Shown: piece by piece, positions 1-64,000 of the stretch
Position numbering within the stretch: the first letter of the stretch is position 1
How the letters are laid out: each line of letters opens with the position of its first letter
Translations under genes and position numbers: made by a program
The notes under the pieces: model-generated
The model's database searches: none
What the model saw: the letters and a program-made list of their open reading frames with translations, nothing else
What the model was told of the DNA's origin: nothing
Source: Erythrobacteraceae bacterium
Lineage (GTDB): Bacteria > Pseudomonadota > Alphaproteobacteria > Sphingomonadales > Sphingomonadaceae
Reading direction: 5' to 3'
DNA: 64,000 bases
NCBI GenBank assembly: GCA_027489065.1
Contig: JAIYAM010000028.1
Coordinates: 1-64,000, forward strand

Positions 1-501
1 AAAGTCGCCAAGATCCAGCACACCCAGCCGGGCAAGGGCGGGGCCTATATGCAGGTCGAAATGAAGAACCTGCAGGATGGCCGCAAGACCAACGTGCGCT
101 TCCGCAGCGCCGACACGATCGAGCGCGTGCGGCTCGACACCAAGGAATTCCAGTTCCTCTATGCCGAGGGCGAGGATCTCGTCTTCATGGACAACGACAC
201 CTACGAGCAGATCACGCTGCCCGGCGACCTGCTCGGCGATGCGCGCCCGTTCCTTCAGGACGGGATGCAGGTGAACCTCGAGCTGTGGGACGAAAAGCCG
301 ATCTCGGTCGAACTGCCCTCGCAGATCGAAGCCACCATCGTCGAGGCCGACGCGGTGGTGAAGGGGCAGACCGCCTCGTCGAGCTACAAGCCCGCGATCC
401 TCGACAACGGCGTGCGCATCATGGTCCCGCCGCACATCGGCAGCGGAACCCGCATCATCGTCGATGTGTATGAGCAGGCCTACGTCGGCAAGGCCGGCTG
501 A
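1..501 (+). CDS. efp: elongation factor P (5' end outside window)
   Basis: C-terminal 166 residues of EF-P, which binds ribosomes stalled at polyproline runs and stimulates peptide-bond formation. The frame is open from base 1; the true start lies upstream. The loop PGKGGAY with the lysine that is post-translationally modified in many bacteria is at residues 10-16 of the visible part. It is followed by the OB-fold middle domain and a C-terminal domain ending in [20 protein letters not shown]. Full-length EF-P is about 187 residues, so only some 20 residues are missing. Identification is firm from the continuous family-like sequence. The next gene on the same strand begins 91 bases later, so co-transcription is possible. 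Confidence 0.95.
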
Positions 502-512
502 ACCCTGAATTC

Positions 513-545
513 CCGTTCGTGTCGAGCATAGTCGAGACACACAAG
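513..545. repeat. small REP-like inverted repeat
   Basis: Between efp and the next gene lies an imperfect palindrome GTGTCGAGCATAGTCGAGACAC at 519-540, with GTGTC/GACAC arms around a TCGA-rich centre. The 'TTCGTGTCGAGC...GTCGAGACAC' pattern resembles short dispersed repeats that I recall from sphingomonad genomes. Only one copy is seen here, so the repeat assignment rests on that recollection. Confidence 0.45.
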
Positions 546-592
546 CGCCGCGCAACCGTCCCGCGACCGGGGCGAGCGGCAGAGAGTATGTA

Positions 593-1411
593 ATGGCAGC
601 TATTTCCGGCCTCATCCGCGTCATGGAACGCGCCGCGCGCAAGGCGGGCGGGCGTCTGCGGCGCGATTTCGGCGAAGTCGAGCACTTGCAGGTCAGCCGC
701 AAGGGCCCGGCCGATTTCGTCAGCAAGGCGGACATCCGCGCCGAGCGCACGCTCTACGACGAACTCTCCGCCGCGCGTCCCGGTTGGGGCTTCGTGATGG
801 AGGAAGCCGGCGTGATCGAGGGCGATCCCGGCATGCCGCGCTGGATCGTCGATCCGCTCGATGGCACCAGCAACTTCCTCCACGGCATCCCGCACTTCGC
901 GATCAGCATCGCCGCGCAGGAACCGCGCGCCGATGGCAAGGGCTGGGGCGATGTGGTCGCGGGCGTGGTCTATCAGCCGATCACCGACCAGACCTTCTGG
1001 GCGGAAAAGTCGCGCGGGAGCTGGCTTCAGGATGCGCGCCTGCGCGTCTCGGCCCGCTCGCGTCTGGCCGATGCGCTGGTGGCGACCGGCGTGCCCTTCT
1101 TCGGCCACGGCGACTTTGCCGAATGGAGCCGGATCTTCGGCGCGATCGGTCCGGAAGTGGCGGGCATCCGTCGTTTTGGCGCCGCTTCGCTTGATCTCGC
1201 CTATGTGGCGCAGGGCCGCTTCGACGGCTTCTGGGAAAGCGGCTTGTCCGAATGGGACACGGCGGCCGGCTGTCTGCTGGTGCGCGAGGCTGGCGGCTTC
1301 GTCAGCGACTATCGCGGGCGGTCCGAGCCGATCCACGCGAACCAGGTGCTGGCGGCGAACGATGCGCTGCACTCCAAGCTGCACAAGCTGCTGGCCGGGG
1401 CGCTGCGGTAA
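593..1411 (+). CDS. suhB: inositol monophosphatase family protein (SuhB-like)
   Basis: 272-residue Mg2+-dependent phosphatase of the inositol monophosphatase/FIG superfamily. The metal-binding motif WIVDPLDGTSNFLHG is near residue 84-98, the upstream acidic residues are in the FVMEEAG segment, and the second family motif SEWDTAAGCLLVREAGG is near residues 217-233. Length is typical of the family. The ATG at 593 is preceded by a weak purine stretch (AGAGAG). Members hydrolyse inositol-1-phosphate or related sugar phosphates, and E. coli SuhB also acts in rRNA antitermination. Substrate cannot be read from sequence, so the symbol is tentative. Confidence 0.85.
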   Translation: MAAISGLIRVMERAARKAGGRLRRDFGEVEHLQVSRKGPADFVSKADIRAERTLYDELSAARPGWGFVMEEAGVIEGDPGMPRWIVDPLDGTSNFLHGIPHFAISIAAQEPRADGKGWGDVVAGVVYQPITDQTFWAEKSRGSWLQDARLRVSARSRLADALVATGVPFFGHGDFAEWSRIFGAIGPEVAGIRRFGAASLDLAYVAQGRFDGFWESGLSEWDTAAGCLLVREAGGFVSDYRGRSEPIHANQVLAANDALHSKLHKLLAGALR

Positions 1412-1417
1412 GCAGTC

Positions 1418-1503
1418 CCGTCATCCCTGCGCAGGCAGGGATCCATCCACGCGCTCGTCTGGCGTCAACGTCGGATGGGCCCCTGCCTTCGCAGGGGCGA
1501 CGA
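1418..1503. repeat. pair of REP-like palindromes
   Basis: Two hairpin-forming palindromes lie downstream of the phosphatase gene: ATCCCTGCGCAGGCAGGGAT at 1423-1442 and GCCCCTGCCTTCGCAGGGGC at 1479-1498, about 36 bases apart. The 'GTCATCCCTGCG...AGGCAGGGATCCA' form matches a widespread class of proteobacterial intergenic repeats. A similar pair occurs at 46105-46187. They may also stabilise the 3' end of the upstream mRNA. Confidence 0.6.
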
Positions 1504-1520
1504 GAAATGCTGACAGTCCC

Positions 1521-1614
1521 AGACTCCCTCCCGATCGTTCAAAACCCCCCTCCAGATCGTTCCAGACCCCCCTTAGACCCCTGTTAGACCCCGCCTAGAC
1601 CCCCTCCAGATCGG
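1521..1614 (+). repeat. 11-bp-phased AGACCCC array beside parS
   Basis: Non-coding stretch built of elements starting AGA or a close variant at 1521, 1532, 1543, 1554, 1564, 1575, 1586, 1597 and 1608: spacing is 11 bp throughout except one 10-bp step. The best units are AGACCCCCCTT, AGACCCCTGTT, AGACCCCGCCT and AGACCCCCTCC. The array ends directly at the parS palindrome. The reverse complement of its centre, GGGGTCTAACAGGGGTCT, is found identically in the second array at 28461-28522. Phasing near one helical turn suggests binding of a protein along one DNA face. No function is known to me. Confidence 0.75.
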
Positions 1615-1630
1615 TGTTTCACGTGAAACA
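1615..1630. other. parS: parS centromere site (perfect)
   Basis: TGTTTCACGTGAAACA, a perfect 16-bp palindrome identical to the bacterial parS consensus bound by the chromosome-partitioning protein ParB. It is non-coding, between the phosphatase gene and tRNA-Leu. parS sites normally cluster near the replication origin, so the window is probably origin-proximal, although no parA, parB or dnaA gene is in it. A second, near-perfect site is at 28423-28438. Confidence 0.92.
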
Positions 1631-1693
1631 CGGCCACCGATTGCTTGCCAGCAAGGTTGGCCGACGCTAACAGCGCGGGTCTCCGCTCCGGGC

Positions 1694-1778
1694 GCCCCTG
1701 TGGTGGAATTGGTAGACGCGCTCGACTCAAAATCGAGTTTCGAAAGAAGTGCCAGTTCGAGTCTGGCCAGGGGCACCA
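1694..1778 (+). tRNA. tRNA-Leu (CAA anticodon)
   Basis: Class II tRNA of 85 nt including an encoded CCA (1776-1778). The acceptor stem GCCCCTG pairs with CAGGGGC. The D-arm region contains TGGTAGA. The anticodon stem CTCGA/TCGAG encloses loop CTCAAAA, giving anticodon CAA. There is a long variable arm and a T-arm with GTTCGAGTC. It decodes UUG. It lies about 60 bases downstream of the parS site. Confidence 0.95.
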
Positions 1779-1859
1779 CACCACACCCGCAGCAAGTCCA
1801 ACCGTTTCCCTCGGCTCCGCGCTATGTCATGACGGGTGCCTACACGGGAGGAACAGGCG

Positions 1860-3182
1860 ATGCGCATCACTCGGATTCTGGCAGGGGCGAGCCTGCTCGC
1901 ATGGGGCGCGATGCCGGCGCAGGCGGACAATCTGCGCGACGCGGTGACGTCGCAGATGCCGGCGCTGGTCGAGCTCTACAAGGACCTCCACACGCACCCC
2001 GAGCTGTCGTTCCAAGAGGTTGAAACGGCAAAGAAACTTGCCGTCCGTGCGCGGGCGCTGGGTTTCGAGGTGACCGAAGGCGTGGGCAAGACCGGCGTGG
2101 TCGCGGTGATGAAGAACGGCCCCGGACCCACGGTGCTGCTGCGCGCCGACATGGACGGCTTGCCGGTGATCGAGCAGACCGGGCTCCCCTACGCTTCCAA
2201 GGTACGCGCCGTGGCGCAGAACGGAACCGAGACCGGGGTGATGCACGCCTGCGGGCATGACACACACATGGCAAGCTGGGTCGGAACGGCGCAGCTGCTT
2301 GCCGCACGCCGGAAGGAATGGTCGGGCACGCTGGTGATGATCCTCCAGCCGGCGGAGGAGATCGGGCAGGGGGCCAAGGCCATGCTCGACGACGGGCTCT
2401 ACACACGCTTTCCCAAGCCGGACTATGTGCTTGCTTTTCATGACGCTGCGCAGTTCCCCGCGGGGCAGATCGGCTACACCAAGGGCTTCGCGCTCGCCAA
2501 TGTCGATACGGTCGACGTGGTGGTGCCGGGCGTGGGCGGACATGGGGCCTATCCGCACACCACCAAGGACCCGATCGTCATCGCCTCGGCCATCGTGATG
2601 CGCCTACAGACGCTGGTGAGCCGCGAACTCAATCCTACAGATTCGGCCGTGGTGACGGTGGGGAGCTTCCAGGCCGGAGCGAAGCACAACATCATTCCCG
2701 ACGAAGCGCGGCTTCAGCTCACCGTCAGGAGCTACAGCGACGAAACGCGCAAGCACCTGCTCGACGGGATCGCCCGCATCGCCAAGGGAGAGGCGATTGC
2801 CGCCGGGCTGCCCGAGGACAAGATGCCGAAGGTCACCGTGCAGGACCCCTATACGCCCGCGACCTACAATACGGCCGAGATGACCGACAAGGTGTCGGCG
2901 GGGCTGAAGGCCCGTTTCGGGGAGCGGGTGCAGGAGACTGCCCCTGTGATGGGCGGCGAGGATTTCAGCCAGTTCTACCGCGCCGACAAGGCCAACGTGC
3001 AGTCGCTGATCTTCTGGGTCGGCGGGGTTCCGAAGGACCAGTGGGACCGCGCGCAGAAGGGCGAGATCCAGCTCCCTTCGCTGCATTCGCCCTTCTGGGC
3101 ACCGGATGCGCCGGTAGTGATCGCCACCGCGACCGAGGCGATGACCGCCGCGACGCTCGGCCTGCTCGCCAAGAAGAAGTAG
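1860..3182 (+). CDS. secreted M20 family amidohydrolase/peptidase
   Basis: 440 residues. The start at 1860 is chosen because GGGAGGA lies 8 bases upstream and it yields a clean signal peptide (MRITRILAGASLLAWGAMPAQA, cleavage after AQA). Zinc-metallohydrolase signatures of the M20D (hippurate hydrolase/IAA-amino-acid hydrolase-like) group are present: THPELSFQE, RADMDGLPV, MHACGHDTHMAS with metal-binding Cys/His, QPAEEIGQGA with the catalytic glutamate, and MGGEDFSQF near the C-terminus. It probably hydrolyses N-acyl or amide bonds of amino-acid conjugates in the periplasm. Substrate is unknown. It is monocistronic, followed by tandem repeats and a terminator. Confidence 0.88.
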   Translation: MRITRILAGASLLAWGAMPAQADNLRDAVTSQMPALVELYKDLHTHPELSFQEVETAKKLAVRARALGFEVTEGVGKTGVVAVMKNGPGPTVLLRADMDGLPVIEQTGLPYASKVRAVAQNGTETGVMHACGHDTHMASWVGTAQLLAARRKEWSGTLVMILQPAEEIGQGAKAMLDDGLYTRFPKPDYVLAFHDAAQFPAGQIGYTKGFALANVDTVDVVVPGVGGHGAYPHTTKDPIVIASAIVMRLQTLVSRELNPTDSAVVTVGSFQAGAKHNIIPDEARLQLTVRSYSDETRKHLLDGIARIAKGEAIAAGLPEDKMPKVTVQDPYTPATYNTAEMTDKVSAGLKARFGERVQETAPVMGGEDFSQFYRADKANVQSLIFWVGGVPKDQWDRAQKGEIQLPSLHSPFWAPDAPVVIATATEAMTAATLGLLAKKK

Positions 3183-3188
3183 GGTTTG

Positions 3189-3293
3189 GCCCTCAAGTAG
3201 CGGAGCGGTAGGGCGACAGGAACGCCCTCAGGCAGCGGAGCGGTAGGGCGACAGGAACGCCCTCAGGCAGCGGAGCGGTAGGGCGACAGGAAC
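3189..3293. repeat. three tandem 35-bp repeats
   Basis: Three direct copies of a 35-bp unit start at 3189, 3224 and 3259, and a fourth begins at 3294 before diverging. Copies two and three are identical; copy one differs at one or two bases. Each junction can fold as AGGGCG-ACAGGAA-CGCCCT, giving a row of small hairpins just after the amidohydrolase stop. There are no spacers between units, so this is not a CRISPR. They may act as 3' mRNA stabilisers or reflect replication slippage. Confidence 0.8.
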
Positions 3294-3298
3294 GCCCC

Positions 3299-3353
3299 CA
3301 AAAAATTCGGCCGCCGGATTGCTACCCTCTCGGGTGCAGTCCGGCGGCCGTTT
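3299..3353. terminator. bidirectional rho-independent terminator
   Basis: A stem of 15 bp with one mismatch (CGGCCGCCGGATTGC against GCAGTCCGGCGGCCG, 3308-3350) encloses a 13-base loop. It is followed on the plus strand by TTTCTCC and on the minus strand by a run of six T (plus-strand AAAAAA at 3300-3305). It lies between two convergent genes and can stop transcription from both sides. Confidence 0.85.
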
Positions 3354-3381
3354 CTCCTCCCCAGGAGAACTGTGAAACGGG

Positions 3382-3570
3382 TTACTCGCCTGACGAGGGC
3401 ACGTAGGTGCCGAGGCGGTGGTGGAGCGCGTTGATCTTGGCGAGCTCCTCGCGATCCTCGGTGTTGCGCGCGTGGCTTTCCAGCGCGCGGCGCAGCAGCT
3501 TCATGTCGGCGGTCGAAAGCAGTGCGCGGGCACGGGCCGGCTCGGTCTTCGGGGTGTCGGTATCGGTCAT
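3382..3570 (-). CDS. small conserved-type hypothetical protein
   Basis: 62 residues, starting MTDTDTPKTEPARARALLST. The ATG at 3570 is preceded on the minus strand by GGAGA. The protein is charged and predicted helical (KLLRRALESHARNTEDREELAKINALHHRLG), with no signal peptide or membrane segment. It lies between the bidirectional terminator and aceA, same strand as aceA and 110 bases beyond its end, so it may be transcribed with it. I do not recognise a family and assign no function. Confidence 0.6.
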   Translation of the reverse strand: MTDTDTPKTEPARARALLSTADMKLLRRALESHARNTEDREELAKINALHHRLGTYVPSSGE

Positions 3571-3680
3571 GTCACTCTCCGCTGGGTGATGCACGGCGAA
3601 GTCCTTAGGCGGTTCGGGGGCATCCCGGAAGGCCGGATTGACCGATCCTCCCGGGATTCTCTCCCACTCGCTAAAGCTGC

Positions 3681-5279
3681 TTACGCAGCTTCGAATTGGT
3701 TCATCGTGTTGTGCGCGCCGCCGGCCTTGAGGGCGGCTTCACCGGCGAAGTATTCCTTGTGATCATCGCCGATGTCGGAACCCGACATGTTCTGGTGCTT
3801 CACGCAGGCGATGCCCTGACGGATTTCCTCACGCTGCACGTTCTTGACGTAACCCAGCATCGCCTGCTCGCCGAAGTATTCGCGGGCGAGATTGTCGGTG
3901 CTGAGCGCCGCCGTGTGGTAGGTCGGCAGGGTGATCAGGTGGTGGAAGATGCCTGCCCGCTCAGCGGCATCGCGCTGGAACGTGCGGATCTTCTCGTCGG
4001 CTTCGGCGCCGAGCTCGGTGCCGTCATAGTCGACGCTCATGAGCTTGGCGCGGTCATAGGCCGAGACATCCTTGCCCGCGGCTTCCCAGGCATCGAACAC
4101 CTGCTGGCGGAAGTTCAGCGTCCAGTTGAAGCTGGGCGAGTTGTTGTAAACCAGCTTGGCGTTCGGCACGACTTCGCGGATGCGGTCGACCATGCTGGCG
4201 ATCTGCTCAACGTGCGGCTTTTCGGTCTCGATCCACAGCAGGTCCGCGCCGTTCTGGAGCGAGGTGATGCAATCGAGCACGACGCGGTCTTCACCCGTGC
4301 CGGCGCGGAACTGGAACAGGTTCGAGGGAAGGCGCTTGGGGGCAAGTAGCTTGCCGTCGCGGCTGATGAAGACTTGACCGTTGGTGATATTGGCCGGATC
4401 GACTTCATCGGCATCGAGGAAGCTGTTGTACTGGTCGCCCAGATCGCCCGGCTCCTTCGAGAAGGCGATCTGCTTGGTGAGGCCGGCGCCCAGCGAGTCG
4501 GTGCGGGCAACGATGATGCCGTCTTCGACACCCATTTCGAGGAAGGCGTGGCGGCAGGCGCGGATCTTCTGGAGGAAGTCTTCGTGCGGCACGGTGACCT
4601 TGCCATCCTGGTGTCCGCACTGCTTTTCGTCCGAGACCTGGTTCTCGATCTGGAGCGCGCAGGCTCCCGCCTCGATCATCTTCTTGGCGAGGAGGTAGGT
4701 CGCCTCGGCATTGCCGAAGCCTGCATCGATGTCGGCGATGATCGGCACGACGTGGGTTTCGTAGTTGTCGATGGCGTTTTCGAGGCGCTTGGCTTCGACT
4801 GCGTCGCCAGCCTTGCGGGCGGCGTCGAGGGCGCGGAACATCATGCCGAGTTCGCGGGCGTCAGCCTGCTTGAGGAAGGTGTAGAGCTCCGCGATCAGCG
4901 CCGGCACCGAGGTCTTCTCGTGCATCGACTGGTCGGGCAGGGGGCCGAACTCGCTGCGCAGCGCGGCCACCATCCAGCCCGAAAGGTAAAGGTAACGCTG
5001 CTTGGTGGTGCCGAAGTGCTTCTTGATCGCGATCAGCTTCTGCTGCGCGATGAAGCCGTGCCAGCAGCCGAGGGACTGGGTGTACTGCGCCGGGTTCGCG
5101 TCATAGGCGGCCATGTCGGCCCGCATGATCTTGGCGGTGTGCTTGGCGATGTCGAGGCCGGTGGCGAAGCGGTTCTGGATGACCATGCGGGCGGCGCTTT
5201 CGGGATCGATCGCGGCCCAGCTCGGGCCGTTTGCGGTGACGATCTCGCGCATGCGGGCGATGGTGTTCTGGTAAGTCAT
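3681..5279 (-). CDS. aceA: isocitrate lyase
   Basis: 532 residues; the start at 5279 follows AGGAGA and begins MTYQNTIARMREIV. It cleaves isocitrate to glyoxylate and succinate in the glyoxylate shunt, needed for growth on acetate or fatty acids. The active-site loop QCGHQDGK carries the catalytic cysteine; Mg2+-binding acidic residues are around PIIADIDAGFGNAEATY, and the EKPHVEQI and YNNSPSFNW segments are family-typical. The length fits the longer ICL class (as in Pseudomonas aeruginosa, about 531 residues), not the 434-residue E. coli type. It is divergent from a RamB-like regulator. No malate synthase gene is in the window. Confidence 0.95.
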   Translation of the reverse strand: MTYQNTIARMREIVTANGPSWAAIDPESAARMVIQNRFATGLDIAKHTAKIMRADMAAYDANPAQYTQSLGCWHGFIAQQKLIAIKKHFGTTKQRYLYLSGWMVAALRSEFGPLPDQSMHEKTSVPALIAELYTFLKQADARELGMMFRALDAARKAGDAVEAKRLENAIDNYETHVVPIIADIDAGFGNAEATYLLAKKMIEAGACALQIENQVSDEKQCGHQDGKVTVPHEDFLQKIRACRHAFLEMGVEDGIIVARTDSLGAGLTKQIAFSKEPGDLGDQYNSFLDADEVDPANITNGQVFISRDGKLLAPKRLPSNLFQFRAGTGEDRVVLDCITSLQNGADLLWIETEKPHVEQIASMVDRIREVVPNAKLVYNNSPSFNWTLNFRQQVFDAWEAAGKDVSAYDRAKLMSVDYDGTELGAEADEKIRTFQRDAAERAGIFHHLITLPTYHTAALSTDNLAREYFGEQAMLGYVKNVQREEIRQGIACVKHQNMSGSDIGDDHKEYFAGEAALKAGGAHNTMNQFEAA

Positions 5280-5459
5280 GCAGGTCTCCTGTCCATCCTG
5301 GGGAGTGGCGGGCTTTCGAAGATGCACGCCGTTGGATTGCATGAGGCTTTGCCTTGCTGCGGCGCAGCATGATAGTGAAAGTTACAGAAATTCGTGTCGC
5401 TATGCCGACAGTTCCTCGTCATCTTGTGTCAACGAGTAAACTTATTTACACATGGGCCT
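5280..5459. promoter_or_regulatory. aceA/ramB divergent control region
   Basis: 180 bp between two divergent starts, with an AT-rich core at about 5370-5452 that contrasts with the surrounding GC-rich DNA. It contains the inverted repeat GTAAA-CTTA-TTTAC (5436-5449) just upstream of the regulator's ATG. By position this could be an autoregulatory operator. The aceA promoter must also lie here, but I could not fix -35/-10 boxes. Confidence 0.5.
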
Positions 5460-6821
5460 ATGGCAGACAGCAACCTTCTCGCCGGACCTGCCCTGCGCCG
5501 ACTGCGCAAGCGCGAAGGTCTCACCCAAGCCGCGATGGCAGGCCTCCTGGGGATTTCGCCTTCCTACCTCAATCTGATCGAACGCAACCAGCGGCCGCTT
5601 TCGGCGCGGGTGCTGGTGCAGGTCATCGAACGGTTCGACTTCGATCCGCGCTCGTTAAGAGAGGATGATTCTATCGGGGGGCTCGACGGCATGGTGCGGC
5701 GGCTTGCCGACAAGCGCTTCGGCGACCTCGGGATCGACCGTGAGGAAGTGCAGGAACTCCTCGCCGCCGCGCCGCAAGTCGCCGCCGCCTTCGCGCGGCT
5801 CTATGATGCTGGTGGGAGCGGGGCGGGCGGTGAGCGAAGCATCACCGAGGATGCCGGAAGCTCGGTGCGCCGCGCCGTCGAGCGCTGGCAGAACCACTTC
5901 GCCGATCTGGATCACGCAGCCGAGGCTCTCGCCGACGAACTCCGCCTGTCGCGCGGGGAGATAAGCGCCGCTCTGTCCGAGCGGCTGCGCGAAAAGCATC
6001 AATTGTCGGTGCGCATCCTGCCCGCGGAAGTCATGCCGGGACAGGTTCACCGACTGGACCTCCACGCGCGCCAGCTGCAGCTCTCCGAGATGCTTCCGGG
6101 TGCAGCGCGGCGCTTCCAGATCGCGCGCCAGGTCGGGATGCTGGAGATGCGCGATGGGATCGAGCTGCTGGTGGCGGGCGCAAACCTTCCGACTGGCGAG
6201 GCGCGCGATCTCTTCCGTGAGCACATTACCGATTATCTGGCAGGGGCCTTGCTGCTCCCGTATCGACGGTTCCTGCGCGCTTGTGAGGCGACGGGTTACG
6301 ACCTTGCCGTTTTGCAGCGCCGCTTTGCTGTCAGCTTCGATCAGGTCGCCCAGCGCCTCACCACCCTCGGCCGCGTCGGAGAGCGGGGCCTGCCGTTCTT
6401 CATGGCGGTGATCGACCGCGCGGGACGGATGACGCAATTCACGGCGGGGGGGAGCGGCGCGGTCCATCCGCTCGAGGGCGCGCGTTGGCCGGCATGGGTT
6501 CCTTATGCCGCCTTCGAAAGGCCCGGCTCGGTGCTCACTCAGGCTGCGACCTTCGGCGAGGGCGAGGCGGCCGCAAGGCATTGGTTCACGATCACCCGCA
6601 CGGTCGACGGCGACGGGGTAATGTGCGCCGGACGCCGCGCCGTGGTGCTGGGGATTGCCGCGCGTTTCGCGGGCGATCTCGCCCACGCACGCGGCGTCTC
6701 GCTCGATCCCGTCGACGCGGTGCCGCTCGGCACGCCGTGCCTGAGATGCGGGCGGGCGGAATGTCTCACGCCTGCGCCTGCGCGCATGGCGAGCGACCTT
6801 CCACGCCTGCGCCCTGCCTAG
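5460..6821 (+). CDS. XRE-family short-chain fatty acid/acetate metabolism regulator (RamB-like)
   Basis: 453 residues from the ATG at 5460. The N-terminal helix-turn-helix (residues about 10-65) reads LRRLRKREGLTQAAMAGLLG then ISPSYLNLIERNQRPLS, typical of XRE proteins. The middle (about 185-310) resembles the IrrE/ImmA-like domain but without a clear HExxH motif. The C-terminal part with PLGTPCLRCGRAECL matches the cysteine-bearing end of the DUF2083 class, as in RamB, the glyoxylate-pathway regulator of actinobacteria. Divergent placement beside aceA supports control of acetate metabolism. Direction of control (activation or repression) is unknown. An upstream extension to 5394 is possible but would put coding sequence over the promoter. 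Confidence 0.85.
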   Translation: MADSNLLAGPALRRLRKREGLTQAAMAGLLGISPSYLNLIERNQRPLSARVLVQVIERFDFDPRSLREDDSIGGLDGMVRRLADKRFGDLGIDREEVQELLAAAPQVAAAFARLYDAGGSGAGGERSITEDAGSSVRRAVERWQNHFADLDHAAEALADELRLSRGEISAALSERLREKHQLSVRILPAEVMPGQVHRLDLHARQLQLSEMLPGAARRFQIARQVGMLEMRDGIELLVAGANLPTGEARDLFREHITDYLAGALLLPYRRFLRACEATGYDLAVLQRRFAVSFDQVAQRLTTLGRVGERGLPFFMAVIDRAGRMTQFTAGGSGAVHPLEGARWPAWVPYAAFERPGSVLTQAATFGEGEAAARHWFTITRTVDGDGVMCAGRRAVVLGIAARFAGDLAHARGVSLDPVDAVPLGTPCLRCGRAECLTPAPARMASDLPRLRPA

Positions 6822-6875
6822 AAGCGATTGCCGTTAACCCTTCAAAGCCGCACGAATGCGCGGGTCACGGGGGCG

Positions 6876-6890
6876 GTGTAAATTTTACCG
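6876..6890. promoter_or_regulatory. palindrome upstream of XrtA-type operon
   Basis: The near-palindrome GTAAA-T-TTTAC at 6878-6888 lies in the AT-rich 124-bp gap before the sugar transferase gene. It has the same half-sites as the inverted repeat at 5436-5449 but a different spacer. It is a candidate operator only; no convincing sigma-54 -24/-12 element was found in this gap. Confidence 0.3.
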
Positions 6891-6945
6891 ACACTTAAGG
6901 TCTGGAGTTTAGAAGCGGCCGTCTGCACCAGAGGCCTGCCCAGCA

Positions 6946-8331
6946 ATGATCCGCCTGTTCAAGCATTACATACCGCACGCCGTGCTGCTGCTTGGCCTGC
7001 TTGATCTTGGCTTGCTGGTACTGGCGAGCGAGATCGCCTGGCAGTGGCGCATGCACCAGATCGGCATGGTGGGAGGGGCCTTCGCCGATCGTGCCTTTGC
7101 ATTGTTCGGCACTGCTATGGTGATCTGGCTGGCGATGATCGCAGTCGGTGTCTACGGGCCAAACGCGCTGAGATCGCTGCGCTTTGCCGGAGCGCGGGTT
7201 TTGGTCGCGATCAGCCTCGGCATCATTGCTCTGGCGGTCATCGATTTCGCCGTGCCGAGCGACTACTTCTGGCGTTCGACGCTGCTCTACACGATGGGTC
7301 TCGCGATCCTTGTCCTGATCGCCGACCGCCTGCTGCTCAACTCTTTCCTGGGTTCTTCCGCCTTCCGCCGCCGCGTCATGGTGCTCGGCGCGGGAGACCG
7401 GGCGCAGCGGCTACGCGAGCTGAGCGAGAAGCCGGAGACCGGCTTTGCCATCGTCGCCTATATCGCCATGACCGACGACCAGCGCCGGGTCGAGGAGGCG
7501 ATCCCGCGCGCCGCAATCCACGACCTTGGCCGTTTCGTCGAGAACCTGGGTGTCTCGGAGGTGGTGCTGGCCTTGCAGGAACGCCGCAATGCGCTGCCGC
7601 TCAAGGACCTGTTGCGGATCAAAACCAAGGGCGTGCACGTCAACGATTTCTCGAGCTTCATCGAGCGTGAGACCGGGCGGGTCGACCTCGACACGATCAA
7701 TCCGAGCTGGCTGATCTTTTCCGACGGTTTTTCCAGCTCGCGGATGCTGTCGAGCGCCACCAAGCGGATTTTCGACATCACGGCCAGCCTCATCCTGCTT
7801 TCGCTGACCTTCCCGATCATCGCCATCTTCGCGGTATTGGTGAAGCTCGACAGCAAGGGTCCTGCCTTCTTCCGCCAGACGCGCGTCGGCCTCTACGGCG
7901 AGCCTTTCATGCTCGTTAAGCTGCGCTCGATGCGCACCGATGCCGAAAAGGACGGGGCCAAGTGGGCCGAAAAGGACGATCCGCGCGTCACGCGGCTCGG
8001 GCGCTTCATCCGCAAGGTGCGGATCGACGAGCTTCCCCAGACCTGGAGCGTGCTCAAGGGCGAAATGAGCTTTGTCGGTCCGCGCCCCGAGGTGCCCTCT
8101 TTCGTCGAGAGCCTCGAGGAGGAGATTCCCTTCTACGGCGAACGCCACATGGTGAAGCCCGGGATCACCGGATGGGCACAGATCAACTTCCCCTATGGCG
8201 CCTCGGTCGAGGACAGCCGCTGCAAGCTGGAATATGATCTCTACTACGCCAAGAATTACACGCCCTTCCTCGACCTGGTGATCCTGCTGCAGACCTTGCG
8301 GGTGATCCTCTGGCCGGAGGGCGCGCGGTGA
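6946..8331 (+). CDS. XrtA/PEP-CTERM-type sugar transferase (TIGR03013-like)
   Basis: 461 residues. The N-terminal half has about five hydrophobic membrane segments (roughly residues 13-30, 45-70, 80-100, 105-130 and 275-300). The C-terminal bacterial sugar transferase domain runs from KRIFDITASLILL through FVGPRPEVPSF and KPGITGWAQINFPYG. Such enzymes move a sugar-1-phosphate onto undecaprenyl phosphate to start exopolysaccharide synthesis. The link to the XrtA/PEP-CTERM family is drawn from the following prsK and prsR genes. It overlaps prsK by four bases (GTGA), so translational coupling is likely. Confidence 0.85.
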   Translation: MIRLFKHYIPHAVLLLGLLDLGLLVLASEIAWQWRMHQIGMVGGAFADRAFALFGTAMVIWLAMIAVGVYGPNALRSLRFAGARVLVAISLGIIALAVIDFAVPSDYFWRSTLLYTMGLAILVLIADRLLLNSFLGSSAFRRRVMVLGAGDRAQRLRELSEKPETGFAIVAYIAMTDDQRRVEEAIPRAAIHDLGRFVENLGVSEVVLALQERRNALPLKDLLRIKTKGVHVNDFSSFIERETGRVDLDTINPSWLIFSDGFSSSRMLSSATKRIFDITASLILLSLTFPIIAIFAVLVKLDSKGPAFFRQTRVGLYGEPFMLVKLRSMRTDAEKDGAKWAEKDDPRVTRLGRFIRKVRIDELPQTWSVLKGEMSFVGPRPEVPSFVESLEEEIPFYGERHMVKPGITGWAQINFPYGASVEDSRCKLEYDLYYAKNYTPFLDLVILLQTLRVILWPEGAR

Positions 8332-10454
8332 TCTGGCCGGGCGAAATCGTCGCGATTGCGGGTCAGATTGCCTGGGGGTGCGGTGCGCTGTTGAGCGTGT
8401 TGGCGCTCGGTTGGTTGTGGCGCCATGGCGAGCGCACCCGGCCAGATCGCGTCGGCCTCATGCTCGCCGCCGCCGCAAGCGCCGCGTGGTGTGCGTTTGC
8501 CGTCGTGCTGGGCACCGGTCACGATGCCACAAGCATCGCGGTCATCATTCGCAACCTTGCCCTGATCGCCACGATCTTCCGCCTTTTCGCTGCCGACGGC
8601 CGCAGCGCCAGCCTCAAGCCGGTTCGCCCCGTCATCATCGCGCTGCTGCTGGTACAGATGCTCCAACCCGTGGTGCTCCTGATCGGGAGCCGCTTCGGCG
8701 GCATGCCGGAGGTCGCCGAGGCCGTGTTCAGCGCGCGCCTGATGATCGACATGCTGGTGGCGATCGGCGCGCTGATGTTGCTCCACAACCTTTATGCCGG
8801 GGCGAACAACGCACTGCGCCCGGTGCTGCGCTGGACCGGCATGGCGCTGGCCGGGATCTTTGCCTACGACCTCAATTTCCACGCCCTGTCCTACGTCGGA
8901 GGGGAGGCTCCGCCGGTGCTCGGCGACCTGCGCGGTGCGTTTGCAGGCGCCATGGCGGGGCTCTTCGCGCTCGGCATGAACGCGGCCGGGCCGCGCATGC
9001 AGTTCAGCCCGTCGCGCGCAGTCACCTTCCGCACGTTGTCGCTGCTGTTGATCGGGGCCTATCTTGCCAGCCTCGTGATGGTCACGAAGGCACTCGCCCT
9101 GATCGGTGGGGACGCGGCCCGTGCGGGGCAGGCGGTGTTCGCCGTGATCGGCATCGTCGCCGCCGGATTCGCCTTGCCATCGCCGCGATTGAGAAGCTGG
9201 CTGAGGGTTACCGCGACCAAGCATCTGTTCCAGCATCGCTATGACTATCGTCAGGAATGGCTGCGTTTCACCCGCACCATCGGTCGCGGCGGGACGGGCA
9301 GCGCCAGCCTCGAGGAGCGCGCCGTCAAGGCGCTCGCCGACATCACCGAAAGCCCTGCGGGCCTTCTGCTCATGCCCAACGAGGAAGCCCGGCTCGAGCT
9401 TACCGCACGCTGGAACTGGCCGACCATTGCCGTCCCGGCGCTCGCGGGCGACTTCATGCTTTCCGGGTTGATGGAACAGCACAACCTCGTGCTCGCCCTC
9501 GACGAGGTGCGCCGCGGGATCGATCACCACGGCGAGGCGGCGCACGTCCCGCAATGGCTGGTCGAGGCCGAGGATGTCTGGGCCTTGGTGCCGCTGATCC
9601 ACTTCGACCGTCTGGTCGGCGTCATCGTACTCGCCCGCCCGCGCAATCCTCGCCAGCTCGACTGGGAGGACTTCGACCTTTTGCGTGTCGCCGGCCAGCA
9701 GCTTGCCAGCTACCTCGCCGAACAGGCCGGGCAGCAGGCATTGATGGATGCGAGCCGCTTCGACGAGTTCAACCGCCGCATGGCCTTCGTCATGCACGAC
9801 ATCAAGAACCTCGTCAGCCAGCTGTCGCTGCTCGCCGCCAACGCTGAGAAGCACGCCGACAACCCTGCCTTCCGCGCCGACATGCTGGTGACCCTGCGCA
9901 ACTCGGCCGACAAGCTGTCGGCGCTTCTGGCCCGGCTCGGGCGCTATGGTTCGGGGCAGGTCTCCGAGCTTGGCCCGATCGAGCTGGTAGCGCTCTCCCG
10001 CGGCATCGCCGCCCGCTTCGCCGGGACGCACCCGGTTGCGCTCACCCGCGAGACGCCGGTCACCGTCATGGGCAACCGGGAGGCGCTCGAACAGGCGCTG
10101 ATCCACCTCGTGCAGAACGCCATCGATGCGAGCGAGCCGGCCATGCCGGTGTTCCTGGATGTAACCGCAGAGGGCCTCCACGGCAGCGTCGAGGTGGTGG
10201 ATTCCGGCAAGGGCATGACCCCCGAATTCATCCGCACCGGCCTCTTCAAGCCCTTCGTCTCGTCGAAATCCGGCGGCTTCGGGATCGGTGCCTTCGAGGC
10301 GCGCGAGCTCGTCAAGGCTATGGGCGGGCGGCTGACGGTCGAAAGCCGCGAGGGGCTCGGCACGCGCTTTGCCGTGGTTCTCCCGCTGGCAGAGGCAGCG
10401 CGTCTGCTGGGCGGGCAGCGGGCTGACGGAAATTCTTCGCAGGAGGTCGCGTGA
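8328..10454 (+). CDS. prsK: XrtA/PEP-CTERM system histidine kinase PrsK
   Basis: 708 residues starting with GTG inside the previous stop. The N-terminus (residues 1-290) is a multi-pass membrane sensor of about nine hydrophobic segments; a GAF-like domain follows (about 325-465), then the kinase core. The phospho-acceptor is in VMHDIKNLVSQLSLL (His about residue 490). The ATPase domain carries the N box HLVQNAIDAS and G boxes VVDSGKGMTPEFI and GGFGIGAFEARELV. HDIKN instead of HELRTP is typical of the PrsK group. It probably phosphorylates PrsR, encoded immediately downstream. Confidence 0.88.
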   Translation: MIWPGEIVAIAGQIAWGCGALLSVLALGWLWRHGERTRPDRVGLMLAAAASAAWCAFAVVLGTGHDATSIAVIIRNLALIATIFRLFAADGRSASLKPVRPVIIALLLVQMLQPVVLLIGSRFGGMPEVAEAVFSARLMIDMLVAIGALMLLHNLYAGANNALRPVLRWTGMALAGIFAYDLNFHALSYVGGEAPPVLGDLRGAFAGAMAGLFALGMNAAGPRMQFSPSRAVTFRTLSLLLIGAYLASLVMVTKALALIGGDAARAGQAVFAVIGIVAAGFALPSPRLRSWLRVTATKHLFQHRYDYRQEWLRFTRTIGRGGTGSASLEERAVKALADITESPAGLLLMPNEEARLELTARWNWPTIAVPALAGDFMLSGLMEQHNLVLALDEVRRGIDHHGEAAHVPQWLVEAEDVWALVPLIHFDRLVGVIVLARPRNPRQLDWEDFDLLRVAGQQLASYLAEQAGQQALMDASRFDEFNRRMAFVMHDIKNLVSQLSLLAANAEKHADNPAFRADMLVTLRNSADKLSALLARLGRYGSGQVSELGPIELVALSRGIAARFAGTHPVALTRETPVTVMGNREALEQALIHLVQNAIDASEPAMPVFLDVTAEGLHGSVEVVDSGKGMTPEFIRTGLFKPFVSSKSGGFGIGAFEARELVKAMGGRLTVESREGLGTRFAVVLPLAEAARLLGGQRADGNSSQEVA

Positions 10455-11821
10455 TGGCTGCTGACAGGAAACCCGTGCTCCTCGTGATCGAGGATGATCC
10501 GGGCCTTCAGGCCCAGCTCAAGTGGGCCTATGACGATTTCGAGGTGGTGATCGCGGGCGACCGCGACAGCGCCATCGCAATGCTGCGCGCCGAAGCCCCG
10601 GCGGTCGTGACGCTCGATCTTGGCCTTCCGCCCGATCCCGACGGCACCACCGAAGGCTTTGCGGTGCTCGATGCGATCATGGCGCTGAAACCCGACACCA
10701 AGGTGATCGTCGCCAGCGGCCATGGCGCGCGGGAAAGCGCGCTCGCGGCGATCGCGCGCGGGGCTTACGATTTCTACCAGAAGCCGATCGACATCGAGAC
10801 CCTCGGCCTGATCGTGCGCCGCGCCTTCAATCTTCGCGCGATCGAGGAGGAGAACCGCCGACTCGTGGCCTCCTCCAGCGCCGACAAGACGGTCCTTGGC
10901 CGGCTGATCACCGGTGCGCCGGAAATGGTCAAGGTCGCGCGCACCATTGAAAGGGTCGCCAAGACGAGCGTCTCGGTGATGCTCCTCGGCGCCAGCGGAA
11001 CCGGTAAGGAACTGCTTGCCAAGGGGCTCCATGACGCGAGCGACCGCGCGGGTGGACCGTTTGTCGCGATCAACTGCGCGGCGATCCCTGAAACGCTGCT
11101 CGAAAGCGAGCTGTTCGGGCACGAGAAGGGCGCGTTCACCGGAGCGGTCAAGACCACCGAAGGCAAGATCGAGAGCGCCAACGGGGGCACGCTGTTCCTT
11201 GACGAGGTGGGCGACATCCCGCTGCCGCTTCAGGTCAAGCTGCTGCGCTTCCTGCAGGAGCGCACGATCGAGCGGGTCGGCGGACGGCGCGCGATTCCCG
11301 TCAACACACGGATCGTGTGCGCGACGCACCAGGATCTCGAGAGCATGATCCAGCAGGGCGCGTTCCGCGAAGACCTGTTCTACCGCTTGGCCGAGATCGT
11401 GGTGAAGATCCCGGGTCTGGCCGAACGGCATGGCGATCCGGTGCTGCTCGCCAAGGCTTTCCTCAAGCGGTTTGCCGGCGAGATGAACCCCTCCGTGACC
11501 GGCTTCGCGCCCGACGCGCTCGCCGCGATCGATGCACATGACTGGCCGGGCAATGTTCGCGAGCTGGAGAACCGGGTGAAGCGCGCGGTGATCATGGCCG
11601 ATGGGAAGCTGGTGGGCGCGGAGGACCTCGACCTCGCGGCTGCGGACCCGGAAGACGCCGATGTGCTCAACCTCAAGGCCGCGCGCGAAGCCGCCGATCG
11701 CCGGGTGATCCGCCATGCGCTTGCCCGCAGCGAGGGCAATATCTCGAGCACCGCCAAGCTGCTCGGGATCAGTCGCCCAACGCTATATGACCTGCTCAAG
11801 CAGTATGACCTGCAGGCCTAG
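10454..11821 (+). CDS. prsR: PEP-CTERM-box response regulator, sigma-54 activator PrsR
   Basis: 455 residues. The ATG at 10454 overlaps the prsK stop (TGATG) and sits 7 bases after AGGAGG; an upstream GTG at 10451 is the alternative. The receiver domain has phospho-acceptor Asp55 (VTLDLGLPP). The AAA+ domain has Walker A GASGTGKE (about 180), the sigma-54 contact loop GAFTGA (about 226) and Walker [14 protein letters not shown]. The C-terminal Fis-type helix-turn-helix is [20 protein letters not shown]. It should activate sigma-54 promoters, by family knowledge those of exopolysaccharide and PEP-CTERM genes. None of these targets is recognisable in the window. Confidence 0.9.
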
Positions 11822-13304
11822 ACTAGGCGCATCGCTTGCCGTTCTTGCGCTGCTGCTGACCGCGGCGGGCTGTTCGAGGGGCGCCGACATCCCTAGGCGC
11901 GATGGTGCGGCCGCGGCAAGCCCGGCTCTTGCCAAGCTGCTGACCGAGGCAGACCGGCTGATACGCGATGGCAAGCTGACCCAAGCGGCCCACGCACTTG
12001 ATACCGCTCGCAGCCTCTCGCCCGAAAGCCCCGACCTCTGGCTTGCAATTGCCCGGCTGCGGCTGCGCGGAGGCGAACACCTCACCGCGCTCGAGGCTGC
12101 CGACCGTGCGCTTGCCCTCGGTCCGGACCACGGCCCTGCGCTCCTGCTGCGCGCACTGATGATGCGCGATGCCCATGGCGCCGCCGAGGCTCTGCCCTGG
12201 TTCGAGGCAGCGCGAGATGCCGACCCGGAGGATCCGGATATCTGGGCCGAATACGCCGCCACTCTCGGCGACAGCGGCGAGGCGCGGGCGATGCTCGACG
12301 CGGTGCGTCGCCTCGCTCAACTCGCGCCCGACGACCCGCGCGTGCCCTATCTTCAGGCTGTGCTCGCAGCGCGCGGCGGCGAAGACGCGCTCGCCCGCAG
12401 CCTGCTCGCGCGCAGCGGCATGGCGAGCCGGGGTGTGCCGGCGGCGATGCTGCTCGATGCGGTGATCAGCTTGCAGCAAGGCAATGCCGAAAGCGCGACG
12501 CTGACGCTCGAGAGCCTCGCCGCGCGCCAGCCCGCCAATGTTCGTGTGCGCGAACTTCTTGCCCACGCGCTGCTCGCCGGCGGCCATGCGGACTTGGTGA
12601 TCACCCGCTTCGGCCCGGACGCGGCGCGGGCTGAAGCGTCGCCCTATCTCGTCATGCTGGTCGCCCGCGCGCACGAGCGGCTTGGCGAGCGCGCTGCGGC
12701 GGCACCGCTGCTCGCACGTGCCTTTGGCGCGATGCGCATCGCTCCGCGCCTGCTCGCCGCGCGCGAAGGCCTGCCGCAGCCGACTGCCGATCTGCGCCGA
12801 GCCCTACAGCGCGGCGACGGGGCAGCTGCCCGCAACGGTGCCAAGGCCCTGCGGACGCGGTTTCCCGCATCGGCCGATGTCGCCAGCCTCGCCGGGGATG
12901 CCCTCCTCGGCGCAGGGGACCGGCGCGGCGCTCTGGCCGCTTACGCCCGCGCGTCGGAAGCGCGCCGCCCTTGGCCGCTTGCACGCAAGGTTGCGTGGAC
13001 GCTCGCCATCACGGGACATGGCGAAGAGGCAGATCTCGTGCTGGCGAGCCAGGTGGCTGGAGAGCCTCAGACTGCGAGCGCGGTGATCGCGCTCGCAGAG
13101 CGGCAGGCGCAGCGCGGGGACTGGACCCGCGTCGCGCAGCTGCTCGATCACGCGGCGACGCTGGGTGCCGGCCATGACCCGGCGCTCCTTGGCCTGCGGC
13201 TACGCGCCGCAATGGCGCTTGGGCAGGCGCGCGAGGCAAGCCGCTATGCAGGTCTTCTTGCCGAGGTGCATCCCCGCGCAATCGCTGCCCGCGTAAGTCC
13301 ATAG
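11805..13304 (+). CDS. TPR-repeat lipoprotein of the XrtA-type operon
   Basis: 499 residues from the ATG at 11805, overlapping prsR by 17 bases. Starts [20 protein letters not shown] followed by AGC, a lipoprotein-type signal with Cys at about residue 22. The rest is alanine/leucine-rich tetratricopeptide-like helical repeats (for example PDLWLAIARLRLRGGEHLTA and DPEDPDIWAEYAATLGDSG). By position and build it corresponds to the PrsT-type TPR proteins linked to XrtA systems, although those are often longer (about 900 residues); orthology is not certain. It probably acts in the periplasm in polysaccharide or protein export. Confidence 0.7.
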   Translation: MTCRPRLGASLAVLALLLTAAGCSRGADIPRRDGAAAASPALAKLLTEADRLIRDGKLTQAAHALDTARSLSPESPDLWLAIARLRLRGGEHLTALEAADRALALGPDHGPALLLRALMMRDAHGAAEALPWFEAARDADPEDPDIWAEYAATLGDSGEARAMLDAVRRLAQLAPDDPRVPYLQAVLAARGGEDALARSLLARSGMASRGVPAAMLLDAVISLQQGNAESATLTLESLAARQPANVRVRELLAHALLAGGHADLVITRFGPDAARAEASPYLVMLVARAHERLGERAAAAPLLARAFGAMRIAPRLLAAREGLPQPTADLRRALQRGDGAAARNGAKALRTRFPASADVASLAGDALLGAGDRRGALAAYARASEARRPWPLARKVAWTLAITGHGEEADLVLASQVAGEPQTASAVIALAERQAQRGDWTRVAQLLDHAATLGAGHDPALLGLRLRAAMALGQAREASRYAGLLAEVHPRAIAARVSP

Positions 13305-13344
13305 TCTCGACAAGCGCGCGCGGGCAGGGCAGGGCGAGCCCCCG

Positions 13345-14316
13345 ATGGCCTCACTGTCGCGCCTCCCCTTTCTCAAGGACCCGATGATCGCCGTCCTGGT
13401 GATCTCGACTGCGCTCGCTCTGATCCTGCCGGCGGCCGGCGAGGCGCGCGCGACGGCGACGATGGTTTCGAACGCAGGGATCTTCGTGCTGTTCCTCGTC
13501 AACGGCATGCGCATCCGCCGCAGCGAGATCGCACGCGGGCTGGCCAACTGGCGCTATTTCGGGCCGCTGATGCTGTTCGTGTTCGGCGGCATGGCGCTTG
13601 CCGGCCTCGGCTTTGCCAAGCTGGCGAGCCCCCTGTTGCCGCCGCTGGTGGCCGTCGGCTTCGTCTATCTCGGCTGCCTGCCCTCCACTGTGCAATCGGC
13701 AACCTCTTACACTAGTCTCGCCCATGGCAATGTGGGGCTGGCCGTGGTCGGTGCGGCGCTGATCAATATCGTCGGCGTGTTCGTCAGCGCGCCGATTTTC
13801 GCGCTGCTCGGCGGAGGCGCAGCAGGAGAGATCGGCAGCGAGGCGGTCATCCGCATCGGCCTGATCCTCATTCTGCCTTTCGTGATCGGGCAGATTGTGC
13901 AGGATCGGGTGATCGACCGGATCGCGGCACATCGCGAGCGGATCGCGTGGCTCGACAGGGCGGTCATCGGGATTGCCGTCTATGTCGCGTTCTCCGGCGC
14001 GGTCGAACAGGGATTGGCGACGATGTTCGCGCCCGCCGACTGGATCGTGCTGGTGGTGCTGGTGCTGGCGATGCTGGCCTTGGCGCTGGGGAGCGCATGG
14101 GGCACAGCGAGCCTGCTCGGACTGCCGCGCCGCGACCGGATCGCGTTCCTCTTTGCCGGATCGCAGAAGAGTGTCGCCACGGGTGCGCCGCTCGCCGCGA
14201 TCCTGTTCGGGCCGGCCGCTGCGGGATTCGTGATCGCGCCGTTGCTGCTCTATCACCTCGCGCAGTTGGTCTTGGCTGCACCACTTGCCATGCGGCTCGC
14301 GAGGAGCACCGACTAG
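13345..14316 (+). CDS. bile acid:sodium symporter-like transporter
   Basis: 323 residues, nine to ten hydrophobic segments, start [20 protein letters not shown]. The pattern with [36 protein letters not shown] and [15 protein letters not shown] matches the SBF-like CPA transporter group (PF13593 type). Members are inner-membrane cation-coupled carriers with mostly unknown substrates. The final four bases overlap the stop codon of panB on the opposite strand (shared CTAG). Confidence 0.8.
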
Positions 14317-15185
14317 GTTTTGGGCTGGTAGGTCTGTTCGTCGGTCGGGAAGGCGCGGGTACGCACCTCCTCGGCATAGCGGGCGACCGTGCGGTCGATC
14401 ACGCCGGCGATGTCCTCATAACGCTTCACGAAGCGAGGGACCCGTTCGAACATGCCGAGCATGTCCTCGGTGACGAGCACCTGCCCGTCGCACTGGGCAG
14501 AGGCGCCGATGCCGATGGTCGGACAGGCGACGGCCTTGGTTGCGGCGATGGCGATGGGCTCGACCACGCCTTCGACCACGATCGCAAAGGCCCCGGCCTC
14601 GTCTAGAGCCCTGGCGTCCGAGACGATCTTCTCTGCCTCGGCGTCGGAGCGTCCGCGTGCGCCATAGCCGCCGAGTACGTTTACCGCCTGAGGTGTGAGG
14701 CCGATGTGACCCATCACAGGAATGCCGCGCTGGTTGAGGAAGGCGACCGTGGGCGCCATCGCCGCGCCGCCCTCAAGCTTCACCGCGGCCGCGCCCGTCT
14801 GCTTGAGAAGGAAGGCGGCGCTTTCGAACGCCTGCTCGGGCGAAGCCTCGTAGGAGCCGAAAGGCATGTCGACCACCACCACCGAATGATAACTCCCGCG
14901 CACCACCGCTGCTCCGTGGTTCGCCATCATCTCCAGCGTTACCGGAACGGTCGAGGGCAGGCCGTAGATCACCTGCCCGAGCGAATCCCCGACCAGCAGG
15001 ATGTCGCAATGCGCGTCGAGCAACTGCGCCTGCCGCGCGGTGTAGGCGGTGAGCATCACCAACGGCTCGCCGGTCACGCCGTCGGTCTTGCGCGCGCGGA
15101 TCGCCGGCACGGTCAGGCGGCGCATCGGCTGCGGGGTGGGATTGGCCCTGCTGGTGCTGGTGTCGAGCTGGAAGGTCGTGGACAT
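14313..15185 (-). CDS. panB: 3-methyl-2-oxobutanoate hydroxymethyltransferase
   Basis: 290 residues. It transfers a hydroxymethyl group from 5,10-methylene-THF to 2-oxoisovalerate, giving ketopantoate for pantothenate and CoA. Family motifs: [28 protein letters not shown] with the Mg2+-binding aspartate, [20 protein letters not shown] and the catalytic glutamate region [10 protein letters not shown]. The start at 15185 ([12 protein letters not shown]) is preferred; an upstream in-frame ATG at 15251 would add a non-family tail, and no strong ribosome site is visible. coaD, a later step of CoA synthesis, is at 57.4 kb. Confidence 0.93.
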
Positions 15186-15305
15186 GGGCCAAGCGTCTAG
15201 CGCCTGCGCGCGTCGGGGGAAACCCTGCGCTTTGCCGCTTGTGTTGCGCACATGTTGCGCTAGCGTTGCGCCCAGTCGATCGCACGGGGGATCTGTTTGC
15301 GATCA

Positions 15306-16898
15306 ATGGGAGACCTAACTCAGATGTTCTTTGACCGGGTTAAGCCGCTCGATGCTATTCTCGCGACGGCTCAGAAGAAATCCTTGCACCGTTCTCTGGG
15401 ATGGCTCCAGCTAACGCTTCTCGGCATTGGCTGCGTCATCGGCACCGGCATCTTCGTTCTCACTGCCGTGGGTGCGCAAAAGGCCGGGCCGGGCCTGATG
15501 ATCGCCTTCCTGATCGCCGGGCTCGTGTGCATCGTCGCCGCCCTGTGCTACGCTGAGATCGCCTCGATGATCCCGGTGGCGGGCAGTGCCTACACCTACA
15601 GCTATGCCACCATCAGCGAGTTCTTTGCATGGACTGTGGGCTGGGCGCTGATCATGGAGTATGCGATCGCCGCGTCCGCCGTGTCGGTGGGCTGGTCGGG
15701 TTATTTCACCGGTACGATCCTCGGGGGGATGGGCGTGCAGTTGCCCGCCTGGCTCAGCGCGGGTCCGCTCGCGTTTGGCGGGGCCGAGGGGGGGCTGATT
15801 AATCTGCCCGCTCTCGTGATTGCACTGCTGGTGACCTGGCTTCTGGTGGTTGGCACCAGCGAAAGCGCCAAGGTCAACGCGGTCCTTGTGGTGGTCAAGG
15901 TCACTGCGCTTCTGGCGTTTGTTGGCATCACCCTGACCAGCGCCGAGTTCAGCATGGAGCGGTTCAACCCCTTCCTGCCGGCCGGTGTCTTCGGCGGATG
16001 GGGATCGGGCGTTGGCGCAGTCGGTGCCGCGGCGACGATGTTCTTTGCCTATGTCGGCTTCGATGCGGTGTCGACGGCGGCCGAAGAAACCAAGGACCCG
16101 CAGCGCAACGTGCCGATCGGCCTGATCGGTTCGCTGCTGTTCTGCACCGTGTTCTACGTTCTGGTCGCGGCCGGGGCTATCGGCACCCTGGGCGGACAGC
16201 CGATTCTCGACGCGATGGGCCTGCCGCTGGTGGCCGGTTCGCAGGAGCTCGCCCGCCAATGCGCGATGCCGCAATATGTCGATGCGCTGGTCTGCTCGAA
16301 CGAGCCACTCGCGCATGTGCTCAAGATGCTGGGCTTCTCGTGGATCGGTAATGCTGTGGGCCTGGCGGCTATCATCGCGCTGCCTTCGGTGATCCTGGTT
16401 CTGATCTTCGGTCAGACCCGCATCTTCTTCGTGATGAGCCGCGACGGGTTGCTGCCAGAAAAGCTCAGCACGGTGCACCCGAAGTACAAGACACCTTACG
16501 TCGTCACGATCATGACCGGCGTCGCGGTGGCAATTGCGGCGGCGTTCTTCCCGGTGGGCAAGCTGGCAGACATCTCGAACGCGGGGACGCTCTATGCCTT
16601 CCTCATGGTGGCCGTCGCCGTCATGGTGCTGCGCAAGAACGATCCCGATCGCCAGCGGCACTTCCGCGTGCCCTTCGTGTGGATCGTTGCACCCCTGACC
16701 ATCATCGGCTGCGTGTTGCTGTTCTTCAATCTGCCCATCGAGGCCATGTTGTTCCTCCCTGTGTGGGGCGCGATTGGTGTGGTCGTCTATGTGTTCTACA
16801 GCCGCAGCCACAGCCACCTGGGCCGCGGGATCATTGAGGTCGTCGACGACATCGGTGGCGAGGAAAAGATGGTGCCGATCGACGCGCCGAAGAGCTGA
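15306..16898 (+). CDS. APC-superfamily amino acid permease
   Basis: 530 residues with about 12 membrane segments. The first contains the unwound-helix motif GIGCVIGTGIF typical of amino acid-polyamine-organocation carriers; FFAYVGFDAVSTAAEETKDP and GQTRIFFVMSRDGLLP are signatures of the cationic amino-acid transporter (CAT/YfnA) branch. An in-frame TTG at 15297 is an alternative start. A clear terminator follows at 16928. It probably imports amino acids by proton symport; the substrate is not determined. Confidence 0.88.
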   Translation: MGDLTQMFFDRVKPLDAILATAQKKSLHRSLGWLQLTLLGIGCVIGTGIFVLTAVGAQKAGPGLMIAFLIAGLVCIVAALCYAEIASMIPVAGSAYTYSYATISEFFAWTVGWALIMEYAIAASAVSVGWSGYFTGTILGGMGVQLPAWLSAGPLAFGGAEGGLINLPALVIALLVTWLLVVGTSESAKVNAVLVVVKVTALLAFVGITLTSAEFSMERFNPFLPAGVFGGWGSGVGAVGAAATMFFAYVGFDAVSTAAEETKDPQRNVPIGLIGSLLFCTVFYVLVAAGAIGTLGGQPILDAMGLPLVAGSQELARQCAMPQYVDALVCSNEPLAHVLKMLGFSWIGNAVGLAAIIALPSVILVLIFGQTRIFFVMSRDGLLPEKLSTVHPKYKTPYVVTIMTGVAVAIAAAFFPVGKLADISNAGTLYAFLMVAVAVMVLRKNDPDRQRHFRVPFVWIVAPLTIIGCVLLFFNLPIEAMLFLPVWGAIGVVVYVFYSRSHSHLGRGIIEVVDDIGGEEKMVPIDAPKS

Positions 16899-16927
16899 TC
16901 GCTACGCATCCAGTTGAAATATCATGA

Positions 16928-16954
16928 GGGCCGTCCGTTATGGGCGGCCCTTTT
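16928..16954 (+). terminator. rho-independent terminator of the permease gene
   Basis: Stem GGGCCGTCC/GGGCGGCCC (9 bp with one wobble pair), loop GTTAT, followed by TTTT at 16951-16954. Located 30 bases after the permease stop codon. Confidence 0.85.
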
Positions 16955-16994
16955 GATTTGCGGGGGCGCAGCGATTGCCACCGCCCCAATGTTG

Positions 16995-17009
16995 GAACAT
17001 AATGCGAAC
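16995..17009. promoter_or_regulatory. LexA (SOS) box upstream of imuA
   Basis: GAACATAATGCGAAC: a perfect GAAC-N7-GAAC direct repeat, the LexA operator form of Alphaproteobacteria. A -10-like CATAAT (16998-17003) lies inside the box, so LexA binding would block the promoter directly. Confidence 0.9.
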
Positions 17010-17011
17010 AA

Positions 17012-17797
17012 ATGAGTCGTTCGCTTATGCCCCCCATGTCCTTCAGACCCTCGCCCGCCCGCGTTCTGTCACGCTCCCTGCCGGAGGCGCGTTGGCGGCC
17101 GGGTTTGCCTGCACAGCCTTTCCACTCCGAGATTTTCGCCCCTGCGACTGAAGCAAGCGGGGCGGGGCTGGCGCTGGCGCTGGCGCGGGATGCGCTGGCT
17201 GCGGCGGGCGCTGCGGGCGGAGAGGGTGAAGACACCCGCCAGGTGCTGTGGGTGCAGGACAGGAAGGCGATCCAGCGCGGCGGGCGGCCCTGCCTTGCCG
17301 GGTTCCCGCCGGCATGGCGCCACCGGCTGATCCACGTCGCCGCAGCCACGCCCGAGGACGCGCTCTTCGCGATCGAGGAGGGCGTGCGCTGCCGCGATCT
17401 TGCCTGCGTGATCGGGGAGATCGCAGGCAATCCGCGCGCGCTGTCGTTCACCGCCTCGCGCCGCCTCAGCCTCGCGGCCGAGCGGCACGGAGTGAGGCTG
17501 TGGCTGGTGCGGCTTGATGCGGAAGCGGATCTCTCCTCGGCACGCATGCGCTGGCGGGTGGGCGCCGCGCCGTCGCCGCCGCCCCGCTGGAACCCCGCCG
17601 CCCCGGGCACCGCCACCTGGCATGCCGAACTGTTCCGCGCGCGCGCCCACGCGCCGGGCGAATGGATGCTGAGCGATGACAACACAGCCCTCGCCATCCG
17701 CCGCGACCCCGAAGACGACCACGCTGCCACGCCGGATCCTGTCCGTCTGGCTCGCGCGACTTTCGGTCGATCGCTGGCGGCTCGCGCTCGCCCCTGA
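17012..17797 (+). CDS. imuA: ImuA-type SOS mutagenesis protein
   Basis: Up to 261 residues, RecA-fold-like protein that partners ImuB and DnaE2 in damage-induced translesion mutagenesis. Recognised by position behind a LexA box and before imuB, and by ImuA-like segments: GAGLALALARDALAAAG, VLWVQDRKAIQRGGRPC and RALSFTASRRLSLAAERHG. The first ATG (17012) is two bases after the LexA box and almost at the expected transcription start, so internal ATGs at 17027 or 17036 (MSFRPSPARVLS) are likely real starts. The 3' 122 bases overlap imuB in another frame. Confidence 0.85.
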   Translation: MSRSLMPPMSFRPSPARVLSRSLPEARWRPGLPAQPFHSEIFAPATEASGAGLALALARDALAAAGAAGGEGEDTRQVLWVQDRKAIQRGGRPCLAGFPPAWRHRLIHVAAATPEDALFAIEEGVRCRDLACVIGEIAGNPRALSFTASRRLSLAAERHGVRLWLVRLDAEADLSSARMRWRVGAAPSPPPRWNPAAPGTATWHAELFRARAHAPGEWMLSDDNTALAIRRDPEDDHAATPDPVRLARATFGRSLAARARP

Positions 17798-19313
17798 GGA
17801 GCGTCCTGCCGCAGATGCGGTGCCGACCGCGCTGATCCTCGAGACGGCGCACGGGCCGCGCATCACTGCCGCCAATGACGCAGGCGCTGCGGCGGGCGCG
17901 CGGGCGGGGATGCTGCTCGCCGATGCGCGCGCGCTGTGCCCGGAGCTGACCGCTGTCCCGGCCGATCCGGCGGGCGACCTCGCGCTCCTCGAAAAGCTCG
18001 CCCTGTGGGCGCAGCGCTGGGGGCTGTGGAGCGCGATGGATCCGCCCGACGGTTTGCTGGTCGACATTACCGGCGCCGCCCACCTGTTCGGCGGCGAGGA
18101 GGCGCTGCTCGCCGATGTCGGCCGCGCCTTTGCCGCACAAGGTTTCACCGCGCGTGCCTCTCTTGGCCCCACCGCCGGGTCGGCTTGGGCGCTTTCGCAT
18201 TTCGGGCGCTCGGGCGCGATCCTCACCGCTGATGACGATCCGCTGCGCCTGCTTGGCGATCTGCCGGTCGCGGCGCTCCGGCTCGATGCCGACGTGCTGA
18301 CAGTGCTGCGTCGCCTCGGGATCAAGCGCCTCGGCGAGCTGGCGGGAGTGACCGGGGCGGGGGACGATGACGCCGCGCGCGAGGCTGCCGCACGCGATGC
18401 GCTGCGCCGCCGTTTCCGCAACCACCGCTCGCCCGCCGCCAACCCACTGCTGCGTCTCGACCAGATGCTCGGCCGCGTGCCAGAGCCGCTGCTCCCGGTC
18501 ATCGCCCGGCCGATGCCGATGGTCCAGCGCCGCCTCGCCGAACCGCTGCGCCACCGCGCCCTGCTCGACCGGGTGGTGGAGGACCTCGCGGGCGACATGG
18601 TGCGCGCGCTCGAGGCGCGGGGGGAGGGGGCGCGGCGACTCGAACTGGCGCTGTGGCGGGTCGATGGCGAGGTGCTGACGCGCCGTATCGAACTTGCCGC
18701 CGCGACCCGCGAGTCGGGGCATATCATGCGGCTGTTCGCATCCCGGCTCGACGATGTCGATGCCGGTTTCGGGATCGAGACGGTGCAATTGCGCGCCAGC
18801 TGGAGCGAGCCGCTGGCGCTTGCCCAGGCCGATCTCGACGCCGCAGCCGAGCACCACGGCACCGCGCTCGCCGCCTGCATCGACCGGCTGACGGTGCGCC
18901 TCGGTCCCAAGGCGGTGACCCGCCCGGTCGCGCGCGCCAGCCACCTGCCCGAGCGCGCGCAAGCCTGGCAGCCACCGCTCGATCCGGTGCCCGCCCAGCA
19001 GGGCGCGTTCGCCTTCCACTCCCGCCCGCTGAAGCTGCTCGAGCGCCCCGAGCCCATCGCGGTGCTCTATGCCTCGCCCGACGGCTTCCCCCAGCGGTTC
19101 CGCTGGCGCGGTACTGTGCGCGAGGTGGTGCGGGTCGAAGGGCCGGAGCGGATCGCGCCCGAATGGTGGCGCGAACGTTCGACCGCACGTCTGCGCGATT
19201 ACTACCGGATCGAGGATGCGGCCGGGGCGCGCTACTGGATCTACCGCCGGGGCATCGCGGGGGACGGACGCGGCGGGGTTCCGGACTGGTTCCTGCAAGG
19301 CCTCTATGCGTGA
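17676..19313 (+). CDS. imuB: ImuB, inactive Y-family polymerase-like mutasome subunit
   Basis: 545 residues. The Y-family (DinB/UmuC-like) fold is visible in RRILSVWLARLSVDRWRLAL, GMLLADARALCPEL, DGLLVDITGAAHLFGGEEAL and LRRLGIKRLGELAGV (helix-hairpin-helix). The usual catalytic DxD/SxDE residues are not evident, as in ImuB proteins, which act as a scaffold linking DnaE2 to the sliding clamp. The start at 17676 is the only in-frame ATG before the conserved part and creates a 122-base overlap with imuA, which is unusually long. I did not identify a clear clamp-binding motif. Confidence 0.88.
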   Translation: MTTQPSPSAATPKTTTLPRRILSVWLARLSVDRWRLALAPEERPAADAVPTALILETAHGPRITAANDAGAAAGARAGMLLADARALCPELTAVPADPAGDLALLEKLALWAQRWGLWSAMDPPDGLLVDITGAAHLFGGEEALLADVGRAFAAQGFTARASLGPTAGSAWALSHFGRSGAILTADDDPLRLLGDLPVAALRLDADVLTVLRRLGIKRLGELAGVTGAGDDDAAREAAARDALRRRFRNHRSPAANPLLRLDQMLGRVPEPLLPVIARPMPMVQRRLAEPLRHRALLDRVVEDLAGDMVRALEARGEGARRLELALWRVDGEVLTRRIELAAATRESGHIMRLFASRLDDVDAGFGIETVQLRASWSEPLALAQADLDAAAEHHGTALAACIDRLTVRLGPKAVTRPVARASHLPERAQAWQPPLDPVPAQQGAFAFHSRPLKLLERPEPIAVLYASPDGFPQRFRWRGTVREVVRVEGPERIAPEWWRERSTARLRDYYRIEDAAGARYWIYRRGIAGDGRGGVPDWFLQGLYA

Positions 19314-19358
19314 TGCCGCGCTCAGCTTTCCTTTACCGATACGTGCGATCTTGCAGGT

Positions 19359-19691
19359 ATGAATCTCGAGTCCATCCCGCGCTCCTCGGAACGGCGGCCC
19401 ATGAGCCTGACGGTGAAGAGCCGCGTGTGTTCGCGCGTGGTCTATGTCGACCTGATCGACATTTCCGAAGGCGGCTGCAAGATCCGCGCTAAGGCCGGTT
19501 TTGCGGAGGTGGGCGACCGGGTGACGATGAAGGTGGGCGGGATCAACGCCCCGCTCGGCACGATCGCCTGGGTCGACGGCTGCCTCGCCGGGGTGGCCTT
19601 CGAAGGGGCAATGCACCCGGCCGTGCTCGATTTCCTGTGCGAGGGCCCACCCACCGCGCCCCGCGTTCCGCAGCTGCGCCGCATCCTCTGA
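19359..19691 (+). CDS. PilZ-domain protein
   Basis: 110 residues. Both c-di-GMP-binding motifs of PilZ are intact: RxxxR as R8-SSE-R12, and DxSxxG as DISEGG near residues 38-43. It consists of a single PilZ beta-barrel with no other domain. It begins 45 bases after imuB on the same strand, and the next LexA box lies downstream of it, so it may be co-transcribed with imuAB. Whether it is linked to DNA damage or is a bystander is unknown. Confidence 0.8.
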   Translation: MNLESIPRSSERRPMSLTVKSRVCSRVVYVDLIDISEGGCKIRAKAGFAEVGDRVTMKVGGINAPLGTIAWVDGCLAGVAFEGAMHPAVLDFLCEGPPTAPRVPQLRRIL

Positions 19692-19742
19692 CCGCACGCG
19701 CGGAGCGCCTTGCACGCTTTGCATTTGGCAGAAGGACTGTTG

Positions 19743-19757
19743 GAACATATATGGAAC
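19743..19757. promoter_or_regulatory. LexA (SOS) box upstream of radical SAM-udgX-dnaE2
   Basis: GAACATATATGGAAC: a perfect GAAC-N7-GAAC repeat ending 25 bases before the ATG at 19783, in the 91-bp gap after the PilZ gene. It predicts a second LexA-controlled transcript covering the next three tightly packed genes. Confidence 0.9.
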
Positions 19758-19782
19758 ACGAAAGGTGTTCCCCACGGTTCCC

Positions 19783-21021
19783 ATGGCCCAGCAGACACTC
19801 CTCCAGAAGCTCGAAATCCTCGCCGATGCGGCGAAGTACGATGCGTCCTGCGCCTCGTCGGGGACGGCGAAGAAGAACTCGCTGGGCGGGAAAGGCATCG
19901 GCTCGACCGAGGGCATGGGCATCTGCCACGCCTATGCGCCGGACGGGCGCTGCATCTCGCTCTTGAAGATCCTGCTGACCAACCACTGCATCTTCGACTG
20001 CCACTACTGCATCAACCGCAAGAGCTCGAACGTGGCCCGCGCGCGCTTCACGCCGCAGGAGGTGGTCGACCTCACGCTCAACTTCTACCGGCGCAACTAT
20101 ATCGAGGGACTGTTCCTCTCGTCGGGCATCGTCAAGAGCGCCAACCACACGATGGAGCAGCTGGTCGAGGTCGCCCGCATCCTGCGCGAGGAGCACGACT
20201 TTCGCGGCTATATCCACCTCAAGACCATTCCCGAGGCCGATGCCGAAATCATCCATGAGGCGGGGCTCTATGCCGACCGCGTCTCGATCAACGTCGAGCT
20301 GCCCACCGATGCGGGCCTGACCCGGCTCGCGCCCGACAAGAACGCTGGCCAGATCGAAGGGGCGATGGGGCGCACCAAGGCGCGGATCATCGAGGCCAAG
20401 GACGAGCGCAAACGCTTCCGCCACGCACCCCGCTTTGCGCCCGCGGGCCAGTCGACCCAGATGATCGTCGGCGCGGACGATGCCAATGATACGGCGATCA
20501 TCGGCAAGGCGAGCCGGCTTTATGGCGATTTCGGCCTGAGGCGCGTCTATTACAGCGCCTTCTCGCCGATCCCGGATGCCTCGGCGGTACTGCCGCTGAA
20601 GCGCCCGCCGCTGATGCGCGAACACCGGCTCTACCAGTCCGACTGGCTGATGCGTTTCTACGGCTTTGCCCCGCAGGAGGTAGCCGACGCGGCCGGGACG
20701 GACGGCAATCTGCCGCTCGACATCGACCCCAAGCTCGCCTGGGCCCTGAAGTTCCGCGAGAGCTTCCCGGTCGACGTCAACCGCGCGCCCCGGGAGATGC
20801 TGCTGCGCGTGCCGGGGCTGGGCACCAAGGCGGTGGCGCGCATCCTCACCGTGCGGCGACACCGCAATCTGCGCCTCGACGATGTGGCGCGGTTGACGGC
20901 GTCGGTCGCCAAGGTGCGGCCCTTCATCTGCACCGTCGACTGGCGCCCCACCTATCTCACCGACCGCGCCGACCTGCGCGGGCTTCTGGCGCCCAAGGTA
21001 GAACAGCTGGAGCTGTTCTGA
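19783..21021 (+). CDS. putative DNA modification/repair radical SAM protein
   Basis: 412 residues. The [4Fe-4S] radical SAM cluster motif is CIFDCHYC (CxxxCxxC, about residues 68-75). A C-terminal helix-hairpin-helix (VPGLGTKAVARIL, about 345-357) suggests DNA binding. This matches the family named putative DNA modification/repair radical SAM protein (TIGR03916 type), which commonly neighbours the TIGR03915 and UdgX partners; here both partners are fused in the next gene. The ATG at 19783 is chosen; a GTG at 19765 would add six residues. Stop and next start overlap (TGATG). The reaction is unknown. Confidence 0.88.
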   Translation: MAQQTLLQKLEILADAAKYDASCASSGTAKKNSLGGKGIGSTEGMGICHAYAPDGRCISLLKILLTNHCIFDCHYCINRKSSNVARARFTPQEVVDLTLNFYRRNYIEGLFLSSGIVKSANHTMEQLVEVARILREEHDFRGYIHLKTIPEADAEIIHEAGLYADRVSINVELPTDAGLTRLAPDKNAGQIEGAMGRTKARIIEAKDERKRFRHAPRFAPAGQSTQMIVGADDANDTAIIGKASRLYGDFGLRRVYYSAFSPIPDASAVLPLKRPPLMREHRLYQSDWLMRFYGFAPQEVADAAGTDGNLPLDIDPKLAWALKFRESFPVDVNRAPREMLLRVPGLGTKAVARILTVRRHRNLRLDDVARLTASVAKVRPFICTVDWRPTYLTDRADLRGLLAPKVEQLELF

Positions 21022-22484
21022 TGACCGCCCAAAAACATTCGGGGCAGAACGTCCCCCCGCATGCGCATTATGCCGTCCACCTGCCGGCGCCCGACGACTT
21101 CGCTTTCTGGCGCGAACGGGCGCGCGGGCTCATCCAGTGCGACGTGCCGCCCGACCGTGTGGCGTGGATCGAACCGGGAGCGACCGGAGACCTGTTCGGC
21201 AGCGAAGGCCCTGCACGCGGCGGCGACAAGCGCCTCCCCGTGCCGCCCGCCGATGCGCCGCCGGTGCGCGCCAGCCAGCGCTTCCTCGACGTCGCTCGCA
21301 GCGCCGCGCTCCACTCTGACCCGGCGCGGTTCGGGTTGCTCTACCATGTGCTGTGGCGATTGCAGCGCCAGCCTCGCCTGATGGAGGACAAGGCCGACGT
21401 GCAGGTCCGCCGCCTTGAGGAACTCGCCAAATCGGTGCGGCGCGATGCGCACAAGATGCACGCTTTCGTGCGGTTCCGCGAGGTTGCAGAGGAAGACGGC
21501 ACCCCGCACTTCGTCGCCTGGTTTGAGCCCGATCACCACATCGTTCGCGCCGAGGCCAGCTTCTTCATGCGCCGCTTTGCCAACATGCGCTGGTCGATCC
21601 TCACCCCGCGCGGGAGCATCCACTGGGACGGCGAGACGATGCACGAAGGCCCGCCTGCCCGGCGCTCCGACGCGCCTTCGGGTGACCCGGTCGAAGACCT
21701 GTGGCGCTCCTACTATGCCGCGATATTCAATCCCGCGCGGCTCAAGGTCGGCGCGATGCTGTCGGAGATGCCGAAGAAATACTGGAAGAACCTGCCCGAG
21801 GCCGAGCTGATCCCGCAGCTGATCGCCGGGGCGCAGGCGCGGGAGGCGCGGATGGTTGCGTCGGGCAGCCTCGATATGGGCGAAAGACCGGCGAGCCTCG
21901 GGGCTGTCGACAAGGCGATCCACGCCTGCCGCAACTGCCCGATCGGCGAGCTCGATAACCGCGCGGTGATGGGTGAGGGGCCTCTCGGTGCACTCCTGAT
22001 GATCGTAGGCGAGCAGCCGGGCGATCAGGAGGATCAGGCCGGACGCCCATTTGTTGGCCCAGCCGGGCAGCTGCTTGATGACTATCTGACCCGCGCCGGG
22101 ATCGACCGCTCCAGCGCCTATGTCACCAATGCGGTCAAGCACTTCAAGTTCACGTGGAAGGGCAAGCGTCGGCTCCATCAGTCGCCGGGCGCCAAGGAGA
22201 TCGACACCTGCCGCTGGTGGCTCGAGGCCGAGCGCGCCGTCGTCCAGCCCCGCCTCGTGCTGGCCTTGGGGGCGAGCGCGGCGCGCGGGCTTCTGGGCAA
22301 GACGGTGAGCATCACCAAGGCGAGAGGGCAGCCGATCCAACTCGAGGACGGCACCGAGCTGTGGGTGACCGCGCACCCTTCATATTTGCTGCGCCTCGAT
22401 GGCGAAGCGCGCGAGACGCAGGCGGCGCTGTTCGCGGCGGATCTGGCGGCGGTGCAGGAGCGCCTCGCGGAGCTGGCGGACTGA
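21021..22484 (+). CDS. udgX: UdgX uracil-DNA-binding protein fused to DUF4130-type domain
   Basis: 487 residues, two domains. Residues about 1-270 resemble the TIGR03915/DUF4130 'probable DNA metabolism' domain (FMRRFANMRWSILTPRGSI, SEMPKKYWKNLPEA). Residues about 285-487 are a uracil-DNA glycosylase fold with GEQPGDQEDQAGRPF, the R-loop KRRLHQSPG and HPSYLLRL. The histidine of KRRLHQ (His386) corresponds to the one that bonds covalently to the abasic deoxyribose in Mycobacterium UdgX. Cluster-ligand cysteines are seen in ACRNCPIGE and DTCRWWL. It should mark and protect uracil sites in DNA. It overlaps the radical SAM gene by one base; dnaE2 starts one base after its stop. Confidence 0.9.
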   Translation: MTAQKHSGQNVPPHAHYAVHLPAPDDFAFWRERARGLIQCDVPPDRVAWIEPGATGDLFGSEGPARGGDKRLPVPPADAPPVRASQRFLDVARSAALHSDPARFGLLYHVLWRLQRQPRLMEDKADVQVRRLEELAKSVRRDAHKMHAFVRFREVAEEDGTPHFVAWFEPDHHIVRAEASFFMRRFANMRWSILTPRGSIHWDGETMHEGPPARRSDAPSGDPVEDLWRSYYAAIFNPARLKVGAMLSEMPKKYWKNLPEAELIPQLIAGAQAREARMVASGSLDMGERPASLGAVDKAIHACRNCPIGELDNRAVMGEGPLGALLMIVGEQPGDQEDQAGRPFVGPAGQLLDDYLTRAGIDRSSAYVTNAVKHFKFTWKGKRRLHQSPGAKEIDTCRWWLEAERAVVQPRLVLALGASAARGLLGKTVSITKARGQPIQLEDGTELWVTAHPSYLLRLDGEARETQAALFAADLAAVQERLAELAD

Positions 22485-22485
22485 C

Positions 22486-25400
22486 ATGCCCGAGGGCCCG
22501 CTCACACCCGACAAACGCACGCTCGATATCGACCCGGCCGATATCGCGCCGCCCGAGCGCGCGCCCTTCGTCGAGCTGGGTCTTGCGAGCTGCTTCAGCT
22601 TTCTGCGCGGAGCTTCCGATGCGGTCGATCTGGTGCTCGCCGCTCACGCCCAAGGCTATGACGCGCTTGGCATCGCCGACGTGAATTCGCTCGCCGGCGT
22701 GGTGCGCATCCATACCGAGGCACGGACGCTCAGGATGCGGCCGGTGATCGGCTGCCGGATCGAGACGGTCGAGGGCCTCGCCTTTCTCGCCTACCCCGAA
22801 GATCGCGCCGCCTATGGCCGCTTGTGCCGCCTGATCAGCGCGGGACGGATGCGCACGCTCGATGGCGGGTGGCAGGACAAGGGCGTCTGCGAGATCGATC
22901 TCGCACTGCTCGCAGGTCATGCCGAAGGGGTGCAACTGATCCTGCTGCCGCCGGACGACCTCGACGCCGTGTTCACGATCAAGGTGCCGAGCAACGTCAT
23001 CCCCTTCCGCCGCCCGCAGGAGAGCGAGATCCCGGATCAAGTCCGAAGCGACGAGCGGATGGAGCGCACCGCGCCGTTCTCGGAACTGCTCCCGGACATT
23101 GCCGGGCAGCTCCCCACGCTGCGCCACCTCGCCGCCGCCTACCTCTATCGCGGCGACGACATCGCGCGAATCGAGCGGCTCGACAGCCTCGCCCGCGCGC
23201 ATGGCCTCGCCCTGCTGGCGACGAACGACGTCCACTACCACGCGCCCGAGCGCCGCGCGCTTCAGGACGTGATGACCGCGATCCGGCACAAGACGACCGT
23301 CGCCAGGGCCGGGCATCTGCTCCACCCCAATGCCGAGCGGCACCTGAAGAGTCCCGCCGCAATGCAGCGCCTCTTCGCCCGCTGGCCCCACGCGATCCGC
23401 GCCGCGCGCGAAGTGGCCGACCGGTGCCGGTTCAGCCTCGACGAGCTGCGCTACGAATATCCCGAGGAAATCTACCCCGGCGGCGAAACTCCTCAGGCTT
23501 TTCTGGAAAGCGCAGTCTGGGCGGGAGCCGGGCGGCGCTACCCCGAGGGCCTGCCCGAGACCGTCCGTGAGACCCTGCAGCGCGAACTTGCCCTCATCGC
23601 CAAGCTGGATCTCGCGCGCTACTTCCTCACCATCAAGGACATCGTCGATTTCGCGCGCGGCCAGAAGCCGCCGATCCTGTGCCAGGGGCGGGGAAGCGCC
23701 GCCAACTCGGCGGTGTGCTACGTTCTCGGCATCACCTCGGTCGACCCCGCCAAGCACCAGCTCCTGTTCGACCGCTTCATCTCCGAGGAGCGCAAGGAGC
23801 CGCCCGACATCGACGTCGATTTCGAGCACGAGCGGCGCGAGGAGGTGATCCAATACATCTACCGCAAATACGGCCGCGACCGTGCGGGCCTGTGCGCCAC
23901 TGTCATCCACTACCGCCCGCGCATGGCGATCCGCGAGGTGGGCAAGGCAATGGGGCTTTCCGAGGACGTCACTTCCGCGCTCGCTCGCACCGTATGGGGC
24001 GGGTGGGGCCGCGAGATCAGCGAGAAGCACGCCGCCGAAACCGGGCTCGACGTGACCGATCCGCACCTGCGGCGCGTTCTCAAGCTCACCGAGCAGATGA
24101 TTGGAATGCCGCGCCATCTCGGCCAGCATGTCGGCGGCTTTATCCTCACCGAAAGCCCGCTGATCGAAACCGTGCCGGTCGGCAACGGCGCCATGCCCGA
24201 ACGCAGCTTCATCGAGTGGGACAAGGACGACATCGACGCGCTCGGCATCCTCAAGGTCGATGTGCTGGCATTGGGAATGCTGACCTGTATCCGCAAATGC
24301 CTCGATCTGCTCGGCGCGCACCACGGCCGCGCGCTCACCCTTGCCACCGTCCCGCGCGAGGACCCGGAGACCTATGCGATGCTGCGCAAGGGCGACTCGC
24401 TCGGCGTCTTTCAGGTCGAGAGCCGGGCGCAGATGAACATGCTCCCGCGCCTGCGCCCGCGCGAGTTCTACGATCTCGTCATCCAGGTCGCGATCGTGCG
24501 CCCCGGGCCGATCCAGGGCGACATGGTGCACCCTTACCTCAAGCGCAGGCGAGGTGCCGAGCCCGTGATGATCCCCGCGCCTTCGCCCGAGCATGGCCCC
24601 CCGGACGAGCTCACCAGCATCCTCGGGCGCACACTTGGGGTACCGATCTTTCAGGAACAGGCGATGAAGATCGCTCTGGATGCGGCGAAATTCTCCAGCC
24701 TCGAAGCCAACCGCCTGCGCAAGGCGATGGCGACCTTCCGCAGCCGCGGCATGGTCGACGAGCTTCAGGACATGATGGTCGAGCGCATGGTCGCGCGCGG
24801 CTACGACCGCGACTTCGCGCAGCGCTGCTTCAACCAGATCAGGGGCTTCGGCGAATACGGCTTCCCCGAGAGCCACGCGGCGAGCTTCGCGCAGCTGGTC
24901 TATGTCTCCAGCTGGCTCAAGTGCCACTACCCGGCGGCCTTCGCCTGCGGCTTGCTCAACTCGCAGCCGATGGGCTTCTACGCTCCGGCGCAGATCGTGC
25001 GCGATGCGTGCGATCATGGAGTCAAGGTGCGCCCCGTGGATGTGAACCACTCAGGCTGGGACTGCACGCTGGAGAAGGGCGCCCTGCGCCTCGGCCTGCG
25101 CCAGATCGACGGGCTGCCCGAGCATGTCGCCGCCGCGCTGGTCAGCGCACGCGAGGTTGGCGGGCCGTTCCGCGATATCGCCGATCTGCGCGCGCGGGCG
25201 GGGCTTTCTCCGGCGCATATCGAGCGGCTCGCCAGCGCCGATGCCTTCACCTCCCTGAACCTCACCCGCCGGCAGGCGCTGTGGGATGCGAGGAGCCTCG
25301 TCGCTGCGCCCGACCTGCCGCTGTTCCGCGCTGCCGGCGTGCGCGAGGAGGGGGGCGAACGGGCGGCCATAAGCCTGCCCGCCATGCCGCTCTCCGAGGA

Positions 25401-25956
25401 GGTGGTGGCCGATTACCAGACCACCCGCCTCAGCCTGAAGGCGCATCCGATGGCCTTCCTGCGCGCCGATCTTGCCGCGAGAGGCTTCGTGCGCGCCTGC
25501 GATCTGCGCGCGCGCAAGTTCCGGAGCATGGTGCAGGTCGCAGGTGTGGTGCTGATCCGCCAGCGGCCCGGCAGCGCAAAGGGCGTCACCTTCATCACCC
25601 TCGAGGACGAGACGGGGGTGGTGAACCTTGTGGTATGGCCCGATCTCAAGGAAAGGCAGCGCAAGGTGGTGATGGGTGCGCGGCTGATCGAGGTGCGGGG
25701 CCGCGTCGAATATGACGACGAGGTGATCCACGTGATCGCGCAGAACCTGACCGATGCCACGCACCGCCTCCACGCCCTGTCGGAAGACGACCTGCTCGAC
25801 GCGCCGCTCGCCCGTGCCGACGAGGCGGGTCGCCTGATGCCCGGCCGCGGACCGCCGCCCCCGCGCGACATGATCGACGAGCTGGCGCCGCAGCCCAATG
25901 TCACCGGGCACCCGCGCGATCACCGCATCTTGCCCAAGTCGCGGGATTTTCACTGA
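22486..25956 (+). CDS. dnaE2: error-prone DNA polymerase DnaE2
   Basis: 1156 residues from the ATG at 22486. Order of domains: PHP domain (from FVELGLASCFSFLRGASDAV), C-family polymerase core with the catalytic aspartates in PPDIDVDFEHERREEV (about residue 440), fingers including FGEYGFPESHAASFAQLVYV, helix-hairpin-helix, and an OB-fold (VQVAGVVLIRQRPGSAKGVT). It is the catalytic subunit of the SOS-induced ImuA-ImuB-DnaE2 mutasome. Here it is separated from imuAB by three genes and shares a transcript with the radical SAM and udgX genes. Its stop overlaps the next ATG by one base. Confidence 0.95.
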   Translation: MPEGPLTPDKRTLDIDPADIAPPERAPFVELGLASCFSFLRGASDAVDLVLAAHAQGYDALGIADVNSLAGVVRIHTEARTLRMRPVIGCRIETVEGLAFLAYPEDRAAYGRLCRLISAGRMRTLDGGWQDKGVCEIDLALLAGHAEGVQLILLPPDDLDAVFTIKVPSNVIPFRRPQESEIPDQVRSDERMERTAPFSELLPDIAGQLPTLRHLAAAYLYRGDDIARIERLDSLARAHGLALLATNDVHYHAPERRALQDVMTAIRHKTTVARAGHLLHPNAERHLKSPAAMQRLFARWPHAIRAAREVADRCRFSLDELRYEYPEEIYPGGETPQAFLESAVWAGAGRRYPEGLPETVRETLQRELALIAKLDLARYFLTIKDIVDFARGQKPPILCQGRGSAANSAVCYVLGITSVDPAKHQLLFDRFISEERKEPPDIDVDFEHERREEVIQYIYRKYGRDRAGLCATVIHYRPRMAIREVGKAMGLSEDVTSALARTVWGGWGREISEKHAAETGLDVTDPHLRRVLKLTEQMIGMPRHLGQHVGGFILTESPLIETVPVGNGAMPERSFIEWDKDDIDALGILKVDVLALGMLTCIRKCLDLLGAHHGRALTLATVPREDPETYAMLRKGDSLGVFQVESRAQMNMLPRLRPREFYDLVIQVAIVRPGPIQGDMVHPYLKRRRGAEPVMIPAPSPEHGPPDELTSILGRTLGVPIFQEQAMKIALDAAKFSSLEANRLRKAMATFRSRGMVDELQDMMVERMVARGYDRDFAQRCFNQIRGFGEYGFPESHAASFAQLVYVSSWLKCHYPAAFACGLLNSQPMGFYAPAQIVRDACDHGVKVRPVDVNHSGWDCTLEKGALRLGLRQIDGLPEHVAAALVSAREVGGPFRDIADLRARAGLSPAHIERLASADAFTSLNLTRRQALWDARSLVAAPDLPLFRAAGVREEGGERAAISLPAMPLSEEVVADYQTTRLSLKAHPMAFLRADLAARGFVRACDLRARKFRSMVQVAGVVLIRQRPGSAKGVTFITLEDETGVVNLVVWPDLKERQRKVVMGARLIEVRGRVEYDDEVIHVIAQNLTDATHRLHALSEDDLLDAPLARADEAGRLMPGRGPPPPRDMIDELAPQPNVTGHPRDHRILPKSRDFH

Positions 25957-26684
25957 TGGCCGCTCGCAAGCGCCCGCGCCCCAACCGGCACTTTGCCGCC
26001 GCCCGCCGCGCCGCGGTGGGCCTCGCGCTGCTCGCAGTGGCGATTGTTGCGTGGCAATGGCTGATCGACCATCCGCAGCACAACCCCTGGGCCCCGCTCG
26101 ACCTCAATGACCCGCCGGGGCTTGCGACCCATGCCAAGTTCGCCCGCCTGAAGAACGACGTGGCCGAATGCCGCGCCGTCCTCGTGCGCAGCGGCATTGC
26201 CTTTACCCCCTTGCCGTCGTCCGGCGAGGGCACCTGCGCCCGGCCGGACCGCACGCTGCTCGCCGACTACCCGCTCGCCCCCGATACGCCGGCCGTGACG
26301 TGCCCGGTGGCCGCCGCGCTGGAGATCTGGTGGCGCGACAGCGTGGCGCCCGCGGCGCAAGCCATCCTCGGCAGCGAAGTGGCGCGGATCGAGCACCTCG
26401 GCGCCTTCTCGTGTCGCCGGATATATGGCGGCAAGGAAGGACCTTGGAGCGAGCACGCCACCGCCAATGCCATCGACATTGCGGGATTCGTGCTCAAGGA
26501 CGGTCGGCGGATCAGCGTGCTGAGGGACTCGAAGGGGGAGGGGAAGGAGGCCCAATTCCTGCGCGCCGTACGCGACGGGGCCTGCGCCAGCTTCGCCACC
26601 GTGCTCTCGCCCGAATACAACGCCGCGCACGCCGATCACCTGCACCTGGATCAGGACGCGCGCTGGTCGGGGGTGTGCCGCTAG
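25956..26684 (+). CDS. extensin-like family protein
   Basis: 242 residues with one N-terminal membrane anchor (about residues 15-37, AVGLALLAVAIVAWQWL). The C-terminal part matches the extensin-like C-terminal family (PF06904): four or more cysteines, SCRRIYGGKEGPWSEHATAN, AIDIAGFVLKDG and NAAHADHLHLDQ, the HxxxxAxDIxxF and HLH metal-site arrangement related to D,D-peptidases. It probably acts on the cell wall in the periplasm. It starts inside the dnaE2 stop codon (ATGA), so it may be carried along on the SOS transcript, although its function need not be related. Confidence 0.8.
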   Translation: MAARKRPRPNRHFAAARRAAVGLALLAVAIVAWQWLIDHPQHNPWAPLDLNDPPGLATHAKFARLKNDVAECRAVLVRSGIAFTPLPSSGEGTCARPDRTLLADYPLAPDTPAVTCPVAAALEIWWRDSVAPAAQAILGSEVARIEHLGAFSCRRIYGGKEGPWSEHATANAIDIAGFVLKDGRRISVLRDSKGEGKEAQFLRAVRDGACASFATVLSPEYNAAHADHLHLDQDARWSGVCR

Positions 26685-26736
26685 CGGTGCTTGCGGAAAG
26701 CCGCTAGCCTCCTGCCCGAAAAGGGGGAGACGATCC

Positions 26737-27621
26737 ATGACCAAGGCCATCCTGCTCATCGCTGCTGCCGCTCTCGCGCTTCCGGCAATCGCCGCGCCGC
26801 CGAGCGACATTCCGGCCGCTGTCTATACCGACCCGGTGCACGACGCCGCCAACCCGGCGCGCATGGAGGTCCTGCACATCCCGAGCGGGGACCTGGAAAT
26901 CAACGGGGTAGCCTACGTCGCCGCGGGCAAGGGGCCGCATCCCACGGTTGTGATCTGCCATGGCTGGCCGGGCAACGAGAAGAACCTCGACCTGGCGCAG
27001 GCGGTGCGGCGCGCCGGATGGAACGCGATAACCTTCAACTACCGCGGCGCATGGGGCAGCCCGGGCGCGTTCCGTTTTGCCCAGAACCCTCAGGACGCCC
27101 GGGCCGTGCTCGCCTTCCTGCGCGATCCCGCCAACGCCGCGCGGCTCGGGGTCGACCCGGCGAAGCTCGTGATCATGGGGCATTCGATGGGAGGCTGGGT
27201 GACGACCCTCGTGGCGGGCGACGACGAGCGCCTGCTCGGCGCGGGGCTGATCTCGGCGGCGAACATGGGGGTGATGCGCGGGCTTGATCGCGAGGGAATT
27301 CTGAACCTTGCGCGCGAGAATTCCGAGGCGCTCGCCGGCACGAGCCCCGAGCGCATGGCCGAGGAGCTCGACACGAACCGCGCGGCCTTCGACTTCCTCG
27401 GCGCCGCGCCGGGCCTTGCGAGGAAGCCGCTGTTGGTGCTGAGTTCGGAGGACGGCCTCGCCCCGCAAACCGATGCGCTGGTGGCAGCGGTGCGGCAGAG
27501 CGGGGGCACGCGGGTCACGACCTACCACGCCGCGACCGACCACAGCTGGTCTGACCGCCGGATCGACCTTGCGGCGCAGGTTATCCGCTGGCTGGAAACC
27601 CTCGTTCCGCCAGCGGGTTAA
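26737..27621 (+). CDS. secreted alpha/beta hydrolase
   Basis: 294 residues; signal peptide MTKAILLIAAAALALPAIAA. GGGGGAG lies about 8 bases before the ATG. The alpha/beta-hydrolase fold has an HGWPGNEKN oxyanion segment, nucleophile elbow GHSMGG (about residue 150), acid in SSEDGLAPQ and histidine in ATDHSWSDRR. It resembles dienelactone hydrolase/serine aminopeptidase-like proteins. Substrate is unknown. Its stop codon overlaps that of phoB on the other strand (TTAA). Confidence 0.8.
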   Translation: MTKAILLIAAAALALPAIAAPPSDIPAAVYTDPVHDAANPARMEVLHIPSGDLEINGVAYVAAGKGPHPTVVICHGWPGNEKNLDLAQAVRRAGWNAITFNYRGAWGSPGAFRFAQNPQDARAVLAFLRDPANAARLGVDPAKLVIMGHSMGGWVTTLVAGDDERLLGAGLISAANMGVMRGLDREGILNLARENSEALAGTSPERMAEELDTNRAAFDFLGAAPGLARKPLLVLSSEDGLAPQTDALVAAVRQSGGTRVTTYHAATDHSWSDRRIDLAAQVIRWLETLVPPAG

Positions 27622-28307
27622 GAGGCTTCGAGCGCGTAGCCGGCCGAGCGGACGGTGCGGATCGGGTCCTTGCCGCCTTCGACCGTGATCGCCTTGCGGA
27701 GGCGGCGGATGTGGACGTCGACCGTGCGCAGTTCGATGTCGGAGCCGGTGCCCCACACCCCGTCGAGCAGCTGACCCCGGCTGAACACGCGACCGGGGCT
27801 TTCCATGAAGAACTTCAACAGCCTGTACTCGGTCGGGCCGAGCTGGAGCGGGCGGCCGCGGCGTTGGACCTTGTGGGCCACGGGGTCGAGCTTGAGATCG
27901 CCGACCTCGATCGTCTCCCCGGCGAGCGCAGGCCGGATGCGGCGCATGACGGCTGCGACGCGGGCGAGTAACTCTCGGGGAGAAAAGGGTTTTGTGAGAT
28001 AATCATCGGCCCCGGTCTCAAGGCCGCGCACCCGGTCGTCCTCGGCCTCGCGGGCGGTGAGCATGATGATCGGAACATGCGCCGTTTCCTTGTCGCGGCG
28101 CAACCGGCGGCACACTTCGATGCCGCTGGTGCCTTCGATCATCCAGTCGAGGATGATCAGATCGGGCGTCTCTTCTGCTGCAAGAACAAGGGCTTCGTCG
28201 CCGTCGCCGGTGCAGCGCACCGCATAGCCCTCGTTCTGGAAACGGTATTCGAGCAGCTCGGACAGCGCGGGATCGTCTTCGACCAGCAGCAGTTTGGCAG
28301 CGGACAT
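27618..28307 (-). CDS. phoB: phosphate regulon response regulator PhoB
   Basis: 229 residues, the usual PhoB length, starting MSAAKLLLVEDDPALSELL at 28307 behind GGGAGG; an ATG at 28349 would add 14 unrelated residues. The receiver domain has phospho-Asp in LIILDWMIEG (about residue 54) and conserved Lys in DDYLTKPFSPREL. The OmpR-type winged helix ends with VDVHIRRLRKAI and PIRTVRSAGYALE. It pairs with PhoR and binds the PhoB box found at 32804-32821. It is separated from phoU by 252 bases that hold a parS site and a repeat array, so it probably has its own promoter. Confidence 0.93.
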   Translation of the reverse strand: MSAAKLLLVEDDPALSELLEYRFQNEGYAVRCTGDGDEALVLAAEETPDLIILDWMIEGTSGIEVCRRLRRDKETAHVPIIMLTAREAEDDRVRGLETGADDYLTKPFSPRELLARVAAVMRRIRPALAGETIEVGDLKLDPVAHKVQRRGRPLQLGPTEYRLLKFFMESPGRVFSRGQLLDGVWGTGSDIELRTVDVHIRRLRKAITVEGGKDPIRTVRSAGYALEAS

Positions 28308-28422
28308 GCGTGGATGCCTCCCTAGACCCGCGAAAACGGGCGATGGCACAGGCTATGTGTCACTTGCGCGACAGTTTGATGAAACGCGCCAGGAATTCAA
28401 CCGAACGATGGCCCCGCATCGA

Positions 28423-28438
28423 CGTTCCACGTGAAACA
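28423..28438. other. parS: parS centromere site (near-perfect)
   Basis: CGTTCCACGTGAAACA: the 14-bp core GTTCCACGTGAAAC matches the parS consensus GTTNCACGTGAAAC, with only the first outer base differing. It is intergenic between phoU and phoB, 26.8 kb from the perfect site at 1615. ParB binding is predicted. Confidence 0.88.
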
Positions 28439-28460
28439 TCGCAAAAAACCGCTGCTGGCG

Positions 28461-28522
28461 GGGGTCTAGAGCGGGTCTGGAGGGGGTCTAACAGGGGTCT
28501 GGGCGGGGTCTGGACCGAATCT
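28461..28522 (-). repeat. 11-bp-phased GGGGTCT array beside parS
   Basis: Six TCT elements begin at 28465, 28476, 28487, 28498, 28509 and 28520, exactly 11 bp apart, most preceded by GGGG. This is the reverse-complement form of the array at 1521-1614 and shares GGGGTCTAACAGGGGTCT with it. In both places, reading AGACCCC towards parS, the array sits on the same side of the palindrome. The gap to parS is 26 bp here and a few bases at the first site. The stretch 28308-28559 otherwise holds no gene. Confidence 0.78.
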
Positions 28523-28559
28523 GGACGCCGCTACGGCACCCCTGCGGACCGCACCCGCC

Positions 28560-29228
28560 TCAGCGATCGCCTTCCGGCGGGTAGACCCCGGTCGCGGCAA
28601 AGTGGACCATCTCGGCCACGTTGGTCGCATGGTCGCCGATCCGCTCGATATTGCGGGCAACGAACAGCAGCTGCGCCGCGCTCGATATGGTCGAGGGGTT
28701 CTCGACCATGTAGCTCACGAGGTTGCGGAAGATCGAGTTGTAGAAGCCATCGACCTTGACGTCGGTGGCGATCACTTCGCGGGCCAGCTCCGGGTCGCGC
28801 GCGGCATAGGCGGTGAGCACGTCGTGGACCATCTCGCCCGCCAGCTCGCCCATGACAGGGAGCAGCGTCAGCGGCTCGAAACGGGCGCGGCCTTCGATCA
28901 TGCCGGTGCGCTTGGCGATGTTCTTCGAATAGTCGCCGATCCGCTCCAGCACGCCGGCGATCTTGAGCGCGGCGATCACTTCGCGAAGGTCGTCCGCCAT
29001 CGGCGCGCGCAGGGCGATGATCCGCACCGCGAGCTTGTCGACCTCCATCTCGAGCGCGTCCATGCGCTTGTCGCGGGCCACCACCTGCTCGGCGAGCGCC
29101 TCGTCACCGCGCACCAGCGCGTCAAGCGATTCCGCGATGGCGACCTCGGCCAGCCCACCCATCTCCGCGATCAAGCCGCGCAGGCGGGTGATGTCTTCGT
29201 CGAATGCCTTGACGGTATGTTCAGCCAT
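28560..29228 (-). CDS. phoU: phosphate signalling protein PhoU
   Basis: 222 residues, all-helical PhoU fold made of two three-helix bundles. The first has EDITRLRGLIAEMGGLAEVA, RDKRMDALEMEVDKLAVR and LERIGDYSKNIAKR; the second has the matching NIERIGDHATNVAEMVHF. The E/DxxxD metal motifs are in both halves (ERIGDYSKN, ERIGDHATN). It links PstSCAB transport state to PhoR and restrains the Pho response when phosphate is ample. Its ATG overlaps the pstB stop (TGATG). Confidence 0.93.
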   Translation of the reverse strand: MAEHTVKAFDEDITRLRGLIAEMGGLAEVAIAESLDALVRGDEALAEQVVARDKRMDALEMEVDKLAVRIIALRAPMADDLREVIAALKIAGVLERIGDYSKNIAKRTGMIEGRARFEPLTLLPVMGELAGEMVHDVLTAYAARDPELAREVIATDVKVDGFYNSIFRNLVSYMVENPSTISSAAQLLFVARNIERIGDHATNVAEMVHFAATGVYPPEGDR

Positions 29229-29995
29229 CAGCCGTAACGCCCTGTAATGTAATCCTTCGTCCGTTCCTCGATGGGATTGGTGAAGATTTCCGATGTGGGA
29301 CCATACTCGACCATCTTGCCGAGGTGGAAAAATGCGGTGCGCTGGCTCACGCGGGCGGCCTGCTGCATCGAGTGGGTGACGATCACGATCGCATAGCGCC
29401 CCGACAGATCATCGATCAGTTCCTCGATCTTGGCAGTCGCAATCGGATCGAGCGCGCTGGCCGGTTCGTCCATCAGGATGACTTCCGGGTCAACGGCAAT
29501 GGCCCGCGCGATGCACAACCGCTGCTGCTGGCCGCCCGAAAGCGCCGTGCCCGAATCCTCGAGCCGGTCCTTGACCTCGTCCCACAGCCCCGCGCGGGTC
29601 AGCGAGCGTTCGACGATCACGTCGAGGTCCGCCTTCTTCTCGGCCAGCCCGTGGATCTTGGGGCCGTAGGCGATGTTCTCGTAGATCGACTTGGGGAAGG
29701 GGTTGGGCTTCTGGAACACCATGCCGACACGGGCGCGCAGCTGGACCACGTCCATGCGGTTGCCGTGGATGTCCTCCCCGTCGAGCTCGATCAGGCCGGT
29801 CACCTTGGCGGTGCCGATCGTGTCGTTCATGCGGTTGAAGCACCGCAGGAAGGTCGATTTGCCGCAGCCCGACGGGCCGATGAAGGCGGTGACGTAATTG
29901 GGCGAGATGTCGATCGACACGTGGTCGATCGCCTTCTTGTCGCCGTAGAAAACGCAGACGTCCCGCGCGCGGATCTTCGCGCTTTCGTCGGCCAT
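29228..29995 (-). CDS. pstB: phosphate ABC transporter ATP-binding protein
   Basis: 255 residues from the ATG at 29995. A GTG at 30018 that overlaps the pstA stop as GTGA is an alternative that would add eight residues. Walker [11 protein letters not shown]-loop [10 protein letters not shown] (typical of PstB), signature LSGGQQQRL and Walker [15 protein letters not shown] are all present. It is the cytoplasmic ATPase that powers PstCA for high-affinity phosphate import. Confidence 0.95.
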
Positions 29996-30012
29996 ATCGG
30001 GATGGATTACAG

Positions 30013-31302
30013 TCACCAGCGTTTCTCGAATTTGTTGCGGAGGTAGATGGCCAGCCCGTTCATGGCGAGCAGGAAGACCAGCAGCACGATGATAGCCGCG
30101 CTGGTGCGCTCGACAAAGCCGCGATCGACTTCGTCCGACCACAGGAAGATCTGCATCGGCAGCACCGTGGCGGGCGTGGTGAAACCGTCGGGCGGGGTGG
30201 AGATGAAGGCGCGCATGCCGATCAGCAGCAGCGGCGCGGTTTCGCCCAGAGCGCGGGCCATGCCGATGATGGTGCCGGTCAGCATGCCGGGCAGGGCGAG
30301 CGGCAGGACATGGTGGAACACCACCTGCACCGGCGAGGCGCCGATGGCGAGCGCCCCGTCACGGATCGAGGGCGGCACCGCCTTGATCGCGTTGCGCCCG
30401 GAAATGACGATCACCGGCATGGTCATCAGCGCCAGCGTCATGCCGCCGATCAGCGGGGCGGAGCGCAGGTTGGGGAACAGCGCGAGGAACACCGCAAGGC
30501 CCAGCAGGCCGAAGATGATCGAAGGCACGGCGGCCAGGTTGCTGATCGAAACCTCGATGATCTCGGTCCAGCGGCCCCGCGGGGCATATTCTTCCAGATA
30601 GAGCGCCGAGAGCACGCCCACCGGGAAGGCCAGCACCAGCGTCACCAGCATGGTCAGCATCGATCCCTTGAGCGCGCCCCAGATGCCGACCGCCTGAGGG
30701 TCGGTCGCGTCCGAGCGGGTCAGGAAACCGAGGTCCCAGTTGCGCGCCAGCTTGCCTTCGTCCGCAAGGCGCCTGGCGAGCGCCTGCATCTCGGGCGGAC
30801 CTTCGCCTTGCAGCGCGGAGGACAGCGCCGAGCTGGTCGCGAGGTGGAAGACCTTGCTCGATTCGAGCAGCGCGGGATTGGCGGTCAGCGCAGCGGCGAC
30901 ATCGCGCCAGGCCTGCGGGGAAATTTCCTGCGCGGCGTCCTTGCCCAGCTGCTGCTCCGCCACGGCGGTCAGGGCGTCGGGCAGGCCCTGCATTTCGAGC
31001 GTCTGCACCGCGGATGGCGCGGCCAGCGAGACCGCATCGCCTTCGACGCCGAGCGCCGCGAAATCGACGGTCACCTCGAGCTCGGCGCGCTGGAAGCCGC
31101 CGATGCCGTTGATCAGCATGTTGCCGAGCAGGAAGACGAGCACGGCAACCGAGAAGGCGACCGCGGCGAGGCCCATGAGGCGGAAATTGCGCTCGGCACG
31201 GTAGCGCTTGGCGAGGCGCTTCTCAAAGGCCGGCGTGCGGGTCGGGCCGAGCGGCTGCGCTTCCGCCAGGTCGGCGGGGCCGGAACGGGGGATGCTGCTC
31301 AT
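30013..31302 (-). CDS. pstA: phosphate ABC transporter permease PstA (extended)
   Basis: 429 residues, about 140 longer than E. coli PstA. After one membrane segment (about 43-63) there is a long extra periplasmic region (about 65-215, DUF3333-like; for example [20 protein letters not shown]). Then come the five or six permease segments with the transmembrane-domain loop [20 protein letters not shown]. The extension is typical of many alphaproteobacterial PstA proteins. It overlaps pstC by four bases. Confidence 0.92.
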
Positions 31303-32684
31303 TCGTAGGCCTCCCGGAAGCGCCGGACGACGCGCAGGGCGATGAAGTTGAGGGCGAGCGTCACCATGAACAGCACGAAGCCCAGCGCGAAGGCGCTGAG
31401 GGTGGCGGGGTGATCGGTGCTCTGCTCGCCGGTCAGCAGCTTGACGATCTGCACGGTCACGGTCGACATCGGCTCCAGAGGGTTGGCGGTGAGATTGGCG
31501 GCGGGCGAGGCGGCCATGACGACGATCATGGTCTCACCGATGGCGCGGCTGACCGCGAGCATGATCCCGGCGACGATACCGGGGAGCGCCGCGGGGAACA
31601 GCACGCGGCGGATCGTCTCGGACTTGGTGGCGCCCATCGCGAGGCTCCCGTCACGCATGGCGGAAGGGACGGCGGCCATCGAATCGTCGGCCATCGAGGA
31701 GACGAAGGGGATGATCATCACCCCCATGACGATCCCTGCGGCCAGCGCGCTTTCGGTCGAGGCGTTGCTGATGCCGATCGCGACGGCCGCATCGCGGATC
31801 GCGGGGGCAAGGGTGAGGGCGGCGAAATAGCCGTAGACCACCGTGGGCACACCCGCGAGCAGTTCCAGCAGCGGCTTGATCCAGGTGCGCACCCGCGGGT
31901 CGGCATATTGGGTCAGGTAGACCGCGCTCATCAGGCCGAGCGGGATCGCGACGATCATCGCGATGATCGCGCCGATGAAGATGGTGCCCCAGAACAGGGG
32001 CACCGCGCCGTAGCGGCTCGCATCGACCGCCTCGGGGCTCGCCATGGTGTCGGGCGCCCACTTCAGGCCGAACAGGAAATCGACCGGCGAGACGACGCCG
32101 AAGAAGCGCACCGTCTCGAACACGAGGCTGACGAAGATCCCGAGCGTGGTCAGGATCGCGACCAGCGAGGCGAGCAGCAGGATGACCATCACCGTGCGTT
32201 CGACCTTGGTGCGCGCGCCGAATTGCGGGCGCAGCCGCAGGAAGGCGAGCGCGCCGCCGGTGATCGCGATCAGCAGGGTGACGATGATGCCGATGGTGTT
32301 GTAGCGCGAGTAGGCGTCGCGGAACGGGGCGATCAGGGGCTCGGCCTCATCGTTGAAGACGCCCGGCGCCTGCCCCAGCGCGACCGCGCGTGCCTCGCCG
32401 AGGAAGGCGTCGCGCTCGAACCCGAAGATCGGCAGGCTATCGGCAGCGGGCGAGGCGAGCACCGATTGCAGCACGAGGCTGGGAGCGATCGCGCTCCACG
32501 CGATGACGAACAGCAGCACCGGGATCACCACCCACAGCGCGACATACCAGGCGTGGTAGATCGGCCGCGAGGCCGGCCGGGTCGCCGCATCGCCCGTCTG
32601 GAAGCTCCACGCCTTGGCACGGCCCGCAAGCCAGCCGAGCAGGCCGAGGCCCATGGCAATGAGGATCAGGGTGATCGGCGACAT
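31299..32684 (-). CDS. pstC: phosphate ABC transporter permease PstC (extended)
   Basis: 461 residues, with a longer N-terminal half than E. coli PstC (319). There are three membrane segments and a periplasmic stretch (about 75-130, FGFERDAFLGEARAVALG) before the permease core with LLELLAGVPTVVYGYFAALT and the ATPase-contact loop AVSRAIGETMIVVMAASPAA. It pairs with PstA as the membrane channel for phosphate. No pstS binding-protein gene lies before or after it in this window, although phoR, pstCAB, phoU and phoB are all present. Confidence 0.92.
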   Translation of the reverse strand: MSPITLILIAMGLGLLGWLAGRAKAWSFQTGDAATRPASRPIYHAWYVALWVVIPVLLFVIAWSAIAPSLVLQSVLASPAADSLPIFGFERDAFLGEARAVALGQAPGVFNDEAEPLIAPFRDAYSRYNTIGIIVTLLIAITGGALAFLRLRPQFGARTKVERTVMVILLLASLVAILTTLGIFVSLVFETVRFFGVVSPVDFLFGLKWAPDTMASPEAVDASRYGAVPLFWGTIFIGAIIAMIVAIPLGLMSAVYLTQYADPRVRTWIKPLLELLAGVPTVVYGYFAALTLAPAIRDAAVAIGISNASTESALAAGIVMGVMIIPFVSSMADDSMAAVPSAMRDGSLAMGATKSETIRRVLFPAALPGIVAGIMLAVSRAIGETMIVVMAASPAANLTANPLEPMSTVTVQIVKLLTGEQSTDHPATLSAFALGFVLFMVTLALNFIALRVVRRFREAYE

Positions 32685-32803
32685 GGATGAAGACCTGTGG
32701 TTTCCTGCAGGAGTAGCGTTGGTGGTCGTATCGAAACGGTGTTGACCGGCTTGCTTCCCGCGCCCCCCGGCTTGTCTGCCATGGCGCGCGCATGCGGAAG
32801 AAA

Positions 32804-32821
32804 TAAGACAGTCTTATGACA
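32804..32821 (-). promoter_or_regulatory. PhoB box upstream of pstCAB-phoU
   Basis: On the minus strand TGTCATAAGACTGTCTTA: two TGTC(A/T)T(A/T)-type repeats 11 bp apart, matching the PhoB consensus CTGTCATAWAWCTGTCAT at most positions. It ends 120 bases before the pstC start and overlaps the last codons of phoR, whose stop is at 32814-32816. Confidence 0.8.
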
Positions 32822-34067
32822 TTTGCCCCGATTCCGCTTGCGCGGTCGCAGTGGCCGCGGATTCCGGAGGGCTCGCCGCGTCGGCGGGGTCCGGTTTCTC
32901 GCGCGGGATTCGCACCACTGCGCGCGTCCCCTTGCCGACTTCGCTGGTGATGTCGAGCCGCCCGCGGTGGCGTTCCACGATATGCTTGACGATGGCGAGA
33001 CCGAGGCCCGTGCCGCCCGAAGCGCGGCTGCGGCCCGGATCGGTGCGGTAGAAGCGCCGGGTGAGGTGCGGGATCTGGTCGGCCGCGATGCCTTCGCCCT
33101 CGTCGATCACGGTGACGCGCGCCAGATCGCCCTGCGCAAGGTCCAGCACCACCTTCACCGGCGAGTCCGGCGCGCCATATTTCAGCGCATTGTCGACGAG
33201 GTTCCTGACCACCTGCTCGAGCTGCTGGAGATCGCCGAGCACCACCGGTTCGGTGGTGAGTTCGAGCACCAGCCGGTCGAGCCGCTGCGGCCCCGCGGCA
33301 TCGCGCGCGGCGCGTTCGACCAGCGAGGCAAGGTCGATGCGTGTCGTGGGCGGATCGTGCTTTTCGGCCTCGACGCGGCTCAGGCTCATGAGATCGCTGA
33401 CCAGCGCATGCATCCGCTGCGCCTCGCGCTCGATGATGCCGAGGAACTTCTTCGCGACGCCCGTGTCGATCGCGCCGTCATCTTCCTTGAGCGTTTCGAC
33501 ATAGCCGAGGATCGCGGCGAGCGGCGTGCGCAACTCGTGGCTGGCATTGGCGACGAAATCGGTGTGCGCGCGGCTGATGTCGGCCTCGGCGGTCTGGTTG
33601 ATGAATTCCAGCATCGCCAGCCGTTCGTCGAGCGCCTGGCGATTGATCTGCCAGATGTCGCCGCGCCGCACGAGCCCGCGCACGATCGCGCCGCCCTGAC
33701 GGTCCTCGTTGACCAGCGAGATCGCCTCGGGCTGGCGCAGCGCCACGCGCGCGTCCTGTCCGATCACGTGCTGGCCCAGCATCTTGCGCGCCGCCGCATT
33801 GGCGATGGCGATGGTGTCGCGGTCGGTGACGACGAGCGGGATCGAGGAGTTCTCGATCAGGTCGCGGATCGAATCGGGGGTGAGGCGCTGCTTGACCTTG
33901 GTCTTGGGCGGCTCGGGCGGGCGGCCGGACGCGACCATCAGCGATCCGACCCACACCGTCAGCACCGAGAGCGCAATGATCACATCGGTGCCGAGCATCA
34001 GCAGCGCCGCGAAGGTCACCGCCGCTAGCAGGATGCCGGCGATGGGGGTGTTCTGGCTGCTGCCCAT
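32814..34067 (-). CDS. phoR: phosphate regulon sensor histidine kinase PhoR
   Basis: 417 residues. Two N-terminal membrane segments (about 7-46) are followed by a PAS domain (about 66-165, SIPLVVTDRDTIAIANAAAR), then the HisKA domain with FVANASHELRTPLAAILGYV (His about residue 178) and an ATPase domain with N box LVDNALKYG and G boxes TVIDEGEGIAADQI and GGTGLGLAIVKHIVERHRG. It phosphorylates PhoB when phosphate is scarce. It is the first gene of the phoR-pst-phoU cluster. The purine stretch AAGGGC precedes the start. Confidence 0.92.
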   Translation of the reverse strand: MGSSQNTPIAGILLAAVTFAALLMLGTDVIIALSVLTVWVGSLMVASGRPPEPPKTKVKQRLTPDSIRDLIENSSIPLVVTDRDTIAIANAAARKMLGQHVIGQDARVALRQPEAISLVNEDRQGGAIVRGLVRRGDIWQINRQALDERLAMLEFINQTAEADISRAHTDFVANASHELRTPLAAILGYVETLKEDDGAIDTGVAKKFLGIIEREAQRMHALVSDLMSLSRVEAEKHDPPTTRIDLASLVERAARDAAGPQRLDRLVLELTTEPVVLGDLQQLEQVVRNLVDNALKYGAPDSPVKVVLDLAQGDLARVTVIDEGEGIAADQIPHLTRRFYRTDPGRSRASGGTGLGLAIVKHIVERHRGRLDITSEVGKGTRAVVRIPREKPDPADAASPPESAATATAQAESGQMS

Positions 34068-34132
34068 GGTTCACGCCCTTACAGGCAAGCGGCGGGCGAG
34101 GAAAGGGGGCCGAACGCCGCGGCCGCGATACG

Positions 34133-34165
34133 AAAAAGGGCGGCGAGGCCGAAGCCTGCCGCCCT
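34133..34165 (-). terminator. terminator of the tRNA-Glu transcript
   Basis: On the minus strand the stem GGGCGGC/GCCGCCC, extended by AGGCTTCGGCCT as an inner arm, is followed by TTTTT (plus-strand AAAAA at 34133-34137). It lies downstream of tRNA-Glu and just before phoR. Confidence 0.75.
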
Positions 34166-34186
34166 GTTTTCAACCACCCTGGAAGG

Positions 34187-34261
34187 TGGTGACCCCTACG
34201 GGAATCGAACCCGTGTTTCAGCCGTGAAAGGGCCGCGTCCTAACCGCTAGACGAAGGGGCC
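34187..34261 (-). tRNA. tRNA-Glu (UUC anticodon)
   Basis: 75 nt including encoded CCA. On the minus strand: acceptor GGCCCCT pairing AGGGGTC, D-arm GTCTAGCGGTTAGGAC, anticodon loop CTTTCAC giving UUC, T-arm CGGGTTCGATTCCCG. Typical bacterial tRNA-Glu. Confidence 0.96.
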
Positions 34262-34354
34262 GTCGCGATTGCGAGAGCGCGCCTTTAGGGGGGTGATCAG
34301 GGACGGTCAAGCCCCGACTTGGCGAAAGAAGCGGCAAAAATTCGTCGCCCCTGT

Positions 34355-36175
34355 TCAATCCGCGAAGGCGGCATCCTCGAGCTGCAATTCGGCCGCGGGG
34401 CGGCTGCCCCAGTCGTCGATCTTGGCGCGCCCTGCGAGGTGGAAGCGGCGGCCCTGATGGCGGTGGAGCAGGGTCTGCCCCATCTCGGTCTCCGCGGCGC
34501 GGAAGGCGATCGCCTTGAAGCTCTTCCCGTCCCCGCCACTGACGATCAGCCGCACGTGATCCTTGCCGACGATGTCCGCCTTGACGATCCGCACCGGGCC
34601 GACGGCAATGCGCGGCGCGGGCCAGCCTACGCCGTAGGGACCGCCGGCCTCGAGCGTGTCGACGAGGTCGCAGGTGAGCCCGCCGGGGGCCAGCGCGAGG
34701 TCGAGCAGCATCGCCGCCCCGGACCGCGCGCGCTCGACATCGCGGGCGAGCCGCTCGTCGAGGAAGCCTGCAAAGTCCGAAAGGCGCGCCGGATCGATGG
34801 TCAGCCCCGCCGCCATGGCGTGCCCGCCGCCCGCCACCAGCAACCCGGCTTCCCGCGCGGCGATGATCGCCGCGCCGAGATCGACCCCGCTGATCGAGCG
34901 CCCCGAACCCTTGCCCTGCGTTTCGTCCAGCGCGATCACCACCGCAGGCTTGCCGGTCTTCTCCTTGATGCGCCCGGCGACGATGCCGATCACGCCGGGG
35001 TGCCAGCCATGCCCGGCGATGACCTGCACCGCCATGTTGTGCTGCCCGGCGATCTGGGCTTCTGCGGCCTCCTGCACCATGGCCTCGATGGCGCGGCGCT
35101 CTTCGTTGAGCTGCGAAAGCTGCGCCGCGATGACGCGGGCTTCCTCGGGGTCGGTGGTGGTGAGCAAGCGCACGCCCAAGGTGGATTCGCCGATCCGCCC
35201 CCCCGCATTGATGCGCGGCCCCAAGGCGAAGCCGAGGTCGCTGCACTGGGGGGCGCGGGTGAGCCGGCTCGCGTCCATCAGCGCCGCCATCCCGATCCGC
35301 TCGCGCCGGGCGAGCACCTTCAGACCCTGCGCCACGAAGGCGCGGTTGAGGCCGTGGAGCGCGGCGACGTCCGCCACCGTGCCCAAGGCGACGAGATCGA
35401 GGAGGCCCATCAGATCGGGCTCGGCGCGGCCCTGCGCGAACCAGCCCTCGAGGCGCAGGGTCCTCACCAGCGCGATGCCGAGCAGGAAGGCGACGCCCAC
35501 CGCCGCAAGATGCCCGTGCGCCGCGCCGAGGTCGCTCTCGTCCAGGCGGTTGGGATTGACCAGCGCGTGGGCCGGGGGAAGATCGGGCGAGCACTTGTGA
35601 TGATCGACGACGATGACATCGACGCCGACATCGCGCGCCATGCCCAGCGCCTCGTGCGCCATCGCCCCGCAATCGACGGTGACGATCAACTGCGATCCGC
35701 TCTCCGCCAGCTTCACCAGCGCCTCGCCCGAGGGGCCGTAGCCCTCCAGCAACCGGTCGGGAATGTAATAGCCCGCATCCAGCCCCAGTTGGCGCAGCAA
35801 CTCGACGAGCAGCGCCGCGCTGGTGGCACCATCGACGTCGTAGTCGCCGTAGATTGTCACCCGCTCGCCGCTCATCACCGCCTGTGCGAGGCGGGTGGCG
35901 GCGGTGTCCATGTCGCGGAAGGTGGAGGGGTCCGGCAGAAAGCCGCGCATGGTGGGCTGGGCGTGGCGGGCGAGATCGTGCTCGGCAACACCGCGGGTCA
36001 GCAGCAGCTGATCGAGGATCGAGCGGTCGAGGCCCCCAATGCCCCCGCCCTCCAGGCCGGCGTCGTCCCCCAGCTCCATGTTCCCCCCGCGCCAGCGCCA
36101 CGCCTTGCCCGATAGCGAAGCGGTGACGCCAAGCACCGGAGCAAAGGGCGGAGGGGAGAGGGGACGGGCGGCCAT
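34355..36175 (-). CDS. recJ: single-stranded-DNA-specific exonuclease RecJ
   Basis: 606 residues from the ATG at 36175 (MAARPLSPPPFAPVLGVTAS); earlier in-frame starts give unrelated sequence. DHH phosphoesterase motifs: YGDYDVDGATSAALL, VTVDCGAMAHEAL, VVDHHKCSPDLP and the HxN-region ALVNPNRL. The DHHA1 part carries VAGGGHAMAAGLTID, followed by an OB-fold. It is a 5'-3' exonuclease in RecF-pathway recombination and mismatch repair. It is divergent from the flavodoxin-like gene, with an 85-bp gap between. Confidence 0.93.
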   Translation of the reverse strand: MAARPLSPPPFAPVLGVTASLSGKAWRWRGGNMELGDDAGLEGGGIGGLDRSILDQLLLTRGVAEHDLARHAQPTMRGFLPDPSTFRDMDTAATRLAQAVMSGERVTIYGDYDVDGATSAALLVELLRQLGLDAGYYIPDRLLEGYGPSGEALVKLAESGSQLIVTVDCGAMAHEALGMARDVGVDVIVVDHHKCSPDLPPAHALVNPNRLDESDLGAAHGHLAAVGVAFLLGIALVRTLRLEGWFAQGRAEPDLMGLLDLVALGTVADVAALHGLNRAFVAQGLKVLARRERIGMAALMDASRLTRAPQCSDLGFALGPRINAGGRIGESTLGVRLLTTTDPEEARVIAAQLSQLNEERRAIEAMVQEAAEAQIAGQHNMAVQVIAGHGWHPGVIGIVAGRIKEKTGKPAVVIALDETQGKGSGRSISGVDLGAAIIAAREAGLLVAGGGHAMAAGLTIDPARLSDFAGFLDERLARDVERARSGAAMLLDLALAPGGLTCDLVDTLEAGGPYGVGWPAPRIAVGPVRIVKADIVGKDHVRLIVSGGDGKSFKAIAFRAAETEMGQTLLHRHQGRRFHLAGRAKIDDWGSRPAAELQLEDAAFAD

Positions 36176-36260
36176 GGCGGGCCTGATAGCGCAACAGGTT
36201 AGAACCGGACAGGGCTGCGCGGTTGACAATCGACAGCCGCGCACGGCAGCCTTGCCGCTC

Positions 36261-36749
36261 ATGTCCGACACCCCGCGCCTCCTCATCCTGTGGCACAGCC
36301 GTACCGGCGCGAGCGAGGCGCTGGCGCGGGCGGCCGCCGAGGGGGCTGGCGAAGCAGCGTGGCTGGTCCCTGCCGCCGAGGCCGAGCCGGCGATGCTGCT
36401 CGCCGCACAAGGCTATCTGTTCTGCTGTCCCGAGAACCTCGGATCCCTGAGCGGGCTGATGAAGGAGATGTTCGACCGCGCCTATTATCCGGTGCTCGGC
36501 CGGATCGAGGGACGCGCCTATGCCACGCTCATCGCCGCCGGATCGGACGGGGAGGGTGCCCAGCGACAGATCGACCGGATCGTAACGGGGTGGCGGCTGA
36601 GGCGTGTGGCGGAAGGCCTGATCGTCAACTGCGCCGCACAGACCCCCGAGGCGATCGCCGCGACCAAGCATGTTCCCGCGAGCGACCTCGCCGCCGCCCG
36701 CGAACTCGGCGCGGCACTCGCCGAAGGCCTGCGGCTCGGGCTGTTCTAG
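36261..36749 (+). CDS. flavodoxin-like/NAD(P)H-dependent FMN reductase family protein
   Basis: 162 residues. The N-terminal LLILWHSRTGASEALARAAA is a phosphate-binding loop of the flavodoxin fold, and GYLFCCPENLGSLSGLMKEMFDRAYY is typical of the family's second FMN-contact region. It is likely an FMN-binding reductase or electron carrier, specific partner unknown. The start at 36261 gives the fold from its first strand. The following gene begins three bases after its stop, if that gene's annotated start is right. Confidence 0.75.
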   Translation: MSDTPRLLILWHSRTGASEALARAAAEGAGEAAWLVPAAEAEPAMLLAAQGYLFCCPENLGSLSGLMKEMFDRAYYPVLGRIEGRAYATLIAAGSDGEGAQRQIDRIVTGWRLRRVAEGLIVNCAAQTPEAIAATKHVPASDLAAARELGAALAEGLRLGLF

Positions 36750-36752
36750 AGA

Positions 36753-37649
36753 ATGCTCCATAACGGGACAGACACCGCCTTTGGGGACTCGACGCTGGCG
36801 GGCAAACAGGTCAAATGTGAGATATCGTCTCTTCAACATTTTCGCCACTTATCGAGGGGGGCCTCGACAATTCCACACTCGCAGCGAGCCCCGCATGCCC
36901 AGCTGCATCTGCTGTTTGCCCGCGGCAAACGGCCCGATCGGCATGCGCTCGGCGCGTTCGTCACCCGCTACCGCACGGTCAGCATCAGTCATGACCCTTT
37001 CAGCGAGGGCGTGGCCGATGCCGAGGCGCTGTGGCCCGCCCAGCAGCACTGGATCGAACTGCTGAGCGAAGGCCTCACCTTCGACCTGACGGGTCTGGCA
37101 CCCGGCCCGGCAAGCCCCTTTCCCGAGCTGACACAGCGCTTCGACCTGCCTGCGCTCCCGACCGAAAGCGATTACGAAGCGGTGACGCTGCGCCCCGGCC
37201 CGCACCTTGCGGCCGGCGGCAACGCGATGCCCCTGATGCGGACGCTGCTCGGCCTCGGCTGCGAGCTGGTGCGGCATTTTGAGGATCTGGTGGCCGTGGG
37301 CTGGGGCCCGGCGAAGAGCGCGATCGGACGGCGCTTCTTCGAAAGCACCGCCGCCGCCTGGCTCGATGGCGGCCCGTTCCCCGCGCTCGGCCTCACCGGC
37401 TTCGTCGAGACCCCCGACATGTCGCTCGAGAGCATCGGGCTCGAGTTCTGGATCGGGCAGGAGCTGCGCATCGAGCCTCCGCTGAGCCTCGACCGGGTGG
37501 CTGCCACGCGGCTCGGGATCCGGCTCGTCAATCACCTCGTGATCGTCGGCGGCCTCACCGAGGACGATCGCATCATCGCCCCTGACGGCACGCCGCTGGT
37601 GCTGCGGCCGTCGCGCGACCGGTCGATCATCAGCGTGTGGCGCGAATAG
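36753..37649 (+). CDS. hypothetical protein of unknown function
   Basis: Up to 298 residues; no family recognised. The first 40 or so residues (MLHNGTDTAFGDSTLAGKQV) are coded by AT-richer, non-biased DNA that looks like a leader, while typical coding bias begins about 36870-36890; the real start may be internal and non-ATG, near a GAGGGGG at about 36854. The remainder is globular and hydrophilic with no signal peptide, for example GLGCELVRHFEDLVAVGWGP and GLEFWIGQELRIEP. It ends one base before the AHH nuclease-like gene, which suggests one operon. Confidence 0.6.
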   Translation: MLHNGTDTAFGDSTLAGKQVKCEISSLQHFRHLSRGASTIPHSQRAPHAQLHLLFARGKRPDRHALGAFVTRYRTVSISHDPFSEGVADAEALWPAQQHWIELLSEGLTFDLTGLAPGPASPFPELTQRFDLPALPTESDYEAVTLRPGPHLAAGGNAMPLMRTLLGLGCELVRHFEDLVAVGWGPAKSAIGRRFFESTAAAWLDGGPFPALGLTGFVETPDMSLESIGLEFWIGQELRIEPPLSLDRVAATRLGIRLVNHLVIVGGLTEDDRIIAPDGTPLVLRPSRDRSIISVWRE

Positions 37650-37650
37650 G

Positions 37651-38169
37651 ATGCACCATCGGGATCACCTCCAGCACCGGACGATCATCACTTTCCGTGC
37701 GGTCAATGCGCGGGGTGCGGCGGGCTATGATCCCGGGCTTCAGCGCCATCACCTGCTGCCTTGCCAGCTGCTCTCGCAGCGCTGCTTCGGGCCGATGTTC
37801 GCGGCGGTCGGCCGGGACAGTGTCGGCTTCGACGATTTCCGCCGCAACGGCCTGCTGCTGCCCGCCAACGAACAGGCCTCGCTGCGCAGCGGCATGCCGC
37901 TCCACCGCGGCCCGCATCCGCGCTACAACGAGATGGTGATCGCCCGCGTCGGCACGATCGAGGCGAACTGGTCGGTGACCCGCCGCCGCAACGACGAGGC
38001 GGCGCTCGCCGAGGCGCTGCTGCGGCTCCATCTGTTGCAGGGCGCGCTGCGGCGCCAGCTGCTCGCCGAGCGCCGGCGGGTGATGCTCAATCGCAAGGAC
38101 CCGCTCGGCACCGGCTTCGACTTCAACGAGCTCGACGCGATGGCCGAGACGCTGTGGGGCGCCGACTAG
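37651..38169 (+). CDS. AHH-domain nuclease-like protein
   Basis: 172 residues. The AHH variant of the HNH/ENDO VII nuclease superfamily is suggested by LQRHHLLPCQLLSQRCFG (His-His dyad, about residues 32-33), FRRNGLLLPANEQASLRSG and MPLHRGPHPRYNEMV, the usual order of an HH motif, an N-G-hydrophobic-LP strand and a final histidine with HxxYN. AHH domains are best known as toxin tips of polymorphic toxins, but here there is no delivery domain or signal, and the protein is free-standing. An unknown gene precedes it by one base. Function is inferred only from motif resemblance. Confidence 0.65.
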   Translation: MHHRDHLQHRTIITFRAVNARGAAGYDPGLQRHHLLPCQLLSQRCFGPMFAAVGRDSVGFDDFRRNGLLLPANEQASLRSGMPLHRGPHPRYNEMVIARVGTIEANWSVTRRRNDEAALAEALLRLHLLQGALRRQLLAERRRVMLNRKDPLGTGFDFNELDAMAETLWGAD

Positions 38170-38172
38170 GCG

Positions 38173-39177
38173 TTACTCCGCCGCTTCGGCCATGGCGCCC
38201 CAAGCGCTGTAGCCTGAGTTGGCAAGGAGCTGGGCGCGGGCGTCGTGATATTCCCGCTCGAACCGGGCGACGAGGTCCTCGACCGTGCCGACTTCCTTGA
38301 TCGGGCCGATGCCCTGGCCCGAGCCCCAGATGTCCTTCCAAGCCTTGGCCTTGGTGTTGCCGCCGCTGCCGAAGTTCATCTTGCTGGGATCGCTTTCGGG
38401 GAGGTTGTCCGGGTCCATGCCCGCCGCCTCGATCGACGAGCGCAGGTAGTTGCCGTGCACGCCTGTAAAGAGGTTGGTGTAGACGATGCCTTCCGACGAG
38501 CCTTCGACGATGCCGTTCTTGTAGCCGTCGGTGGCATTGGCTTCCTTGGTGGCGATGAAGGCGCTGCCCGCATAGGCGAAGTCGGCGCGCAGGGCCTGGG
38601 CTGCAAGGATCGTCGCCCCGTGGCCGACCGCGCCCGAAAGCGCGACGAGGCCATCGAACCACTCGCGGATTTCCTGCATCAGCGCAAAGGGCGAGAGCGC
38701 GCCCGCGTGGCCGCCTGCGCCCGCCGCCACCGGGATGAGGCCGGTTGCGCCCTTTTCGATCGCCTTGCGGGCGAAGCGGTTGTTGATCACGTCGTGCATC
38801 GTCACGCCGCCCCAGTTGCGCACGGCGGTGTAGATATCTTCGCGCGCCCCCAGCGAGGTGATGACCATCGGCACCTGCCACTTCTCGCAGGTCGCCATAT
38901 CGGCATCGACGCGGTCGTTGGTCTTGTGGACGATCTGGTTAACCGCATAGGGCGCGGCCGGCCGATCGGGGTGCGCGCGGTTGTGCGCGGCGAGTTCTTC
39001 GGTGATCTGGTGCAGCCATTCATCGAGCTGCGACTGCGGACGCGCGTTCAATGCCGGGAAGCTGCCGATGATCCCCGCCTTGCACTGCGCGATCACCAGC
39101 TCGGGACCCGAGACGATGAACAGCGGCGATCCGATCAGCGGCAGGCGCAGGCGATCGAACGGGGCGGGAAGGGGCAT
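38173..39177 (-). CDS. nitronate monooxygenase family protein
   Basis: 334 residues, FMN-binding TIM barrel of the 2-nitropropane dioxygenase/nitronate monooxygenase type. Markers are PLIGSPLFIVSGPELVIAQC at the N-terminus, VAAGAGGHAGALSPFALMQE (the GGHAG phosphate-binding loop) and GAVGHGATILAAQALRADFA. GAGGAGA precedes the ATG at 39177. It oxidises nitronates to carbonyl compounds and nitrite. It converges with the AHH gene, three bases apart. Confidence 0.88.
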   Translation of the reverse strand: MPLPAPFDRLRLPLIGSPLFIVSGPELVIAQCKAGIIGSFPALNARPQSQLDEWLHQITEELAAHNRAHPDRPAAPYAVNQIVHKTNDRVDADMATCEKWQVPMVITSLGAREDIYTAVRNWGGVTMHDVINNRFARKAIEKGATGLIPVAAGAGGHAGALSPFALMQEIREWFDGLVALSGAVGHGATILAAQALRADFAYAGSAFIATKEANATDGYKNGIVEGSSEGIVYTNLFTGVHGNYLRSSIEAAGMDPDNLPESDPSKMNFGSGGNTKAKAWKDIWGSGQGIGPIKEVGTVEDLVARFEREYHDARAQLLANSGYSAWGAMAEAAE

Positions 39178-39267
39178 GGGTTTCTCCTCAAAACGTATTC
39201 GGTCTGAACGGGTTTCTCTAACGCAGGTTCCTCAAGTGCCAAGCGCGTTTTTGCGAGTGACGCTGCG

Positions 39268-40311
39268 TCAACCCGGGAGACCTTCGAGCCCGTAGAACCG
39301 CGCCGCGTTCCCGGCGAAGAGCGCCGCCTTCTCCTCGGCGCTGGCTCCGCTGGCGAGGCGCTTGAAGGCATTCCAGAGCACGGCGTAATCCGCGCCCCAG
39401 TAATCGACCGGGTAATTGCTCTCGAACATGGCGCGCTGCGCGCCGAAGGCCTCGATGCAGGTTTCGATATAGGGGCGCCACAGGGCGGCGAGGGCTTCCG
39501 AGCCGTAGCCTGCCGCCGGGCCTTCCTCGGGCAGGGCGCAGAAGGCCATCGCGAGGCCGCCGAGCTTCACCACGACGTTTTCGCACTTGGCCAATTCGTG
39601 AATGTTGCGCCGCCACTCGTCGAACCGTTCGGGAAGGCGGCCCTTGTAGCTCGCGAGGCCGACCGGCGTGCCGCAATGGTCGAGGCAGATCGGCTGATCG
39701 GGGAAGGCCCGGGCGAGGTCGATGAGGTCGGGCAGTTGCGGCTCGAGCAGCCAGGCATCGAAGGTCAGCCCGCGCTTGCCCAATTCCGCGAAGCCTTCGC
39801 GGAAAGTGGCGTCGCGGTAGAGGCCCTCGGGATGATGGAACGGCGCGCCGAGCACGGCCGGATCGGTATCCCATGCGGCGGCATGGCGAATGCCCTTGAA
39901 GCGCCGCGGGGCAGCGGCACTGAGGGCGTCCAGCACCGCGCCCGCCGCAGCCCCCCGGGTCAGGTCCGCATGGCCGACAATCCCGGCGCAGGCGCGCATC
40001 GGCCCGTAGAGCCCGCTCGCCGATTGCGCGGCGACGCCATTGACGAATTCGACCTCGCCCACGGTCTTCAAGGCGTCGCCATAGGCGCCGTTGTAGAAGG
40101 CGCCGCACTCCATATAGACCGTGGCGACGATGTTGTGCCCGCTGGTCAGGTGCGCGCGCAGCTGGTCGAAGGTGTAATAGGCGTTGGGAACAATCGCGGC
40201 GATGAAGGGGTGGTGCGGCTCGGGCATCATCGGCACCATCGGCCGCAGATCCCACAGGTGGTGGTGCGGATCGATGATGGGCAGATCGGGCTCGATGATG
40301 GCTTCGGTCAT
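39268..40311 (-). CDS. amidohydrolase (lactonase/PDC hydrolase-like)
   Basis: 347 residues. The amidohydrolase_2 (PF04909) type metal motif HxH appears at the N-terminus as IIDPHHHLWDLRP; later DQPICLDHCGTPVG and FESNYPVDYWG give the expected His and Asp ligands. The group includes 2-pyrone-4,6-dicarboxylate hydrolases, sugar lactonases and decarboxylases. GGGAGAG precedes the start. It is 90 bases upstream of the nitronate monooxygenase gene on the same strand; the substrate is unknown. Confidence 0.82.
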   Translation of the reverse strand: MTEAIIEPDLPIIDPHHHLWDLRPMVPMMPEPHHPFIAAIVPNAYYTFDQLRAHLTSGHNIVATVYMECGAFYNGAYGDALKTVGEVEFVNGVAAQSASGLYGPMRACAGIVGHADLTRGAAAGAVLDALSAAAPRRFKGIRHAAAWDTDPAVLGAPFHHPEGLYRDATFREGFAELGKRGLTFDAWLLEPQLPDLIDLARAFPDQPICLDHCGTPVGLASYKGRLPERFDEWRRNIHELAKCENVVVKLGGLAMAFCALPEEGPAAGYGSEALAALWRPYIETCIEAFGAQRAMFESNYPVDYWGADYAVLWNAFKRLASGASAEEKAALFAGNAARFYGLEGLPG

Positions 40312-40393
40312 GGTCTCTCCCTGATGCGTCTTTGCGGCGCTTGTCGGGAACGAGAACTAACCGCGCGGACGCGCCGCGCAAGCTCCCAAAAGC

Positions 40394-41194
40394 TCAGGCG
40401 ACAGCCCGCACGTAGAGGTGCCAGGTCGCATGGCCGAGCACGGGCAGCGCCACGAACAGCCCGAGGAAGGCCGGCAGCAGCGCCGCGAACAGCAGCGCCG
40501 CGATGATCGCCGCCCAGCCCAGCATCACGGCAGGATTGCGCCGCACCACGGCGAGGCTCGCGATGATCGCGGTGAGGAAGTCGACCTTGCGCTCCACCAG
40601 CAGCGGCAGGCTGATCACGGTCATGGCGTAGAAGGCGAAGGCCAGCATCGCACCGACGATGCTTCCGACGGCCAGCATCGCAAGACCCGCGGGCGTGAGG
40701 AAGGCCGTCAGCGTGTCCGCCACCGTGCCCGCGCCGATGCCGCTTTCCGCCATGAACACCGCGAAGATCGCGTGGGCGATGATCATCCAGAAGGAAAAGG
40801 CGACGAAGACGATCACCCCCATCGAGAGGATCTGGTCGTCCCCGTGCCCCTTCAAAGCGCCGAGCACCGCGCGCCAGGCGAGTGCCTCGCCCGCGGCCCG
40901 CCTGCGGCTTGCCTCGTAAAGTCCGACCGCGACGAATGGCGCGACGAGCGGGAAGCCGGCGATGGCCGGGATCAGCCAGGTGGGATTGCTCCCCGACAGG
41001 CTGGCCCAGCAAATGGCCAGCCCGGCAATGACATAGACCCCGCCAAAGAACAGCCCGAAGCGCGGCATGGCGAGGAAGTCGCGCCAGCCCGCGCCAAGCG
41101 CAGCGCCGAGGTCGGCCCAGACGAGATCGCTTGCGACCTGCGGCCGTGACGGCGTGGCAGTCGGCACGGTGAAGCTCTGCTCACGATCCGGCAT
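40394..41194 (-). CDS. DUF2189 membrane protein
   Basis: 266 residues with about six hydrophobic segments (residues 48-66, 72-96, 130-155, 175-200, 225-250). The GLFFGGVYVIAGLAICW, PLVAPFVAVGLYEASRR and ISLPLLVERKVDFLTAI pattern is that of the DUF2189 family of inner-membrane proteins, some annotated as cytochrome c oxidase subunit I-like. Function unknown. It lies between leuA and the amidohydrolase gene, same strand. Confidence 0.75.
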   Translation of the reverse strand: MPDREQSFTVPTATPSRPQVASDLVWADLGAALGAGWRDFLAMPRFGLFFGGVYVIAGLAICWASLSGSNPTWLIPAIAGFPLVAPFVAVGLYEASRRRAAGEALAWRAVLGALKGHGDDQILSMGVIVFVAFSFWMIIAHAIFAVFMAESGIGAGTVADTLTAFLTPAGLAMLAVGSIVGAMLAFAFYAMTVISLPLLVERKVDFLTAIIASLAVVRRNPAVMLGWAAIIAALLFAALLPAFLGLFVALPVLGHATWHLYVRAVA

Positions 41195-41269
41195 GATTGA
41201 CCGCCCCTCTCCTTGCGATGCCCGAAATTGCGCGCAAACGCGCTGCGGTGCAAGCGCGCGGAGCGCCGT

Positions 41270-42958
41270 TCAGCCGGCGGGCGATGCGATAGCCGCGTTT
41301 GCCGCGCTGAGCACGGCGCGCACGCTCGCGGTGGCGATGTCCTCGTCGATCCCGCAGCCCCAGATGGTGCGCCCGTCAGGCGAGCGGCATTCGAGATAGG
41401 CCGCCGCGCGTGCATCGGTGCCTGCGCCCAGCGCGTGCTCGGTATAGTCGACCACCTCGAGCTCGACCCCGAAGGCCTCGCGCAAGGTGCCCATCACGCT
41501 GGAGATGAGGCCGTTGCCGCGCCCCGAGACGCTTTGCTCCGTGCCCTCGACCGCGATGGTCCCGGCGAAGATCCGCGTGCCGTCCGACGCGCGGCTTTCC
41601 TCGTAGCGCACCAGCTGGAAGTGCCGGGGGCTGATCTTGACGTAATAGGCGCGGCGGAAGGCATCCCAGATGTCGGCAGCGCCCAACTCGCGGCCCAATT
41701 CGTCGGCCATGGCCTGCACATGGCGCGAGAAATCGGCCTGCATCTTCTTGGGGAGCTTGAGGCCCTGGTCCTTCTCCAGCACCCAGGCGAACCCGCCCTT
41801 TCCGGATTGCGAATTGACGCGGATCACGGCCTCGTAACTGCGCCCGAGATCGGCCGGGTCGATCGGCAGATAGGGCACGCGCCACTGGTCGTCGTTCTGC
41901 GTTTCGCGCGCCTCGAAGCCCTTCTTGATCGCGTCCTGGTGGCTGCCGCTGAACGCCGTGTAGACCAATTCGCCGCCATAGGGGTGGCGCTGGTGGACGG
42001 GGATGTCGTTGCAATAGGTGACGGTCTCGATCACCCGGTCGATGTCCGAGAAATCGAGCTCGGGGTCGACGCCTTGCGTGTAGAGATTGAGCGCCATCGT
42101 CACGAGGCAGCAATTGCCGGTGCGCTCGCCATTCCCGAACAGGCAGCCTTCGACACGATCGGCGCCCGCCATCAGCCCCAGCTCCGCTGCCGCGACGCCG
42201 GTGCCGCGGTCATTATGGGTGTGCAGGCTAAGGATCGCGCTTGTCCGGTTCGGCAGGTGCCGCCCGAAATATTCGATCTGGTCGGCGTAGATGTTCGGCG
42301 TCGCTGCCTCGATGGTGGCGGGCAGGTTGAGGATGATCGGGTGATCGGGCGTGGGCTGGAGGATGTCCATCACCGCGGCGCAGACCTCGATGCTGAAATC
42401 CAGTTCTGCGGTGGAGAAGGTCTCCGGCGAATACTGGAAGTGCCAGTCGGTGCCGGGATAGCGCGCGGCTTCATCGCGCATCACCTTGGCCCCGGCGACG
42501 GCGATGGCCTTCACCTCGTCCTTGGACATGCGGAACACGATGTCGCGCCATGCCGGGCTGACCGCGTTGTAGAGGTGGACGATGGCCGCCCGCGCGCCTT
42601 CGAGGCTGGCGAAGCTGGTTTTGATCAGGTCCTCGCGGCTTTGCGTCAGCACCTGGACGATCACGTCCTCGGGGATCGCGTCCGAATGGACGAGGCCGGA
42701 GATGAAATCGAACTCGGTCGCGCCTGCGCTGGGGAAGCCGACCTCGATCTCCTTCAAGCCGATCTCGACGAGCAGGTCGAAGAAGCGGCGCTTCTTCACC
42801 GCGTCCATTGGGTCGATGATCGACTGGTTGCCGTCGCGAAGGTCGGTGGAGAGCCAGCGCGGGGCTTTCTCGATCAGGCGGGAGGGCCACTGGCGGTTCG
42901 GCAGGTCGATCTGGCCGAAAGGACGGTACTTGGCGGAAGGCTGCTTGAGCATGGGCAT
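41270..42958 (-). CDS. leuA: 2-isopropylmalate synthase (long form)
   Basis: 562 residues. First committed step of leucine synthesis: acetyl-CoA plus 2-oxoisovalerate to 2-isopropylmalate. The TIM barrel has STDLRDGNQSIIDPMD with catalytic Arg and metal Asp, EVGFPSAGATEFDF, and the metal HxH in LSLHTHNDRGTG. The C-terminal regulatory domain (about 430-562) ends in the leucine-binding region AVLSAANAAIASPAG. The length fits the longer class related to the mycobacterial enzyme. A leucine-rich leader peptide precedes it (43046-43096), indicating attenuation control. Confidence 0.95.
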   Translation of the reverse strand: MPMLKQPSAKYRPFGQIDLPNRQWPSRLIEKAPRWLSTDLRDGNQSIIDPMDAVKKRRFFDLLVEIGLKEIEVGFPSAGATEFDFISGLVHSDAIPEDVIVQVLTQSREDLIKTSFASLEGARAAIVHLYNAVSPAWRDIVFRMSKDEVKAIAVAGAKVMRDEAARYPGTDWHFQYSPETFSTAELDFSIEVCAAVMDILQPTPDHPIILNLPATIEAATPNIYADQIEYFGRHLPNRTSAILSLHTHNDRGTGVAAAELGLMAGADRVEGCLFGNGERTGNCCLVTMALNLYTQGVDPELDFSDIDRVIETVTYCNDIPVHQRHPYGGELVYTAFSGSHQDAIKKGFEARETQNDDQWRVPYLPIDPADLGRSYEAVIRVNSQSGKGGFAWVLEKDQGLKLPKKMQADFSRHVQAMADELGRELGAADIWDAFRRAYYVKISPRHFQLVRYEESRASDGTRIFAGTIAVEGTEQSVSGRGNGLISSVMGTLREAFGVELEVVDYTEHALGAGTDARAAAYLECRSPDGRTIWGCGIDEDIATASVRAVLSAANAAIASPAG

Positions 42959-42964
42959 GGGAAA

Positions 42965-43045
42965 AGGCTCGTCGCGAAAAGGGAAGGGAGGCTGCGGCGG
43001 TTCACCCTTGGGAGTGGTGCCGCGCTGATCCTCGCACGCGGCTGC
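42965..43045 (-). promoter_or_regulatory. candidate leuA transcription attenuator
   Basis: Between the leader peptide and leuA the minus strand offers mutually exclusive pairings. GCCGCG just after the peptide stop can pair with CGCGGC 12 bases on; the same CGCGGC can instead pair with GCCGC further down, enclosing CTCCCAAGGG. The peptide's last codons (CGCCCTTGGGCG) can also pair with CCCAAGGG. A pyrimidine-rich CCTCCCTTCCCTTTT follows. This is consistent with leucine-dependent attenuation, but the terminator T-run is weak. Confidence 0.55.
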
Positions 43046-43096
43046 CTACGCCCAAGGGCGCATAAGTCGAAGCAGCGCAAGTCCGTTCCGCGTCAT
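43046..43096 (-). CDS. leucine-rich leader peptide of leuA
   Basis: A 16-residue reading frame, MTRNGLALLRLMRPWA, ends 87 bases before leuA. Leucine codons are at positions 6, 8, 9 and 11, with three of the four being CTT, a minor codon in this GC-rich genome. Its 3' end is complementary to a downstream segment, as expected for a leader controlling an attenuator. No strong ribosome site is seen. The call is inference from position, composition and pairing. Confidence 0.65.
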   Translation of the reverse strand: MTRNGLALLRLMRPWA

Positions 43097-43145
43097 GGGA
43101 TGAGTCTTTGCCGATTATTGCGCGCGGTGCAAGCCGGGAATGCGC

Positions 43146-44294
43146 CTACCGATGCCGGAGCCGCTCGGGCGTGAGCTGGTCGATGGCCGTCACGCCCATC
43201 AGCCGCATCCCGCGCTCGATCTCGTCCTTGAGGATGCCGAGCGCGCGTTCGACCCCGTCCTGACCTGCCGCAGCCAGAGCGTAGAGGTAGAGCCTTCCCC
43301 CCGAAGCGGCGGTTGCGCCGGAACACAGGGATTTGAGCACATGGGTGCCCCGCCGCACGCCGCCATCGCAGATGATCTCGATCTTGCCGCCGACCGCATC
43401 GACGATCTCGGGCAGCTGGTCGAACGGGGCGCGGCTGCCGTCCAATTGCCGCCCGCCGTGGTTCGAGATCATGATCGCGTCCGCCCCGATTGCCACGGCG
43501 CGGCGCGCGTCACCTGCGCTCATCACGCCCTTGAGCACGAACTTGCCGCCCCAGTCCTCGCGGATGCGGGCGGCGGTGTCCCAGTCCATTGCGGTGTCGA
43601 GCATGGTGTTGAAATATTCGGCGATGCTCACCGCCTTGCCGGTGCCCTCGCTGACATGGGTGTCCAGGTTGGGGAGGCGGAATTTCTCGCGCAGCACGTA
43701 GTCGAGCGTCCACCGCGGGCGCGTGGCGTAGCTCAGCATGCTGGCAGGCGTGAAGCGCGGCGGGGTGGTGAAGCCGCTGCGCAGACAGCGTTCGCGCTTG
43801 CCCGAAACGATGGTGTCGACCGTCAACGCCAGCGCATCGAACTTCGCCGCTTGGCACCGCTGGATCATGCTGGCGTTCAGGCCCTTGTCCTTGTGAACGT
43901 AGAGCTGGAACAGCTTGGGGCCGCTGGTGAGCGCGGCAATCTCCTCGATGCTCCGCGTCGCGAGGCTCGAGATGCCGAACCACAGGCCGAATCTCTCCGC
44001 CGCCTTCGCCACCGCCGTCTCGCCCTGCCAGTGGAAGGCGCGTTGGACCGCGGTGGGCGAGAGCATCAGCGGCAGCGCCGACCTGCGCCCAAGGATCGTG
44101 CAGGAGGTGTCGATCGTCCCGACCCCGGCGAGCACATCGGGCACCAGATCGACGCCCGCGTAAGCCGCAGTGTTGCGCGCCTTGGTCAGCTCGTCATCGG
44201 CCGCGCCGTCGATGTAATCGAACACGGGGAAGGGTAGCCGCGCTTTCGCGAGGGTGCGGAAATCGTCGATGTTGTGGCAGTCGGACAGGCGCAT
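43146..44294 (-). CDS. lldD: FMN-dependent alpha-hydroxy acid dehydrogenase (L-lactate dehydrogenase-like)
   Basis: 382 residues from the ATG at 44294 (MRLSDCHNIDDFRTLAKARL); an earlier start would add an unrelated tail. FMN TIM barrel with FDYIDGAADDELT, the catalytic histidine in SNHGGRQLDG, and phosphate-binding EIICDGGVRRGTHVLKSL. It oxidises L-lactate or a similar 2-hydroxy acid, passing electrons to the quinone pool at the membrane. Substrate could also be mandelate or glycolate, so the symbol is tentative. It lies just upstream of the leuA leader on the same strand. Confidence 0.85.
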   Translation of the reverse strand: MRLSDCHNIDDFRTLAKARLPFPVFDYIDGAADDELTKARNTAAYAGVDLVPDVLAGVGTIDTSCTILGRRSALPLMLSPTAVQRAFHWQGETAVAKAAERFGLWFGISSLATRSIEEIAALTSGPKLFQLYVHKDKGLNASMIQRCQAAKFDALALTVDTIVSGKRERCLRSGFTTPPRFTPASMLSYATRPRWTLDYVLREKFRLPNLDTHVSEGTGKAVSIAEYFNTMLDTAMDWDTAARIREDWGGKFVLKGVMSAGDARRAVAIGADAIMISNHGGRQLDGSRAPFDQLPEIVDAVGGKIEIICDGGVRRGTHVLKSLCSGATAASGGRLYLYALAAAGQDGVERALGILKDEIERGMRLMGVTAIDQLTPERLRHR

Positions 44295-44340
44295 CGCTAG
44301 AACGCCTGCCCGATTGCGGGTTTCAAGTCGAGTGGCGGAT

Positions 44341-45003
44341 TTACTGCTTCTCGAAGGCGACGCTGATGTCGAGTTCCACCGCGTCGCTGACGACCGGGAT
44401 GCCATAGCTGATCCCGAAGTCCGAGCGCTTGATTTCCGCCTCGGCCTCGAAGCCGATGGTCGCCTTCTTGTTGAAAGGGTTGGCGCCGGCGCCGGTGAAC
44501 TCGGCCTCGAAGGTGACCGGCTTGGTGACACCGTTGAGCGTGAGATCGCCGGTGATCATCGCCTTGGTGGGGTCCTTGGCATCGACCTTCACGGCCGTCG
44601 ATACGAAGCGCGCGGGCGCGGGGGCAGGGCCGAAGAAGTCGGCCTTTCCGCCGTCCTTGCCGGGGCGCAGCAGGTGGTCGGTGAGGCCCTTGCTGGCCGT
44701 GGTGACGTTGGCGACGGGGATCGTCACGTCGACTTTTGCGGCCGCAAGGTTCGCCGGGTCGATCACCAGCGTTCCGGCGACATCGCCGAACAGGCCGTAA
44801 TAGTCGTTGAAGCCGAAGTGGTTGACCTCCCAGCCGATCAGCGAGTGGTTGGCATCAGCGGTATAGGTCCCGGCGGTGACGCGCGAGGGGTCCTTCACGC
44901 CCGGAAGCTGCGGCGCGCCTTGGGCGAAGAGCGTTGGCGCAAGCGCGGTCGAGCCCAGCAGGGCGGTGAGGGCAGCGGCGGCGGCAAGGGTGGTGCGGTT
45001 CAT
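44341..45003 (-). CDS. YceI family periplasmic protein
   Basis: 220 residues; signal peptide MNRTTLAAAAALTALLGSTA, likely cleaved after LFAQG or nearby. GAGGAG precedes the ATG at 45003. The YceI lipocalin-like barrel is marked by AGTYTADANHSLIGWEVNHF, ITGDLTLNGVTKPVTFEAEF and KRSDFGISYGIPVVSDAVEL. Family members bind polyisoprenoid lipids in the periplasm. A role near ubiquinone is possible, given coq4 and ispA in the wider region, but is not shown. Confidence 0.88.
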   Translation of the reverse strand: MNRTTLAAAAALTALLGSTALAPTLFAQGAPQLPGVKDPSRVTAGTYTADANHSLIGWEVNHFGFNDYYGLFGDVAGTLVIDPANLAAAKVDVTIPVANVTTASKGLTDHLLRPGKDGGKADFFGPAPAPARFVSTAVKVDAKDPTKAMITGDLTLNGVTKPVTFEAEFTGAGANPFNKKATIGFEAEAEIKRSDFGISYGIPVVSDAVELDISVAFEKQ

Positions 45004-45077
45004 CGGGTATGGTCTCCTCAGGATGCAGGAGACCAATACCCGATGAACCGCAGCGGTTCCACCGCCTTAGGCAGGGA

Positions 45078-46187
<1,110 letters not shown>

Positions 46188-46196
46188 TTTGAGAAC

Positions 46197-46718
46197 TCAG
46201 GCCCCCTCGGCCCCGCGCAGCATCCCGACGACGCCGGATCGCCCGACTTCGACCAGCCCGAGATCGCGCATCAGCGCGACGAAACTGTCGATCTTTTCGG
46301 GCGCTCCGGTGAGTTCGAAGACGAAGCTCGTGGTGGTGGTATCGACGACATGGGCGCGGAAGATCTCCGCCACCCGCAAGGCCTCGACCCGCTTGTCGCC
46401 GGTGCCGCTCACCTTGATCAGCGCCAGCTCGCGTTCGACATGCGGCCCGGCGGTGGTGAGGTCGGTGACCTTGTGCACCGGCACCAGCCGCTCCAGCTGG
46501 GCCTCGATCTGGTCGATCACCTGCGGGGGGCCGTTGGTGACGATGGTGATGCGGCTGACCGCATGGTCCTCGGTGATGTCGGCCACGGTCAGGCTGTCGA
46601 TATTGTACCCGCGCGCGGTGAACAGGCCGGTGATCTTGGCAAGGATCCCCGGCTCGTTGTCGACCATGACGGCGAGCACATGGCGCTCGGACGGGCTTTC
46701 CGCGATCTTCATTGGCAT
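46197..46718 (-). CDS. ilvN: acetolactate synthase small (regulatory) subunit
   Basis: 173 residues. The N-terminal ACT domain reads HVLAVMVDNEPGILAKITGL then RGYNIDSLTVADITED, followed by a C-terminal regulatory domain, as in IlvH/IlvN proteins that confer valine feedback inhibition. AGGA lies 8 bases before the ATG at 46718; a second ATG at 46712 is possible. It begins 10 bases after ilvB. Confidence 0.93.
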   Translation of the reverse strand: MPMKIAESPSERHVLAVMVDNEPGILAKITGLFTARGYNIDSLTVADITEDHAVSRITIVTNGPPQVIDQIEAQLERLVPVHKVTDLTTAGPHVERELALIKVSGTGDKRVEALRVAEIFRAHVVDTTTTSFVFELTGAPEKIDSFVALMRDLGLVEVGRSGVVGMLRGAEGA

Positions 46719-46728
46719 TGCATATGTC

Positions 46729-48546
46729 CTAGACCAGCGCCTTGGCTTCGTCGTCCATCGTCCCGTCGACGTGATCGCCGTAGAGGATCATGTCGGTGTG
46801 CGCCGCGCCGCTCGGGATCATCGGCAGGCAGTTGGCATCCTGCGCCACGAGGCAATCGACGATCACGGGGCCGGGGTGGTCGAGCATGCGCATGATGCCA
46901 TCGTCCAGATCCTTCTCCTCGGTGATGCGGATGCCCTTCCAGCCATAGGCCTCGGCGAGCTTCACGAAATCGGGGAGGCTGTCGGAGTAGGAGTTCGAAT
47001 AGCGGCTTTCATAGGTCAGCTCCTGCCACTGGCGGACCATGCCCATGTATTCGTTGTTGAGGATGAACACCTTGACCGGCAGGCGGTACTGGCTGGCGGT
47101 GCCAAGCTCCTGAATGTTCATCTGGATGCTCGCCTCGCCCGCGATGTCGATCACCAGCGCGTCAGGATGGCCGAGCTGCGCGCCGATCGCGGCAGGAAGG
47201 CCATAGCCCATCGTCCCGAGCCCGCCCGAGGTCAGCCACTTGTTGGGATCCTCGAAATGGAAGTACTGCGCCGCCCACATCTGGTGCTGGCCGACTTCGG
47301 TGGTGATGATCGGATTGCGCTTGTGGGTCAGCGCATGGAGCCGCTCGACCGCCTTTTGCGGCATGATCATGCCCGGGTGCTTGGCCGAGCGCTCGGGATA
47401 GGCGAGGCATTCGCGCGCGCGCCACCCCGCGATCCGCGCCTTCCACTCGCCGAGGTTCTGCGCCTGCCGCCCGCCCCAGGCCTCGATGAGCTGGGCAAGG
47501 ACAGTCGCGCAGTCGCCGACGATGCCGAGATCGACCGGCACAACCTTGTTGATCGAGGAACGGTCGATGTCGATGTGGATCTTCTTCGAGCCGGGCGAGA
47601 AGGCGTCGAGGCGGCCCGTCACGCGGTCATCGAAGCGCGCGCCGATGCAGACCATCACGTCGCACTTGTTCATCACCATGTTGGCTTCGAAGGTGCCGTG
47701 CATCCCGAGCATCCCGAGCCAGTCTGGGTGCTTCGCCGGGAAGGCGCCGAGGCCCATCAGGGTCGATGTGACGGGCGCGCCGGTCATGTCCTGGAACTGG
47801 CGCAGCAGACGGCTCGCCTCGGGGCCGGCATTGATGATCCCCCCGCCGGTGTAGAACACCGGGGCTTTCGCATTGGCGATCATCTCGACCGCCTCGATGA
47901 TCTGTTCGGGCGGGGCGACCGTCTGCGGCGCATAGCGATGCGCGCCCGCACGGGTCAGCGCGCGGCGTTCCGAAGGCACGGCGATTTGCACGTTCTTGGG
48001 AATGTCGATCACGACCGGGCCGGGCCTGCCCGTGGTGGCGATCAGGAAGGCTTCCTTGATCGTCGCAGCGAGGTCTGCCGGGTCCTTCACGAGGTAATTG
48101 TGCTTGGTGCAGTGGCGGGTGATGCCGATCGTGTCGGCTTCCTGGAAGGCGTCGGTGCCGATCAGGCTGGTCGGAACCTGCCCGGTGATGACCACCAGCG
48201 GGATCGAATCCATCCATGCGTCCGCAATGCCGGTAATCGCGTTGGTCGCGCCCGGACCGGAGGTGACGAGCACCACGCCGGGCTTTCCGGTAGCGCGGGC
48301 ATAGCCTTCCGCTGCATGGGCTGCGCCCGCTTCGTGGCGGACGAGAATGTGGCGGATCCGCTCGTCGCCGAACAGCTCGTCGTAGATCGGCAGCACCGCG
48401 CCGCCGGGGTAGCCGAACACGAACTCCACGCCCTGTTCGATCAGGGCGTTCACGAGAATCGCCGCGCCGCTCATCGCGCCATAGGGATTGGGGGCGGGGT
48501 CCGCCTTCGGGGCAGGGTCCGGCTTGCCGGGCACGGGGCACTCCAT
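46729..48546 (-). CDS. ilvB: acetolactate synthase large subunit
   Basis: 605 residues, thiamine-diphosphate enzyme joining two pyruvates, or pyruvate and 2-oxobutyrate. The catalytic glutamate is in [34 protein letters not shown], an FAD-binding middle domain, and the TPP-binding region [15 protein letters not shown] then [16 protein letters not shown] complete it. The first 25 residues are proline-rich and precede the conserved [18 protein letters not shown]. It opens the ilvB-ilvN-ilvC series. Confidence 0.95.
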
Positions 48547-48555
48547 CTGGTTGCT

Positions 48556-48593
48556 GGCCCGGTTGAAGGGGCTTCAAGAAACAAAACCGGCCC
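48556..48593 (-). promoter_or_regulatory. hairpin just upstream of ilvB
   Basis: GGGCCGGTT and AACCGGGCC (8 of 9 pairs), enclosing an inner GAAG-CCCC-TTC arm, end about 10 bases before the ilvB start in the 115-base gap after miaA. It could affect ilvB translation or be an attenuation remnant; no T-run follows it. Confidence 0.35.
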
Positions 48594-48661
48594 GATGCAG
48601 GGGGAATTGCACCGGACCGAGTGGGAGCGGCGCTAAAGATTAGAATCTGCCAAGTCAAGCC

Positions 48662-49618
48662 CTAAAGGCGCAACAAAGATGCGAAATGCGGGGTGAAGTC
48701 GATAGATTCATATTCCCACGTCGGATGCAGCCGGGCCCATTCCGGCGGAGGCTGGCGCCGGAACCAGGTGAACTGGCGCTTGGCGTAGTTGCGCGTCGCC
48801 TGGCTCCCGGCGGCGATCATCCGTTCCGCGTCGATGGTGCCGGCAAGATAGGCGGCGATCTCGGGCACGCCGATCGCGCGCATCACGGGGAGGTCGGGAT
48901 CGAGCCCGCGCGCTAGCAGCGCCTCGACCTCCTCGATCGCGCCGGACTCGAGCATGGCCGCAAAGCGCGCGTCGCAGCGTTCGTAAAGCCACGCCCGCTC
49001 GGGTTCGATGATCAGCGGGAAGAGGTTGACGGTGTCGCCGATCCCGCCCGCCTTGGCGAGCTGCCAGTCGCCGAGCGTCACTCCGGTCGATCGCTTGACC
49101 TCGAGCGCACGGGCGATGCGCTGGCGGTCGCCCGGGTCGAGCTCGCTGGCGCGCTCCGGGTCCTCGATCTGGAGGAGCTTGTAGGCGGCGTCATCGTCCA
49201 TCGCGCGCACCGCGGCGCGGACAGCGGGTTCGATCTCCGGAATCGGCGCGATCCCCTCGATCAGCACCTTGATGTAGAGCCCTGTCCCGCCGACGAGGAT
49301 CGGGACGGCGCCCTCTGCGTGACAGGCGGCGATCTCGGTCCGCGCGCGGGTCGCCCACGCGGCAGCGGAGCAGGCTTGCGACCCGTCCCATGCTCCGAAC
49401 AGGCGGTGCTCGATCCCCGCCATCTCCGCATCGGAAGGCCGCGCGGAAAGCACCCGCAGATCCGCATAGACCTGCGCGGAATCGGCGTTGATGATGACGC
49501 CGCGCTGGCCGGTGTCCGCAAGGCTCTGCGCAAGCGCCACGGCAACCGCGCTCTTGCCGCTCGCGGTCGGCCCTGCAATGAGCGCCAGCGGCTCAAGAGG
49601 AGAAGTCGAAATGCTCAT
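48662..49618 (-). CDS. miaA: tRNA dimethylallyltransferase
   Basis: 318 residues from the ATG at 49618 ([20 protein letters not shown]). P-loop [16 protein letters not shown], then [18 protein letters not shown] (the catalytic Asp and tRNA-recognition segment), [18 protein letters not shown] and FTWFRRQPP near the end. It adds a dimethylallyl group from DMAPP to A37 of tRNAs reading UNN codons. Its start codon overlaps the divergent serB start, so its own ribosome site lies in serB coding sequence. Confidence 0.94.
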
Positions 49619-50486
49619 GGCGCGGCTGATAGCAGAGACGGGTGAATGTGAAACGCGTCTCGCGACTTTGGCCGACAGGCTGGCGGGCGAGGGGGTAAGG
49701 CTGGTGTCCTCGCACCGCGCAGGCGAGATGCTCGAATTGCGCCTCGACGGGGGCACGGTGGCGCGGGTGCTCGATGCCATCGACTCGGTGTTCGCGCCTG
49801 CTGCCCTGCTCGCCAGCGAGGGCGAAATCCGGGTGCCGGAGTTGTTCGTTTCGGACATGGACTCGACTATGATCGAGCAGGAATGCATCGACGAACTGGC
49901 CGATTACGCCGGGCTGAAGCCGCAGATCGCTGCCATCACCGAACGGGCGATGCAGGGCGAACTCGATTTCGAAAGCGCCTTGCGTGAGCGCGTGGCGCTG
50001 CTCGTCGGGCTGGAGGAAAGCGCGATTGCCGCCTGTCTCGCCGATCGCATCACCGCGACGCCAGGCGCGGCGGCGCTCGTGGCGACGCTGGCCGCTTTGG
50101 GCACGCGCACGGTGCTGGTGACGGGGGGCTTCCACCATTTCGCCGATCCGGTGGCCGAGATGCTCGGCTTCCACCGGGTGGTGGCGAACAGGCTCGCGGT
50201 CGAGGACGGCAAGCTCACCGGCGGGCTGGTCGGCCCGATCACCGACAGCGCGGTCAAGGCGGCGGTGCTGGGCGAGGAGGCGGCCGGTCTGGGCGCAGGC
50301 GCGCTCAGCCTCGCGACCGGGGACGGGGCGAACGACATTCCGATGATTGCGGCCGCGACTTACGGGTTCGCCTACAAGGCCAAGCCCAAGGCGCGCGCGG
50401 CGGCTAACGGGCGGGTCGATGCGGGCGACCTAACTTCGGTGCTGACCTTGCTCGGCATCCCGCGCGAGGATTGGCGCGAGAGCTGA
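49611..50486 (+). CDS. serB: phosphoserine phosphatase
   Basis: 291 residues. The ATG at 49611 follows AGGAG with an 8-base spacer; ATG 49617 (MARLIAETG) is the next choice. HAD-family motif I is [13 protein letters not shown] (DxDxT), motif [15 protein letters not shown], motif [18 protein letters not shown] and [11 protein letters not shown]. The N-terminal 80 residues resemble the small accessory domain of SerB proteins. It makes serine from phosphoserine. The first eight bases overlap miaA on the opposite strand. Confidence 0.94.
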
Positions 50487-50606
50487 TCCGCAAGCTTTTT
50501 GAGGCATCGCAAAAAAGGTTGCAGCAGGCGTACCGAATCGGCTATTAACATTAGTGTAAGCAGGCGCTGGCTAAGGACAGCCCCTCGCCTTGAGGACACG
50601 ACACGC

Positions 50607-51446
50607 ATGACCCGATCTGCTCGTACCCGCTACAGCCGCATGTTCGCCCCGGATGGCACGGTGCTTCTGCACCCTGACCGTCAGCCGGCGCGCTATCGCC
50701 CGCTTCGCGCGGTGCGGAGCTTCCAGGCGCTGATCAAGGACAAGGAAGACACAAGCCTCGTCTTCAAGATCTTCGAATCACTGCCCTCGAAGGATTTCCT
50801 GCCCCGTGTGAGCGAACTCGCGCTGTCCGAACGCGGCGAGTACCTGCGCTCGACAGAGCCGGCGCTGCCCGAAATCCTCGACGATCATGCCGCCTTGCGC
50901 CGCACACCCAAGGGCAGCCTCGCGCATGCCTATTGCGACTTCATGGAGGCCGAGGGGCTTTCGGCAGCCGGCCTCGTTGCCGAATCCGAAAGGGCGGGGC
51001 GGCCCCGCTATCCCGATCTCGTCGAGTGGTTCATCAACCGCTCGCGCGATACGCATGATCTCTTCCACATCCTCACCGGCTACGGCCGCGACGCACTGGG
51101 CGAGCAATGCGTGCTGCTCTTCACCCACGGGCAGGCGCCCAGCCAGGGCCACCTGCTGATCGGCTATGCCGGGGCGGCGAACATCGCCAAGATGACCCGT
51201 GGCAGCAAGGCACCGGTCTTCGGTGCCGTGCGGCAGGCGCATCGCACCGGCAAGGGCGCGCCGCAGCTGATTGCGCAGCCGATCCGCAAGCTGCTCGAAC
51301 GCCCGCTCGAGGAAGTGCGCACCGCGCTTCACATTCCTGAGCCGACGCAATATCGTGAATGCCACCGCGTCTGGCAGGCCGAGGGGATCAATCCCTACGA
51401 TCTGCTCGCCAGCAAGCCTGCCGAACACGAACTGCTCGCCGCCTAA
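50607..51446 (+). CDS. Coq4 family ubiquinone biosynthesis protein, copy 1
   Basis: 279 residues, preceded by TGAGGA. The Coq4 metal motif HDxxH-x11-E is intact: HDLFHILTGYGRDALGE, about residues 152-168. Coq4 proteins act in ubiquinone synthesis; the yeast and human proteins are reported to remove the C1 carboxyl oxidatively. A close paralogue follows 13 bases downstream, sharing LSAAGLVAES and DTHDLFH-LTGYGRDALGE. The 120-base gap before it holds no gene. Confidence 0.85.
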   Translation: MTRSARTRYSRMFAPDGTVLLHPDRQPARYRPLRAVRSFQALIKDKEDTSLVFKIFESLPSKDFLPRVSELALSERGEYLRSTEPALPEILDDHAALRRTPKGSLAHAYCDFMEAEGLSAAGLVAESERAGRPRYPDLVEWFINRSRDTHDLFHILTGYGRDALGEQCVLLFTHGQAPSQGHLLIGYAGAANIAKMTRGSKAPVFGAVRQAHRTGKGAPQLIAQPIRKLLERPLEEVRTALHIPEPTQYRECHRVWQAEGINPYDLLASKPAEHELLAA

Positions 51447-51459
51447 GGACATCGTGACC

Positions 51460-52251
51460 ATGGCCCTTACCGATCTTCCGCTTGTCGCTCCCGATCGCCG
51501 CACTTCGGGCATCCGTCCGCTCAAGGTGCTGCATCACTTCGGCAAGCTGGTCGATGACAAGGAAGACACCGAGCAGGTGTTCCACATCATCGAGGCGACC
51601 AAGGGCCGGCGCAGCCATGCGCAGGCGCGCGATTTCATCACCTCCGAGGCAGGACAGCGCTTCCTGCGCGACGGCGTCGATATCCCCGCGATGCTCGACG
51701 ATCACGCGCGCTGGGCCGATTGCGGGCCGAACACGGTTGCGGCGCATTACATCGCCTTCATGAAGCGCGAAGGCCTGTCGGCCGCCGGTCTCGTGGCGGA
51801 AAGCCACCGCTGGGCACCGCCCGAAAGCCTGCCCAAGGACCAGACCCAGTGGTATTTCGACCGGCTGCGCGACACGCATGACCTGTTTCACGTGCTCACC
51901 GGCTATGGCCGCGATGCGCTGGGCGAAGTGAGCCTGCTGGGTTTCAGCTACCAGCAGAGCCACAACACCGGGATCCTGTTCATCGCCTATGCCGGCGCGC
52001 GCCAGATCAAGAAGGTCAGCGGCACCAAAGCGCCGATCTTTGCCGCGATCAAGGAAGGCCGCAGGCTCGGCCGCGCAGCCGCCAAGATTGCGCACCAGGA
52101 TATCGCGGCGCTGATGCGCGAGGATATCGGCGAAGCGCGCAAGCGGCTGAACATCGGCAAGCCCGAGGTCTACCGCCAGTGCCTCGCCATCCTGCATGCC
52201 GAAGGCACGCTCTCCGAGGATATCTCGCTCGGCGGAGCCCAGGCAGCTTAG
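51460..52251 (+). CDS. Coq4 family ubiquinone biosynthesis protein, copy 2
   Basis: 263 residues, start at 51460 just after copy 1. It keeps HDLFHVLTGYGRDALGE (HDxxH-x11-E, about residues 134-150) and aligns along its whole length with copy 1 (LVDDKEDTEQVFHIIEATKG compared with LIKDKEDTSLVFKIFESLPS). The two diverge most at the ends and in the loop before the motif. They may form a heteromer or have split roles; which one is the main ubiquinone enzyme cannot be told from sequence. Confidence 0.85.
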   Translation: MALTDLPLVAPDRRTSGIRPLKVLHHFGKLVDDKEDTEQVFHIIEATKGRRSHAQARDFITSEAGQRFLRDGVDIPAMLDDHARWADCGPNTVAAHYIAFMKREGLSAAGLVAESHRWAPPESLPKDQTQWYFDRLRDTHDLFHVLTGYGRDALGEVSLLGFSYQQSHNTGILFIAYAGARQIKKVSGTKAPIFAAIKEGRRLGRAAAKIAHQDIAALMREDIGEARKRLNIGKPEVYRQCLAILHAEGTLSEDISLGGAQAA

Positions 52252-52258
52252 GACTCGT

Positions 52259-52669
52259 TCAGCGCAATTCCTTGCGAATCACCAGCTTGAGGCCCGACCA
52301 GGTCTCGTCGATCGCGCAGACCTTGGTGTCGACGAGGCCCAGCGGCAGGCACACCTCGCGGATCGTGTCCTCGGTGATGTCGGTCGGCATGCCGGACGCC
52401 TTCTTGGGCCAGCTCACCCAGATCTGACCGTCCGGCGCGATCCGGTGACGGAGCATGATGAGGCGCTCCTCGAGCAGCGTGCGCTCGGCGACGAAGATGT
52501 GCGCCGCGTCGAGGCCCTGAACGGGGTCCGCCACAAAGATGAGGTCGAGCGCATATTCGTCGATCTCGTCGATCACGTGTTCGGGCATGGCATCGAACCA
52601 CACCCGCATCCCGTCGCGCAAGGTGAGCTTCTTGACGAGCGGGGTGCCGGAGTAGCCCGAGGACGCCAT
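52259..52669 (-). CDS. DUF3052 family protein
   Basis: 136 residues, starting MASSGYSGTPLVKKLTLRDG. This N-terminus and the later QIWVSWPKKASGMPTDITED pattern match the DUF3052 family, small soluble proteins of unknown function widely found in bacteria. It lies three bases after purL and converges with the second coq4 gene, seven bases away. Confidence 0.8.
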   Translation of the reverse strand: MASSGYSGTPLVKKLTLRDGMRVWFDAMPEHVIDEIDEYALDLIFVADPVQGLDAAHIFVAERTLLEERLIMLRHRIAPDGQIWVSWPKKASGMPTDITEDTIREVCLPLGLVDTKVCAIDETWSGLKLVIRKELR

Positions 52670-52672
52670 GGC

Positions 52673-54919
<2,247 letters not shown>

Positions 54920-54951
54920 GGGCGGGAGCTCCTTGGCCCGCGCCCCCTAGA

Positions 54952-55626
54952 TCACTGCGCGGACGAGGCCAAGCCGCCGCGTTTCCTGAACCAGCGATTC
55001 TCCCCCACCCATGCGGCGATGGCGGTCAGAACCGCGAAGGCGATCAGCGCCTGAACATAGAGCAGCGGCCCAGCGCTGTCGGGATGGGGCGCGAACCAGT
55101 TGACGATCTGGAACAGCAGCATCGTGCCAGCCAGCACCAGCGGCGGCCCCATCGGCCCGCGCGTGCGGCGCATGAAGTACAGGAATGCGCCGCCTGTCAG
55201 GGCAAGCTCGAGTGGCATGGCGACCCACGGCCAGTCCCACAGCCCGAGGCCGAATTTGGGCGGCGTCCCGACCAAGGTCAGATCGGGCACGTGCACCAGC
55301 CAGTCGAGCAGCCAGTGCGACAGCACCACCAAGCCGGCGAGCACCCCGAGCCTCAGGTCGCGGCGCCACACCGCGACGACACCGAGCATCGCCGCAGCCC
55401 AGATCGCGGTGCCGACAAGCGAGTGCGTGTAGGGCATCTCGTAGAGGTCGAAGGGCACCATCGCGCTCGCTTCAGGGTCGATGCGCATGTGCTCTGCGCC
55501 CGCCAATGCGAGGCTGAAGAAGCCCCAGTCGACCAGCTGGCCCGCCACGAACATCGTCGCCAGACGCGGCCGCTCGGGACTTGCGGCGGCTGCGACAAAG
55601 GCCGGAGCGAAGTGGCCGATGAACAT
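54952..55626 (-). CDS. membrane-bound metal-dependent hydrolase-like protein (YdjM type)
   Basis: 224 residues with about six hydrophobic segments. MFIGHFAPAFVAAAA, MPYTHSLVGTAIW and LSHWLLDWLVHVPDL contain the conserved histidines and aspartate of the YdjM/YbcI (PF04307-like) family. Function in this group is uncertain. It begins downstream of a small DUF2177 gene, 19 bases apart. Confidence 0.72.
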   Translation of the reverse strand: MFIGHFAPAFVAAAASPERPRLATMFVAGQLVDWGFFSLALAGAEHMRIDPEASAMVPFDLYEMPYTHSLVGTAIWAAAMLGVVAVWRRDLRLGVLAGLVVLSHWLLDWLVHVPDLTLVGTPPKFGLGLWDWPWVAMPLELALTGGAFLYFMRRTRGPMGPPLVLAGTMLLFQIVNWFAPHPDSAGPLLYVQALIAFAVLTAIAAWVGENRWFRKRGGLASSAQ

Positions 55627-55645
55627 CGCGAGGCTCTTGCGCGCC

Positions 55646-56059
55646 TCAGGCCGAGGCGGGGGCGAAGCGCAGCACCGCGAGGGTCGCGAGCGAACTCGCC
55701 GCTCCGGTGACGAAGGCGCCCCACAGAATGTCGAGCACCGAAATCTGGGTCGCCCAGACCTTGAACACCGCCTGGCTGGTCAGGTCGAAGGTGGCATAGC
55801 ACAGCGCGCCCAGCAGGATGCCGTTGAGCATCGCAGGCTGCACCGCGCCGGCCTCGATCCCCGGACGGATGGCGAACCACGTGACCCCGGCGATGTAGAT
55901 GAGGTAGAAGGCCCCCGCCGCGCCGACGTTGAACTTGTCGGCCATGATCTCGCCGATCACCGGCTTGTAGAGATTGACCGAGGCCCAGCGCAGCCACACC
56001 GCATCGAGCGCCAGGAAGGACACGGCCGCAACGCCGTAGGCGATGATCCACTTCAACAT
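55646..56059 (-). CDS. DUF2177 membrane protein
   Basis: 137 residues from the ATG at 56059 (MLKWIIAYGVAAVSFLALDA); an earlier ATG at 56164 adds a non-hydrophobic tail. Four membrane segments, with FLALDAVWLRWASVNLYKP and NGILLGALCYATFDLTSQAV typical of DUF2177. Function unknown. It is divergent from xseB. Confidence 0.8.
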   Translation of the reverse strand: MLKWIIAYGVAAVSFLALDAVWLRWASVNLYKPVIGEIMADKFNVGAAGAFYLIYIAGVTWFAIRPGIEAGAVQPAMLNGILLGALCYATFDLTSQAVFKVWATQISVLDILWGAFVTGAASSLATLAVLRFAPASA

Positions 56060-56142
56060 ATTCCGGCTATCCCTTGCGTTCGCTGCCCGCCCGTCACGGG
56101 CAGCCTTGACCGCGCCCGCGCGCGCCGTCAATGCTCCGCGCC

Positions 56143-56415
56143 ATGGACGAGGGCACAGCATCACCGGCGGCGGCAGGGCCGGATATCACCGACATGACCT
56201 TCGAGCAGGCGCTGGCCGCGCTCGAGAGCATCGTGCAGCAGCTCGAACGCGGCGACGTGCCGCTCGATCAGTCGATCGGGCTGTATGAACGCGGCGAGGC
56301 CCTGCGCGCGGCGTGCCAGCAACGGCTCGATGCGGCGCAGGCGCGGATCGAGCGGATCGTCACTGCCGCCGATGGCCGGGCTACGGCCACGCGGCCTTTC
56401 GATACGGAGGGCTGA
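56143..56415 (+). CDS. xseB: exodeoxyribonuclease VII small subunit
   Basis: 90 residues from the ATG at 56143; an ATG at 56131 would add four. Signature MTFEQALAALESIVQQLERG then PLDQSIGLYERGEALRAACQ. The N-terminal leader is longer than usual. It forms ExoVII with XseA. It is followed six bases later by ispA, the common xseB-ispA arrangement. Confidence 0.93.
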   Translation: MDEGTASPAAAGPDITDMTFEQALAALESIVQQLERGDVPLDQSIGLYERGEALRAACQQRLDAAQARIERIVTAADGRATATRPFDTEG

Positions 56416-56420
56416 GGGCG

Positions 56421-57332
56421 ATGCTGGCCGAGACGCAGGGCACCTTGCTGGGTGAGGCGATCAGGGACATCCAGGCGGAGATCGATTCGGTCTTCGACGC
56501 GCTCCTCCCCATTCCCGACGACACCTCTGCGCGGCTTGTCGAGGCGATGCGCTATGCCGCGATCGGCGGGGGCAAGCGGGTGCGGCCGCTGCTCGTTTGC
56601 AGCACCGCCAGCCTGTTCGGCGTGTCGCGCGACGCGGCGCTCAGGGCAGGGGCCGCGATCGAGGCGATCCACGTCTACTCGCTGATCCACGACGATCTGC
56701 CCTGCATGGACAATGACGATCTGCGCCACGGCAAGCCGACCCTGCACAAGGTCTACGACGAGGCGACCGCGGTGCTGGCGGGCGATGCGCTCCACGCGCT
56801 CGCCTTCGAGATCCTCGCCGACGATGCCACCAGCGAAGACCCCTTCACCCGCAGCGAGCTGATCCTGACGCTTGGCCAGGCGAGCGGCATGGGCGGCATG
56901 GCCGGCGGACAGATGATGGACATGGTCGCCGACGAAGAGGGCGTGCAATACGACCTCCACACCATCACCCGTCTGCAACAGCTGAAGACCGGTGCATTGC
57001 TTGCCGCGGCGGTCGAGATGGGCGCGATCCTCGGGAAGATCCCGCCGCAAGGACGGGCACACCTCAGGGCCTATGCGCGCGATATCGGCCTTGCCTTCCA
57101 GATTGCCGATGATCTGCTCGATGTCGAAGGCGATGTGGACAAGGCCGGCAAGGCGCTGCGCAAGGACAACGAACAGGGCAAGCAGACCTTCGTCACCCTG
57201 ATGGGCGTGGACAAGGCCCGTGAACAGGCCCGCGCGCTGGTCGATCAGGCGGTGCTGCGGCTCGCCTCCTACGGGTCCGAGGCCGACATCCTGCGCGCGC
57301 TCGCCCGCTACATCGTCGAACGCGACCGCTAG
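56421..57332 (+). CDS. ispA: polyprenyl (farnesyl) diphosphate synthase
   Basis: 303 residues from the ATG at 56421. First aspartate-rich motif DDLPCMDND (about residues 94-102), second DDLLD (about 233), GGGKRVRPLL and GQMMDM. The sequence is of the geranyl/farnesyl transferase class that condenses IPP with allylic diphosphates. It supplies precursors for ubiquinone, carotenoids and undecaprenyl phosphate. Product chain length is inferred from family. Confidence 0.93.
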   Translation: MLAETQGTLLGEAIRDIQAEIDSVFDALLPIPDDTSARLVEAMRYAAIGGGKRVRPLLVCSTASLFGVSRDAALRAGAAIEAIHVYSLIHDDLPCMDNDDLRHGKPTLHKVYDEATAVLAGDALHALAFEILADDATSEDPFTRSELILTLGQASGMGGMAGGQMMDMVADEEGVQYDLHTITRLQQLKTGALLAAAVEMGAILGKIPPQGRAHLRAYARDIGLAFQIADDLLDVEGDVDKAGKALRKDNEQGKQTFVTLMGVDKAREQARALVDQAVLRLASYGSEADILRALARYIVERDR

Positions 57333-57358
57333 AGTCGCGGACAGGGGAGCTTGAAACC

Positions 57359-57868
57359 ATGACACGCCGCATCGGGATCTATCCCGGCACCTTCGATCCG
57401 ATCACGCTGGGTCATGCCGACATCATCCGGCGCGGATCGAAGCTGGTCGATGACCTGATCATCGGGGTGACCACCAACATCGCCAAGAGCCCGATGTTCT
57501 CCGATGCCGAGCGCATCGCCATGGTCGAGCGCGAGGTCGCGAGCCTCGGCCTCGCCAATGTCGCTGTCGTGGGCTTCAACGCGCTGCTCGTCGATTTCGC
57601 CGATGCGCAGGGCGCCTCGGTGGTGATCCGCGGGATCCGCGGCGTGACCGATTTCGAGTACGAGTATCAGCTCACCGGCATGAACCGCCAGTTGAACGAC
57701 CGGGTCGAGACGATCTTCCTGATGGCCGATGTCAGCCTGCAGCCGATCGCCAGCCGCCTCGTCAAGGAGATCGCGCTTTACGGCGGCGACATCGCCAAGT
57801 TCGTCAGTCCCGAGGTGCGTGCGGACGTGGTCGCGCGGGTCAAGGCCCGGGGCCGCAACGGGGCGTAG
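57359..57868 (+). CDS. coaD: phosphopantetheine adenylyltransferase
   Basis: 169 residues. Nucleotidyltransferase motif GIYPGTFDPITLGHADIIRR at the N-terminus, then KSPMFSDAERIAMV, VVIRGIRGVTDFEYEYQL and LQPIASRLVKEIA, which takes the place of the ISST.VR motif. It makes dephospho-CoA from 4'-phosphopantetheine and ATP. Start follows GGGGAG. Confidence 0.95.
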   Translation: MTRRIGIYPGTFDPITLGHADIIRRGSKLVDDLIIGVTTNIAKSPMFSDAERIAMVEREVASLGLANVAVVGFNALLVDFADAQGASVVIRGIRGVTDFEYEYQLTGMNRQLNDRVETIFLMADVSLQPIASRLVKEIALYGGDIAKFVSPEVRADVVARVKARGRNGA

Positions 57869-57939
57869 CCCGCGCCCTTATCATTCATTGCAGTGTCAGG
57901 CAGGCGGGGCTAAACGGCCTCACCAATCCGGATGGAACC

Positions 57940-58680
57940 ATGATTATAGCCAAGCTCTCGCCTGCCTTTGCCGCCCTTTTGCTGCTTGCCGCGCCGCAGG
58001 CCGGTTTCGCGCAGAAGCAGAAGAGCGATATCCCGCCCGTGGCCTTCGGCGAGAACGCGCCCAAGGAATCGACGGCAGAAGAAGCCGCGCCGGCGGTGCA
58101 GCGCACCTATGCGCCGATCAACTATGATCCCGCGGTCGATCCGGAAAACGTCTGGGTGCTCGACCTGTCGAATGGCCAGCGGGTCAAGATCCGGCTGATG
58201 GCCGATTGGGCCCCGGCCCATGTCGAGCGCATCAAGACGCTTACGGCAGCGGGCTTTTACAAGGGCGTGGTGTTCCACCGCGTGATCGACGGGTTCATGG
58301 CGCAGGGCGGCGACCCGACCGGCACGGGCCAGGGCGGTTCGGAGCTTCCCGACCTCAAGGCCGAGTTCAATCCCATGCCGCACGTGCGCGGCACGCTTTC
58401 GATGGCGCGTGCCGCGTCTGATGACAGTGCCAACAGCCAGTTCTTCATCGTCTTCTACCCGCGCTTCAGCCTCGACAAGAAGTACACCAACTTCGGGCGC
58501 GTGATCGAGAACATGGAAGCGGTCGACGCGATCAATCGCGGCGAGCCGCCGACGAATCCGACCTACATCGTCCAAGCCTCGCTGGAGAGCGACAAGCTGC
58601 CGCCGCCTCCGCCGCCCGCACCGGCGGACGCGGCGATCTCGGCGGACGCACTGAGCGCGCCCATTCCCCCGACCAAGTAA
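57940..58680 (+). CDS. periplasmic cyclophilin-type peptidyl-prolyl isomerase
   Basis: 246 residues; signal peptide MIIAKLSPAFAALLLLAAPQ to about AGFA. The cyclophilin domain (about 65-215) includes FYKGVVFHRVIDGFMAQGGD, RGTLSMARAASDDSANSQFF and TNFGRVIENMEAVDAI. The C-terminal tail is proline-rich (DKLPPPPPPAPADA). It assists folding of exported proteins. It stands between coaD and queA on the same strand. Confidence 0.92.
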   Translation: MIIAKLSPAFAALLLLAAPQAGFAQKQKSDIPPVAFGENAPKESTAEEAAPAVQRTYAPINYDPAVDPENVWVLDLSNGQRVKIRLMADWAPAHVERIKTLTAAGFYKGVVFHRVIDGFMAQGGDPTGTGQGGSELPDLKAEFNPMPHVRGTLSMARAASDDSANSQFFIVFYPRFSLDKKYTNFGRVIENMEAVDAINRGEPPTNPTYIVQASLESDKLPPPPPPAPADAAISADALSAPIPPTK

Positions 58681-58722
58681 GCCCCTTCCCCGGCGCGCGG
58701 CTTCCCGCTAGGGGCGCGCGCC

Positions 58723-59760
58723 ATGAAGGTTGACCTGTTCGATTTCGAATTGCCGCCGGAGCGCATCGCGCTGCGCCCCGTGCGTCCGCGCGACGCGGCG
58801 CGCATGCTCGTGGTGCGCGGGGCAGACGCTCCGTTCGAGAACCGCGGCGTTCGCGACCTGCCGAGCCTGCTCAGCCCTGGCGACGTGCTGGTGTTCAACG
58901 ACACCCGCGTGATTCCCGCCCAGCTCGAAGGCCGCCGCGCCGACGGAGAGGCGAAAATCGGGGCCACCCTCCACAAGCGCATCGACCTGAGGCGCTGGCA
59001 GGCCTTCCTCAAGAACGCCAAGCGGGTGAAGGAAGGCGATCAGCTGATCTTCGGCTGCGGCGTGACGGCGATCGCCGAGGCCCGCCATGCGGACGGGTCG
59101 CTCACCTTGTTCTTCGAGGGCGAGGAGCCGGTCGAAGTGCTGCTCGACCGCGCCGGGACAATGCCGCTGCCGCCCTACATCGCGAGCAAGCGCGGCATCG
59201 ATGTGCAGGATCTCGAGGACTACCAGACGATGTTCGCGCGCGAGGAAGGGGCTGTCGCGGCTCCCACCGCCTCGCTGCACTTCACCCAAAGGTTGGTCGA
59301 CGCCATCGACGCCGCCGGGATCGGCCGCGCGATGCTGACGCTTCATGTCGGTGCAGGCACTTTCCTCCCCGTAAAGGCCGACGACACCGACGATCACCAG
59401 ATGCACGCCGAGTTCGGCCGTATCTCGCAGGCCACCGCCGACCAGCTTAATGAAGCCCGCGCCAAGGGCGGCAGGATCATCGCGGTGGGCACCACCTCGC
59501 TAAGGCTGCTCGAGAGCGCGGTCGACGAGCACGGCGTGATCCAGCCTTTCGCCGGAGACACGGCAATCTTCATCACCCCGGGCTACAAGCTCAAGGCAGT
59601 CGACGGGCTGATGACCAATTTCCACCTGCCGAAGTCGACACTGATGATGCTGGTCAGCGCATTGATGGGCCGCGAGCGGATGCTGGCCGCCTACAGCCAC
59701 GCCATCGCGAACGAGTACCGATTCTACTCCTATGGTGACTCCTCGCTGCTGCTCCCCTAA
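58723..59760 (+). CDS. queA: tRNA preQ1(34) S-adenosylmethionine ribosyltransferase-isomerase
   Basis: 345 residues. Family sequence [95 protein letters not shown] and the C-terminal [20 protein letters not shown]. It converts preQ1 in tRNA to epoxyqueuosine using SAM. tgt, the preceding step, lies 2.6 kb downstream. Confidence 0.95.
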
Positions 59761-59769
59761 CCGGGTGCA

Positions 59770-60714
59770 ATGCACGAACCCATTCTCGAAATCCGCGATC
59801 TCAGAAAGACCTACCGGGGCGGCGTCACCGCGCTCGGCGGCGTCGACCTTACCGTGAACAGGGGCGAGATCTTCGCGCTGCTCGGGCCGAACGGCGCAGG
59901 CAAGACCACGCTGATCGGCGCTGTGTGCGGGCTGGTGCGCCCCACCGGCGGCACGATCACCGCTTTCGGTCACGACCTTGCGCGCGATTGGCGTTCGGCG
60001 CGGGCGCGGATCGGGCTGGTGCCGCAGGAGCTCGCCACCGACATGTTCGAAACCGTGTGGCGGGCGGTCTCCTATTCGCAGGGGCTGTTCGGCAAGCCTT
60101 CCAACCCCGCAGCGCTCGAGGCGATTCTCAAGAGCCTCTCGCTGTGGGACAAGAAGGATGTCCAGATCCGGGCGCTTTCGGGCGGCATGAAGCGCCGTGT
60201 GCTGATCGCCAAGGCGCTCGCGCACGAGCCCGAACTGCTGTTCCTCGACGAGCCGACCGCCGGGGTGGACGTCGAGCTGCGCAAGGGCATGTGGGAGCAG
60301 ATCGCGGCGCTTAAGGAGCGCGGCGTGACGATCATCCTCACTACCCACTACATCGAGGAAGCCGAGGAAATGGCCGACCGCGTCGGCATCATCCAGGGCG
60401 GGCGCATCCTGATGGTCGATGAAAAGCGCGCGATGATGGAGCGACTCGGCACCACCGAGGCGGTGATCGATCTTGCCGCGCCGCTGGCCGAAGTGCCGCC
60501 TGCGCTGGCCGGTTTCCCGGTCGAGCTGGCCGAGGGAGGCACGCGGCTGATCTACCGCGGCGGCAACGGGGAAGGGAAGGGCCGTGCCGAAGTTGCGCAA
60601 TTGGCCCAGGCACTGACCCGCGCAGGGATCGGCTTCACCAGCCTCGACATCCACGATTCGTCGCTCGAGGACATCTTCGTCGGCCTACTTGGCCACACGG
60701 CGGAGGCGGCGTGA
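59770..60714 (+). CDS. ABC transporter ATP-binding protein (ABC-2 exporter)
   Basis: 314 residues. Walker [11 protein letters not shown]-loop [16 protein letters not shown], signature [17 protein letters not shown] and Walker [21 protein letters not shown], then a C-terminal ABC-2-specific extension. It resembles YadG. Its stop overlaps the next start (TGATG), so it pairs with the permease. The exported substrate is unknown. Confidence 0.9.
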
Positions 60715-61481
60715 TGCATTTCAACCTGCGCAGCGCCTATGCCATCTACCGCCGCGAGATGGCACGCGCCTTCCGCACTGCCTTCCAGTCGATCCTATCC
60801 CCCGTGCTGACCACCTCGCTCTATTTCGTGGTGTTCGGATCGGTGATCGGGGCACGCATGGAGCCGGTCGGCGGCGTGCCTTACGGTGCCTTCATCATTC
60901 CCGGCCTGCTGATGCTCACCCTGCTCGGCGAGACCACCAGCAATGCAAGCTTCGGGATCTACATGCCGCGCTTCACCGGCACGATCTACGAGCTGCTCTC
61001 CGCGCCCGTCGGCGTTGCCGAGACGCTCGCCGGCTTCGTCGGAGCGGCGGCCACCAAGGGGTTGATCCTTGCCGCAATCATTCTCGCCACGGCGCGGCTG
61101 TTCGTTCCTTACGAGATCGCGCACCCGCTGCTGGCGGCGGTCTACATCATGCTGGTGGCGGCGAGCTTCGCCTTGTTCGGCTTCATCCTCGGGGTGTGGG
61201 CCGACAGCTTCGAGAAGCTCGGCATCATCCCGATGCTGATCCTCACCCCGCTGACCTTCCTCGGCGGCACCTTCTATTCGATCCGCGATCTGCCCGCGCC
61301 GTGGGACGCCATCGCGCTCGCCAATCCGATCGCCTTTCTGGTGAGCGGGCTGCGCTACAGCTTCTACGGGGTCTCCGACGTTCCCATCGGCGTGTCGCTG
61401 GGGCTCACGCTCGGCTTCCTGACGGTATGCGTGATCGTCATCGCGGTCATTTTCCGCACCGGATGGCGTTTGCGGGACTGA
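60714..61481 (+). CDS. ABC-2 type transporter permease
   Basis: 255 residues, six membrane segments. [40 protein letters not shown] and [20 protein letters not shown] match the YadH/NodJ-type ABC-2 permease family. The ATG at 60714 is preferred over GTG at 60711. It forms the membrane part of the exporter with the preceding ATPase. Confidence 0.9.
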
Positions 61482-61641
61482 TCCATGTTTATAACCCGAC
61501 ACCGCCTATCGGACATATTGCACTCCTAGGCGGACATTAACACAAAGCCATAGCTTCGTTCATTACGCAGCAAAGACGAGCTTCCTACCTGCCTGTCCGA
61601 CGTCGCACACCCTGCGGCGGAACGGAAAAGGACATAAAAAC
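61482..61641 (+). promoter_or_regulatory. promoter region of the outer-membrane barrel gene
   Basis: 160-bp gap, AT-rich in its first half. CGGACAT occurs at 61510-61516 and again at 61531-61537, start-to-start 21 bp (two helical turns), as expected for tandem binding of a response regulator. The weak ribosome site AAAAGGAC lies before the ATG at 61642. Confidence 0.45.
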
Positions 61642-62232
61642 ATGAAGAAGTTCGTCTTTACGTCGGTCGCCGCCCTCGGCGCGATCGCTCTGCCGGCTGC
61701 CGCTCAGGCGCAGTCCACCAGCACCGACACCAACAAGCCCGAAATCACCGTCGGCGCCTCGATCGGTAAGCACAACCTCGGCATCGATCTGGGCGATCTG
61801 GATGCCGACGACGGCGAATTCGACGATCTCAACATCGACGACAGCGCCATGATCTACGGCGGCTTCGCTGCGGTCGACTTCCCGCTCGGCGAGAGCCTGT
61901 TCGCCGGTGTCGAAGGCAACTTGCACCTCGGCGATGGCCCGATCGAAGCTGAATATGGCGTGTCGGGTCGTCTCGGCTTCCGCACCCAGGGCGGCAGCAA
62001 GATCTACGCCCGCGGCGGTTACCAGTGGGTCGACCTCGACATCGAGAACCTCACCGGCGTGAGTGAAGACTTCCTCGATGACAACGACATCGACACCCCC
62101 GATGTCGGCGGCGACTACCTCGTCGGCGTCGGTGTGGAAGTTCCGCTGAGCTCGGTCGTGCTGCGTGCGAACGTCGACACCATCGCCTTCGACACCCTGC
62201 GCGGAACCGTGGGCGTCGGCTTCAAGTTCTGA
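61642..62232 (+). CDS. small outer-membrane beta-barrel protein
   Basis: 196 residues; signal peptide MKKFVFTSVAALGAIALPAAAQA. The mature part alternates polar and hydrophobic residues, with glycine-rich strands (AMIYGGFAAVDFPLG, GRLGFRTQGGSKIYARGGYQ) and the C-terminal GVGFKF, ending with phenylalanine as in BAM-inserted barrels. An acidic stretch LGDLDADDGEFDDLNIDD lies near residues 50-67. It belongs broadly to the OmpA/opacity-like porin family. Function unknown; it has its own promoter and terminator. Confidence 0.82.
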   Translation: MKKFVFTSVAALGAIALPAAAQAQSTSTDTNKPEITVGASIGKHNLGIDLGDLDADDGEFDDLNIDDSAMIYGGFAAVDFPLGESLFAGVEGNLHLGDGPIEAEYGVSGRLGFRTQGGSKIYARGGYQWVDLDIENLTGVSEDFLDDNDIDTPDVGGDYLVGVGVEVPLSSVVLRANVDTIAFDTLRGTVGVGFKF

Positions 62233-62258
62233 TTGGCCGACACGGCTTCGATCAGAGG

Positions 62259-62297
62259 CGGGCCGCTTGCCATCTTGGCAAGCGGCCCGTTCGCTTT
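62259..62297 (+). terminator. terminator after the outer-membrane barrel gene
   Basis: A perfect 14-bp stem, CGGGCCGCTTGCCA with TGGCAAGCGGCCCG (62259-62289), 3-base loop, followed by TTCGCTTT. The T-run is interrupted, but the stem is very stable. Confidence 0.75.
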
Positions 62298-62340
62298 GGG
62301 CCTGCGCTTTGGGCGTGACAGGCGCCGCGCACCCCGTTAG

Positions 62341-63489
<1,149 letters not shown>

Positions 63490-63541
63490 GCCAGCGCTTT
63501 GCGCCGCTAAGCTGGACCTTGTCGAAGGCAGGGGAGCACCG

Positions 63542-64000
63542 ATGATTCTGGCAACAAACTCGTCGGCGCTGATGCGTCTTGTGCTGCGCGCAGGTGGCAG
63601 CGCACTGGCGGTCTGCAGCCTCGCTGCACCACTGGCCGGGCAGGACAAGGTCGACGAGGCGGCGATCCGCTTTGGCATGCGCGAAAGCGTCATGCACATC
63701 AGCCTGTCCCCTTCGGGCAACCGCATCGCCTATGTCTCGGCCGGGCCGCAGCACAGCGAGATCATCAACGTCATCGACCTCACCGGCAATGCCGAGCCAC
63801 GCCAGATCGCAGCCAATACCGAAATCGTCGCCGATCTCGATTGGTGCGAATGGGCCAACGACCAGCAGCTCGTGTGCCAGGCTTCAGGGATGGCCAAGAC
63901 CCCCGATGGCGTGCTGCTTCCCTATGATCGCCTGTTCTCGGTCGATGTCGAGACCGGTGCCAACAAGGAACTGAGCAAGCGCCAGAGCTATGGCGCGCGG
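63542..64000 (+). CDS. S9-type prolyl oligopeptidase-like protein, N-terminal part
   Basis: 153 residues visible, open to the window's end. The ATG at 63542 follows AGGGGAG. A hydrophobic signal segment (LVLRAGGSALAVCSLAAPLA) precedes a beta-propeller-like stretch: LSPSGNRIAYVSAGPQHSEI, ADLDWCEWANDQQLVCQAS and LFSVDVETGANKEL. This is the usual start of secreted peptidases or acyl-aminoacyl hydrolases of family S9; the catalytic domain lies outside the window, so activity cannot be verified. Confidence 0.65.
   Translation, partial: MILATNSSALMRLVLRAGGSALAVCSLAAPLAGQDKVDEAAIRFGMRESVMHISLSPSGNRIAYVSAGPQHSEIINVIDLTGNAEPRQIAANTEIVADLDWCEWANDQQLVCQASGMAKTPDGVLLPYDRLFSVDVETGANKELSKRQSYGAR

Follow-up and report, generated by a model that had tools for sequence, protein, structure and literature searches.

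Two parS palindromes, each joined to a row of AGACCCC elements, lie in the window, by which we mean the whole 64,000-nucleotide stretch analyzed here (Table 1). With at most one mismatch allowed, GTTNCACGTGNAAC matches the window twice, against 0.07 matches expected by chance. Site 1 is flanked by a tRNA gene and by a gene that we take, from its motifs, to encode an inositol-monophosphatase-like protein. The preliminary description had placed a 16-bp parS palindrome at site 1, and it is present exactly there. It had also counted nine elements beside the palindrome. The phased array is real, but this number is too generous because four of the nine steps are degenerate. Site 2 was absent from the preliminary description, and its array lies on the strand opposite to that of site 1.

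Two other kinds of repeat were seen nearby. The REP-like inverted repeat next to site 1 resembles one at another locus, L067, where it follows the array at the place expected for parS. The tandem repeat farther along lies downstream of a gene that is presumably amidohydrolase-like.

Table 1. Positions of features in the window
Feature	Position	Strand	Remark
Gene upstream of site 1	593-1411	+	272 aa
REP-like inverted repeat	1421-1504		CGTCATCCCTGCGCAGGCAGGGATCC...; directly upstream of the site-1 array
Site-1 array	1521-1614	+	10-11 bp steps, units read from the sequence, in register with parS; steps back from the palindrome at 1521, 1532, 1543, 1554, 1564, 1575, 1586, 1597, 1608
Imperfect units, site-1 array	1521; 1532, 1543, 1554, 1608	+	AGACTCC at 1521; the others degenerate
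Perfect AGACCCC units, site-1 array	1564-1570, 1575-1581, 1586-1592, 1597-1603	+	
Site-1 parS core, GTTTCACGTGAAAC	1616-1629	.	16-bp form TGTTTCACGTGAAACA at 1615-1630
tRNA-Leu (CAA)	1694-1778	+	downstream of site 1
Tandem repeat	3181-3300		about 3 copies of a GCGGAGCGGTAGGGCGACAGGAACGCC-type unit
Site-2 parS, GTTCCACGTGAAAC	28424-28437	.	second distal parS; one half-site of C4 type
AGACCCC units, site-2 array	28461-28467, 28483-28489, 28494-28500, 28505-28511	-	
AGACCCG unit, site-2 array	28472-28478	-	

Number, spread and chromosomal positions of the sites

The window's own genome (G000; 3,376,023 bases in 60 contigs) contains 77 GTTNCACGTGNAAC sites, whereas the reversed control pattern has 0 matches across the whole genome. 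Among the 50 of these 77 sites that were listed, 35 are of the form GTTTC..GAAAC (GTTTCACGTGAAAC), 14 are mixed and 1 is GTTCC..GGAAC. The window site is one case of a genome-wide system of composite sites.

We compared G000 with 36 other genomes of its genus and 24 genomes of the same order outside the genus (61 genomes). Each of the 24 out-of-genus genomes has at most five GTTTCAYGTGAAAC per strand. The paired unit AGACCCCNNNNAGACCCC was found in 16 of the 61 genomes, all within the genus and 4 of them with a single match. The many-site state is patchy within the genus, several members having 0-3 sites. In a sample of 249 genomes of the family, G000 and G281, which belong to the window's genus, are the only ones with more than one copy of the array-parS composite, and two further genomes carry one composite site each. 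A scan of a genome collection matched at least 111 stretches, among which lone matches in unrelated phyla may be chance, and a viral scan matched 47 stretches. In the ParB tree, the array clade is a single branch (support 100/100). In the open-access literature, we found no paper on parS and ParB together with Erythrobacter or Porphyrobacter; the sole match for parS "distributed throughout the chromosome" refers to labelled test loci, and papers containing the 16-bp parS string do not name the genus in their titles or the starts of their abstracts.

Sites close to parB differ from those elsewhere. The parB neighbourhoods of 20 genomes, covered over 12 kb (8 kb in G000), contain 3-9 parB-proximal GTTYCACGTGRAAC sites per genome. 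Two or more AGACC on one side were seen at only 2 of the 114 parB-proximal sites lying far enough from the edges, and neither array is in phase. At distal sites, AGACC arrays accompany 42 of the 50 listed sites of the 77 in G000, 37/45 in the relative G022 and 8/15 in the relative G003. With the looser unit [AT]GACC, these counts become 43/50, 39/45 and 12/15, against 9/114 near parB. Most arrays are one-sided; in G000, 36 of the 42 array sites lack AGACC on the opposite side over a distance of 160 bp. The preliminary description had proposed that the array is a docking site for a protein working with ParB at this centromere. A docking site is still the best reading of the array. That description had not foreseen that the site is no single centromere: copies away from parB number in the dozens, the window's among them, and the parS clusters beside parB lack phased arrays.

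Chromosomal parS sites are known near the origin, with up to 20-23 sites according to a passage of PMC7333895. In contrast, the distal sites range from parB to the far side of the chromosome in G022 (46 sites) and G003 (about 50), which are both one-contig chromosomes, and many of them have a phased array. In these two genomes, which unlike the 60-contig G000 allow mapping, the sites are thus not confined to the origin region. Distances from parB do not differ from a uniform distribution (Kolmogorov-Smirnov P = 0.64 for the 46 sites of G022; P = 0.66 for 52 mapped sites of G003, a map that omits two reverse-strand variant sites). Adjacent distal sites are rarely close together, with 0 intervals below 10 kb in G022 versus 6.5 expected and 1 in G003 versus 7.9 expected. 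The distal sites of G022 are spaced more evenly than random placement would give (P = 0.01), which is not clear for those of G003 (P = 0.19). This mutual avoidance may come partly from genes limiting the open places.

Helical register and conservation between relatives

The arrays are regular and are set at a fixed phase to the palindrome. At 46 G000 sites, the step between successive AGACC is 11 bp in 112 of 139 cases and 22 bp in 14. The AGACC nearest to parS falls in phases 7-9 of 11 at 41/42 array sites in G000 (binomial P = 2e-22), 33/37 in G022 (P = 5e-15) and 8/8 in G003 (P = 3e-5), the three phases having been picked after the G000 data were seen. The register is kept across gaps and degenerate inner units, and the last elements lie mostly 19-20, 30, 41 or 52 bp away. 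By arithmetic, the center of AGACCCC and the parS dyad face about the same side of the helix. The earlier proposal that the elements occupy one face of the helix and are joined to the palindrome as a unit is borne out by the register at 41 of the 42 array sites in G000.

Arrays away from parS had been named as evidence that would count against this linkage, and here the outcome is mixed. Among the first 100 unit pairs listed in G000, we distinguished 49 array loci, of which 30 lie no more than 160 bp from an exact parS, 6 have a parS with one mismatch and 13 have none. The one-mismatch palindromes are in phase 7 or 8. One of the 13 loci without parS, L054, resembles a coding coincidence. Four distal G000 arrays (L056, L057, L060 and L064) end in GTTTCATGTGAAAC, a parS with one altered central base, at phase 7 or 8.

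The unit itself is not the same everywhere. At L390, L399 and L402 of G035, another 11-bp iteron, CTTTGNCGNNN, stands beside parS; by eye, such arrays accompany about 3 of 15 distal sites, and they have a fixed phase of their own that differs from that of AGACC. G035 belongs to the same ParB clade, and therefore the array unit seems to have diverged within the clade.

Many sites keep their places in a relative. When 40 G022 loci, which had been selected by their GTTCC palindrome, were set against the G000 loci, flanks could be aligned for 27 pairs. Of these 27, 24 have matching palindrome positions, and in 3 of the 24 the G000 palindrome is GTTTCATGTGAAAC. Of the other three pairs, L032-L318 has its palindrome elsewhere, L035-L319 is ambiguous (a small alignment piece fits and the main piece lies elsewhere) and L065 has an array without a palindrome in G000. 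Both window sites are represented, paired with L346 and L347 of G022. The array beside parS is thus kept in close relatives, contrary to the outcome that would have spoken against the preliminary description.

Relation of the distal sites to ParB

The distal palindromes have much in common with chromosomal ParABS, namely the same 14-16 bp palindrome and a parA-like gene that adjoins parB, together with a parS cluster. The window site has the parS palindrome, and distal and parB-proximal palindromes share their sequence. In the 8-kb parB stretch of G000, GTTTCACGTGAAAC is found in 6/6 sites. G022 has a different palindrome throughout, with 53 GTTCCACGTGGAAC, 3 GTTTCACGTGGAAC and 0 GTTTCAYGTGAAAC. 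Seven of the 53 GTTCCACGTGGAAC lie at 419.8-423.1 kb, 1-4.5 kb from the canonical ParB gene (424.2 kb), and 46 are distal. Because the G022 loci of the pair comparison were preselected by GTTCC, this parS switch rests on the genome-wide counts and not on the locus pairs. Judged from sequence, the distal palindromes very probably serve as ParB sites.

ParB of G022 also differs in the region that reads parS. Its residue 180 (Caulobacter numbering) is H, against M in all 12 further ParBs sampled from the array clade. Half-sites near parB are 147 T4 and 17 C4 in the genomes of the 12 M-type ParBs, versus 15/16 C4 in G022. In seven genomes of other branches of the genus, residue 180 is Q and the half-sites are mixed (26 T4, 24 C4). 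Residue 180 is two positions beyond N178 of Caulobacter ParB in the numbering of PMC7383237, and the four specificity residues given in the passages of that paper do not include it. Residue 180 may be the cause of the parS change in G022.

G000, G003 and G011, in which arrays are present, each have one PF02195 match (E ≤ 0.001), and this search found no second ParB_N protein in them. A paralogue of the Noc type was accordingly rejected for these three genomes. Elsewhere, more than one PF02195 match occurs in several array species (6 in G022, 5 in G025) and also in array-less ones (5 in G033). No array-clade-specific gene stood out beside parB in 10 neighbourhoods, a weak comparison, made on gene calls alone and with most genes of the G006, G030 and G021 stretches missed by the caller, and no candidate for an array binder was found in these 10 neighbourhoods.

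Distal sites with and without arrays differ in the palindrome's own flanks. The AAT...ATT flank score (of 6) is higher at array-less than at array sites in G000 (5.43 vs 3.05, P = 0.0008; 7 array-less sites) and in G003 (5.0 vs 3.42, P = 0.033; 15 sites, 3 of them array-less), whereas the difference in G022 is not significant (5.0 vs 4.54, P = 0.29; 6 array-less sites); the array-less groups are all small. Sites without arrays also tend to have a GAAC box, which lies 7 bp beyond the palindrome and 11 bp from the AAC of parS. This box, which was noticed by inspection of the same sites, is present at 27 of the 41 distal sites without AGACC arrays, made up of 9/16 array-less sites in G000, G022 and G003, 10/15 in G035 and 8/10 in G023 (whose parB was not located), G013, G010, G028 and G001. 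It occurs at only 4/94 array sites of G000, G022 and G003 and at 1/118 parB-proximal sites. Array-less examples with the box include L006, L042, L340 and L397, and some such sites lie inside called genes. In our reading, the AGACC array and the GAAC box are two different means by which a distal parS is supported.

Interpretation of the composite sites

The number of sites, their spread in two relatives, their register, their conservation at orthologous places and the sequence shared by distal and proximal palindromes in species that differ in parS type come directly from computation. As the reading we favor, and one that we hold to be probable although well short of certain, these are composite parS sites away from the origin cluster, in which a palindrome that loads ParB is combined with phased sites for a second, putative protein that aids ParB. 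At the palindrome, the cell's canonical ParB would load. The array, one-sided and with an 11-bp period, would be a head-to-tail row of binding sites for the second protein, in register with the ParB dimer, and that protein might stabilize, lock or help load ParB at distal sites. The outcome would be ParB anchors distributed over the whole chromosome, which might work through MipZ or SMC. We infer the occupancy of distal sites by ParB in the cell, the separate array binder and the chromosome-wide anchors from these patterns.

Head-to-tail units one helical turn apart are bound by ParR at parC of plasmid R1 and form the boxes of PhoB/OmpR proteins. The layout of the AGACCCC array is alike, while its unit sequence is different, and to our knowledge neither kind of array is joined to a ParB palindrome. 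By analogy, the partner is likely to be a direct-repeat binder in the style of PhoB/OmpR or ParR.

ParB itself might bind the array through spaced, low-affinity half contacts, which would make a second protein unnecessary. Consistent with this, the array is in register with parS, the GAAC box of sites without AGACC arrays stands one 11-bp turn from the parS AAC and resembles half a parS, and a passage of PMC7022226 reports that P. aeruginosa ParB binds half-parS. However, AGACCCC is little like GTTTCAC, and the unit is unchanged in G022 despite its GTTCCACGTGGAAC palindrome, so we regard this explanation as unlikely.

Alternatively, the array could lock the ParB clamp or act as a roadblock, so that sliding of ParB is limited on one side and a distal parS becomes harmless, comparable to the stalling of KorB by KorA. 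The one-sidedness of the arrays and the lack of phased arrays at parB-proximal parS would fit. In plasmid RK2, KorB and KorA likewise pair a ParB-family clamp with a DNA-bound partner that can lock it, as described in PMC11790492. KorA differs in having one operator, at promoters, whereas here a multi-unit array stands beside parS, mostly at gene ends. Arrays sit at parS sites with weak flanks in G000 and G003, and therefore help fits better than restraint; moreover, a mere block needs no strict register. We give restraint a small chance, equal to that of binding by ParB itself.

A third alternative is a signal for the end of transcription, with the C-rich array as a Rho utilization (rut) site and the palindrome as an RNA hairpin. 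The sites do lie at gene 3' ends. With neighbor genes called by our own codon model and not taken from annotation, the 38 G000 array sites outside genes that have both neighbors called comprise 22 convergent, 9 + 7 tandem and 0 divergent pairs (the other rows of the 50 are 5 array sites with a neighbor missing or an in-gene position and 7 sites without an array). For the 33 array rows among 40 in G022, there are 19 convergent pairs (plus 1 flagged as in-gene), 8 + 4 tandem, 0 divergent and 1 with a neighbor missing. In the window, 5 of 53 neighboring gene pairs are convergent. On the array strand, C is abundant and G scarce, the spacing is 11 nt, and some flanks extend the palindrome.

However, between tandem genes the array lies on the sense strand 17 times and on the antisense strand 11 times (9 + 7 in G000, 8 + 4 in G022), and this split gives no support to a strand-specific RNA signal; a Rho-dependent terminator was rejected on it. 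An RNA hairpin or intrinsic terminator was rejected on pairing in the flanks, as positions 1-4 next to the core pair no more often than shuffled flanks (41 vs 41.1, 15 vs 16.1, 21 vs 19.3 and 25 vs 24.8 at 46 sites). Pairing at positions 5-7 is as high as the 95% point of the shuffled flanks, which hints weakly at structure, and that at positions 8-10 is near the shuffled expectation. Because the array strand is untied to transcription and compensatory pairing is lacking next to the core, these data argue against a rut site or a hairpin. The stem is also near-invariant within a genome and changes along with the parB-proximal parS, and a strict helical register with the palindrome is unexpected for a terminator. 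Taken together, a termination signal is very improbable.

A dispersed REP- or MITE-like repeat that contains the palindrome by chance and has no role in segregation would account for dozens of intergenic copies and for the REP-like repeats near site 1 and at L067, but it is hardly credible given that the copies share the palindrome and phased units and, by eye, no common body, that their places are conserved between species, that the palindrome changes with the proximal parS and that distal neighbors avoid one another. A G-quadruplex formed by the CCCC runs 7 bp apart was considered and would leave both the conserved AGA and the parS register unexplained.

A further known system comparable with the distal sites is Noc. 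Noc-binding sites (NBS) are dozens of short palindromes around the Bacillus chromosome, recognized by a ParB-family protein, and the distal sites resemble them in number and in spread. They differ in that NBS, distinct from parS, are read by Noc, a paralogue of ParB, whereas the distal sites equal parS and G000, G003 and G011 lack a second ParB_N protein. Noc serves nucleoid occlusion in Bacillus, and NBS density is lowest at mid-cell, as stated in a passage of PMC8429893. In contrast to this dip, the distal sites show no significant change with distance from parB in either mapped chromosome. We take the mid-cell minimum of NBS to be the terminus. We know of no array at NBS.

We tentatively suggest, as a possibility on which we would not yet rely, that in one clade of Erythrobacter/Porphyrobacter the origin centromere has become a network spanning the chromosome, in which ParB sits at 50-80 scattered parS, held there by a second, array-bound protein, and serves a Noc-like function. 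This could be nucleoid occlusion through MipZ, chromosome-wide anchoring or SMC loading, and it would have been reached by multiplication of parS and not by duplication of ParB. With ParB clamps all round the chromosome, MipZ or SMC could reach the entire nucleoid. All 7 of 7 genomes contain MipZ-like genes whose match is full-length (358-386 bits), although the family also matches all 14 control genomes.

A review (PMC7333895) states that P. aeruginosa and C. crescentus accept an extra parS only if it lies within about 600 kb around the native parS or the origin. parS has been regarded as confined to the origin region. A clade with chromosome-wide parS makes the question of centromere clustering directly testable. 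With its changed parS, G022 offers a natural experiment on ParB specificity, and a further ParB partner, which would be open to capture with array DNA, is suggested by the arrays.
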